Made by a program: the position numbers and the translations under genes. From the NCBI GenBank assembly GCA_029261065.1, contig JAJDCB010000018.1, positions 1-40,380 on the forward strand: a stretch of 40,380 bases of DNA, given 5' to 3'. The first letter of the stretch is position 1; the number at the start of each line of letters is the position of its first letter. Under the pieces are notes generated by a model. It saw nothing but the letters and a program-made list of their open reading frames with translations, was not told the DNA's origin and did not search any database. This DNA is from Candidatus Omnitrophota bacterium (GTDB taxonomy: Bacteria; Omnitrophota; Gorgyraeia; Zapsychrales; Zapsychraceae). This document shows, piece by piece, positions 1 through 40,380 of the stretch.

Positions 1-1
1 C

Positions 2-829
2 TTGTTTAATCGTATCTGTGAGACAGAAGATTATTATGTCACACGCACAGAGATCCAAATTATGAAAGATCATGCCAAGGAGATCGCCCAATGTGTTCGT
101 GAGAATTGTATGTTGATTGAGTATGGAAGTGGTAGTGGGGAGAAAACACGTTTATTATTAGATCATCTTGAAAATCCATTAGGTTATATCCCCATCGACA
201 TTTCTTTAGAACATTTAGAAGAAACCGCCGCACAACTTAACCATGAATATCCTCAATTAGAAGTGGTTGGTTTGTGTGCCGACTTTACAGAAGAATTTAC
301 CATGCCATCTCTTTCAACGACAACCTCACAGAGGGTTGTTTATTTTCCAGGTTCAACAATAGGTAATTTTGATAAAGACGAGGCCCTGTCTATTCTTAAA
401 GATATTTTTCAACATTGTCAAAAAGGAGATGGTGCGTTTATTGGATTTGATTTGATTAAAGATGAGGATATTCTTCTTAAGGCTTACAATGACAGTGAGG
501 GAATTACAGAGGCTTTTAATCTAAATTTATTGAATCGAATTAACACCGAACTTGGAGCTGACTTTTCTCTAGATCATTTTGAGCATAAAGCTATTTATAA
601 TAAGGAAAATAAACGTATGGAGATGCATCTTGTGAGCCGAGCTGATCAAGAAGTGAAAATGAATAAGCACCGCTTTACATTTGAGAAGGGTGAGACAATA
701 CATACGGAATCCTCACATAAATATAGTATTGAGGATATTGAATTTCTGGCCAAAGAAGCGGGCCTAACATTGGCGAAATTTTGGACAGATAAGCAAGAGC
801 ATTTCTGTGTAGCTTATTTAACGATTTAG
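2..829 (+). CDS. egtD: EgtD-type histidine N-alpha-methyltransferase (5' end cut by window)
   Basis: SAM-dependent methyltransferase of the EgtD family (DUF2260), which trimethylates the alpha-amino group of histidine to hercynine in ergothioneine synthesis. Visible residues include the family segment FNRICETEDYYVTRTE, the SAM-binding glycine motif EYGSGSGEKT, the YIPIDIS strand and the EgtD signature FPGSTIGNF, whose Asn contacts substrate in characterised enzymes; HTESSHKY near the C-terminus fits the substrate-pocket segment. Known EgtD proteins are about 320 residues. The 275 codons seen here start inside the family alignment, so some 40-45 N-terminal residues probably lie left of the window and the first TTG is not a credible start. 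No egtB-like partner is visible, so the exact substrate stays an inference from family. Confidence 0.85.
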   Translation: MFNRICETEDYYVTRTEIQIMKDHAKEIAQCVRENCMLIEYGSGSGEKTRLLLDHLENPLGYIPIDISLEHLEETAAQLNHEYPQLEVVGLCADFTEEFTMPSLSTTTSQRVVYFPGSTIGNFDKDEALSILKDIFQHCQKGDGAFIGFDLIKDEDILLKAYNDSEGITEAFNLNLLNRINTELGADFSLDHFEHKAIYNKENKRMEMHLVSRADQEVKMNKHRFTFEKGETIHTESSHKYSIEDIEFLAKEAGLTLAKFWTDKQEHFCVAYLTI

Positions 830-939
830 AATCACATATTCCCACCTAAAGGCTTCCTATATAAATGGTTATACCAAAAATATTTTTCCTGGAATATTGA
901 GTGAATTGTGGTATTGTAATTGGAAAGTTATTCCTTTTT

Positions 940-1046
940 GGATCCCCGTTTTCACGGGGATGACAATATTACTATTTGTATTGCTTTGTTTAAAAGAACT
1001 GTCATCCCTGCCTCTTATGTCATTCTCGCGAAAGCGGGAATCTTAT
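940..1046. repeat. Pair of dispersed GTCAT-type hairpin repeats
   Basis: Two short hairpins separated by about 50 bp. The first (943-960) has TCCCCG/CGGGGA arms followed by ATGAC; the second (1019-1046) begins TGTCATTC and has arms around a GAAA loop. They belong to a family seen at six loci in this window with consensus near GTCATTCCCGCGAAAGCGGG. They lie in the 250-bp gap between the methyltransferase and tRNA-Ser; no gene is visible in that gap. Confidence 0.8.
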
Positions 1047-1081
1047 GGGGTGAACTCCAGCGGGGATCTCGTCATCATTTT

Positions 1082-1170
1082 GGAGAGATGTCTGAGTGGT
1101 TGAAAGAGCACGCTTGGAAAGCGTGTGGCTGTCGCAAGATGGCTCGAGAGTTCGAATCTCTCTCTCTCCG
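1082..1170 (+). tRNA. tRNA-Ser (anticodon GGA)
   Basis: A class II tRNA with a long variable arm. The acceptor stem GGAGAGA pairs with TCTCTCC, the anticodon loop CTTGGAAAG holds GGA (reads UCC/UCU), and the T arm is GAGAG-TTCGAAT-CTCTC. The discriminator G is at 1170. CCA is not encoded, so the 3' end must be added enzymatically. Reading frames that appear to run through this stretch are artefacts. Confidence 0.95.
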
Positions 1171-1187
1171 TTTTACTATTAAAAATT

Positions 1188-1250
1188 GTCACCCCTGTGT
1201 AAACGGGGAACCGTGTGAAAAGAATTCCTGCTATCTCGGGAATGACAGGT
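1188..1250. repeat. Degenerate GTCAT-type hairpin repeat pair
   Basis: Starts GTCACCCCTGTGTAAACGGGG and ends TCGGGAATGACAGG, a decayed copy of the paired hairpin element found elsewhere in the window. It sits between tRNA-Ser and the next start codon, so it would be in the 5' leader of the following gene. Confidence 0.6.
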
Positions 1251-1258
1251 TCAAAATC

Positions 1259-1801
1259 ATGTACGATTTCGAAGAATATTGGCAAAAAGCATTAAAGGGA
1301 ACTGAGATCATTCGTTCGCGGGTAAGATCGTTATCTGCCTCAAGCGATACGCGTGTACCTTATATCTTTTTGGCAGAATCAAGTATTAATGAAGGGGATA
1401 CGATTGTAAGAAAAGGTGAGGTTATGGTGGCTAAGCCTTCGATTATTGTTCCTCCGAATAACCCGCAATTTGAAGGGTTTGAATTTGAAGATGAAGGGGC
1501 TATCAATGAGAATTCATTGATTAATTTTCTTCTCGTTCGTGGCATTACGCTACCTTCCATGCATTATGATAACAAAACGAATTCTTTGGATATTCGTGAA
1601 GGTAGGTTATCAGAGGCAATTAAGCATTATCAAAAAAACTTACAACAGCAAGAAAATGTCAATACAGGTTTAATCAAAGGACCGGAGGATTGTTGGCAAT
1701 TTTCATTACTTATTTTTATTTGCACACAGATTGCGCGCAATGTCGAGATGGATATGCGCAAACTCTTAGATGAATACCACAGGAGGGACGATGCCATTTA
1801 A
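1259..1801 (+). CDS. Conserved protein of unknown function
   Basis: A 180-residue soluble protein without a signal peptide or membrane segment. The start is the ATG at 1259; upstream in-frame codons run through tRNA-Ser and a repeat and cannot be coding. Seen features are an acidic middle part (PQFEGFEFEDEG), the strand-rich segment VPYIFLAESSINEGD and a C-terminal part GLIKGPEDCWQFSLLIF followed by a helical end. I do not recognise a named domain. Its last 11 bases overlap the start of the M16 peptidase gene (1791), so the two are probably co-translated. No function is assigned. Confidence 0.75.
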   Translation: MYDFEEYWQKALKGTEIIRSRVRSLSASSDTRVPYIFLAESSINEGDTIVRKGEVMVAKPSIIVPPNNPQFEGFEFEDEGAINENSLINFLLVRGITLPSMHYDNKTNSLDIREGRLSEAIKHYQKNLQQQENVNTGLIKGPEDCWQFSLLIFICTQIARNVEMDMRKLLDEYHRRDDAI

Positions 1802-4409
1802 ATTTAAAGATGTGTTATGTGTCTTTATATGTGTTGTCATTTTATTGTTATCACCAAAAAACGCTTTTAGTTCTCAATACAAATCTGCTAAACATGTCTT
1901 GGATAATGGCCTTACGGTTATTATTACCGAGATGCCTACCAATTCTTTTGTCTCTGTGTATGCCTTAACGAAAGCAGGTTCTGCTACGGAAGGCAAATAT
2001 TTAGGCTCAGGGATATCTCATTTCTTAGAACATATGTTATTTAAAGGAACCGAAACGCGCGGGGTGGGTGTGATTTCCGAGGCGATTCAAGCGGTGGGTG
2101 GTGGTATCAATGCGTCTACCAGTTTTGACTATACCATTTATACAATTGATGTTCCTAAAGAAAAGTTTGATGTTGGGCTTGATATTGTTTCGGATATGGT
2201 CATGAACTCGATTTTTGATCCAAAAGAAGTTGAAAAAGAACAAGAAGTCATATTTGGAGAAATGCGTTTGCATAATGATAATCCTGATCGAAGATTATCG
2301 CAGTTGACCTTTAGCAATATTTATATTAATCATCCCTATCGACATCCTGTCATCGGTTATAAGGATTTATTTGCAAAAATTACGCGTGATGATTTATTTG
2401 ATTATTATCAAACCTATTATAGTCCTAATAATATGGTGCTATCGATTGCCGGTGGGATTAAGATTGATGAGGTCTTAGGTAAAGTTGAGAAAACGTTTAA
2501 AGATTTTAAAAGGAGAACCCCGGTTGATCGCAACTTACCTCAAGAACCCCAACAAATCACCTCTCGACGCTATGATGATACGTATCCCACAGACTTAACA
2601 CGTATTTCTATCGCATATAGTAGTGTGAACCTTCTTGATCCAGATTTGTATGCTTTAGATGTGTTAGCTAAAATTTTAGGTGATGGGGAGAGCTCGAGGC
2701 TTTATCAAGAGCTGTATAAAAATAAACAGTTAGTTTATAACATAAACGCATATAACTACACCCCTATAGATCGAGGTGCTTTTGAGATCTCGGCGTTGTT
2801 GGATGATAAAAATTTAGAAGAGACGCTTAAAGAAATTCTCAATCAAGTTAAACAAATACGTGACAAAGGTGTTAACACTGAAGAGTTAGAAAAGGCGAAA
2901 CGACAAGTCTTAAGTGATCATGTGCATGCCTTACAAACTACATCGCATGTGGCGCGTTCCCATGCGATTGATGAGGCTTATGCGGGTGATTATCGTTTTT
3001 CTCAAAAATATGTTGAGGCCGTTAAGGATGTTGGGATGGATGATATTAAACGTGTGGCCAATCATTATTTAGTGGAAGAGAGAAGGACCATTGTGAGTTT
3101 GCGTCCAGAGAGTTCTCAAGCGAAATCAGATGAAGCCTCAGATCAGTACAATCGTGTAGGCGATATTGAAAAAATTCAATTAGAGAATGGGCTAATTATT
3201 TTGATTAGAGAAGATCATTCTCTTCCCTTAGTGACGTTAAGAGCCGTTTTTCAGGGAGGTGCGCGTCAAGAAGAGGAGGAACTAGCAGGGTTATCAACAT
3301 TAATGAGCGAGGTTTGGACGAAGGGAAGTAAGTCTTACACGTCTGAAGAATTGGCTGAAATAAGTGATTCTTTGGGGATGAGTCTGGGGAGTTTTTCAGG
3401 ACGTAATAGTTTTGGGCTTAACATCTCTTTATTATCGGAAGATCTAAAAACGGCTTTTCAAATTTTTGAAGATCTTCTTAAAAGCCCGACGTTTCCTCAA
3501 AAAGAGATGGATCAGATTAAAGAAAACATGAAAGTAGCGTTAAAACAACGTGAGGATAACATTAGTTCGTATACTTCTTTTCGATTAAAACAATTGTTGT
3601 TTAAAAACCATCCCCTTAGGCGAGATCTAAATGGAACTGTTGAATCTATTGATCAGATAACACGTGAAGATGTTAAAAGTTTCTTTGATAAATTTGTAAC
3701 ACCATCAAATATGGTTATTACCGTATTTGGCGATGTTGATAAGGAAAAAGTTTTGGCTGAAGTTAGATCACATTTTAGTCAAATTAAGAAAAAAGAATTG
3801 GCATTATCACAGTATAATGAAAAAGTCATTGATCAGGTTTTAGAAGAGGAATACCGGTTAGATAAACAACAAGCGATGTTGCTTTTTGGTTTTTTTGGTC
3901 CGGATTTTAATAGTCCTGACCGGTATACTATTGAAGTTTTAAGTGCTGTGTTGGGTTCTTCATTTAGTGGAAGAATGTTTACTAATATTCGTGATAAATT
4001 GGGTAAGGCTTATACGTTAGGTGGAAGTTATGTGCCCGGTCCTGATTTGGGAATGGTTTATTTTTATGTTTTAACGGATGAGGCGAGTGTCGATAAAACA
4101 AAAGAATTATTGGAAAAAGAAATTAAAGATTTGCAGACAACGCATCTAAAAGATGAAGAATTGCAAAACATTAAAACATATCTTAAAGGTGGTTTTAAGC
4201 GAGGGCTTCAGACAAGTGGACAAATAAGTTTAACGAGTGCCTTAGATGAAGTTTATGGCTTGGGTTTTGATGAGTATTTAAAATATGATCAATATATTGA
4301 TCAGGTAAGTAAAGAAGATTTGTTGAAAGCCGCCCAACAGTATCTTAATCTTCAAACCATGGCCGTGGTTATCACAAGGCCACTAGATAAGAAAGACAAA
4401 GATGAATGA
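1791..4409 (+). CDS. Periplasmic M16 (insulinase/pitrilysin family) zinc peptidase, two-module
   Basis: An 872-residue exported M16 metallopeptidase. ATG 1791 is chosen because AGGAGGG lies at 1781-1787 and an N-terminal signal sequence follows (hydrophobic core up to about residue 22, likely cut near AFS-SQ). The inverted zinc motif HFLEH is at residues 77-81, and the downstream Glu-rich helix EKEQEVIFGEM near 148-158 supplies the third ligand. The second half (about 465-870) repeats the M16 fold but has no HxxEH, as in the inactive partner modules of this family. So one chain carries both catalytic and non-catalytic halves. Its stop overlaps the start of the CpaF-type ATPase by 8 bases. The substrate is unknown; M16 enzymes usually cleave peptides and small proteins. 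Confidence 0.9.
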   Translation: MPFKFKDVLCVFICVVILLLSPKNAFSSQYKSAKHVLDNGLTVIITEMPTNSFVSVYALTKAGSATEGKYLGSGISHFLEHMLFKGTETRGVGVISEAIQAVGGGINASTSFDYTIYTIDVPKEKFDVGLDIVSDMVMNSIFDPKEVEKEQEVIFGEMRLHNDNPDRRLSQLTFSNIYINHPYRHPVIGYKDLFAKITRDDLFDYYQTYYSPNNMVLSIAGGIKIDEVLGKVEKTFKDFKRRTPVDRNLPQEPQQITSRRYDDTYPTDLTRISIAYSSVNLLDPDLYALDVLAKILGDGESSRLYQELYKNKQLVYNINAYNYTPIDRGAFEISALLDDKNLEETLKEILNQVKQIRDKGVNTEELEKAKRQVLSDHVHALQTTSHVARSHAIDEAYAGDYRFSQKYVEAVKDVGMDDIKRVANHYLVEERRTIVSLRPESSQAKSDEASDQYNRVGDIEKIQLENGLIILIREDHSLPLVTLRAVFQGGARQEEEELAGLSTLMSEVWTKGSKSYTSEELAEISDSLGMSLGSFSGRNSFGLNISLLSEDLKTAFQIFEDLLKSPTFPQKEMDQIKENMKVALKQREDNISSYTSFRLKQLLFKNHPLRRDLNGTVESIDQITREDVKSFFDKFVTPSNMVITVFGDVDKEKVLAEVRSHFSQIKKKELALSQYNEKVIDQVLEEEYRLDKQQAMLLFGFFGPDFNSPDRYTIEVLSAVLGSSFSGRMFTNIRDKLGKAYTLGGSYVPGPDLGMVYFYVLTDEASVDKTKELLEKEIKDLQTTHLKDEELQNIKTYLKGGFKRGLQTSGQISLTSALDEVYGLGFDEYLKYDQYIDQVSKEDLLKAAQQYLNLQTMAVVITRPLDKKDKDE

Positions 4410-5757
4410 TTCTCATTTTTTTCCTTTAGAAACTCGTTTAGTCGAGGTTCTTGAAGGTAAAATGAACCTTTTGCAACCCAACAAAGAGCGAGAAATTCTT
4501 GTAAACGAATTTTTGATTCCAGTCTTGGATGAAGTGCCTTTTAGCGAGTTTAAGAAGGAATTAGAAGATGCGTCCGTACGTCTTACATTTATTAAAAATT
4601 TTCTTACCTACGACATCATTACAGATCTTTTGTGTGATTTTAATGTTGAAGATATTATTATAAACAATCTCAATCCCATTTTTATCCATCATAGTGAAAA
4701 AGGATTTATTGAAACGGATAAAAGATTTTCTTCCCAAAAACAAATTGATCTGTTTATACACAAGATTTTGATGTTCTCAGGACGTTCTAAACTTCAAAAA
4801 ATTATGAATCTGGAGCTGCCTCGATTAGAGGGGCGCGTTAATATTGCTTTCTCTCCGTTTGGTCCTCAAATTACAATTACTAAAGCAAAAGTGACACCTT
4901 TAAGCATTCTCGATTTGATTCGCGCAGGAAGCATGTCTCATGAAGTCGCAGCGCAATTGTGGGTATATTTAGAGGGGATGGCGATTCGTCCGGCGAATAT
5001 TATTATTGCTGGTGGCCCAGGTGTGGGTAAAACTACTCTGTTAAATGCGTTGTTTGCTTTTATTCCAACTTCTGATCGCATTGTTGTTATTGAGGACACG
5101 CTTGAGTTAAATACTTTTTTGGAGGAGAGTTGTTCGCGTTTGGAAAGTGATGCAGAGACGTCATTAACCGATTTGGTAAAAAATAGTCTACGTATGCGAC
5201 CAGAACGCATTATTATTGGTGAGGTGCGAGGAGAAGAAGCTCGTGATATGGTAACGGCATGTAACGTTGGAAAATATTGTATTGGAACGATTCATGCCTT
5301 AACATCACGTGAGGCCATAATTCGCATGCAAAATGAGCCGATGAATATCCCTGAGATGTTGGTTAATTTGATTGATGTGTTTATTGTTTTAAAACGATAT
5401 CATGTGAAAGATAAAATTTTTCGTGTTGTTGATGAGGTCAGTGAAACAAGTGGGATGGAGCGTGTAAAAATATTATTGTCGAGTGTGTATAAATATAATT
5501 ATGATTCCCATGAATTTTGTCAAATGAATCCAAGTACTGTTTATCGTGATCGTCTCGCTCAAGAATCGGGATTGACCGCCAAAGATGTTATGCAAGAACA
5601 TATGATTCGTTCATTTTTATTAAAAGAGTTGGATAAACGGGATATGACAACATTAAAGGAAGTGACGACTTTTTGTCGGGCTTATAGTAAAAATCCCGTT
5701 GAAACGATGAAGGGTTTAGGCTTTGATCGAGATGAATTGTTGGGTAAAAATAAGTAA
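4402..5757 (+). CDS. cpaF: CpaF/VirB11-type secretion ATPase
   Basis: A 451-residue cytoplasmic P-loop ATPase of the type II/IV secretion superfamily. Visible motifs are Walker A GGPGVGKTT (about residues 204-212), the Asp box VIEDTLE, the Walker B region RIIIGEVRGEEA and the His-box segment GTIHA. The N-terminal domain matches CpaF (IEDIIINN, FIHKILMFSGR). The C-terminal 100 residues extend beyond the usual ATPase core and include RYHVKDKIFRVVDEVSE. The gene overlaps the M16 peptidase by 8 bases, implying coupling, but no TadB/TadC membrane partner or Flp pilin is adjacent. It could power a Tad-like pilus encoded elsewhere; the symbol reflects family only. Confidence 0.85.
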   Translation: MNDSHFFPLETRLVEVLEGKMNLLQPNKEREILVNEFLIPVLDEVPFSEFKKELEDASVRLTFIKNFLTYDIITDLLCDFNVEDIIINNLNPIFIHHSEKGFIETDKRFSSQKQIDLFIHKILMFSGRSKLQKIMNLELPRLEGRVNIAFSPFGPQITITKAKVTPLSILDLIRAGSMSHEVAAQLWVYLEGMAIRPANIIIAGGPGVGKTTLLNALFAFIPTSDRIVVIEDTLELNTFLEESCSRLESDAETSLTDLVKNSLRMRPERIIIGEVRGEEARDMVTACNVGKYCIGTIHALTSREAIIRMQNEPMNIPEMLVNLIDVFIVLKRYHVKDKIFRVVDEVSETSGMERVKILLSSVYKYNYDSHEFCQMNPSTVYRDRLAQESGLTAKDVMQEHMIRSFLLKELDKRDMTTLKEVTTFCRAYSKNPVETMKGLGFDRDELLGKNK

Positions 5758-5785
5758 TTATGATAACTTCTAATGGAGAGCGATT

Positions 5786-6211
5786 ATGACTGGAAAAACG
5801 GTGCAAATATTAATGGTGGATGATGATAAGGCTGACGTTCAGTTAGCCAAGGAATCTTTAAAGGGGTCAAAGTTAAAAATACAAATGCATCACGTTTCTG
5901 ATGGAGAAGAATGTCTGACATATTTAAGAGAAGAAGATTCTAAGCCAGATTTAATTTTGTTAGATTTAAACATGCCTAAATTAGATGGTCGACAAGTTTT
6001 AGTTGAATTAAAGAAAGATGCTGCTGTTAAACATATTCCTGTTGTCATTTTAACAACATCAGCCTCCGAAGCAGATATTGAGGAAATGTATAAGTTAGGG
6101 GCGAATTGCTATGTTACAAAACCTGTGGATTTTGATCAATTTAGAAATGTCGTTAATGGGATAGCGGATTTTTGGTTTACAGTTGTAAAATTACCCGAAG
6201 GACATGATTAA
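5786..6211 (+). CDS. Single-domain response regulator (Rcp1-like)
   Basis: A 141-residue receiver domain with no output domain. Acidic cluster D12-D14, phospho-acceptor D60 (LILLDLNMP), switch Thr near 90-91 (VVILTTSAS) and conserved K112 (TKPVD) are all present. The sequence style (ILMVDDDKADVQLAKESL, then WFTVVKLP at the end) is that of the Rcp1-type regulators that receive phosphate from PAS or phytochrome histidine kinases. Ribosome-binding sequence GGAGAG precedes the ATG. It lies 25 bases upstream of a second receiver gene and near a PAS kinase (6820), so a phosphorelay is plausible but inferred from position only. Confidence 0.9.
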   Translation: MTGKTVQILMVDDDKADVQLAKESLKGSKLKIQMHHVSDGEECLTYLREEDSKPDLILLDLNMPKLDGRQVLVELKKDAAVKHIPVVILTTSASEADIEEMYKLGANCYVTKPVDFDQFRNVVNGIADFWFTVVKLPEGHD

Positions 6212-6235
6212 GTAAACCTTATTAAGGAGATAAGT

Positions 6236-6595
6236 ATGATAAAAAAAATATTGGTTGTTGATGATGATCCTGGAGACGTAAGACTCATTACTGAGGTTTT
6301 ATCACATGCAGGATACGAAGCTGAGATTATTGATGCTCAAACAGGAGAAGAAGGTATAACAAAGGCTAAAGAGTTGTCTCCGGATTTGATTTTTGTTGAT
6401 ACCCTTTTGCCTGGTATGGATGGCTTTGAGGTATGTCAAAAAATTAAGGATGAGAACATTTCTTCAAAGGTTATCGTTATGACAGGTGCGACAGAAGCTA
6501 TTAATGCAGCCAAAGCCCAAGAGGTTGGTGCTGATGGCTATATTGCTAAGGTTCCAAGTTCGTTGCAAGAGATATATACACGATATAATGAATAA
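6236..6595 (+). CDS. Single-domain response regulator
   Basis: A 119-residue receiver domain. D9-D11 acidic pocket, phospho-acceptor D55 (LIFVDTLLP), T83 (VIVMTGAT) and K105 (GYIAKV) are conserved. No DNA-binding or enzymatic domain follows, so it acts by protein contact or as a phosphate relay. AAGGAG stands 6-7 bases before the ATG. It follows the preceding receiver gene closely and is the last coding gene before the tRNA-Arg promoter. Confidence 0.9.
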   Translation: MIKKILVVDDDPGDVRLITEVLSHAGYEAEIIDAQTGEEGITKAKELSPDLIFVDTLLPGMDGFEVCQKIKDENISSKVIVMTGATEAINAAKAQEVGADGYIAKVPSSLQEIYTRYNE

Positions 6596-6663
6596 GCCAT
6601 CCAAATTCTTTTTGGACTGGGAATTATAGTGGTATCCTCGAAGAAACGTCTTCCAAAGAAAAG

Positions 6664-6694
6664 TTGTTTCCAAAAAAGGGATGTTTGTTATAAT
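6664..6694 (+). promoter_or_regulatory. Promoter of tRNA-Arg
   Basis: A consensus TATAAT at 6689-6694 is preceded by TG-T (an extended -10). TTGTTT at 6664-6669 is a possible but loosely spaced (19 bp) -35. Expected transcription start is near 6701, about 17 bases before the tRNA. The histidine kinase and tadA downstream may be read from the same promoter. Confidence 0.65.
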
Positions 6695-6717
6695 ATTTTA
6701 TCAATTTTTGAATTTTT

Positions 6718-6791
6718 GCGCCCGTAGCTCAGCTGGATAGAGCGCGAACCTACGGAGTTCGAAGTCGCACGTTCGAATCGTGCCGGGCGCG
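6718..6791 (+). tRNA. tRNA-Arg (anticodon ACG)
   Basis: Acceptor stem GCGCCCG pairs with CGGGCGC. The anticodon arm is CGAAC-CTACGGA-GTTCG with anticodon ACG, and the T arm is GCACG-TTCGAAT-CGTGC. CCA is not encoded. A34 of this tRNA is the classical substrate of TadA, which is encoded about 1.25 kb downstream on the same strand. Confidence 0.97.
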
Positions 6792-6819
6792 TTTAAATTA
6801 TAAGAGTTTAAAAAATGTA

Positions 6820-8043
6820 ATGACCGCAAAAAAGAAACCTACCAAAACGACTACAAAAAAACGCAATTTAAAGCTTTCAGCGTTTACAAGCGTTCCGCGG
6901 GTCTCGCAGGGGCAATCCAACAAATTTATGGCCGCACTTGAGGAATTGGAATTATTTTATGCCATCGTCAATGAGATAGGTGATGAAGTTCTTGTCATCA
7001 GAAACGACGGACGCATTGCCTATGCCAATCAAGCCGCAGTTCGCGGGATGGGTTATCCTAAAGAAAAAATTTTAAATAAACGAGTGACAGTATTCTTTCA
7101 TGAACGTAAAGGGTCTGTGTCTTGGTTGAAAAATAATTTTGCTGCCCTTAAAAAGAAAAAGAAAAGCGTTTCTTTTACGATTGATCGTATTGTAAAGGGT
7201 GGGATAACTCAAACAATTGAGACCACCGCTGTATATATGAAATACGCCGCTCAAGAATATGTTCTTACGGTATCACGAGATATCAGTAAAAAATCCGAGG
7301 TGGATAATCTCAAAAAAGAAGCGGAAAAAATGCAGGCCATTCAGCATTTTATTGCAGGTACGACTCATGAAATTCAATATCCTCTGCAGGGGGTTTGGAA
7401 GTTGTCAGAAAATTTAATAGAAAAGTATCGCGATCGAGATTTTGAATATATCGGATATGCAGAATTTAAAGATATGATGAAGACCCTTGAGGTGATGAAT
7501 GATCAATTGAAATATTGTTTAGATACAACAGAACGTTTGTTAAGTATCAATCGTCAGAAGGTCGGTATTAAATCGGATCATTGTGATGTGAATGATGTGA
7601 TTAAAGAATCTGTAAAGCTTGCGAATCATCAATTAGATATTTTGGCGATAAAGGTAAAATTGAAATTAGGCGCGCGCTTAGCTGATATTGCTGTGGGTCA
7701 ATTGGATATGTTGCAAATTATTACGTGTATTTTAACTAATGCGATTCAGTCTATTACAGGTGAGGGGATTATCACGATTAAGACGTCCCATTTGAAAAAC
7801 GAAGATTATATTCGTATTGATTGCATTGATAATGGGATTGGTATTCCCAAAGAGGCGCTGCCGCGTATTTATGAGCCTTTTTTTACGACTAAAGAAAGAG
7901 GGTTAGAGAAAAGTTCTGGGTTAGGTTTGGCAATTGTTTATTCCATTATAAGAGCTAATCATGGGGAAATTCGCGTTAAAAGCAGTTCCCGAAAGGGCAC
8001 TGCGGTTAGTATCTCTTTTCCTCTTTATAAAAGTAAAAAATAA
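6820..8043 (+). CDS. PAS-domain sensor histidine kinase, soluble
   Basis: A 407-residue kinase without membrane segments, so it senses an internal signal. The first 30 residues are Lys/Thr-rich and basic. A PAS domain spans about 42-155. The phospho-acceptor is H183 in GTTHEIQYPLQG, an unusual H-box (HEIQ instead of HELR/HEIN). The ATPase domain has the N box with N307 (TNAIQSI), G1 box DNGIGIP (337-343), F box FFTTK and G2 box GLGLAIV (367-373). It starts 28 bases after tRNA-Arg with no clear ribosome-binding site and ends 2 bases before tadA. Its partners may be the two receivers at 5.8-6.6 kb; this is inferred from position. Confidence 0.88.
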   Translation: MTAKKKPTKTTTKKRNLKLSAFTSVPRVSQGQSNKFMAALEELELFYAIVNEIGDEVLVIRNDGRIAYANQAAVRGMGYPKEKILNKRVTVFFHERKGSVSWLKNNFAALKKKKKSVSFTIDRIVKGGITQTIETTAVYMKYAAQEYVLTVSRDISKKSEVDNLKKEAEKMQAIQHFIAGTTHEIQYPLQGVWKLSENLIEKYRDRDFEYIGYAEFKDMMKTLEVMNDQLKYCLDTTERLLSINRQKVGIKSDHCDVNDVIKESVKLANHQLDILAIKVKLKLGARLADIAVGQLDMLQIITCILTNAIQSITGEGIITIKTSHLKNEDYIRIDCIDNGIGIPKEALPRIYEPFFTTKERGLEKSSGLGLAIVYSIIRANHGEIRVKSSSRKGTAVSISFPLYKSKK

Positions 8044-8045
8044 TT

Positions 8046-8522
8046 ATGACAGATTTTGATCAAACGATGTGTGAGTTTCATATGAGAGAGGCTTTGGTGC
8101 AAGCGCGTCAAGCCTTTGAAAAAGATGAAGTCCCTGTTGGTGCTGTTATCATCCATCAAAACAAATTAATCGCAAAAGCCTACAATCAAGTTGAGATGCT
8201 TAATGATCCAACGGCTCATGCTGAGATGATTGCTATCACACAAGCGGCCAACACGTTATCGCAAAAATGGTTACACGAAAGCACGATGTTTGTCACACTT
8301 GAGCCCTGCAGTATGTGTGCTGGTGCCTTGGTGTTATCGCGTATTAAAAATGTTGTCTTTGGCGCTTTTGATCCCAAGTCAGGGGCTTGTGGTTCGGTGA
8401 TGAATGTGGCCCAAAACAATCAGCTCAATCACCGAATTTGTGTGGATGGTGGGGTGCTTCAAGAAGAATGTGGAGGGCTACTCACTGAATTTTTTCGTCG
8501 CAAACGAATTTCCCTGAATTAA
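8046..8522 (+). CDS. tadA: tRNA(adenine34) deaminase TadA
   Basis: A 158-residue zinc-dependent deaminase that converts A34 to inosine in tRNA-Arg(ACG), letting it read CGU, CGC and CGA. The zinc/proton-shuttle motif HAE is at residues 58-60 and the second motif PCSMC at 87-91; the wider segment EPCSMCAGALVLSRI is typical of TadA, and the length matches the family. The gene begins 2 bases after the histidine kinase stop and so is probably co-transcribed with it and with tRNA-Arg. Guanine deaminase is the main alternative in this superfamily but fits less well. Confidence 0.93.
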   Translation: MTDFDQTMCEFHMREALVQARQAFEKDEVPVGAVIIHQNKLIAKAYNQVEMLNDPTAHAEMIAITQAANTLSQKWLHESTMFVTLEPCSMCAGALVLSRIKNVVFGAFDPKSGACGSVMNVAQNNQLNHRICVDGGVLQEECGGLLTEFFRRKRISLN

Positions 8523-8548
8523 ATTTTATCCAAACCCCACAAATTCCC

Positions 8549-8577
8549 TTGACGTTAATTGCTTGAGTTGTTAGAAT
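8549..8577 (+). promoter_or_regulatory. Promoter of tRNA-Ser(GCT)
   Basis: TTGACG at 8549-8554, an exact 17-base spacer, and TAGAAT at 8572-8577 form a near-consensus housekeeping promoter. The expected start near 8584 lies about 5 bases before the tRNA. Confidence 0.8.
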
Positions 8578-8588
8578 CTGTTCTTCCC

Positions 8589-8678
8589 GGAGAGGTGCCA
8601 GAGTGGTCGAATGGAGCTGACTGCTAATCAGTTGTCCTGGTAACGGGACCCAGGGTTCAAATCCCTGCCTCTCCGCCA
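8589..8678 (+). tRNA. tRNA-Ser (anticodon GCT)
   Basis: Class II tRNA with a long variable arm. Acceptor GGAGAGG pairs with CCTCTCC. The anticodon arm GCTGA-CTGCTAA-TCAGT gives GCT (reads AGC/AGU). The 3' CCA is encoded at 8676-8678, unlike tRNA-Ser(GGA) and tRNA-Arg in this window. Confidence 0.96.
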
Positions 8679-8696
8679 TTTTTGCTTACAAAAATG
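8677..8696 (+). terminator. Small AT-rich hairpin after tRNA-Ser
   Basis: An 8-bp stem CATTTTTG/CAAAAATG with a 4-base loop begins in the CCA end. There is no T-run after it, so it may be a weak terminator or chance pairing. The remaining bases to 8857 show no gene. Confidence 0.3.
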
Positions 8697-8857
8697 ACGA
8701 GACTCGGCAAAATTATCTATTTTGATGGTCCGCTTTTAAAGATATTAAGTTTCCACAAGAAAGTAAAATCTTTCCAAAATTTTTCATTTTTCATCCGCGT
8801 AACACCTTCCTGTGTGTTATCATAATTTATTAATAACCTTAAAAATAGCAACCCTTT

Positions 8858-9541
8858 ATGAACGAACGCCTGCAGGCTTTTCAAGACTTTTTGTCTATTC
8901 AAAGCATTCAAATTCCACTTTTGGGTTTTTTGTGGGATTTGGTTTTGGCCGCTGTGTTATCAAGTGTGCTTGCACGTGTCTATGTGCGATATGGAACATC
9001 GCTCTCCAACCGAGAGATGTTGGCTAAGCAATTTGTCTTGTTGGCCATGACGACAGCGCTTGTCATAACAGTTGTGAAAAGTTCACTAGCTCTTTCCTTA
9101 GGGCTTGTTGGGGCGTTGTCGATTGTGAGGTTTCGGGCGGCGATTAAGGAGCCTGAGGAGCTCATTTATTTATTTTTAAATATTGCGATTGGTCTTGGAT
9201 TTGGGGCGAGTCAACGCCTTGTTACTACGGTGGCCTTTGGACTGATCGTCATTGTTATTATATTTCAACATAATATGCGCATAGAGCAGGCGCATAATTT
9301 GTTTTTAAATGTTTCCACTCAGAAATCTGCTTCTATTTCTCTTGAACAAATCACAGACATCGTCAAAGCATATTCTCGCCTTGTTAATTTAAGACGCTTT
9401 GATGAGCAAGAGAGGGGAATGGATGTCTCATTTTGCATCGAAATCACCGAGATGAATCAGCTCCAAATGTTAAAGAATGAAATTCTTAAAAACAGTCCCG
9501 ATGCTCACATCACATTTTTGGATAATAAAGGTATAAGTTAG
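8858..9541 (+). CDS. DUF4956 membrane protein
   Basis: A 227-residue protein with about four hydrophobic segments in the first 150 residues (around 18-38, 60-85, 95-110 and 118-138) and a soluble alpha/beta C-terminal domain. The family hallmark is visible: GALSIVRFRAAIKEPEEL followed by a glycine-rich membrane segment IAIGLGFGASQ. The function of DUF4956 proteins is not known. It is followed after 15 bases by a CotH-type protein and then a VTC-domain protein, an arrangement I recall for this family in other bacteria. No strong Shine-Dalgarno sequence precedes the ATG. Confidence 0.88.
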   Translation: MNERLQAFQDFLSIQSIQIPLLGFLWDLVLAAVLSSVLARVYVRYGTSLSNREMLAKQFVLLAMTTALVITVVKSSLALSLGLVGALSIVRFRAAIKEPEELIYLFLNIAIGLGFGASQRLVTTVAFGLIVIVIIFQHNMRIEQAHNLFLNVSTQKSASISLEQITDIVKAYSRLVNLRRFDEQERGMDVSFCIEITEMNQLQMLKNEILKNSPDAHITFLDNKGIS

Positions 9542-9556
9542 GAGTCTTTCACAAGA

Positions 9557-12121
9557 ATGATTCTTAAAGATCCTGATACACACCTCTCCGCCTCAAAAAA
9601 AGGAAGAACCTTCCTTAAACAATCAAAGCCTTATTTTTTTATTATTGCTTTATTCGTTTATTCTTTACTCTTACTGGCTGTTGGCATTTTGATCCATATG
9701 TCATATATGCCAGAGGGCAGTAACCTCCTTTATAAAGGAGCTCACTTTGAAATTACAGATCATAAATATGACGCATCTTTATCTACCCCACCTGTCATTT
9801 CATTAGGAATATCACAAACGGATTATAAGGAGTTGTTGGACAAAAGAAATCAGGCTCTAACTACGGGCGTTTTGTTAACGAGTAAGAATGATTATGTTCC
9901 TGTAAAATTGAAATATCAGGATAAAACTCTGAAAGCCAAAATACGACTGAAAGGAGATTGGAGTGAACATCTTAAAGGGAGAAAATGGTCTTTTCGTGTG
10001 AGTATGAAGGGGGATGATACGCTTCTCGGTATAAAGGAGTTTGCTTTACAACACCCAAAAACGCGTAATTATATTTATGAATGGCTTTTGCATAAAGCCT
10101 TAGCCTATGAGGGGCAGATTGCATTGCGTTACAGGTTTGTTGAACTTCTCATGAATAAGAAAAGTTTAGGCATCTATGCCCTTGAAGAACATTTTGATAA
10201 AAGGCTTATTGAACATAATCATTTTCGTGAGGGGCCCATTATTAAATTTGACGAAGATTTGATGTGGGCTCAACGCGCGAAATCTGGCGATGGGCAGGGA
10301 AAACAAACAGACTTTTATTCTAGTCGTATTGATGTCTTTCAATCAAAATCTTTAGAAGCCAAACCGCATCTTATGGTTCTTTATCAGGTTGGCTATCATT
10401 TGTTGGAGAAATTTCGGTCAGGCCAGCTTAAGGCAAGTGAGGTTTTTGACATAAGAAAAATGGCAAAAATGTATGCCTTAGGCGATGTTTTTGGTGCACA
10501 ACACATGTTTTATTTTCATAATTTACGTTTCTATGTCAATCCCATAACTTCAAAGTTAGAACCCATAGGTTTTGATGGTGATGCGGGAAGTCGTATTTCA
10601 TTTTTGATGGGTGTGCGTGCCTTTAATATGGAAAATGCGTATTACGATTTTGATAAGTTACTTTTTAATGATGATGAATTTATGGCGTTATATTTGCAAG
10701 AACTTAAATCTATGTCAGATCCTAGTTATTTGGTAGGTTTCTTTAATACCATCAAAAAGGAATTAGGCGAACAGGTTAATATATTAAATAAAGAGTTCTC
10801 TGATCTGGAATTTAGTAATGTAAACTTGGTTTTGAATCAACAATTTATCCGAAACGCGTTAATCCCTGTTAAGGGCGTGCATGCGTATGTGTCGAAGAAT
10901 AATAAAAATGAAGTAGAGTTGCGCATAGCTAACACTCAAGGCTTGCCAGTAAGTATTCATGACATTTCTCTTAATGATGTTTTGCTGTTTTCACCGACGC
11001 GACCTATTGTTATCCCTGGAAAGATTCTAAGCCAACCGTTGGATTATCAAACGTATCATTTTACGGCTAAGAAACCCCTTGATCTTAAAAAGGAACACAT
11101 TAAAAATTTAAAATTGCAAGTTAGTGTTGTAGGAACGTCATTTCCCTCGAAGGTTGAGTTGGATGCCTCCCCTAATGATGGTTTTCCCTTGATGAAAAAA
11201 GATTTACTCAAAAAGGCCTCAGAACTTAAGACGTTCAATTTTTTAAAAGTCGATGAGAAACATAAAATAATTCATATCAAGGCCGGAGAATGGGAGGTTA
11301 AAAAGGATGTCGTGATTCCTAAGGGCTATTTATTTATGGCCTCTGCTGGCGTTACGTTGGATCTAGTGAGTGGAGCAAAAATCATTTCCTATAGTCCTTT
11401 GCTTTGGAAGGGAGGGGAAGATGACTCGATAGTTGTTACTTCAAGTGATGCAACAGGTGAGGGGTTAAGTGTCATCGATGTGTCAGGAGAATCAACATTA
11501 GAACGTGTTATTTTTGAACATCTCTCTGCGCCTGATGATAATTTTTGGAAACTCACAGGTGCGGTGACTTTTTACCAAGCCGACGTGACAATGCGCGATG
11601 TCACTTTTCATAACAATGTCAAAGGCGATGATTATCTAAATGTTATTCGATCAAAGATAAATTTCTCACACCTACATTTTGCACGATCCAAAGCAGACGC
11701 GATCGATATCGACTTCTCTACAGGAGAGATGAAAAATATAACTATTATTCAATCTGGGAATGATGCTATAGATTTCTCCTCAAGCCATGTTGTTCTTCAC
11801 GATATCCGTATTCAAAAGGCTGGGGATAAGGGGATAAGTGTGGGGGAGGTTAGTGAGATTGTTGGAGAAGATATTTATATCAGTGAGTCCGCCTACGGGA
11901 TTGTATCAAAAGACTCATCGTTGTTTAAGGGTTCGCGCATTGAGTTAATAAATTGTAAAACGGGATTGAGTGCGTATCAGAAAAAATCAGAGTTTTCAGG
12001 AGCCTATATTAATGTGAGTGATGTGCTCCACAATGGCGTTTCACACGTTTATGACATTCAAGAGGGATCTTACATAACGGTTGATGGGAAGGGGATTGAA
12101 GAGGTAAAAAAGCAACTATGA
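9557..12121 (+). CDS. Membrane-anchored CotH-kinase protein with C-terminal beta-helix
   Basis: An 854-residue protein with a short cytoplasmic N-terminus, one membrane span (about 26-48) and a large extracytoplasmic part. Residues about 120-440 match the CotH kinase-like fold: RLKGDWSEH (130-138), GIYALEEHFDKRLIE (205-219) and the acidic motif LEPIGFDGDAG (334-344), which corresponds to the metal/ATP-site Asp segment. Residues about 585-840 consist of short beta-strand repeats (YIYSES-like turns, ISVGEVSEIVGEDIYISES) typical of a right-handed parallel beta-helix. CotH proteins phosphorylate secreted or coat proteins in Bacillus. The fusion with a beta-helix suggests binding of surface polymer. 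Its stop overlaps the VTC gene by 4 bases (ATGA), implying translational coupling. Confidence 0.85.
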   Translation: MILKDPDTHLSASKKGRTFLKQSKPYFFIIALFVYSLLLLAVGILIHMSYMPEGSNLLYKGAHFEITDHKYDASLSTPPVISLGISQTDYKELLDKRNQALTTGVLLTSKNDYVPVKLKYQDKTLKAKIRLKGDWSEHLKGRKWSFRVSMKGDDTLLGIKEFALQHPKTRNYIYEWLLHKALAYEGQIALRYRFVELLMNKKSLGIYALEEHFDKRLIEHNHFREGPIIKFDEDLMWAQRAKSGDGQGKQTDFYSSRIDVFQSKSLEAKPHLMVLYQVGYHLLEKFRSGQLKASEVFDIRKMAKMYALGDVFGAQHMFYFHNLRFYVNPITSKLEPIGFDGDAGSRISFLMGVRAFNMENAYYDFDKLLFNDDEFMALYLQELKSMSDPSYLVGFFNTIKKELGEQVNILNKEFSDLEFSNVNLVLNQQFIRNALIPVKGVHAYVSKNNKNEVELRIANTQGLPVSIHDISLNDVLLFSPTRPIVIPGKILSQPLDYQTYHFTAKKPLDLKKEHIKNLKLQVSVVGTSFPSKVELDASPNDGFPLMKKDLLKKASELKTFNFLKVDEKHKIIHIKAGEWEVKKDVVIPKGYLFMASAGVTLDLVSGAKIISYSPLLWKGGEDDSIVVTSSDATGEGLSVIDVSGESTLERVIFEHLSAPDDNFWKLTGAVTFYQADVTMRDVTFHNNVKGDDYLNVIRSKINFSHLHFARSKADAIDIDFSTGEMKNITIIQSGNDAIDFSSSHVVLHDIRIQKAGDKGISVGEVSEIVGEDIYISESAYGIVSKDSSLFKGSRIELINCKTGLSAYQKKSEFSGAYINVSDVLHNGVSHVYDIQEGSYITVDGKGIEEVKKQL

Positions 12122-12822
12122 TAAATTTATTAAACAATCAGGATAAACAAAAATTACGTTATGAACGTAAATTCGTATTGCCGCATACCGATTGTGATTT
12201 AGCGTTAAAAATTATTAGGTTATCTAAGGGATGTTTTAAAGAGGCTTATCCTACAAGATGTGTGAACAATATTTATTTAGATACCCTGAATAGAAAATGT
12301 TTTGAAAGTAATATCAGGGGAGATGCTTCTCGATTTAAGGTGCGGATAAGATGGTATGGCGATGATGTCGAGCAAATAAAAAATCCTGTTTTAGAAATAA
12401 AAGCAAAAGAGGGGTTAAGTGGCTATAAAATCGTTTTTCCGTTAACGGATTTTAAATTCAAGGAATGTGCTGATCAAAAGTTTTTGCCCAACCTAATTGC
12501 TTGCTGTGATATTAATGATTATATAAAAGAAGAATTAAGGGGTTATGAAGTTGCGTTGTTAAATAGATATCAGCGTCATTATCATGAATCCTTTGATCGT
12601 CATTTTCGTTTAACCTTGGATTTCGATTTAGAATATTCAGTATTGATCAAGGGTGTGAAAAAGGGGTTTCTTAGCAACAATGCGCGCAATCACGTCTTAG
12701 AACTAAAATATGCTCCTCATAACGATAGAGAAGCCAATCAAATGACCCAAAACTTCCCCTTTAGATTAGCTCGTCATTCCAAGTACGTAAATGGTATTTT
12801 AGAAACTATGATTTTAACTTAA
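12118..12822 (+). CDS. VTC-domain (polyphosphate polymerase-like) protein
   Basis: A 234-residue stand-alone VTC domain, the tunnel-fold module that makes polyphosphate in yeast Vtc4. Recognisable elements are RYERKFVL (14-21), NNIYLDT (50-56), ESNIRGDASRFKVRIRWYG (63-81) and LEIKAKEG (92-99), with basic residues pointing into the tunnel, plus LNRYQR and LELKY and the closing ARHSKYVNG. No SPX or membrane domain is attached. It is the third gene after DUF4956 and CotH and overlaps the latter by 4 bases. Activity on polyphosphate is a family-based inference; many bacterial VTC proteins are uncharacterised. Confidence 0.88.
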   Translation: MINLLNNQDKQKLRYERKFVLPHTDCDLALKIIRLSKGCFKEAYPTRCVNNIYLDTLNRKCFESNIRGDASRFKVRIRWYGDDVEQIKNPVLEIKAKEGLSGYKIVFPLTDFKFKECADQKFLPNLIACCDINDYIKEELRGYEVALLNRYQRHYHESFDRHFRLTLDFDLEYSVLIKGVKKGFLSNNARNHVLELKYAPHNDREANQMTQNFPFRLARHSKYVNGILETMILT

Positions 12823-12838
12823 AAATTATAGCTCACTT

Positions 12839-13678
12839 TTAACGTTTATAAAATTGAGGCGTTATGATGGGTTTGGATCCGATGGGAACATTAATGGTCA
12901 AATAATTGGCATGAGGACTGTCTCCCACGCCACTTGCCAGAAAATGAATATGTGCCCGATCTTCCCGATAAAATCCAAGGGTTTGTGGATGTGCTCCTAA
13001 ATCTCCAGCCACGATGTAAATCTCTTTTTGAGGAAATTGTGTTAAAAGCGGATAGAACTCATCCCAGAAATTTGATTCAAAATAGGGATCGTAAGATCCT
13101 TGGTTATGAATGAGTTGACGGTATTCTTCTCTATGTGCGGTCCATATCAGTTCATGAATAAAGATAAATACGTTATTTGCATCTTTGTATTTATTTAATG
13201 TTTTCTTCACGTAACGTTGCTGCTTAATAGGAATACGTCCACGTTTAATTTGTGTGTTTAAAATGATGAATAGATTTTTTCCATTTGTAAAATGATAATA
13301 GGTGCGTCCATATTTTTTGCGAAATATTTTTTCTCCTTCCTTGGAATTATCATGATTCCCCATCACCAGATAATACGGTTTTTGCCATTGATCGAGTTGG
13401 GATAACGTTTTTTGCCAATGATCTTCATTGGATTGACGAACCGTATCGCCTGTTAATACAAGAAAATCATAGTCATATTTTTTTTGGACGTTTAATTCTT
13501 GAAATAAAAGAGGATCCATTTCCAAATTTTCTCCTTGAGGCGAACCATAAATATGGCCAGCCACTAAAAAAGAAACGGAACTTTCATCAAGCGATGTGTT
13601 TTTATTAAGAAAAAATACAGTAGTCAAAAAAAGAGCGAGAAGAACAACAGAAATGGGAAGAAGGGGCTTAAATTTCAT
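12839..13678 (-). CDS. Membrane-anchored calcineurin-like metallophosphoesterase
   Basis: A 279-residue protein with an N-terminal signal/anchor segment (about 7-24). The start at 13678 (ATG) is preferred because it opens directly with MKFKPLLPISVVLL; an in-frame TTG at 13714 would add 12 non-hydrophobic residues. Metallophosphoesterase motifs are GDT (77-79), GNHD (107-110), His in FIHELIW (about 175) and AGDLGAH (224-230). The first motif, normally DxH, reads AGH (40-42), so one metal ligand appears replaced, and the last GHxH is also altered. It may have reduced or altered activity. The gene converges on the VTC gene with only 16 bases between stops. Confidence 0.8.
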   Translation of the reverse strand: MKFKPLLPISVVLLALFLTTVFFLNKNTSLDESSVSFLVAGHIYGSPQGENLEMDPLLFQELNVQKKYDYDFLVLTGDTVRQSNEDHWQKTLSQLDQWQKPYYLVMGNHDNSKEGEKIFRKKYGRTYYHFTNGKNLFIILNTQIKRGRIPIKQQRYVKKTLNKYKDANNVFIFIHELIWTAHREEYRQLIHNQGSYDPYFESNFWDEFYPLLTQFPQKEIYIVAGDLGAHPQTLGFYREDRAHIHFLASGVGDSPHANYLTINVPIGSKPIITPQFYKR

Positions 13679-13764
13679 TTGATTTACGTTAAAACCTTCG
13701 GGGTTTAAAGTCAAGAAATTTGAAGGAAAATTATTGTTTTTTCAATAAGTTCGATAGAGATTGA

Positions 13765-13773
13765 TGATATAAT
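13765..13773 (+). promoter_or_regulatory. Extended -10 promoter for the glycosyltransferase gene
   Basis: TGATATAAT at 13765-13773 is a perfect extended -10. No good -35 is seen (TTCAAT 21 bases upstream is poor). Transcription would start near 13780 and leave a leader of about 35 bases before the ATG at 13816. Confidence 0.55.
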
Positions 13774-13815
13774 TCTATATATAAAATAATAATAGTACTT
13801 ATAATAGTAATACCT

Positions 13816-15540
13816 ATGCCCAATCAAAAACATTTCACACAAAGCCGTATATTATCAATAGTGTACTTATTGTTTAGTTTCTTTGCATTATGGTATGTTT
13901 TTCTCGGCCGCGAAGTTCTCACTACAATTATGACCATGATACCAGCCTTTTATATGGATATGCTGGTGCTGTCTAGCCTTGTAATAGCTTTAGTGATTCC
14001 CTCTCTATTATTAGTTCAAAACTCAAAAAAACAATCCACAACAAAAGAGGGGTCAAAATCTTCGTTGCAAACACCTATGGCTTTAATCGTTTTGTTCCTG
14101 TTTGCTCTTTTTTGTCGTTTGCCTTATTTTGTAAGCTCCGAGATTAATTGGGATGAAAGCACCTTTGCTTTAATGGGGCAAGACTTAATTGAGGGCCATC
14201 TACCCTACACACACCTATGGGATATGAAGCCGCCTTTTGTATTTTTTATTTATGCAGTTGCCATACTTATATTTGGAAAGGGAATATTGACTATTCGTCT
14301 TTTGGGATTGTTTTGTGTGTTTTTAGCTTCAGGCATTTTGTATCGAACGGTTAAAGAGTTATTTGGAGGAAAAGCGGGGTTGTGGGCAGGAATTATTTTT
14401 ATATTGACCACAAGCTTGCAGGCAGGAACCATGACAGAACATCTGACTCTGGTACCGATGAGTATCCTTTTGTTGTATTTACTTCGAAAAGAATATACCT
14501 TGGATAACGTCTGTTTTATGGGGATTATGATGGGATTGATTCTTTTGATTCGTACCAACTTAGTTTATTGCGGCATTATTGTCGCCTTTATTCTGGCTGC
14601 ACGCGAATATCGTTATGGTTTTAAAAATCTTTTTAGTATTTTATTTGTCTTTGGTCTGGGTGTCGCTTTTCTTCCTCTGTTAACGGTAATGTTTTATTCC
14701 TTGGATGGATCTCTAGATTTGCTTATTCAATCAGCGGTGACGGCCCCCTTAAAATACGTCACACTTTTATCCCAAACGTTTGAAGATAAATTTAATGTCA
14801 CCTTAGTTATGTTTAAAGAGCGTTTCTTCGTTAAAGATTTTATGATTTGGTCATTATTTGCTGGGGGTTTAACGTCAATTTTTATGGCGAATAGGTCTCC
14901 TGGTGATGCCACAAAAAAAGATGCTTTAGGTGTAGTGTTGCTGTTATTTATGGCCGCTGTCTATTCTGTTATCGTAACAGGACGCGCCCATCCTCATTAT
15001 TTTCTGCAATGGACAATATTTATGTCCGTATTTGCAGGTGTTTATCTTGCGCGTCTATCTCAATTTCGTATAAAGGGTTATTATGTGTTATGGATTGTTG
15101 TTGCTGTTATTTTACTAAAACCGACATTTATCCAATATCGCCATAGCTGGGTGAGTATTTATCAAGGACAACCCTTAAGGCAAGATACAGGACATAAGAT
15201 TTTGAAATATTTAAAAACGCAAAATATTTCTAAAGAATATATCTTTTTTTGTGAGTATCATATCGGTTATTGGTTACTTGATGTCAAAAAGCCTACTAAA
15301 TTCATACATCCTTCGAATATCTCAAGAGAACATTTAATGACGTTAGTCGATGGCCATCAGGCTACGATTCAAAATGAGATTAATGCGATTCTTAGAAAGA
15401 AACCCCTTTTTATTATCAAATCAGATCGGCCTTGGTATTTTGATGAGTATCAAAATCAGAGGGTGAACTTTGAGGTTGAGCACAATTATGTGCTAGTTAA
15501 GAGGGTGGATCATATAGGTATTTATAGGCGGAAGATGTAA
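13816..15540 (+). CDS. GT-C glycosyltransferase (PMT/ArnT-like, GT39/GT83 type)
   Basis: A 574-residue integral membrane protein with about 11-12 hydrophobic segments. The first periplasmic loop carries NWDES (111-115) and HLWDMKPP (133-140), the acidic and D-K-P-P motifs of lipid-phosphate-sugar dependent GT-C enzymes; the C-terminal 130 residues are soluble. Such enzymes transfer sugars from polyprenyl-phosphate donors to lipid or protein on the outer face of the inner membrane. The GT2-GtrA protein two genes downstream could make or flip such a donor. Acceptor unknown. The start lacks a clear ribosome-binding site. Confidence 0.82.
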   Translation: MPNQKHFTQSRILSIVYLLFSFFALWYVFLGREVLTTIMTMIPAFYMDMLVLSSLVIALVIPSLLLVQNSKKQSTTKEGSKSSLQTPMALIVLFLFALFCRLPYFVSSEINWDESTFALMGQDLIEGHLPYTHLWDMKPPFVFFIYAVAILIFGKGILTIRLLGLFCVFLASGILYRTVKELFGGKAGLWAGIIFILTTSLQAGTMTEHLTLVPMSILLLYLLRKEYTLDNVCFMGIMMGLILLIRTNLVYCGIIVAFILAAREYRYGFKNLFSILFVFGLGVAFLPLLTVMFYSLDGSLDLLIQSAVTAPLKYVTLLSQTFEDKFNVTLVMFKERFFVKDFMIWSLFAGGLTSIFMANRSPGDATKKDALGVVLLLFMAAVYSVIVTGRAHPHYFLQWTIFMSVFAGVYLARLSQFRIKGYYVLWIVVAVILLKPTFIQYRHSWVSIYQGQPLRQDTGHKILKYLKTQNISKEYIFFCEYHIGYWLLDVKKPTKFIHPSNISREHLMTLVDGHQATIQNEINAILRKKPLFIIKSDRPWYFDEYQNQRVNFEVEHNYVLVKRVDHIGIYRRKM

Positions 15541-15564
15541 TATAAGTGTTATCCCTATCCTATA

Positions 15565-15648
15565 TGTCATTCCCGAGAAAACGGGAATCTATTAGGGGCT
15601 AGGCGCAGTTTTACTTTTATTATTACTTGATCCCCGCGAAAGCGGGGA
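15565..15648. repeat. Pair of GTCAT-type hairpin repeats
   Basis: A hairpin at 15565-15590 (TGTCATTCCCGAGAAAACGG...) and a second at 15631-15648 (TCCCCGCGAAAGCGGGGA, a perfect 7-bp stem with a GAAA-type loop). They fill the 137-bp gap between the GT-C glycosyltransferase and the methyltransferase and could act as a terminator for the former. Confidence 0.8.
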
Positions 15649-15677
15649 CCCGTGCGATCTGAGAAAAATATTTTTGT

Positions 15678-16409
15678 ATGAGCAAATCAACAAACGAACC
15701 TAGCCCTTTTGATTATGAATCCTTACAGCCAGGCTATTACGACACCGTCTATTCAAAGCTAAAGGGGGCCCAAAGCAAGTGGCATCATCTTAAATTTGAA
15801 TATGTCTCTCATCGTATGGGAGAGTTTAGAGATCATTTAGATATAGGATGTGGACCAGGTACGTTTATTGGGCATTATTGCAAGGGAAGAAAAAGTATTG
15901 GCGTTGATGTCTCAAGCGAGCAAATTCAATTCGCGCAGAAAAAATACATCACAGATGATCATTCTTTTTTTCATTTGAATGAAACCCAAACGTTACCTTT
16001 TGATGATGCGCATTTTGATTGCATCACCATTATTGAATTAATTGAACACCTAGAAGATGAGATGTTAAAGAAATTGTTTAATGAGATTAAACGTGTTCTT
16101 CGCCCTGGGGGCAGGCTTGTTTTGACAACACCTAATTACGCTAGCCTTTGGCCGATTTTGGAGGCTTGTGTTAATCGTAGCACGCCTGTTTCTTATAAAG
16201 AACAGCATGTGACACATTTTACAAAGACAAAATTACAGCAGTTATTGGAAAACCAAAACTTCAATAACATTTGGATAACCGCCTTTCAAGGAATGGCTCC
16301 TTTTGTTGCGCCATTGCATTGGTCTTTGGCGAGTCATTTAGCGGTGTTTGAAAATAAGACCTGGGGCTCTTTATGGGGGCATTTGTTATTTGCTGTGGCT
16401 GAAAAATGA
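15678..16409 (+). CDS. Class I SAM-dependent methyltransferase
   Basis: A 243-residue methyltransferase (Methyltransf_11/23 type). The SAM-binding motif DIGCGPG is at residues 55-61, the acidic end of strand 2 follows in SIGVDVSSEQ, motif IV region is FDCITIIELIEHLEDE, and LRPGGRLVLTTPNY is the post-motif strand. The C-terminal third has a hydrophobic stretch that may contact membrane. Its position between glycosyltransferases, with a 4-base overlap to the next gene (16406-16409), suggests modification of a lipid-linked or surface sugar, but the substrate cannot be read. Confidence 0.85.
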   Translation: MSKSTNEPSPFDYESLQPGYYDTVYSKLKGAQSKWHHLKFEYVSHRMGEFRDHLDIGCGPGTFIGHYCKGRKSIGVDVSSEQIQFAQKKYITDDHSFFHLNETQTLPFDDAHFDCITIIELIEHLEDEMLKKLFNEIKRVLRPGGRLVLTTPNYASLWPILEACVNRSTPVSYKEQHVTHFTKTKLQQLLENQNFNNIWITAFQGMAPFVAPLHWSLASHLAVFENKTWGSLWGHLLFAVAEK

Positions 16410-17491
16410 ATATAGAACTAAGCATCATTATTCCTACATACAATGAAAAAGATAACATTCGTCCTTTGTGTGATTCGCTTGAAAAGGCGTTGCAAGGAAT
16501 TATTTATGAGATCATTTTTGTAGATGATGATTCAAGCGATCAGACAGCAGACATTATCAAAGAAATTTCACAAAACAATAATCAGATTCGTTGTCTTCAT
16601 CGCATTGGTAAACGAGGTTTGGCCTCAGCGTGTATTGAGGGGGTCATGGCAAGTGCGGCTCCTTATGTCGCTGTGATGGATGCTGATTTGCAACATGATG
16701 AAACGTTATTGATGAAGATGTTGAGTACCATAAAAGAAGAGAAGCTTGATCTTGTTGTGGCCAGTCGTTACGTTGAAGGGGGCGATACCGAAGATTGGTC
16801 CAAGAAACGCGAGTGGATCAGTTTAGTGGCCACGCGATTAGGACAGATGTTTATGCGTGTTGATATTAAAGATCCTTTAAGTGGTTTTTTTCTTATTAAG
16901 CGCGCGTCATTTATAGAAGTTGTGCATCACTTATCAGCAAAGGGTTACAAAATCTTATTAGACATTCTGATGTCATCCAAACGTATTTTAACCTTTAAAG
17001 AATTACCGTATCATTTTCGGAATCGCCATGCTGGGGAAAGCAAGCTGGATGGTTTAGTAGCCTGGGAATATTTTTTGCTTATCGCTGATAAAGCCTTAGG
17101 GCGTTATTTTCCTGTGAGATTTATTTTATTTGTCATTGTCGGTTTATTCGGTGCTTTTTTTCATCTAGGCACATTATCCTTTTGTTTTCATTATCTTCAG
17201 ATGCCATTTGTCCAAGCGCAGGCGATTGCAATTATCTTAGCTATTAATTTTAATTTTCTTTTAAATAACGAGTTTACTTACCAAGACTTAAAGCTACGTG
17301 GAGCTCATTTTTTACGTGGGTTGCTATCCTTTTTTGTAGCTTGTAGTCTAGGCGCCGTTATTAACATGATTATTGCCCTTTATCTGTATCAATCTGGAAT
17401 TGAGTGGTGGATTTCAGGATTGTTAGGGGCTGTTATTGGATCTGTGTGGAATTATGCGATTACGAAAACATTTACGTGGATGAAGGTCTAG
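16406..17491 (+). CDS. Dolichol-phosphate-mannose-synthase-like GT2 fused to GtrA domain
   Basis: A 361-residue two-domain protein. The GT2 domain (1 to about 230) has SIIIPTYNE at the start, FVDDDSSDQT (38-47), the DAD metal motif (92-94) with QHD (96-98) and the acceptor segment DPLSGFF. The C-terminal GtrA domain (about 238-361) has four hydrophobic segments, with FxLNNEFTY and NYAITKTFTW typical of GtrA. DPM-like proteins make polyprenyl-phosphate sugars and GtrA is thought to help flip them. This gives the likely donor for the GT-C enzyme upstream. It is translationally coupled to the methyltransferase (ATGA overlap). Confidence 0.9.
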   Translation: MNIELSIIIPTYNEKDNIRPLCDSLEKALQGIIYEIIFVDDDSSDQTADIIKEISQNNNQIRCLHRIGKRGLASACIEGVMASAAPYVAVMDADLQHDETLLMKMLSTIKEEKLDLVVASRYVEGGDTEDWSKKREWISLVATRLGQMFMRVDIKDPLSGFFLIKRASFIEVVHHLSAKGYKILLDILMSSKRILTFKELPYHFRNRHAGESKLDGLVAWEYFLLIADKALGRYFPVRFILFVIVGLFGAFFHLGTLSFCFHYLQMPFVQAQAIAIILAINFNFLLNNEFTYQDLKLRGAHFLRGLLSFFVACSLGAVINMIIALYLYQSGIEWWISGLLGAVIGSVWNYAITKTFTWMKV

Positions 17492-17493
17492 CT

Positions 17494-18342
17494 ATGTCAC
17501 AATTACCCTTTAAATTAAAAGCGCCAGATGATTGGTTGTGGGCATCGTTATGGAGTATCTTGATTGTGGCAGGCGGTTTACTCTTGGTGCTACCCAAAGT
17601 GCAGCAGCCTTATCAACAAAGAATAGATCGTGATTATTATAGTCTTGCTAATCATTTAAATGTTTCGATTAGTGTTTTAAGTGAAAAGAATTTAAAAGAA
17701 CGTGAAGTGCATCGAAAAGCCTTTTGGGAGGAGTTTTCAAAAATACGAGAGGCCGAAGAAGCGTTAGAAGTTTCAAACAAGGAGAAAAGAATTGCCAGCA
17801 CAATCAAACCTGAAGTTGAAATGACGCTTGTTACCAAACGCATCCTTCGAGCGCCAGGTAAGGATTATGAGGAGGCGTACTTTTATCTTAATAATAAAAA
17901 AATAGCCACACAAAGAATACGTAATAATCATATCCTTGAACAATTTGGTGATATTCCTGATTCAAAAATAGAGTTTGTAAATGATCAATATAAAAGTTAT
18001 GGCGAGGAGTTTTATAAGGATGGCAAATTACATGGACGATCGGTTACCTATTATGAAAAGGGGGCGGTAGAAAAGGAAATATTTTACATATATGGAGAAC
18101 TGATGTTAGTAAAGCAATACTTTAAAGAAGGGCAATTAAAGACAGAAATTAATTATGAGGATGCCAGAGATTATCCTGGGGAAACAGAGGTGGGGGTGGG
18201 TAAAATTTATTACGAAGATGGATCCCTGCGATACGAATGGAATATAACCAACAGTTTGCCTCAAGGATATAAAAAGGCCTACAATGACAAACAAGAATTG
18301 ACTCATGAAGTTTATATTAATCAAAAAGGCGAACAGATATAA
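17494..18342 (+). CDS. Membrane-anchored MORN-like (YwqK-type) repeat protein
   Basis: A 282-residue protein; ATG 17494 follows GAAGG at a suitable distance and lies just after the GT2-GtrA stop. One membrane span (about 14-32) is followed by a charged helical stretch (about 50-105) and then about five strand-turn repeats of the form F/YYxxGxLxxE (for example EEFYKDGKLHGRS, YEKGAVEKEIFY, KIYYEDGSLRYEW). These repeats resemble MORN/YwqK-type antitoxin-like repeats. The function is unknown; its place before prepilin genes suggests an envelope role, which is inference. Confidence 0.7.
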   Translation: MSQLPFKLKAPDDWLWASLWSILIVAGGLLLVLPKVQQPYQQRIDRDYYSLANHLNVSISVLSEKNLKEREVHRKAFWEEFSKIREAEEALEVSNKEKRIASTIKPEVEMTLVTKRILRAPGKDYEEAYFYLNNKKIATQRIRNNHILEQFGDIPDSKIEFVNDQYKSYGEEFYKDGKLHGRSVTYYEKGAVEKEIFYIYGELMLVKQYFKEGQLKTEINYEDARDYPGETEVGVGKIYYEDGSLRYEWNITNSLPQGYKKAYNDKQELTHEVYINQKGEQI

Positions 18343-18360
18343 AAATTAAGAAAGAAGTTT

Positions 18361-18756
18361 ATGCTTAAAGAGATTAGAAAAACGGAGGGGTTCTCATTAG
18401 CGGAGCTGATGTTGGCGGTCATGATTTTATCTGTCGTCTTAACAGGGGCGTTAAGTGTCTTTATTAACACCACCATCCTTACAAATAGTTCAGCGAATTT
18501 AACAGCCGCTTTGGCAGAATGTTTAAGTAAGATCGAGGAGATCCGTAATACAGAATACGATGATATGCTTTCTACTTTTAATGGAACAACGTTTAATCTA
18601 ACGACTCCTTCTACAGGTACAGGAAGCATTGCCGTCTCCCAAATTGGCGCTGATGTGGCAGCTGATCTTCTTCAAATTCAAGTAGATGTCTCTTGGAGTA
18701 ATAAAAATGGACGAGTGGGAGGTAGTTCTTTAGTGAGTTATAGTGCTAGAAGATAA
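18361..18756 (+). CDS. Type IV pilin-like/pseudopilin protein (PilV/GspI-like)
   Basis: A 131-residue prepilin-like protein. The leader is short and basic and ends at Gly10; cleavage before F11 gives FSLAELMLAV with the conserved Glu5, followed by a hydrophobic helix to about residue 35. The remainder is a small Thr/Ser-rich head domain. It resembles minor pilins/pseudopilins of the PilV/GspI group. The next prepilin gene begins 1 base after its stop. Assembly ATPase and prepilin peptidase genes are not in the window apart from the distant CpaF-type ATPase, which belongs to a different subfamily. Confidence 0.82.
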   Translation: MLKEIRKTEGFSLAELMLAVMILSVVLTGALSVFINTTILTNSSANLTAALAECLSKIEEIRNTEYDDMLSTFNGTTFNLTTPSTGTGSIAVSQIGADVAADLLQIQVDVSWSNKNGRVGGSSLVSYSARR

Positions 18757-18757
18757 T

Positions 18758-19297
18758 ATGAAATTAAAATTCAAAAATAAAAAAGGGGTAACGTTACCAG
18801 AACTTTTAGTTACCGTTTTATTGTTTTCAATTATTGTGAGTGCCATGTATACAATGCTGATTATGGGAACTGAGACGTATCAAACCACAAAGATTAAAAC
18901 AGAGTTAGTTCAAAATTTAAGAACGTCTATGGATCGTATGAAGGCGGATTTAAGAAAGGCTGGGAGCTCATCTATTATAGATGTTCCAGCTGATGGCTCA
19001 TGGTATACCTCTATCGAATTTCGTATCCCTGAGGGCGTTGATGGATCCGGTTATACCGATTGGCCAACAGAGACAGTAGACTACTCTCTAACCTCGACGG
19101 ATTTGATGAGAAAATTGCAGGATGGTGTGACTGTCAATGAAAATAGGACGATTGCGACATTTATCCAAACATTACAAGTTCGTCGTCTAGCGGCAACGCC
19201 TCATATTGTCGAGGTATCATTAACAGCACAAAGAGATACGCCAAAAGGCAATACGCTAAGTTCGACGAATAGTTTTAAGGTTGTTTTGCGGAATTAG
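18758..19297 (+). CDS. Type IV pilin-like protein (PilW/GspJ-like)
   Basis: A 179-residue prepilin-like protein. ATG 18758 is preferred over an upstream GTG (18743) because the leader then has the usual form: ten basic residues ending in Gly10, then VTLPELLVTV with Glu5 and a hydrophobic helix. Position +1 is Val rather than Phe, which is tolerated by prepilin peptidases. The head domain contains RTSMDRMKADLRKAG, reminiscent of PilW/GspJ. It is directly coupled to the preceding pilin and followed by a PilX-like gene. Confidence 0.82.
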   Translation: MKLKFKNKKGVTLPELLVTVLLFSIIVSAMYTMLIMGTETYQTTKIKTELVQNLRTSMDRMKADLRKAGSSSIIDVPADGSWYTSIEFRIPEGVDGSGYTDWPTETVDYSLTSTDLMRKLQDGVTVNENRTIATFIQTLQVRRLAATPHIVEVSLTAQRDTPKGNTLSSTNSFKVVLRN

Positions 19298-19303
19298 GCG
19301 CGT

Positions 19304-19365
19304 GGATCCCCGCTTTTGCGGGAATGACAACTTTATTATGTCATCCCCACTTGCGTGGGGATGAC
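19304..19365. repeat. GTCAT-type hairpin repeat pair in the leader of a PilX-like gene
   Basis: Two hairpins, GGATCCCCGCTTTTGCGGG-type at 19304-19328 and a perfect GTCATCCCCAC/GTGGGGATGAC at 19340-19365. The pair ends 12 bases before the start codon at 19378, leaving no recognisable ribosome-binding site for that gene. Confidence 0.85.
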
Positions 19366-19377
19366 AATATTAATATT

Positions 19378-20889
19378 ATGCACAAAACATTATGCAATAA
19401 CAACGGCTCGATGTTCGTAATAGCCTACTACGTCACCATTATGCTCCTTGGATTAGGGGTTGCTCTGACTGTCTTAAGTGGAACAGAAGGACGAACCTCT
19501 GATTTGCAGCGTCGGATTATCTCCGCCCAAGCTTTAGCTGAAGCGGGTTATGAACGGGCTATTTATGATTTAAGACAAGATTGTGTCGATGATACGAGCA
19601 GCCCAAGTTGGGGAGATGGTGATATCAATGGGATGAGTATCGGCCCTAATACCTCAAGCTATTTTGATGTCACGGCCTATGAACCGAACTCCGTTAATAG
19701 CGGAACATATTCGGTGGATTTAAAAAATGTTTCTGGTGACAATTCCGCAATCTGGATTCGATCAACAGGAACAGTAGGAGGCCAATCGCAGGGTATTGAA
19801 GCTTATGTCAAAGTCGAGGTTGTCTCGCCGTGGCATACTGCTCTTTTTGGTGGAGCTGGATCAAGTTCGGAGGTTGTCGATGGCAATATTCATACTAGAG
19901 GTTCTGTTCATCTCTTAGCGACAAGCTTAGGCAGTTCGGATCTTGCTATGGATTTGGGTGGGGGCAGTTACATCATGCGAAATAATTATGAAGGGCTTTC
20001 CGCTGGACTAAGTGCCAAAATTCCATCCCTTACAAATGTGTCTTTTGGCGGAGAATCTGTCCAATCTTTAGGAGCTATCCTGCGTGTTAAAAATGGTCAG
20101 GTTGGATTGACGGGATCTGGTATTATAGGGGAGGCAGATGCAACGTCGGATGCCTATAAAGAGACTGTTGATGGCACTTATGTCTCCGATGGATTTGGAG
20201 GAACGCAAGGTTCGGGCAATGTTAATTCGGATAATGGGACGGCTAACACTTATGATTTGGGAAATACGATTACTTTTCCATCGCTAGCAACAGCTTATTC
20301 ACCGCATGCTTCTTATCAAGCATATCTTGAAGCTGTTTCTCTAGTTATTAGTGATGCCCCGTCACTGGCGGTACTAGCTAGTTTGGATCCTTTGGATACT
20401 TTTGATTATAATGATCTTCTTAATGGCTATGGGCGTTTACAGATGGATGGGGCTGGAACCTTAACCATCTCAGGAAAAGTTTATATTAAAGGTGGTGGGC
20501 TAACCATGAACAAAAACGGAGGAGACACAACCTTTACCGTTTCCGGTTCTGGTATTATTTTGGTGGAAGACGATATCACGATTAAGGCCAATGTCACCAC
20601 CAATGGTGCGGCTTCCTTTCCAACAAATGCTATTGGTTTCATGACGCCGGATAATATCATTTTTAATGAATCAGGCATTGAGGTGATGGGTTTGTTTTAT
20701 GCTGAAACAGGAATCACCGTCTCCACGTCTGCAACTCTTATAGGAACCATGGTCAGTAATAAATTTACATTAGGGACCAATGACCCAACTATTTACCAGG
20801 TGCCTTCTACGGTTGATAATTTACCCGCTGGTCTTATTGGGACGGATGCAACTTGTGTGATGAAGGTTGTGTCTTGGGATAAATTTTAA
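19378..20889 (+). CDS. PilX-like surface protein with long repeat-rich domain
   Basis: A 503-residue protein. An ATG at 19378 is the first after the repeat; an upstream reading-frame extension is only repeat sequence, and a later ATG at 19411 is possible. The N-terminal helix (about 13-33) followed by GTEGRTSDLQRRIISAQALAEAGYERAIYDL is the pattern of PilX-type minor pilins. The rest is Gly/Ser/Thr/Asn-rich with short strands (ISGKVYIKGGGLTMNK, IILVEDDITIKANV) like a beta-solenoid or polymer-forming cap. It ends the prepilin run. A role as large minor pilin or adhesin is inferred. Confidence 0.7.
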   Translation: MHKTLCNNNGSMFVIAYYVTIMLLGLGVALTVLSGTEGRTSDLQRRIISAQALAEAGYERAIYDLRQDCVDDTSSPSWGDGDINGMSIGPNTSSYFDVTAYEPNSVNSGTYSVDLKNVSGDNSAIWIRSTGTVGGQSQGIEAYVKVEVVSPWHTALFGGAGSSSEVVDGNIHTRGSVHLLATSLGSSDLAMDLGGGSYIMRNNYEGLSAGLSAKIPSLTNVSFGGESVQSLGAILRVKNGQVGLTGSGIIGEADATSDAYKETVDGTYVSDGFGGTQGSGNVNSDNGTANTYDLGNTITFPSLATAYSPHASYQAYLEAVSLVISDAPSLAVLASLDPLDTFDYNDLLNGYGRLQMDGAGTLTISGKVYIKGGGLTMNKNGGDTTFTVSGSGIILVEDDITIKANVTTNGAASFPTNAIGFMTPDNIIFNESGIEVMGLFYAETGITVSTSATLIGTMVSNKFTLGTNDPTIYQVPSTVDNLPAGLIGTDATCVMKVVSWDKF

Positions 20890-20891
20890 TT

Positions 20892-20997
20892 TAGGGTATA
20901 GGGTGTAGGGGTTAGGGTGTAGGTGATTGATTGGTTCAGCTACGTCATAATTATTAATTTTATATACCTAAACCCTACACCCTAACCCCTATACCCT
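20892..20997. repeat. Inverted pair of telomere-like heptamer arrays
   Basis: Left arm 20892-20926 is five consecutive heptamers: TAGGGTA, TAGGGTG, TAGGGGT, TAGGGTG, TAGGTGA. Right arm 20970-20997, read on the minus strand, is TAGGGTA, TAGGGGT, TAGGGTG, TAGGGTT. A 43-bp AT-rich spacer lies between. The arms can pair over about 16 bases and beyond with a one-heptamer slip. The element fills the gap before tex, whose ribosome-binding site starts at 21001. Confidence 0.9.
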
Positions 20998-21015
20998 ATC
21001 AAGGAGTAATTTGTT

Positions 21016-23151
21016 ATGAGTCGATATGTATCAAAAATTTGTGAAGAACAAAATTTAAAACCGGATCAGGTCCAAGCGACGATTAAGTTGTTAGACGATG
21101 GTTCAAGTATTCCTTTTATTGCTCGATACCGAAAGGAAGCGACAGATAGTTTAGATGAAATAGTTTTAACAGCTATCCGAGATCGATTGCATCAATTACA
21201 AGAACTTGATAAACGACGTGTTACGATTTTTCAAACCATTGAACAACAAGGCAAATTAACGCCAGCCTTAAAAGATAAAATTGCAAATGCCGAGACTATG
21301 GCCGTGTTAGAAGATTTGTATCTTCCCTACAAACCTAAACGTCGTACAAAAGCCACGGTCGCTAAAGAAAAAGGGTTGGAGCTTTTGGCTTCACAAATAT
21401 TTGATCAAGAAGGGTTGAATGTGGAGTTAGAGGCTGTTAAGTTTGTGGATCATGAGAAGGGGGTTGAGTCAACACTTGAGGCGATTGCCGGGGCTCGGGA
21501 TATTATCGCAGAATGGATTAACGAAAATGGTGAGGTGAGAGAAAAATTAAGAGCTTTATTTAGAGAAAAAGGGGTTTTGCAATCTAAGGTTTTACGTGGA
21601 AAAGATGAGGAGGGTGTTAATTATCGAGATTATTATGATTGGGAAGAATTGGCTAGGACAGCCCCTTCGCATCGTATCTTAGCTACTCGTCGGGGAGAGC
21701 GGGAAAAAATATTGATGGTACGTATTGTTCCTCCAGAGGAGGAAGCTTTAAAAATTATCATCGATCAATTTGTCAGATCAGATCAAGAAGATTCAAAACA
21801 AGTAGAGTTGGCCGCGATGGATAGTTACAAACGGCTTTTATCGTTATCACTTGAAACAGAATCTCGTATGGAATTAAAAAAGCGAGCAGATCAAGAAGCT
21901 ATTACCGTTTTTAGAAATAATCTACGCGAATTGTTAATGGCGCCTCCCATGGGGCAGAAAAATGTGTTAGCCATCGATCCGGGTTTGCGTACGGGATCGA
22001 AGATTGTGTGTTTAGATAAACAGGGGAAATTGTTACACAATACGGCCGTATATCTTGTGCAATCCGAACGTGAAGCAGATGAGGCCAAAGAAGTTATTAA
22101 GAGACTTTGTGAAAAATATAAGATTGAGGTTATTGCTATTGGTCATGGGACAGCCTCTCGTGAAACGGAGAGTTTTGTGCGCTTAATAGGATTGGATGAG
22201 AAGATTCAAATCGTTATGGTTAATGAATCCGGCGCCTCGATTTATTCGGCTTCAGATATTGCGCGAGAAGAATTTCCGAATCATGATGTCACGGTGCGCG
22301 GTGCTGTTTCTATTGGTCGACGTCTTATGGATCCTTTAGCCGAGTTGGTTAAGCTTGATGCTAAGTCTATTGGTGTCGGGCAGTATCAACATGATGTGGA
22401 TCAAAATTTACTGAAACGAAGTCTAGATGATTGTGTGATGAGTTGTGTGAATCAGGTGGGCGTGGAATTAAATACGGCCAGCAAACAACTCCTGACTTAT
22501 GTTTCAGGTCTTGGTCCAACGCGCGCGCAATCGATTATCGATTATCGTAACGAACATGGACCTTTTCAATCACGTCTTGATTTAACAACGATTTCAAAAT
22601 TAGGAACCAAAGCCTTTGAGCAAGCGGCTGGATTTCTAAGGATTTTTAATGGAGCTAATCCTTTAGATGCCAGTTCTGTTCACCCCGAGGCTTACCCGAT
22701 TATTGATTCGATGGCCGCTGATTTGGGCTGTAAGGTGACGGATTTAATCAATCATGAGAATTATCGTAAGAAAATTAGTTTGAAGGATTATGTGACCGAT
22801 CAAATTGGTTTACCGACGTTACAAGATATTAAAGCCGAGTTAGAAAAACCTGGACGAGACCCACGTGAACCGTTTCAAATTTTCAATTTTAAAGAAGGTG
22901 TGCAAACGATGGATGATTTGACAGAAGGGATGTCGCTGCCAGGCGTTGTTACAAACGTCACAGCCTTCGGCGCCTTTGTGGATATCGGCATTCATCAAGA
23001 TGGTTTGGTTCACATCAGCCAACTCTCAGAGCGATTTGTGAAGGATCCCGCTGATATTGTTAAAGTGCATCAGCAGGTTAAGGTGATTGTACTTGAGGTG
23101 GATAAGGCGCGAAGGCGCATTGCGTTGACGATGCGGAAGAAGATGAATTGA
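21016..23151 (+). CDS. tex: Tex-family RNA-binding transcription accessory protein
   Basis: A 711-residue Tex (Spt6-related) protein. AAGGAG at 21001-21006 sets the ATG at 21016. Domains in order: N-terminal helical region with SIPFIARYRKEATDSLDE (family hallmark, about 30-48), a YqgF-like domain with AIDPGLRTGSK (about 318-328), helix-hairpin-helix motifs (SGLGPTRAQSIIDYRNEHGPF), and a C-terminal S1 domain (about 636-709) with GVVTNVTAFGAFVDIGIHQDG. Length and order match the family. Tex binds nucleic acid and affects transcription and RNA turnover; it is usually dispensable. It looks monocistronic here, flanked by repeats on both sides. Confidence 0.96.
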   Translation: MSRYVSKICEEQNLKPDQVQATIKLLDDGSSIPFIARYRKEATDSLDEIVLTAIRDRLHQLQELDKRRVTIFQTIEQQGKLTPALKDKIANAETMAVLEDLYLPYKPKRRTKATVAKEKGLELLASQIFDQEGLNVELEAVKFVDHEKGVESTLEAIAGARDIIAEWINENGEVREKLRALFREKGVLQSKVLRGKDEEGVNYRDYYDWEELARTAPSHRILATRRGEREKILMVRIVPPEEEALKIIIDQFVRSDQEDSKQVELAAMDSYKRLLSLSLETESRMELKKRADQEAITVFRNNLRELLMAPPMGQKNVLAIDPGLRTGSKIVCLDKQGKLLHNTAVYLVQSEREADEAKEVIKRLCEKYKIEVIAIGHGTASRETESFVRLIGLDEKIQIVMVNESGASIYSASDIAREEFPNHDVTVRGAVSIGRRLMDPLAELVKLDAKSIGVGQYQHDVDQNLLKRSLDDCVMSCVNQVGVELNTASKQLLTYVSGLGPTRAQSIIDYRNEHGPFQSRLDLTTISKLGTKAFEQAAGFLRIFNGANPLDASSVHPEAYPIIDSMAADLGCKVTDLINHENYRKKISLKDYVTDQIGLPTLQDIKAELEKPGRDPREPFQIFNFKEGVQTMDDLTEGMSLPGVVTNVTAFGAFVDIGIHQDGLVHISQLSERFVKDPADIVKVHQQVKVIVLEVDKARRRIALTMRKKMN

Positions 23152-23182
23152 TATTGTGATTGTTAAAAGTGTAAGAAAAGCT

Positions 23183-23257
23183 GTCATTCCCACGAAAGTG
23201 GGAATCCAGTTAGCGTGTATTACTTTTATGAGCTTCCCGCTTTCGCGGGGATGACAG
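23183..23257. repeat. GTCAT-type hairpin repeat pair
   Basis: GTCATTCCCACGAAAGTGGG at 23183-23202 continuing AATCC, and the inverted partner TTCCCGCTTTCGCGGGGATG at 23234-23253 continuing ACAG. The two hairpins are themselves inverted relative to each other. Located between the convergent tex and response-regulator genes, where it could terminate both transcripts. Confidence 0.88.
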
Positions 23258-23274
23258 GTTGCTTGAAGACAGCG

Positions 23275-23637
23275 TTACTTTGATAACAACCGCACAATTT
23301 TCTCAATCAAATGATCAATATCAAACGGTTTCATAATAATATCATCCGGTGAGTTGCTTTTGGTCAGAAGTTCGGTAATATCATGACCCGTTGTCATAAT
23401 GGTAGGAATTGAGGCAAGGGAGACATTTTTACGAATTTTTTCAATAATTTCAAGCCCCGTGTCTTCCAAGAGAAGGTAGTCCAGAATAATAAGATTCGGT
23501 TTCAGTTCTTTAATTTCTTCAAGCACGTAAGTTAAATCTTGAACAGGAAAAACCAAATAGTTGTGTTTTTCCAAAACAAGTTGCGTTAAGGCGAGAAGGT
23601 CTTTTTCATCATCGATAATGTATATTTTATGTTGCAT
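23275..23637 (-). CDS. Single-domain response regulator
   Basis: A 120-residue receiver domain with acidic pocket D9-D10-E11, phospho-acceptor D53 (LIILDYLLLEDTG), switch Thr at 82-83 (MTTGHD) and K103 (MKPFD). No output domain is attached. AAGG stands about 9 bases before the ATG. It is the only regulator on this strand and has no adjacent kinase; partners are unknown. Confidence 0.88.
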   Translation of the reverse strand: MQHKIYIIDDEKDLLALTQLVLEKHNYLVFPVQDLTYVLEEIKELKPNLIILDYLLLEDTGLEIIEKIRKNVSLASIPTIMTTGHDITELLTKSNSPDDIIMKPFDIDHLIEKIVRLLSK

Positions 23638-23727
23638 AAGAGTAACCTTTATTTAACAACCGCATTTTATAGCTCTTAAGGCAGAGATACAAATGAAAAA
23701 AGGTTAATTTTATGGAGGAAATCCTGT

Positions 23728-23763
23728 TATAATGTTGACAATGTAATTTGGTAAATGTAACAT
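23728..23763 (+). promoter_or_regulatory. Candidate tandem promoters upstream of mscS
   Basis: TGTTATAAT (extended -10, TATAAT at 23728-23733) is followed by TTGACA at 23735-23740 with a 17-base spacer to TAACAT at 23758-23763. Either could drive the mscS-like gene; the second would start near 23770 and put the repeat pair at 23772-23836 in the leader RNA. Confidence 0.5.
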
Positions 23764-23771
23764 GTTACCTT

Positions 23772-23836
23772 GTCATCCCCGCGAAAGCGGAGAACCAGTA
23801 TTACTATTATGAGGTTCCCGCTTTCGCGGGAATGAC
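23772..23836. repeat. GTCAT-type hairpin repeat pair
   Basis: GTCATCCCCGCGAAAGCGGA (23772-23791) and its inverted partner GGTTCCCGCTTTCGCGGGAA (23813-23832) continuing TGAC. This is the clearest copy of the nested palindrome: each half is a hairpin and the halves pair with each other. It lies in the presumed leader of the MscS gene. Confidence 0.9.
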
Positions 23837-23879
23837 ACCATTACTATATTAATGACAATACTACCATAAGGAACCCCTT

Positions 23880-24899
23880 TTGAACCGCTTAAATAAACGC
23901 GTCACCACTTTAATAACATCACTTTTTTTCTTCCTTAGCTTTTCTTGTGTTATTCTACAAAGCAACATAGCCTCAGCCCAACCCACCACCCAAGCTAACA
24001 CTTCAACACAAATTTCATCCTTTTTTAATTCATTCTCCCATTTCCTTCTTGGATCAGGAGATTCCCTAGGTGACAAATTAGGGCAGACTATTTTTGTTCT
24101 ATTAATGGGTTATGGCATATTGTTTGGATTGATTACTTTTGTTAATAATCGGGTGAAGGATATTAAGGCTCGGCATATTGTACGGAAAAATGTGTTTTAT
24201 ATCGTCACAACCTGTCAGATTATCGTTGTTTTTTTTATATGGATTCAAAATCTTAACTCCATTACAATATTCTTAGGTGTCGCCGGAGCGGGACTCGCGC
24301 TTGCCTTGCAAGAGGTTATTTTAAGTGTAGCCGGCTGGTTACTGATTTTGGTGCGTAGACCATTTGAAGTGGGGGATCGCATTGAACTGAAAGGGATTAA
24401 GGGTGATATTATTGACATCCGTATGTTTCAAACATCCCTTTTAGAAATAGGTAATTGGGTTCACGCTGATCAAAGTACAGGGCGGATTGTTAATATCCCT
24501 AATAGTTTTGTTTTTAAAGAAGCGAATTATAATTATAGTCGTGGTTTTGAATTTATTTGGAATGAAATACCGATTTTAGTGACGTTTGAAAGTGATTGGA
24601 AGCGGGGACGAGATGTGATGATCGCCCACGCCCGAAAATACGCTGAAGGCCTTGAGGAGAATGTACGTCGTAAGATTGATGCCATGCGTAATCGTTACAT
24701 GATTTATTATGGAAAATTGACACCCATTGTGTATGTGAATATCAAAGACAGTGGTGTTGAGTTAACTTTACGTTATTTAACAGAATCTAAAAAAAGACGT
24801 TTTACACAGGATCAATTGTGTCAGGCGATTTTAGAAGATTTTCATAACGAACCAAATGTTGAATTTGCTTATCCAACTTATCGAATTGTAAAAACCTAA
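23880..24899 (+). CDS. mscS: MscS-family mechanosensitive ion channel protein
   Basis: A 339-residue protein starting at TTG 23880, with AAGGA 7 bases upstream. A signal peptide (hydrophobic about 10-27, likely cut after ASA near 33) precedes membrane segments at about 68-88, 108-124 and the pore helix (about 128-160), which carries the family pattern GVAGAGLALALQEVILSVAGW. The beta domain follows with RRPFEVGDRIELKGIKGDI and IVNIPNSFVF, the MscS hallmark. It releases solutes on osmotic downshift. The signal peptide makes it closer to MscS-like paralogues than to the short E. coli MscS. Confidence 0.9.
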   Translation: MNRLNKRVTTLITSLFFFLSFSCVILQSNIASAQPTTQANTSTQISSFFNSFSHFLLGSGDSLGDKLGQTIFVLLMGYGILFGLITFVNNRVKDIKARHIVRKNVFYIVTTCQIIVVFFIWIQNLNSITIFLGVAGAGLALALQEVILSVAGWLLILVRRPFEVGDRIELKGIKGDIIDIRMFQTSLLEIGNWVHADQSTGRIVNIPNSFVFKEANYNYSRGFEFIWNEIPILVTFESDWKRGRDVMIAHARKYAEGLEENVRRKIDAMRNRYMIYYGKLTPIVYVNIKDSGVELTLRYLTESKKRRFTQDQLCQAILEDFHNEPNVEFAYPTYRIVKT

Positions 24900-24911
24900 A
24901 TAGGATTATTT

Positions 24912-25838
24912 ATGCGTATCGCGATTACAGGTTCTTCAGGATTGATTGGTCAGGCGATTGTTGAATTTTTTGAAGCGCGTGAAGCCTCGGTCACTCGGGT
25001 TGCGCGACTTTCCATCACGAAGACCAAACCCTCCGAGCAGCATATGTTTTGGGATTTATCGACTAAGAAAATTGATTCGGAAGGTTTGGAAGGTCAAGAT
25101 GGCATTATTCATCTGGCTGGAGAAAATATCGCAGATCAGCGTTGGGATGATGATTTTAAAGAAAAAATTCGTAGCAGTCGTATTGAGGGAACAACATTTT
25201 TAAGTGAAACGATTGCTAAATTGGAATTTCCTCCAAAAGTTTTTATCTCCGCCTCAGCGGTTGGTTTTTATGGGAATCATGAACCGCAAATACCTATTGA
25301 TGAAGAAAGTAAAGTCGGCGAAGACTTTTTAGCCAAACTCTGTCAAGACTGGGAAGCCTCTACTCAAGCGGCTAAGCAAGCTGGCGTTCGGGTTGTTCAT
25401 TTTCGCACTGGGGCTGTTTTAAGTCCTAAAGGCGGGGCGTTAGCTAAGATGTTACCCATTTTTCAAATGGCGTTAGGCGGAAAATTAGGTTCAGGCAAAC
25501 AAATGATGAGTTGGGTGGCGTTAGATGAGATTCCAAAGATTGTATTGCATATTATAGAAAATGAGGATATAAAGGGTCCTGTTAATATCGTCTCTCCTGA
25601 GCCTGTCTCGAATCAGGAATTTAGTAATACATTAGGTGAGGTGATTAATCGCCCCACAAAACTTCCTGCTCCTGCATTTGCCTTACGTTTACTTGTGGGT
25701 GAGATGGCTGATTATTTATTATTAGGGGGTGCTCGCGTGTTGCCTAAACGTTTGCAAGAGGGAGGTTATCAATTTCAATATCCGCATCTTAAAGAGGCGC
25801 TTGAATCGTGTCTCGCGGGTTTAGATGAAGAAGAGTAA
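24912..25838 (+). CDS. TIGR01777-family NAD(P)-dependent epimerase/SDR protein (YfcH-like)
   Basis: A 308-residue extended short-chain dehydrogenase of the TIGR01777 family. The nucleotide-binding motif GSSGLIG is at residues 7-13, HLAGENIADQRW (about 67-78) and SASAVGFYG (about 112-120) are family signatures, and MSWVALDEI and the closing LLLGGARVLPKRLQEGGYQFQYP are characteristic of the DUF1731 tail. The biochemical substrate of the family is unknown. It starts 12 bases after mscS and ends 2 bases before dnaX, so it sits in a tight run. Confidence 0.92.
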   Translation: MRIAITGSSGLIGQAIVEFFEAREASVTRVARLSITKTKPSEQHMFWDLSTKKIDSEGLEGQDGIIHLAGENIADQRWDDDFKEKIRSSRIEGTTFLSETIAKLEFPPKVFISASAVGFYGNHEPQIPIDEESKVGEDFLAKLCQDWEASTQAAKQAGVRVVHFRTGAVLSPKGGALAKMLPIFQMALGGKLGSGKQMMSWVALDEIPKIVLHIIENEDIKGPVNIVSPEPVSNQEFSNTLGEVINRPTKLPAPAFALRLLVGEMADYLLLGGARVLPKRLQEGGYQFQYPHLKEALESCLAGLDEEE

Positions 25839-25840
25839 CG

Positions 25841-27490
25841 ATGTCCTATTTAGTATTAGCTAGAAAACATCGCCCACAATTATTTAAAGATTTTGTAGGC
25901 CAAGAACACATTTCGCAATTACTCACCAAAGCCATTGAAGGTGATCGTATTGCCCATTCCTATTTATTTTGTGGACCACGTGGTGTTGGTAAAACATCAT
26001 GCGCGCGCATTTTAGCCAAATCTTTAAATTGTGAAAAAGGTCCAACGATCACGCCTTGTGGTGAGTGTTCTGCTTGCCAAGAGATTTCGAAATCAACTAG
26101 TTTTGACGTCCTTGAAATTGATGGAGCATCCAACCGCGGTATTGATGAAATTCGAACGTTAAGAGAAAACGTCAAGTTTGCCCCGAGTTACGGACGGTAT
26201 AAGATTTATATTGTAGATGAAGTTCATATGTTAACAACAGAGGCCTTTAATGCGTTGTTAAAAACATTAGAGGAGCCTCCAGCACATGCCAAATTTATTT
26301 TTGCCACAACAGAACCCCACAAAGTTCCAGCAACCATTCTTTCACGTTGCCAACGATTCGATTTTAAACACATTTCAATCAACACAATATTAGATCTCTT
26401 AGCTGATATTTGTAAAAAAGAAAATTTTACGATTGAAGAAGATGCTCTCTATGCCATCGCCAAAGCAGCCAAGGGCAGCTTACGCGATGCCTTAAGTGTT
26501 TTAGATCAATTAAGTGCTTTAAGCGAAATTACGATTGAAGCGGGTGATGTGTATACCATGTTAGGTATTGTGGAGACACAATTGCTTTTTGATTTAGGTG
26601 CGGCGATCGGTCAAAAAAATTCATCTGCGGCTTTGGAGGTGTTGGATCAAATTGTCAACCAAGGCAAAGATTTAAAACAACTTCTTAAAGATATGACTGA
26701 ACACTTTCGAAATTTATTGGTCATTAAGATTGGTGGTAAGTCGTTGGGTAAGTTGGTTGATTATCCTGTGGCGATTAAAGAGATGTATTTAAAACAATGT
26801 GATTTTTTTGAGGTTAAAGCTATTCTCAATATCATTGATGCCTTTATTGAAACACAGGAGATGGCGAGGTTAACCGAGTCGATGCGTATCCCTTTTGAGC
26901 TGGCTTTGGCCAAATTAACGTTTCAAGAAGAGGGGGTGTCCTCATCTTCTGTTATGACAGAAGAGATTCGAGATAATCAGAAATCTATTTTTACAGCGCA
27001 ACGACTAAGTGACAATAAAGGGCAGGTAGGATATCCTCAAGGTCAACCAGCTAAGGACGGTCCCGAAACTCGACTTGAAGATGTTATGGAAGAGGAGGCT
27101 CAAGGTGAGGAGATTGTTGAGGATGATATTGCTGTGGGGCAATCAGGTGTCGATTTTGAGAAAATCAAAAATGCTTGGGATTCCCTAACGTATGCGTTAA
27201 GTAAAGAAAAAATGTCTTTGGCGACATATTTGCAAGAAGCGCAACCCATACGTTATGCAAGTTCGATATTAACCATCGCTTTTCCAGCTAGCTGTGTTTT
27301 TCAAAAAGAGAGTATGGAAAGCCAAGAAAATGTTTTATTAGTGGAGCGTATTTTTTCAGATAAAGTAAAAGAGAATGTGATTATTAAATATATTATTGAT
27401 CAAGACGTCGAAGTTCCAGAAAACTCAGGCGTCAAAGATATTTTAGCGAAGTTTGACGGTGAAGTTGTGGGCCGTTGGCATAACGATTAA
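25841..27490 (+). CDS. dnaX: DNA polymerase III subunit gamma/tau
   Basis: A 549-residue clamp-loader ATPase. Walker A GPRGVGKTS is at residues 45-53, the zinc-binding Cys are C64, C73, C76 and C79, Walker B/DExx is VDEVH (125-129), the LEEPP segment and sensor-1/SRC motif LSRCQRFDF follow. Domain III lies at about 225-365. The C-terminal 180 residues are divergent and acidic (EEEAQGEEIVEDD), then a folded end domain. No convincing slippery heptamer for a short gamma form was found near the end of domain III. recR follows after 9 bases, the common dnaX-recR arrangement, though the ybaB-like gene that is often between them is missing here. Confidence 0.97.
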   Translation: MSYLVLARKHRPQLFKDFVGQEHISQLLTKAIEGDRIAHSYLFCGPRGVGKTSCARILAKSLNCEKGPTITPCGECSACQEISKSTSFDVLEIDGASNRGIDEIRTLRENVKFAPSYGRYKIYIVDEVHMLTTEAFNALLKTLEEPPAHAKFIFATTEPHKVPATILSRCQRFDFKHISINTILDLLADICKKENFTIEEDALYAIAKAAKGSLRDALSVLDQLSALSEITIEAGDVYTMLGIVETQLLFDLGAAIGQKNSSAALEVLDQIVNQGKDLKQLLKDMTEHFRNLLVIKIGGKSLGKLVDYPVAIKEMYLKQCDFFEVKAILNIIDAFIETQEMARLTESMRIPFELALAKLTFQEEGVSSSSVMTEEIRDNQKSIFTAQRLSDNKGQVGYPQGQPAKDGPETRLEDVMEEEAQGEEIVEDDIAVGQSGVDFEKIKNAWDSLTYALSKEKMSLATYLQEAQPIRYASSILTIAFPASCVFQKESMESQENVLLVERIFSDKVKENVIIKYIIDQDVEVPENSGVKDILAKFDGEVVGRWHND

Positions 27491-27499
27491 TCTCCCAAT

Positions 27500-28108
27500 A
27501 TGTCTTATCCAAAACTTATAGAAGAAGTCATTATACAATTTAGCAAGCTGCCAGGTGTTGGCCGCCGAAGTGCGGAACGCATGGCGTTTTGGGTCTTAAA
27601 TCATCCTGTTGAAGACGCGCAGAAGCTCACGAGAAGTATAATCGATCTTAAAGAAAACCTAAAATTTTGTCGAAGCTGTCATCATTTAAGTGATACTGAA
27701 ATTTGTCCTATATGTTCAGACTCAACACGGGATCAAACAACAATTTGTGTTGTTGAGAATCCTAAAGATTTAATCGCTATTGAACGAAGCGGCATCTATA
27801 AAGGCCAATATCACGTCCTTCTTGGCACTATCGCTCCTTCAGAAGGGCGAGGCCCAGATGAGCTCACCATGGCCCATTTGATTAATCGTGTGGAAACGCA
27901 AAACGTTAAAGAAGTTGTTATTGCAACCGATCCGGATAATGAGGGTGAGATGACAGCTCTTTATATCATCAAACAATTACAATCCAAAGACGTCAAAGTC
28001 ACCCGCATCGGCCTTGGCATCCCTATGGGCAGTTCCGTGGAATTCTCTGATATCTCAACCCTGGCGATGAGCTTAAAATCGAGGAGAGTTGTCACCGAGA
28101 ACATTTAG
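27500..28108 (+). CDS. recR: Recombination mediator protein RecR
   Basis: A 202-residue RecR. The helix-hairpin-helix KLPGVGRRSAERMAF is at residues 16-30, the zinc finger uses C57, C60, C69 and C72, and the Toprim domain begins VVENPKDL with the second acidic motif ATDPDNEGEMTA (usually DPTxEGExTA). The C-terminus GLGIPMGSSVEFSD is conserved as xRGLPxGxxLEYxD. It acts with RecF/RecO to load RecA on gapped DNA. It is directly downstream of dnaX. Confidence 0.97.
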   Translation: MSYPKLIEEVIIQFSKLPGVGRRSAERMAFWVLNHPVEDAQKLTRSIIDLKENLKFCRSCHHLSDTEICPICSDSTRDQTTICVVENPKDLIAIERSGIYKGQYHVLLGTIAPSEGRGPDELTMAHLINRVETQNVKEVVIATDPDNEGEMTALYIIKQLQSKDVKVTRIGLGIPMGSSVEFSDISTLAMSLKSRRVVTENI

Positions 28109-28116
28109 AGAATCCA

Positions 28117-28144
28117 TTGACTTTTCCAAAATATTAGATATAAT
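28117..28144 (+). promoter_or_regulatory. Promoter of tRNA-Asn
   Basis: TTGACT at 28117-28122, a 16-base spacer and a perfect TATAAT at 28139-28144. It begins 8 bases after the recR stop. Expected start is near 28151, about 20 bases before the tRNA. Confidence 0.8.
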
Positions 28145-28171
28145 TCAGTTCACAATTTTTACCAGTCTTAT

Positions 28172-28247
28172 TCCCCTGTAGCTCAGCTGGTAGAGCAGTT
28201 GGCTGTTAACCAACTTGTCCGTGGTTCGAGTCCACGCGGGGGAGCCA
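28172..28247 (+). tRNA. tRNA-Asn (anticodon GTT)
   Basis: Acceptor TCCCCTG pairs with CGGGGGA (one G-U). The anticodon arm GTTGG-CTGTTAA-CCAAC gives GTT. T arm is CGTGG-TTCGAGT-CCACG. Discriminator G and encoded CCA end at 28247. Confidence 0.97.
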
Positions 28248-28255
28248 TTTTAGTT

Positions 28256-28288
28256 AAGCCGTTGTGAGTTAATAACTTGCAACGGCTT
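28256..28288 (+). terminator. Hairpin terminator after tRNA-Asn
   Basis: AAGCCGTTG (28256-28264) pairs with CAACGGCTT (28280-28288); the inner bases also pair (AGTT/AACT with G-U pairs next to it), giving a stem of about 15 pairs around a 3-base loop. Only a mixed A/T tract follows, so it may need other help to terminate. Confidence 0.65.
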
Positions 28289-28384
28289 ATTTAATAATAA
28301 CTTTAGTTGAATTCTTCTTAGTATTTTGTTTTTAATGTAATTATAATTATGCTGGTTTGTTCTGCTTAAGGAAGGCTTTAAATT

Positions 28385-29044
28385 GTGATTCGGGTTTATT
28401 CTAATATATTATTTCTTGCTTTAACATGTGTGTTTGTAAACGGGTGTGTGCCCCAAGATGATATTCAACGTTATGTTGAGATTTCTAATCGTCCAAAACC
28501 TCCAGTACAGATTTGCAATCTTCCTCCACGTAAACCATCTTCAAAGACAGCTGCGGTTAAAGATACGGATATTTTAAACGTAGATGTAGATCAAATTTCC
28601 TTACAAGAGCAAAGTTTAAAAGCTTGGGGTGAGATTAAACCAATATGGCAACCTACTGCTCTAGCTGCGATGAGTTTTGGGACGTTTGTCTCTGATAATG
28701 TCATTGTTACACTGACGTCTTTACCTGGTGAAGCCGGAGGTGTTGAGGCCAATGTTCTGCGGTGGCTGCAGCAACTTTCCCATTTAAAGCTTTTTGATAC
28801 TCAAAAGAATGACTTCATCCAATCTCTTCGCAAAGTTGAAGGGAAGCCAAGCATAACAACAACCATTGCTGATTACACACAGTTAAGTGAAGATGAAGAT
28901 TCAGATAGTATGATCGCCGCTATTATTTTCGATGGACAGAAAAGTATTTTTATAAAGATGAAAGGTCCTCTCAAGGAACTTCGCTCCTTTAGGGATGTCT
29001 TTATCGGTAAAGTGCAGTATATCATCCAGGGAGAAGAGTTATGA
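28385..29044 (+). CDS. Predicted lipoprotein at the head of the cytochrome c biogenesis run
   Basis: A 219-residue exported protein starting at GTG 28385, with AAGGAAGG at 28368-28375. The signal peptide ends in a lipobox-like VNGC with Cys21 as the lipidated residue. The mature part has a Pro-rich linker, then a domain with LTSLPGEAGGVEANVLRWLQQL and a strand-rich end (AAIIFDGQKSIFIKMKGP). I recall similar LPGxAGGxxANVxRW domains beside ccsA/resB-type genes in Planctomycetes and Verrucomicrobia; the role is unknown. It overlaps resB by 4 bases, so a link to haem transport or cytochrome maturation is plausible by context. Confidence 0.72.
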   Translation: MIRVYSNILFLALTCVFVNGCVPQDDIQRYVEISNRPKPPVQICNLPPRKPSSKTAAVKDTDILNVDVDQISLQEQSLKAWGEIKPIWQPTALAAMSFGTFVSDNVIVTLTSLPGEAGGVEANVLRWLQQLSHLKLFDTQKNDFIQSLRKVEGKPSITTTIADYTQLSEDEDSDSMIAAIIFDGQKSIFIKMKGPLKELRSFRDVFIGKVQYIIQGEEL

Positions 29045-30165
29045 GCTCTGGAGTTAATAAATTATTTCGCACAGGTGGTTCTCTTAAAGTAACTGTTTTT
29101 TGTTTATTTTATCTCTTTATCCTTACGTTTTGGGGGACTCTTGATCAGGTTGAGAATGGATTATTTGCAGCCCAGCAAAAGTTTTTTACCTCAATGTTCT
29201 TTCCTGCATTTTGGATAATTTGGCTCCCTGGTGCCAAGTTGATTTTAGCCATCATGTGCATCAACCTTATTTCGGCCTTTTATCGCATGTTAGGATTTAG
29301 ACTTAAGAAGGCGGGGATATTAATTACGCATATCGGCTTGCTTCTTTTCTTTATTGCCGCATGGCTTACATATACAAGTGCGGTAGAAACACAAATCACA
29401 CTTGTTGAGAAAGAAACGGTTAACACGTCACAATCATATCATGTGTGGGAATTATCGATATGGCCGGCAGATGATGCCGATAATAAACGTAATATCACGG
29501 CAATTACTTTAACAAAAAAATCTGAGAATATTATTTATGATTTGGATGATTTAGGTATGCGTATTGAAATAAAGGATTATTTAGAAAATGCCCACGCTGA
29601 AATTGTGCATGGCGATGATCATTCACAACTAAAGAGACGTGTCAGCGAAATGCCATCATCTAAAAATCCTGAAGAAAATTTGCCGGCAGTATTTATAAAT
29701 GTTGTATCGGGTGATAAACAAACGGAAGTTGATTTCTTTGCAAGTGATTCTGTGGCTAAGCCAGTTGAAAATGATAAAGGTGGTGCTTTTTATTTAGCAC
29801 TTAGGCGCAAACGATTGGCCGTTCCTTTTAAGCTGAGGCTTGATGACTTTAGAAAAGAGTTTCATCCAGGAACTGGAATAGCCAAATCTTTTGAAAGTGA
29901 TGTGAGTGTTGATGAGGGCTCAGGTATGCGTTTAGCGACGATATCTATGAATAAACCATTACGTATTAAAGAGTACACGATTTATCAAGCATCTTATGGA
30001 GATGATAGTTTTGGCCGCGAAACATCCACTTTTGCGATTGTTAAAAATCCAGCAAGAATATTACCGTATTGGGCGAGCTTTATTACTTCTTTTGGGTTAT
30101 TTCTACATTTCTTTTTACGTTCAATACAAAGACAGGGGCGTGATGTTAAAAAAGTGTACGTTTAA
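29041..30165 (+). CDS. resB: ResB/Ccs1-like cytochrome c biogenesis protein
   Basis: A 374-residue membrane protein of the ResB family, one half of the System II (Ccs) haem-delivery and ligation machine. Hydrophobic segments lie at about 15-33, 60-80, 88-110 and 340-358, with a large extracytoplasmic domain between the third and fourth (about 112-335) as expected. Segment TFWGTLDQVENGLFAAQQKFF near the N-terminus is typical of ResB. The start overlaps the lipoprotein stop (ATGA), and the end overlaps ccsA by 23 bases. It is somewhat shorter than Bacillus ResB. Confidence 0.88.
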   Translation: MSSGVNKLFRTGGSLKVTVFCLFYLFILTFWGTLDQVENGLFAAQQKFFTSMFFPAFWIIWLPGAKLILAIMCINLISAFYRMLGFRLKKAGILITHIGLLLFFIAAWLTYTSAVETQITLVEKETVNTSQSYHVWELSIWPADDADNKRNITAITLTKKSENIIYDLDDLGMRIEIKDYLENAHAEIVHGDDHSQLKRRVSEMPSSKNPEENLPAVFINVVSGDKQTEVDFFASDSVAKPVENDKGGAFYLALRRKRLAVPFKLRLDDFRKEFHPGTGIAKSFESDVSVDEGSGMRLATISMNKPLRIKEYTIYQASYGDDSFGRETSTFAIVKNPARILPYWASFITSFGLFLHFFLRSIQRQGRDVKKVYV

Positions 30166-32056
30166 ATATTTGAATATTTTACTGATGGCATTTTTTATGT
30201 TGGGCGCTGGTGTATCTGCCAATGCACAAGAGAGTAAGGTTTCTCTTAATACTAAGTATTTCAGTCAAATAGCAATCCTTCATCAAGGACGCGTTAAACC
30301 GCTTGATTCTTTTGCGCGTCATTTTATGTTGCAGCTTTCTGGTAAGTCTTCTTATGAGGGTGAAAATGCGCTGGCTTGGGTAACACAGCTTATCTTTGAC
30401 CCTGAAAGTGTACGTGATGATCGTATTTTCTTGGTGAATCACCCCGAGACATTACAAGCGGCAGGTATTGAGAATAGTGATGAGCGACGATGGAGTTTTG
30501 ATGATTTGATTAAAGGTTATTTTCGTTTAGAAAGTTTAGCTCTGCAGGCACAAGAAAAGGAAGATCCAAAGGATTTAACACTGGTTGAGCGTGAAATAAT
30601 TCGTCTAACGGACAACATGTTGCTTTATATGAGTACAGCGCAAAGTTTTGCTGCTTTTCAGGCAACAGATGATTTTGAGATTGATAGTGCAGAGACGAAG
30701 AAGTTGTTAGAGATTTCAGATACACAAAAATGTTGCAGTTACATGGATATTGTGATGCGCGCACCTATGCTTCATGAAACGATTCAGAGTATGGAGGGTG
30801 TGGATGCCGATCAGTGGTCTGATTTACAAACCGATGCCTTTCGTTTAATAAACAAAGTCTATCAATGGTCTAATACGGATCGCGATGGACCGTTAAAAAT
30901 TATTCCACATATCAAAGATGATAAGAGATGGAGTACGGCATTAGAAGCTAGTTTATCAGGGGGACTTAAAAACCCAGTTATTCGTGAACAAATACTTTAT
31001 CTTATTGATTTGTACAATGCTTGGAATAGTGAGGATCAAGTGGGGTTTGATCGGGCGGCAATATCATTTAATGTAAGCATTAGAGAGTTACGACCGAATG
31101 TTCGTGCGCTTAAAATGATTTCACTTGAAAATATTTACAATTGGTTAAATTCATTTTTCTGGGCAAAAGTTATCTATGTACTTGCACTTCTTTGGATTAT
31201 TGTGCGATTGATTCAAGGTGTCTCGCCTGCATATTTGCCAATTAAGCTTTTTATTGCGAGCGCGTGGCTTATACATAGTTTTGGTTTGGTGGCGAGAATT
31301 TATGTGTTGGCGCGCCCACCTGTGACAAATCTTTTTGAAACGTTTTTGTTTGTGAGTTGGGTTACTGTTTTTGCAGGGTTAGTCATTAAGGATGATAAAG
31401 CTAACAAAGGTTTGGGTTCTTTTGTTGCTGCTTTCACGGGATCTGTTATTTTATTTATCTCGGGCAAGTTTGCCGCCGAGGGTGATACCATGAAGATGTT
31501 GGTGGCTGTTTTGGACTCGAACTTTTGGCTTTCAACACATGTTATTACAGTTACGATTGGTTATGCAGGATGTTGCGTGGCCGCTGTGATTGGGCATATC
31601 TACCTCATTCAAAGGGTGATTAAAGACAAGAAAGAAAATCTTAAAAAAACTTTCCGCACCTTGTATTTATCTTTAGGATGGGGGTTAGCATTTTCTTTTC
31701 TTGGAACAATTTTGGGTGGTGTTTGGGCGGATCAATCATGGGGACGTTTTTGGGGTTGGGACCCTAAAGAGAATGGCGCGTTAATGATTGTACTTTGGAG
31801 CGCGATGATTTATCACGCGCGATTAGCGGGGCTTATTAAGGAGAGAGGCTTTGCTGTTTTAGCAGCCTTGGGTCTAATTGTCGTTATGTGGGCATGGTTT
31901 GGGGTTAATTTGTTGAGTGTAGGCTTGCATTCATATGGATTTACGGAAGGTACTGGTTTAGTGTTAGTTGTTTGTTTAGGTCTTGATTTACTTTTAATTA
32001 GTGTGCTGGCTTCTTTAAGTAAAACACATATTTTAAAATTAAATAATATTGATTAA
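30143..32056 (+). CDS. ccsA: CcsA/CcmC-family cytochrome c assembly protein with long periplasmic N-terminal part
   Basis: A 637-residue haem-handling protein. ATG 30143 is chosen: AGGGG lies just before it and it opens a proper signal peptide ending near ANA (28), while longer in-frame starts lie inside resB. Residues about 30-340 form a mostly soluble extracytoplasmic region; the C-terminal half has about eight membrane segments. The haem-binding WWD motif WADQSWGRFWGWDPKENG is at about 527-545, and conserved His flank it (for example STHVITVTIGY). With ResB it attaches haem to CxxCH sites of the nrf proteins encoded directly downstream. Confidence 0.9.
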   Translation: MLKKCTFKYLNILLMAFFMLGAGVSANAQESKVSLNTKYFSQIAILHQGRVKPLDSFARHFMLQLSGKSSYEGENALAWVTQLIFDPESVRDDRIFLVNHPETLQAAGIENSDERRWSFDDLIKGYFRLESLALQAQEKEDPKDLTLVEREIIRLTDNMLLYMSTAQSFAAFQATDDFEIDSAETKKLLEISDTQKCCSYMDIVMRAPMLHETIQSMEGVDADQWSDLQTDAFRLINKVYQWSNTDRDGPLKIIPHIKDDKRWSTALEASLSGGLKNPVIREQILYLIDLYNAWNSEDQVGFDRAAISFNVSIRELRPNVRALKMISLENIYNWLNSFFWAKVIYVLALLWIIVRLIQGVSPAYLPIKLFIASAWLIHSFGLVARIYVLARPPVTNLFETFLFVSWVTVFAGLVIKDDKANKGLGSFVAAFTGSVILFISGKFAAEGDTMKMLVAVLDSNFWLSTHVITVTIGYAGCCVAAVIGHIYLIQRVIKDKKENLKKTFRTLYLSLGWGLAFSFLGTILGGVWADQSWGRFWGWDPKENGALMIVLWSAMIYHARLAGLIKERGFAVLAALGLIVVMWAWFGVNLLSVGLHSYGFTEGTGLVLVVCLGLDLLLISVLASLSKTHILKLNNID

Positions 32057-32082
32057 TTTCGGAGAGTTGTATAATAAAAGAA

Positions 32083-32706
32083 ATGAAACTATTTAACCGT
32101 TTAATTCAATTTTTAAAAATACTTAGACCGCCTAAAGAATGGCACATACCTGTACTTATGGCATTAGGTGTTTTCGTCGGTATTGTTGGCTATATCCTTC
32201 ATATATCTAATGCGACATCATATATGTCTGATGATCCTAAAGTCTGTATGAACTGTCATGTTATGAAAACGGCTTATGCAACATGGGAGAGATCAAGTCA
32301 TAAACGCGTGGCCAAATGTACAGATTGCCATGTGCCACATGATAATATTTTAAAAAAGTATTTATTTAAAGCTAAAGATGGTGTTCGTCATGCCGCGATT
32401 TTTACGATGCATGCCGAACCGGAAGTGATTCGCATTAAACATGAAGGCGCTGCTGTGGTTCAGGAGAATTGTATCCGCTGCCATTTAGATTTAATTAATG
32501 ATTTATCTATTCATGAAATTACTTATAAGGACAGTGAAGCGGGTAAAGGTCCATTGTGTTGGGATTGTCACCGTGAAACACCTCATGGTAAGGTGAGGAG
32601 TTTGTCGGCTGTTCCTAATGCCCATGTTCCTCAATTACCTAGTTCTATTCCTGATTGGTTTAATAATACATTTATAGCACCCAAACAAAAAGACTTAGGA
32701 GAATAA
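32083..32706 (+). CDS. nrfH: Tetrahaem cytochrome c NrfH, quinol dehydrogenase of nitrite reductase
   Basis: A 207-residue NapC/NirT/NrfH-family protein. A cytoplasmic N-terminus and one membrane anchor (about 22-40) are followed by four haem sites: CMNCH (55-59), CTDCH (79-83), CIRCH (130-134) and CWDCH (159-163). This is the pattern of NrfH, which oxidises menaquinol and passes electrons to NrfA. The start ATG 32083 has GGAGAG further upstream than usual. nrfA starts 2 bases after its stop. Confidence 0.95.
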   Translation: MKLFNRLIQFLKILRPPKEWHIPVLMALGVFVGIVGYILHISNATSYMSDDPKVCMNCHVMKTAYATWERSSHKRVAKCTDCHVPHDNILKKYLFKAKDGVRHAAIFTMHAEPEVIRIKHEGAAVVQENCIRCHLDLINDLSIHEITYKDSEAGKGPLCWDCHRETPHGKVRSLSAVPNAHVPQLPSSIPDWFNNTFIAPKQKDLGE

Positions 32707-32708
32707 TT

Positions 32709-34196
32709 ATGAAAAACATCATTGATCTTGTAAATAAAAAACCCTGGGTAGGGTGGTTACTATTTCTTGTAACGGCTTTCAGTATTTTTGTAGTGGGAAT
32801 GCTTGCGTCTAATATTTTTGAACGACGTATGGAGGCACAAATGGTATATAAGCCAATAAACCCCATCAGTGATCACGAAACACGTAATGAAAAATGGGGT
32901 TTAAATTTTCCACGTCAGTTTGAAAGATACCGTGCGACACGTGAGAGTGATACACAAACATATGCCGGCGGAAGTAAAAAAATCGATGAATTGGAACGAG
33001 ATCCACGGCTTGTTATTTTATGGGCCGGGTATGGATTTTCTAAAGCATATTATCAAGGGCGTGGTCATTATAATGCGATTGATGATATGAGAAATATTTA
33101 TAGAACGAATCATGAAAAATCTCCAGGAACATGTTGGACTTGTAAAAGTCCGGATGTACCACGTGTGATGGAAGAAATTGGTGTTGCTGAGTTTTATGCA
33201 TCCAAATGGGCTGATCTTGGTCATGAAATTGTTAATCCGATTGGTTGTTATGATTGTCATGATACCAAAACGATGGCATTGAAAATCACACGTCCTGCCT
33301 TAATTGAAGCCTATGAAAGACAAGGGAAGAATATTGAGGACGCGACACATCAAGAGATGCGTTCGCTTGTTTGTGCACAATGTCACGTTGAATACTATTT
33401 TAAAGGTAAGGGGAAGTATTTAACTTTTCCTTGGGATAAAGGTACGAGTGTGGAGGCTATGGAAGAATATTATGATGAGGCCGAATTTAAAGATTGGACC
33501 CATGCAATTAGTCGTGCGCCAATGCTTAAAGCACAACATCCAGGATATGAAGTTTGGAAAACAGGAACACATGCCGCGCGTGGCGTGAGTTGTGCGGATT
33601 GTCATATGCCATATAGAACGGAGGGCGGTGCTAAGTTTACAGATCACAAAATTCAAAGTCCACTAAACAATATTTCGAACTCATGTTTGGTTTGTCACCG
33701 CGAGAGTGAAGAAACATTACGTAGTTCTGTCGAAAATAAACAAAAAAAGATTAAGACATTGCGTATTCAAGCCGAGGAAAATATTGTTAGAGCGCACTTT
33801 GAAGCCAAGGCCGCTTGGGATGCGGGCGCGACAGAAGAAGAAATGACAAATATTCTTAAACTTATTCGTCACGCTCAATGGCGCTGGGATTTTGCGTCGG
33901 CAAGCCATGGCGGGTCCTTTCATTCATCACTTGAGACCGCACGCATTCTTGCAACATCTATTCAAAAGGCCCAAGATGCCCGGCTAGAGTTGGTTAAAGT
34001 ACTTGCAAAGCATGGTGTCCATGATACCGTTGAGATACCTGATATTTCAACAAAAGCTAAAGCACAAGCGGTTATTGGGTTGGATATGGAAAAGATAAAA
34101 GCACATAAAGATAAATTCCTTAAGGATATTGCCCCTGAGTGGGATAAAAAAGCTGCTGAGCGCCACGATCAATGGGATGCGCAGAGCGCTGAATAA
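32709..34196 (+). CDS. nrfA: Ammonia-forming cytochrome c nitrite reductase NrfA
   Basis: A 495-residue pentahaem enzyme that reduces nitrite to ammonium with six electrons. The catalytic haem has the Lys-ligated site CWTCK (142-146); the other four are CYDCH (180-184), CAQCH (222-226), CADCH (295-299) and CLVCH (326-330). Catalytic Tyr near 229-230 follows CAQCHVE, and H277 in KAQHPGY corresponds to the active-site His; an Arg in MRNIYR (about 128) is the likely third residue. A signal/anchor segment lies at about 15-33. AGGAG precedes the ATG. It forms a complex with NrfH and closes the five-gene cytochrome run. Confidence 0.97.
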   Translation: MKNIIDLVNKKPWVGWLLFLVTAFSIFVVGMLASNIFERRMEAQMVYKPINPISDHETRNEKWGLNFPRQFERYRATRESDTQTYAGGSKKIDELERDPRLVILWAGYGFSKAYYQGRGHYNAIDDMRNIYRTNHEKSPGTCWTCKSPDVPRVMEEIGVAEFYASKWADLGHEIVNPIGCYDCHDTKTMALKITRPALIEAYERQGKNIEDATHQEMRSLVCAQCHVEYYFKGKGKYLTFPWDKGTSVEAMEEYYDEAEFKDWTHAISRAPMLKAQHPGYEVWKTGTHAARGVSCADCHMPYRTEGGAKFTDHKIQSPLNNISNSCLVCHRESEETLRSSVENKQKKIKTLRIQAEENIVRAHFEAKAAWDAGATEEEMTNILKLIRHAQWRWDFASASHGGSFHSSLETARILATSIQKAQDARLELVKVLAKHGVHDTVEIPDISTKAKAQAVIGLDMEKIKAHKDKFLKDIAPEWDKKAAERHDQWDAQSAE

Positions 34197-34226
34197 TAAT
34201 ATCTGTTATATAGACCGGTTAACGGT

Positions 34227-34333
34227 CGCATAGACCCCCTTGAAAAGTGATGGGTGTGGCTATGGAGAAATGGACAGTCTTCGAAAAGGGATAGGTCACT
34301 TATTGCCCTGTCCCTAAACGGGGACTGTCCCTT
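34227..34333. repeat. Repeat family A, copy 1 (extragenic palindromic type)
   Basis: Begins CGCATAGACCCCCTTGAAAA and ends in a GGGACTGTCCCTT block. A second copy is at 35010-35123 with the same order of segments and only small changes. It fills the 170-bp gap after nrfA; no gene is seen there. Confidence 0.85.
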
Positions 34334-34367
34334 TATCTTCTGAGGATAATTTTAAGAAGGGAATGCG

Positions 34368-34601
34368 ATGAAACGAATTTCAAGAATAATTTTCACAGTT
34401 TTTTATTGCGGGATTATTTATTTTCTTGCACGAGATGGCTTTGAGTCTTGGGATATTTACTATGGTATTGTGATGGTTGTAGGGTTAGTTTTAACATATG
34501 TTAGTCCTCAAAGAATTATTGAGTTTTCTCAGAGAAAGAAAGAGAAAAAAGAGAAAGAGAGAAAGGGACAGTCCCCGAAAAGGGACGTAGCAAATGATTG
34601 A
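34368..34601 (+). CDS. Small two-span membrane protein, tail formed by repeat
   Basis: A 77-residue predicted membrane protein. AAGAAGG precedes the ATG by 6 bases. Two hydrophobic segments (about 6-21 and 29-46) are followed by a Lys/Glu-rich stretch. The last 14 residues are encoded by a repeat that begins at 34561, so the gene was probably longer or ended differently before the insertion. No family is recognised. Confidence 0.5.
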   Translation: MKRISRIIFTVFYCGIIYFLARDGFESWDIYYGIVMVVGLVLTYVSPQRIIEFSQRKKEKKEKERKGQSPKRDVAND

Positions 34602-34630
34602 CCTGTCCCTAGATGGGGACTGTCCCTTTC
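34561..34630. repeat. Repeat C: inverted repeat with GGGACAGTCCCC arms
   Basis: GAAAGGGACAGTCCCC (34561-34576) and its exact reverse complement (34615-34630) are separated by 38 bp that contain a further GGGAC...GTCCC pair. It belongs to the same GGGACAGTCC-type sequence group as families A and B and overlaps the end of the small membrane ORF. Confidence 0.9.
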
Positions 34631-34635
34631 TTTAA

Positions 34636-34962
34636 CAGACGGAAGATAGTACAGGAACTTATGGAAAATTTAGGTTGTCGGTTAAAAGAGGATCTGGAAG
34701 TTCTGGTATGGGGGGAAGTAGTGGTGATTCATGGGGACATGCGTGGATCTCTCACAAAAAAGGTGACGGGCCATGGACAAGTAATGGCTTTTGGCCAGGA
34801 GAAGGTGCAGGAAAAGAAGCAGTCCTAGGAACTAAATATTCTGGGGTTCTGACTGAAGTGAAAGGATTTCTTGATTCTTCTATTTCTAAAGCAGATGCTT
34901 TTCGTCAATGGAATATGAGTCAAAGAATAGGTGACAGTCACCAAAAAGGGGACAGGCATTGA
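34636..34962 (+). pseudogene. Remnant resembling the tail of a polymorphic/Rhs-type exported protein
   Basis: An open stretch of about 98 codons bounded by repeat C on the left and repeat B on the right, with an in-frame stop at 34633 and its final codons inside repeat B. It has no credible start with a ribosome-binding site. The reading is GTYGKFRLSV, a Gly/Ser-rich turn, then WGHAWISHKKGDGPW and GFWPGEG, then SGVLTEVKGFLDSSI. The GHAW...GFWP...SGV order resembles C-terminal domains of Rhs/polymorphic-toxin-like proteins as I remember them. This is a weak similarity; it is best read as a truncated fragment. Confidence 0.45.
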
Positions 34963-35004
34963 AGAGTTGTAATGATGAGTGTCCCCCTGAGGGTGACTGT
35001 CACC
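34930..35004. repeat. Repeat family B, copy 1
   Basis: GGTGACAGTCACC at the left and GGTGACTGTCACC at the right (34992-35004) enclose GGGGACAGGCATT...AGTGTCCCCC. Copy 2 at 35874-35947 is the same except for one missing A and one G-to-A change. The ends are themselves palindromic. Confidence 0.92.
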
Positions 35005-35009
35005 TTTTT

Positions 35010-35123
35010 CGCATAGACCCCCTTGAAAAGTGATGGGTTGGGCTATGGAGAAATGGACAGTCTTCGAAAAGGGACAGGTCACACTTATTGTCCTGTCCCT
35101 AAACGGGGACAACTGTCCCTTTC
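35010..35123. repeat. Repeat family A, copy 2
   Basis: Starts CGCATAGACCCCCTTGAAAA like copy 1 (34227) and continues through TGGACAGTCTTCGAAAAGGG to a GGGGACAACTGTCCCTTT end. It directly follows repeat B copy 1 and precedes the higBA promoter. Confidence 0.88.
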
Positions 35124-35159
35124 TCTCTTTCTCTGATTTAAAAATTTTTAAAATAAAAT

Positions 35160-35187
35160 TTCCCATATTGGGAATTTATGGTATACT
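35160..35187 (+). promoter_or_regulatory. higBA promoter and candidate HigA operator
   Basis: An exact inverted repeat TTCCCA-TAT-TGGGAA (35160-35174) overlaps the -35 region (TTCCCA, 4 of 6 matches). An extended -10 TGGTATACT has TATACT at 35182-35187, spacer 16. The expected start falls at about 35194, the toxin GTG itself, so the message may be leaderless. The palindrome is a natural site for autorepression by the antitoxin. Confidence 0.65.
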
Positions 35188-35193
35188 TTTATT

Positions 35194-35493
35194 GTGCGAA
35201 TTATTTCAGTTAGTAAATTAAGAGACTTCTGGCTTCAGTCAAAATATCGTGACTCTGAACAAGCTCTTAGGGCCTGGTATACAGAAGCCAAGAGGTCTGA
35301 CTGGTCAAATCCGCATCAGATTAAAAGAGCCTATAGAACGGCTAGCATTATTGGTAATAACAGGGTTGTATTTAATATTTGCGGGAACAAGTATCGTCTG
35401 GTTGTTGCTATAAAGTATGAATATAAAATTTGTTACATTCGATTTATTGGGACACACAAACAATATGATGAGATTGATATCGAGGAGGTGTAG
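35194..35493 (+). CDS. higB: HigB-family mRNA interferase toxin
   Basis: A 99-residue toxin of the RelE superfamily, HigB_toxin type. It opens VRIISVSKLRDFW (GTG start) as family members do, with LRAWYTEAKRSDW, IGNNRVVFNICGNKYRL and CYIRFIGTHKQYDEID, all diagnostic. Such toxins cut mRNA in the ribosome. The start codon coincides with the predicted transcription start. The stop TAG is 2 bases before the antitoxin ATG, the inverted toxin-first order that is typical of hig loci. Confidence 0.92.
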   Translation: MRIISVSKLRDFWLQSKYRDSEQALRAWYTEAKRSDWSNPHQIKRAYRTASIIGNNRVVFNICGNKYRLVVAIKYEYKICYIRFIGTHKQYDEIDIEEV

Positions 35494-35495
35494 TG

Positions 35496-35855
35496 ATGAA
35501 GATGCAAATAACTCCAATTAAAACAAAAAAAGATTATGAACAAGCTCTAGAGGCCATTGACAAACTTTGGGATGCTAAGCCGAATACTAAGGAAGGGGAT
35601 ATGTTGGATGTTCTTGCTACATTAGTTGAAGCCTATGAACAAACACATTATCCAATTTTTCCTCCTGACCCAGTTGAAGCTATAATGTTTCGTATGGATC
35701 AATTGGGATTGAAAAAGGGCGACTTAGCTAAATTTTTTGGTGGGGCTAATAGAGTTTCTGAAGTTCTTCATAGAAAACGGAAATTAACGTTAAAGATGAT
35801 CAAAACTTTGCATGATCAATTGAAAATTCCTTATGAGTCTCTTATAACCGTTTGA
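35496..35855 (+). CDS. higA: HigA-family antitoxin (Xre-type DNA-binding)
   Basis: A 119-residue antitoxin. ATG 35496 is preferred, with AGGAGG at 35483-35488; a GTG at 35493 would add one residue. The N-terminal part (TKKDYEQALEAIDKLWDAKPNTKEGDMLDVLATLVEAYE) matches HigA antitoxins that neutralise HigB, and the C-terminal helix-turn-helix (about 67-118) has GLKKGDLAKFFGGANRVSEVLHRKRKLT. It should bind the TTCCCA palindrome upstream of higB. Confidence 0.93.
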   Translation: MKMQITPIKTKKDYEQALEAIDKLWDAKPNTKEGDMLDVLATLVEAYEQTHYPIFPPDPVEAIMFRMDQLGLKKGDLAKFFGGANRVSEVLHRKRKLTLKMIKTLHDQLKIPYESLITV

Positions 35856-35873
35856 GTATAAAATGAAAGAATA

Positions 35874-35947
35874 GGTGACAGTCACCAAAAGGGGACAGGC
35901 ATTGAAGAGTTGTAATGATAAGTGTCCCCCTGAGGGTGACTGTCACC
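35874..35947. repeat. Repeat family B, copy 2
   Basis: Near-identical to copy 1 at 34930-35004, in the same orientation about 0.94 kb apart. It lies 18 bases after the higA stop. Confidence 0.92.
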
Positions 35948-36136
35948 TTTTTTTCAACACCATGGATTAAAAAAAGTGATGATATTGATGATAAAAATTA
36001 CGTTCGTGACACGGCTAATCGTTCGATGAAAATTGTTCCCAGAACTAACGCTGGAACTGATGATGAAGGAAATGCTGAATATTTATTTAAATTAGAAAGA
36101 TTGGACATTAAACCAACCTTTAAAGCGAATCAATAA
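35948..36136 (+). pseudogene. 3' remnant of an unidentified gene
   Basis: Immediately after repeat B the frame stays open for about 62 codons (TPWIKKSDDIDDKNYV, later MKIVPRTNAGTDDEGNAEY, ending FKANQ). It has plausible protein composition but no start signal of its own; the only upstream start is inside the repeat. Its last 17 bases overlap the convergent isocitrate dehydrogenase. It looks like the tail of a gene whose front was lost at the repeat. Family unknown. Confidence 0.4.
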
Positions 36137-38348
36137 TATCATTAAAAGTGTTGCTTGGACGCATGGCTTTTTCAGTCAGTTCAGGGTTTGGTTGAAAATA
36201 TCCACCAATATCTGCAGGGCACCCTTGTGCGGCTAATAGTTCCTCATTGATTTTATCTTCATTTTCTTCCAATGTTTTCGCAATAGGAGCAAATCTCTCT
36301 TTCAATGATTTGTCTGTATCCTGCTTGGCCAGGGTCTGAGCCCAATAAAGTGCTAAATAGAAAGTGCTACCCCTATTGTCGATTTCATGTACCTTTCGGG
36401 ATGGATTTCGACCATATTCAAGGTACTTTCCAATGGCAAGATCAAGCGTATTTGCAAAAACAGATGCTTTTGTATTCTTTGTCTGTTGGGCAAAAAGTTC
36501 CAAAGAAGGGACAAGAGCGCAGTATTCACCGAGAGAGTCCCAACGGATATGCTGCTCTTTTAAAAATTGTTGAACATGCTTTGGAGCTGAACCTCCAGCG
36601 CCGGTCTCAAAGAGACCACCACCATTTAAAAGTGGAACAATGGAGAGCATACGGGCGCTCGTACCTAATTCCAAAATAGGAAAGAGATCGGTTAAATAAT
36701 CCCGCAGGACATTACCTGTTGCACTGATCGTGTCTTTACCTTCTCGAATTCTTTTTAATGAAAAATTCATGGCATCAACCGGCTTCATAATATGTATGTC
36801 TAAATCTTGTGTATTTAACTCAGCCAAAGCAGGTTCCACTTTTTTAATGAGTTCGTAATCATGAGCTCTTGCTTTATCGAGCCAGAAAACGACGGGTGTG
36901 TTTGTTGCCTTTGCTCTCCTAACAGCTAGACCAACCCAATCTATAATAGGAAGGTCCTTGGTCTGACAAGCTCTAAAGATGTCTCCTTTTTCAACGGGTT
37001 GTTCTAATAGTACTGTACTGGCTGTATTAACAATTTGAATGGTACCCTTGTCCGGAGCTTCAAAGGTTTTATCATGCGAACCATACTCTTCAGCCTTTTT
37101 AGCCATTAAACCAACATTAGATACACTGCCCATAGTAGCAGGATCAAATTGTCCATTTTTTTGTGCATCTTCCAGTATGGCCTGATACATGGTTGCGTAA
37201 CAACGATCCGGAATCATGGCAATGGTGTCTTGCAATTCATCATCATTATTCCACATCTTACCACCATCCCGGATGATATTTGGCATAGAGGCATCAATAA
37301 TAATATTATTCGGTACGTGGAGGTTTGTAATTCCGTTTCGGGAATCGACCATGGCCAATGAGGCTTGCTTTTTGTACACAGCTTTAATGTCGGCCTCTAT
37401 GGCAGCTTTTTTATCTTCTGGAAGCTGGTTTAACCTATCAAGAACATCTGCAAATCCATTATTCAAATTTACGCCAATTGCTTTCATCTCATCTGTATAT
37501 TTTTCCAATACATCTTTGTAGTAAACAGAAACACAGTGACCAAAAATGATAGGATCTGAGACTTTCATCATGGTTGCTTTTAAATGGAGGGAGAGCAGGA
37601 CATTTTCTTTTTCGGCTTTTTTGATCTGCTCAGCATAAAACGTTCGAAGGGATGCAACATTCATGACAGAACAATCGATGACCTCACAAGCTTCCACGGC
37701 AAATTTTTCTTTTAAAGTATGAGTACTACCATTCTCTGCTTTAAACTCGATTTTTAATTCGTCAGATTGACTCATGGTTGTTGATTTTTCACTGGAGAAA
37801 AAATCGTTGTCTTGCATATGAGCCACTTGAGTTTTCGAACCAGCTGTTGGCCAGGGTTTCATCATTTTGTGTGGGTTTGTCCGAGCATTTGCCTTTACCG
37901 ATACAGCGGCCCGTCGGTCAGAGTTTCCTTCCCTTAGTACAGGGTTTACGGCCGAACCCAGCACAACTGCAAATCGAGCCTGTAATGCTTTTTCTTCTTC
38001 ATTTTTAGGATCCTCAGGGTAATCTGGAATTGAATAACCTTTTTCTTGTAATTCTTTAATGGCTGTCTGGAGTTGTGGAATTGATGCGCTGATATTAGGA
38101 AGCTTAATGATATTTGCTTCTGGAGTTTTTGCTAACTCACCAAGCTGAGTCAGACAATCTGGAATTTTTTGGTCTTCCGTTAGTTTTTCTGAAAAGTTTG
38201 CAATAATCCGACCAGTCAACGAAATGTCACTGATGTCTATTTCTATACCGGTTCCCTTTGTATATGCCTTTACAATAGGGAGAAGTGAGTAAGAGGCTAA
38301 AGCTGGCGCTTCATCGATTTTTGTCCAAGTTATTTTTACATTTTTCAC
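36120..38348 (-). CDS. icd: Monomeric NADP-dependent isocitrate dehydrogenase
   Basis: A 742-residue monomeric IDH, which oxidises isocitrate to 2-oxoglutarate with NADP+. The start is GTG at 38348: AAGGAAGG lies 6-7 bases upstream and the protein then begins [20 protein letters not shown], in register with Azotobacter-type IDH (741 residues). A longer TTG start would extend into an inverted repeat. Conserved stretches include [31 protein letters not shown] (substrate binding), [35 protein letters not shown] and [15 protein letters not shown]. The gene is alone on the minus strand, with no other TCA gene nearby. Possibly acquired; see findings. Confidence 0.97.
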
Positions 38349-38378
38349 GGGAATACCTTCCTTTTCGAATTGATGTAT

Positions 38379-38455
38379 GGCGAAATCACTTAGCAAGGCG
38401 GGTTCAATTGACTTATATAATAGTCATTGATTCTGCCTTGCTAAGTGATTTCGCC
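38379..38455. repeat. Perfect 21-bp inverted repeat upstream of icd
   Basis: Arms 38379-38399 and 38435-38455 are exact reverse complements over 21 bases, with a 35-base AT-rich loop. The near arm is 31 bases upstream of the icd start. There is no T-run. It could be a regulatory hairpin in the icd leader or a fold-back artefact. Confidence 0.9.
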
Positions 38456-38791
38456 TATTTAAACGGTTTTGACCTTTAGTCAATATAGTAGATTCTATTG
38501 GTTCAGAGAATTTTTTATCTCTTGAAATTTTGTAGATTATAGCGCAAAAGATGAATCATCTCAAGATTGCATATTTTTATCCAGAAGAGAAAGAGTAGTA
38601 GAGAATTAAGAAAGCAAGGGTCAGGTCAATGTAATACCTTGTAAATTGCTTTTTTCGCGTTATGATAGGTGCTTCAGAAATGAAGGAAGCAATAAGTAGC
38701 AAGGAAATATAGAATAACGTTAGTTTTATGATAGCCGGCCTTGCCAAGAATAATCCATCTATAGATATAGAAAACCCAAGAGAGAATAACC
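38456..38791. other. Gene-free gap before typA with a possible repeat
   Basis: No credible gene is seen between the icd leader and typA. A segment at 38614-38655 (GCAAGGGTCAGGTCAATG... then TTGTAAATTGC and six T) looks like a terminator-like or REP-type element with weak CAAGG/CCTTG pairing. No strong promoter for typA was found. Confidence 0.4.
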
Positions 38792-40380
38792 GTGACCACA
38801 CAAATTAGAAATATCGCTATTATCGCCCACGTAGACCATGGCAAAACCACATTAGTTGATAAGTTGCTGGAGCAATCGGGTACATTTGATGAGCGTAAAG
38901 TACTGACTGAACGCATGATGGACTCAAACGATCAGGAAAAAGAGCGTGGTATTACGATCACTTCGAAAAATACCGCAATCAACTGGAATGATTATCATAT
39001 CAATATCGTCGATACCCCGGGGCATGCTGATTTTGGTGGTGAGGTTGAACGCGTCCTCTCGATGGTCGATTCGGTTTTATTATTGGTTGATGCAGTTGAG
39101 GGTCCTATGCCGCAAACCCGTTTTGTTACCCAGAAAGCTTTCGCGATGGGCTTTAAACCGATTGTAGTCATTAATAAAATTGACCGTGAAGCCGCTGACC
39201 CGCATCATGCCTTGGATCTGACGTTTGAATTATTCGATAAGCTTGGTGCAACCGATGAGCAACTCGATTTCCCCGTAATTTATGCCTCGGCCGTTAATGG
39301 TTATGCTGGAGATGAAGCCGAGATTACCAGTGGTGATATGACGCCTTTGTTCGAAGCGATTGTTAAATATGTGCATGCACCGGATGTTGATATCAATGGC
39401 CCTTTGCAGTTACAGATTTCGACACTGGATTATAATAGTTATGCCGGTGTTATCGGCATCGGCCGTATCAAACGTGGTGTCGCTAAAACTAATATGGCGG
39501 TTAAAATTATTGGTTCTGATGGCGCACAACGTAGTGGTCGCATTGAACAGTTATTAAGTTTTCATGGCTTAGACCGTGTGGAAATTGAGGAAGCCCAAGC
39601 GGGTAATATTGTTGCGATTAGCGGTATTGATCCACTCTCTATCTCCGATACGGTTTGTGATCAAGAACACGTTGAAGCACTGCCTGCGATGACAGTTGAT
39701 GAGCCGACTATTAGCATGATGTTTCAGATGAATACCTCGCCATTCTCAGGTAAGGAAGGCGAATTTGTAACTAGTCGAAATATATGGGATCGCCTGCAGA
39801 AGGAATTAAAACATAATGTTGCGCTTCGCGTAGACAAGCAAGAAGGTGAAAAATACAAAGTATCAGGCCGTGGTGAATTACATCTTTCAGTGTTGATTGA
39901 AACCATGCGTCGTGAAAAATTTGAACTAGCAGTCGGCCGCCCAGAAGTGATTGTCCGTGAAGTCGATGGTATTAAGCAAGAGCCTTATGAAGAGCTAACA
40001 GCTGATGTTGAACTCGAGTATCAGGGTGCCGTGATGGAAGGTTTAAGTATGCGTAAAGCAGAACTCAAAGACATGGTTCAAGATGATAAGGGTCGAGTCA
40101 GGCTTGAGTTTATAATCCCCACACGTGGTTTAATCGGTTTTAGAACGGATTATCTTTCCATGACACGTGGTACCGGTTTGTTATACAGTGTGTTTTCCCA
40201 TTACGGTCCAATTGTCTCAGATGGTATCGGCCAACGTCCCAATGGCGTGTTGATAGCAAATGCAAGAGGTAGGGCTGTCGCCTATTCATTATTTCCTTTG
40301 CAGGCTCGTGGTAAGTTGCTCGTGGGAAATGGAGATGAAGTTTACGAAGGTCAGATTGTCGGTATTCATGCGCGTGAGAA
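38792..40380 (+). CDS. typA: Translational GTPase TypA/BipA (3' end beyond window)
   Basis: A ribosome-binding GTPase of the EF-G/LepA group. The start is GTG 38792 (GAGAG about 8 bases upstream), giving [21 protein letters not shown]1 AHVDHGKT is at 12-19; G2/switch region EKERGITI, G3 [16 protein letters not shown] and G4 NKID follow. Domain II has [18 protein letters not shown], and the later domains have [18 protein letters not shown] and [17 protein letters not shown]. 529 codons are present of about 605 in the family. Base composition is richer in GC than the rest of the window, and the protein is strikingly close to E. coli BipA in many segments. Confidence 0.97.

Follow-up and report, generated by a model that had tools for sequence, protein, structure and literature searches.

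A recurrent DUF4956–CotH–VTC gene cassette in Omnitrophota: a possible envelope polyphosphate module

The locus described here raises the question of why a DUF4956 membrane protein, a CotH-fold protein and a VTC domain should be encoded side by side, and whether their products act together at the cell surface. The window, a 40,380-nt stretch of contig JAJDCB010000018.1 from a Candidatus Omnitrophota genome (assembly GCA_029261065.1), carries the three genes with a 15-bp gap between the DUF4956 and CotH genes and a 4-bp overlap between the CotH and VTC genes in the ORF list (Table 1). A sequence-only reading had proposed that the products make, attach and trim a phosphate-containing polymer, and the gene families, positions and spacing that it gave for 8858–13678 agreed with the ORFs and with Pfam. 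The DUF4956, CotH, VTC and Metallophos matches all exceeded their Pfam cut-offs (VTC, 72.7 bits against a cut-off of 23); Beta_helix scored 25.6 bits, slightly below its cut-off of 25.9, but both the AlphaFold model and Foldseek bore it out. The first ATG of the phosphoesterase frame, at 13678, yields a hydrophobic N-terminus.

Table 1. Features of the cassette and its convergent neighbour (positions in the window)
Feature	Position	Strand	Size and evidence
DUF4956 membrane protein	8858..9541	+	227 aa; five predicted TM helices and C-terminal ferredoxin/ACT-like domain; PF16316, 52.9 bits
CotH-fold protein, membrane-anchored, with C-terminal right-handed beta-helix	9557..12121	+	854 aa; PF08757, 35.5 bits
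N-terminal signal-anchor helix of CotH protein, residues 23–49	9623..9703	+	AlphaFold model helix and N-terminal sequence
CotH kinase-fold domain, residues 129–387	9941..10717	+	Asp251 equivalent, D340; His316 beside Asp228 position
Right-handed beta-helix of CotH protein, residues 563–838	11243..12070	+	AlphaFold model, Foldseek
Stand-alone VTC polyphosphate polymerase domain	12118..12822	+	234 aa; PF09359, 72.7 bits
Exported calcineurin-like metallophosphoesterase, convergent	12839..13678 (ORF 12839-13714)	-	PF00149, 35.7 bits

A tRNA-Ser(GCT) gene (8589–8678) precedes the cassette by 180 bp. A recent island at this tRNA was considered and rejected; GC level was not shifted over the cassette, and the window, in which the tRNA 3' end was not duplicated, thus gave no sign of an integrated island. 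Beyond the module, Pfam identified PMT_2-type glycosyltransferase, methyltransferase and GT2/GtrA genes at 13816–17491, which is a surface-glycan setting. More than half of the matches in a sigma-70 promoter scan were expected by chance. Elsewhere in the window, ORF 920–1801 had no Pfam match and overlapped tRNA-Ser(GGA) at 1081–1171, and is therefore probably spurious.

Each of the three families had exactly two matches in the source genome (2.71 Mb, 95 % complete), and all six fell in two complete cassettes of identical order, the second being located at 350,695–354,671 of contig 23. This second cassette was surrounded by nucleotide-sugar, aminotransferase and methyltransferase genes, as judged from their translations, and was directly preceded by a gene for an exported CYTH protein with a C-terminal TM helix (L007:16794-17699). 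CYTH enzymes include triphosphatases. The CYTH protein was rejected as a general partner of the module, since it was found at the second cassette only.

The module was rare in the phylum (12 of 384 genomes). Among these 384 genomes, however, all 13 DUF4956 genes above threshold had a VTC gene no more than a few kb away, and a Pfam CotH gene was nearby for 11 of the 13. At L067, which lacked a Pfam CotH match, the intervening protein was a divergent CotH/beta-helix protein; at L062 the CotH gene was absent and a 1025-aa PPDK_N/PEP-utiliser protein followed VTC (L062:11285-14362). Hypergeometric co-occurrence over the 384 genomes gave p values of ~1e-19 for DUF4956–VTC and ~4e-15 for DUF4956–CotH, which overstate the significance because the genomes are not independent. 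Two giant open frames, 33,383 and 37,904 aa long, from genomes of the same order also contained VTC domains (L009/L012, G025:C5 near 35675-36394; L070, G275:C42 near 146102-146785), the one in G025 being surrounded by TPR repeats and a glycosyltransferase domain of starch-synthase-like type. PPK1 was absent from all 12 module genomes of this phylum. The idea that VTC simply substitutes for PPK1 fits these genomes, but was rejected in view of the presence of PPK1 in nine of 16 others.

The DUF4956 profile, run against GTDB representatives, revealed at least 582 relatives, of which the best 80 were read; these were drawn from at least 10 phyla and included 42 loci with a flank of at least 4.5 kb on each side. 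VTC was present at 40 of these 42 well-flanked loci, CotH at 37 and both at 35, nearly always on the same strand. Within the best 80, and with phyla taken from the record titles, triplets came from Bacteroidota, Calditrichota, Alphaproteobacteria (including Pelagibacteraceae), Margulisbacteria, Planctomycetota, Chloroflexota, Verrucomicrobiota, deltaproteobacteria, Nitrospinota and Acidobacteriota, and gene order varied (D-C-V, D-V-C and C-D-V, by family initial). The recurrent neighbourhood on which the sequence-only reading had made its proposal depend is therefore strongly present both in the phylum and beyond it. In 14 named control genomes, genome-wide matches to VTC and DUF4956 picked out the same three (Bacteroides ihuae, Corynebacterium glutamicum and Methanosarcina acetivorans), two of which, C. 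glutamicum among them, also matched CotH. Taking the second cassette, the co-occurrence within the phylum and the cross-phylum loci together, the DUF4956–CotH–VTC linkage is not due to chance.

Pairwise distances over 51 loci were correlated for DUF4956–VTC (r=0.84), DUF4956–CotH (0.62) and VTC–CotH (0.55), with permutations reaching at most 0.29; such correlated divergence can also result from vertical descent. Patchy spread and scattered tree positions suggest horizontal transfer of the module, although many branches of the trees were unsupported. No natural fusion joining any two of the three proteins, which would have pointed to contact between them, was found among the loci examined. The complete module was also seen in streamlined genomes of ~1 Mb belonging to Pelagibacteraceae (SAR11; L118, L126, L133, L143, L144 and L148), and an exported pyrophosphatase gene adjoined it in two of these six loci.

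Clustering of the neighbouring genes irrespective of family gave the window's phosphoesterase family as the largest cluster (20 loci; 23 of 93 when a profile was used). As the commonest extra neighbour, this family belongs to the module, as had been proposed; its members lay inside or within ~100 bp of the gene cluster at 15 of the 23 loci, and nearly all had a hydrophobic N-terminus and a GNHD motif. Inorganic pyrophosphatases carrying a secretion or lipoprotein signal and an intact GGDGDxxD motif occurred at seven loci, six of them within 2.6 kb, compared with ~0.6 loci expected under the rough assumption of one to two such genes per genome. A Pfam scan of 116 proteins, confined to near neighbours and including a few chosen by hand, ranked Metallophos first, followed by glycosyltransferase 2 and a sorting domain. 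Exported phosphohydrolases are thus recurrent, but at a minority of loci, and their several kinds lend support to the proposed trimming. MBOAT/AlgI genes were present at six loci and an AlgX-like gene at L094, with glycosyltransferases also nearby; together with a beta-helix that resembles glycan-active enzymes (see below), these genes point to a surface-glycan setting.

In Gram-positive bacteria, genes of the same three families have been described as accessories that lie downstream of pel operons (PMC7112168), represented in S. intermedius by SIR_1592 (DUF4956/MgtC-like), SIR_1593 (polyphosphate polymerase) and SIR_1594 (CotH-FN3) (PMC7112168, PMC12345266). Deletion of the DUF4956 homologue raised Pel, deletion of the CotH homologue lowered it and aggregation was affected, whilst no effect of deleting the VTC homologue on aggregation or Pel was reported (PMC12345266). 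The same 2025 paper failed to find synteny of the trio outside the Pel locus (PMC12345266), which is contradicted by its wide occurrence outside Pel loci. PelG was detected in none of the 28 module genomes tested, the source genome included, and dependence of the trio on Pel was ruled out on these grounds. We infer that the trio serves as a general envelope module and was recruited by Pel loci, rather than the reverse.

The VTC sequence from the window found no PDB relative by itself, but a 12-member VTC profile matched yeast Vtc4 (3g3q, E=2.4e-18). Nine Vtc4 residues were checked: K200, R264, R266, K281, K294, R361, R373, E426 and K458 correspond to K18, R76, R78, K95, K104, R153, R164, E195 and K222 in the window, and all are identical there and near-invariant in 80 homologues. 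To inactivate the yeast complex, R264, R266 and E426 were the positions altered (PMC9911596). The basic tunnel residues, on which the sequence-only reading had staked its case, were thus retained at every position checked, so that its proposal that the locus makes a phosphate polymer is well supported at the level of conserved residues, and the protein probably polymerises phosphate from ATP. It has no hydrophobic segment by hydropathy and is predicted to be cytosolic.

The DUF4956 protein was modelled by AlphaFold with a pLDDT of 90, as five TM helices followed by a ferredoxin-like C-terminal domain. Five TM helices and a C-terminal ACT-like domain are also the layout of MgtC, and this layout is present in the model. 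MgtC was weakly matched by 37 of 84 DUF4956 homologues (best 3.7e-5, below the Pfam cut-off), and the window protein itself gave no match to MgtC at E 0.1. Searches by sequence matched no solved structure; Foldseek matched the ferredoxin-like part alone and no known channel, the C-terminal part aligning with the MgtC C-terminal domain 2lqj at a TM score of 0.59 by target, among many ferredoxin-like matches. From profile and model, DUF4956 looks like a distant relative of MgtC, and its Streptococcus homologue has been published as MgtC-like (PMC12345266). The earlier statement that DUF4956 has no known role calls for revision, given this likeness and the changes in Pel level and aggregation that follow its deletion in S. 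intermedius (PMC12345266).

The residues R91, R93 and K97 were invariant in 94 DUF4956 homologues, and the family has the invariant motif GALSIVRFRxxIKEPEE. Several Anaerolineae members are longer, at ~450–530 aa (L091, L093, L098, L109 and L110), and those examined carry a signal peptide and a LamG-like (3keto-disac_hyd) domain fused N-terminally, before the first helix. An exported N-terminal domain followed by five helices would place the N-terminus of DUF4956 outside and its C-terminal domain inside, with which the distribution of charge in the loops is in line. This topology would put R91, R93 and K97 on the cytosolic side of the membrane, at the point of entry for a chain released by VTC. 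The channel of yeast VTC is lined by basic TM1 residues, which are required for vacuolar polyphosphate (PMC9911596); the comparison with DUF4956 is by analogy, the folds being unrelated.

The likeness to MgtC is also the starting point for a regulatory explanation, in which DUF4956 senses or sets cytosolic phosphate or ATP through its ACT-like domain, VTC polyphosphate stays in the cytosol, no polymer is exported, and exopolysaccharide output is tuned by the CotH protein, acting on envelope proteins as a kinase or a scaffold. Salmonella MgtC is reported to act on PhoR and phosphate uptake (PMC6658541), phosphorylation-based regulation has been proposed for Pel loci (PMC7112168), and the rise and fall of Pel in the two S. 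intermedius deletions would fit (PMC12345266). Pel is absent, however, from all 28 module genomes tested, and the exported pyrophosphatases and phosphoesterases would have no evident purpose if there were no phosphate bonds outside the cell. This explanation is considered unlikely, although it is the strongest of the alternatives.

The CotH fold was identified by Pfam, by a profile match to B. cereus CotH (5jd9, E=6e-24) and by Foldseek. The AlphaFold model of the CotH/beta-helix protein (pLDDT 85) matched Bacillus cereus CotH (5jda and 5jd9; TM 0.67 for 5jda, normalised by target) in its N-terminal half, and GH87 alpha-1,3-glucanases, an alginate lyase and AlgG in its C-terminal half. A Lys/Arg-rich stretch precedes the signal-anchor helix, and the N-terminus is predicted to lie inside and the remainder outside the membrane. 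Among 84 sequences, the equivalent of the Mg-binding Asp251 is D in 60 and E in 9, whilst E211 is kept in 80. The Asp228 position is Met317 in the window and mostly G/A/S in homologues in a sequence alignment where loop length varies; the adjoining His316 is conserved in 54 of 84. Since D228Q inactivates B. subtilis CotH (PMC7821199), the lack of Asp at this position in the subfamily makes phosphotransfer by the module's CotH domain doubtful and leaves the attachment step of the sequence-only reading unsupported. The beta-helix carries two Asp/Asn columns in successive turns (D692/D714/D736/D757 and N695/D717/D739), 85–90 % conserved. A canonical CotH without a beta-helix also occurs in the cluster in Anaerolineae, and the L066 cassette, from the window's phylum, lacks the beta-helix.

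These features would suit a structural explanation, in which the CotH domain, as a pseudokinase, leaves the work to the Asp-ladder beta-helix, which binds polyanions (polyphosphate or an acidic glycan) through divalent cations so that a surface coat is built or anchored. The missing Asp228 with its conserved neighbouring His, the conservation of the beta-helix Asp/Lys positions (79–90 %, generally above CotH-domain positions) and the fold similarity to AlgG, alginate lyase and GH87 all speak for it, whereas retention of the Asp251 equivalent and E211 in most sequences, and the Anaerolineae and L066 clusters without a beta-helix, speak against it, and it ranks below the regulatory explanation in likelihood. 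That the genes are unrelated neighbours, their adjacency inherited or accidental, is scarcely credible for an arrangement found twice in one genome and in several gene orders across at least 10 phyla, and nothing turned up in favour of this view.

The reading preferred here is that the cassette is an envelope polyphosphate module. Cytosolic VTC would polymerise phosphate from ATP; MgtC-like DUF4956 would dock the polymerase and take up the chain, doing the job of the Vtc1/3/4 TM helices in yeast; polyphosphate itself, or the energy or phosphate that it supplies, would reach the outer face of the membrane; the anchored CotH-fold/beta-helix protein would transfer phosphate to surface polymers or hold polyphosphate on them; and exported phosphohydrolases, which are the metallophosphoesterase at this locus and pyrophosphatase or CYTH at others, would trim the product and recover phosphate. 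The partnership of VTC and DUF4956, for which gene linkage and correlated divergence argue, is likely. Passage of polyphosphate, or of its energy or phosphate, to the outer face is slightly favoured; action of the CotH/beta-helix protein on surface polymers is suggested only tentatively, and exported phosphohydrolases may perform the trimming. Confidence is limited by the S. intermedius VTC deletion, which has no reported phenotype, and by the loss of Asp228, and the five-step account as a whole stands a little short of an even chance. A more specific version, in which VTC polyphosphate passing through DUF4956 donates the phosphoryl groups with which a CotH-fold phosphotransferase outside the cytoplasm decorates surface glycans or proteins, is improbable, and more so than either the regulatory or the structural explanation; if true, it would be a polyphosphate-powered secretory kinase system, an answer to the lack of ATP outside the cell, in many phyla including SAR11.

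If the preferred reading is right, DUF4956 gains a role as the membrane partner of bacterial VTC, the trio is no longer a Pel-specific accessory, and the small VTC/DUF4956 pair would be a widespread bacterial counterpart of the yeast machine that synthesizes and translocates polyphosphate. With members of SAR11, Bacteroidota, Chloroflexota, Planctomycetota and other groups carrying the set, surface phosphate polymers may have been overlooked in many bacteria.

The present module is a broader version of a gene set that was already known. It shares with the Gram-positive Pel accessory set the same three families in contiguous order, but is not next to a pel operon, has a beta-helix where the Pel accessory CotH has FN3, and comes with an attached phosphoesterase and, in this genome, in two cassettes. 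The Bacillus spore-coat kinase CotH (5jd9/5jda) has the same fold and Mg-site Asp251 equivalent, from which the window protein departs in the residue at the Asp228 position, in signal-anchor export and in its fusion to a beta-helix. DUF4956 resembles the MgtC family in its weak sequence match (37 of 84), five TM helices and C-terminal ACT-like domain, and differs in having its own motif and in being linked to VTC in nearly every locus. With the yeast VTC complex (Vtc1/Vtc3/Vtc4) the module has in common the catalytic tunnel residues and, as we infer, a cytosolic polymerase tied to a membrane partner; in contrast to yeast, VTC here has neither an SPX domain nor TM helices, the membrane partner appears MgtC-like, with no relation to the Vtc TM domain, and a CotH protein is added.
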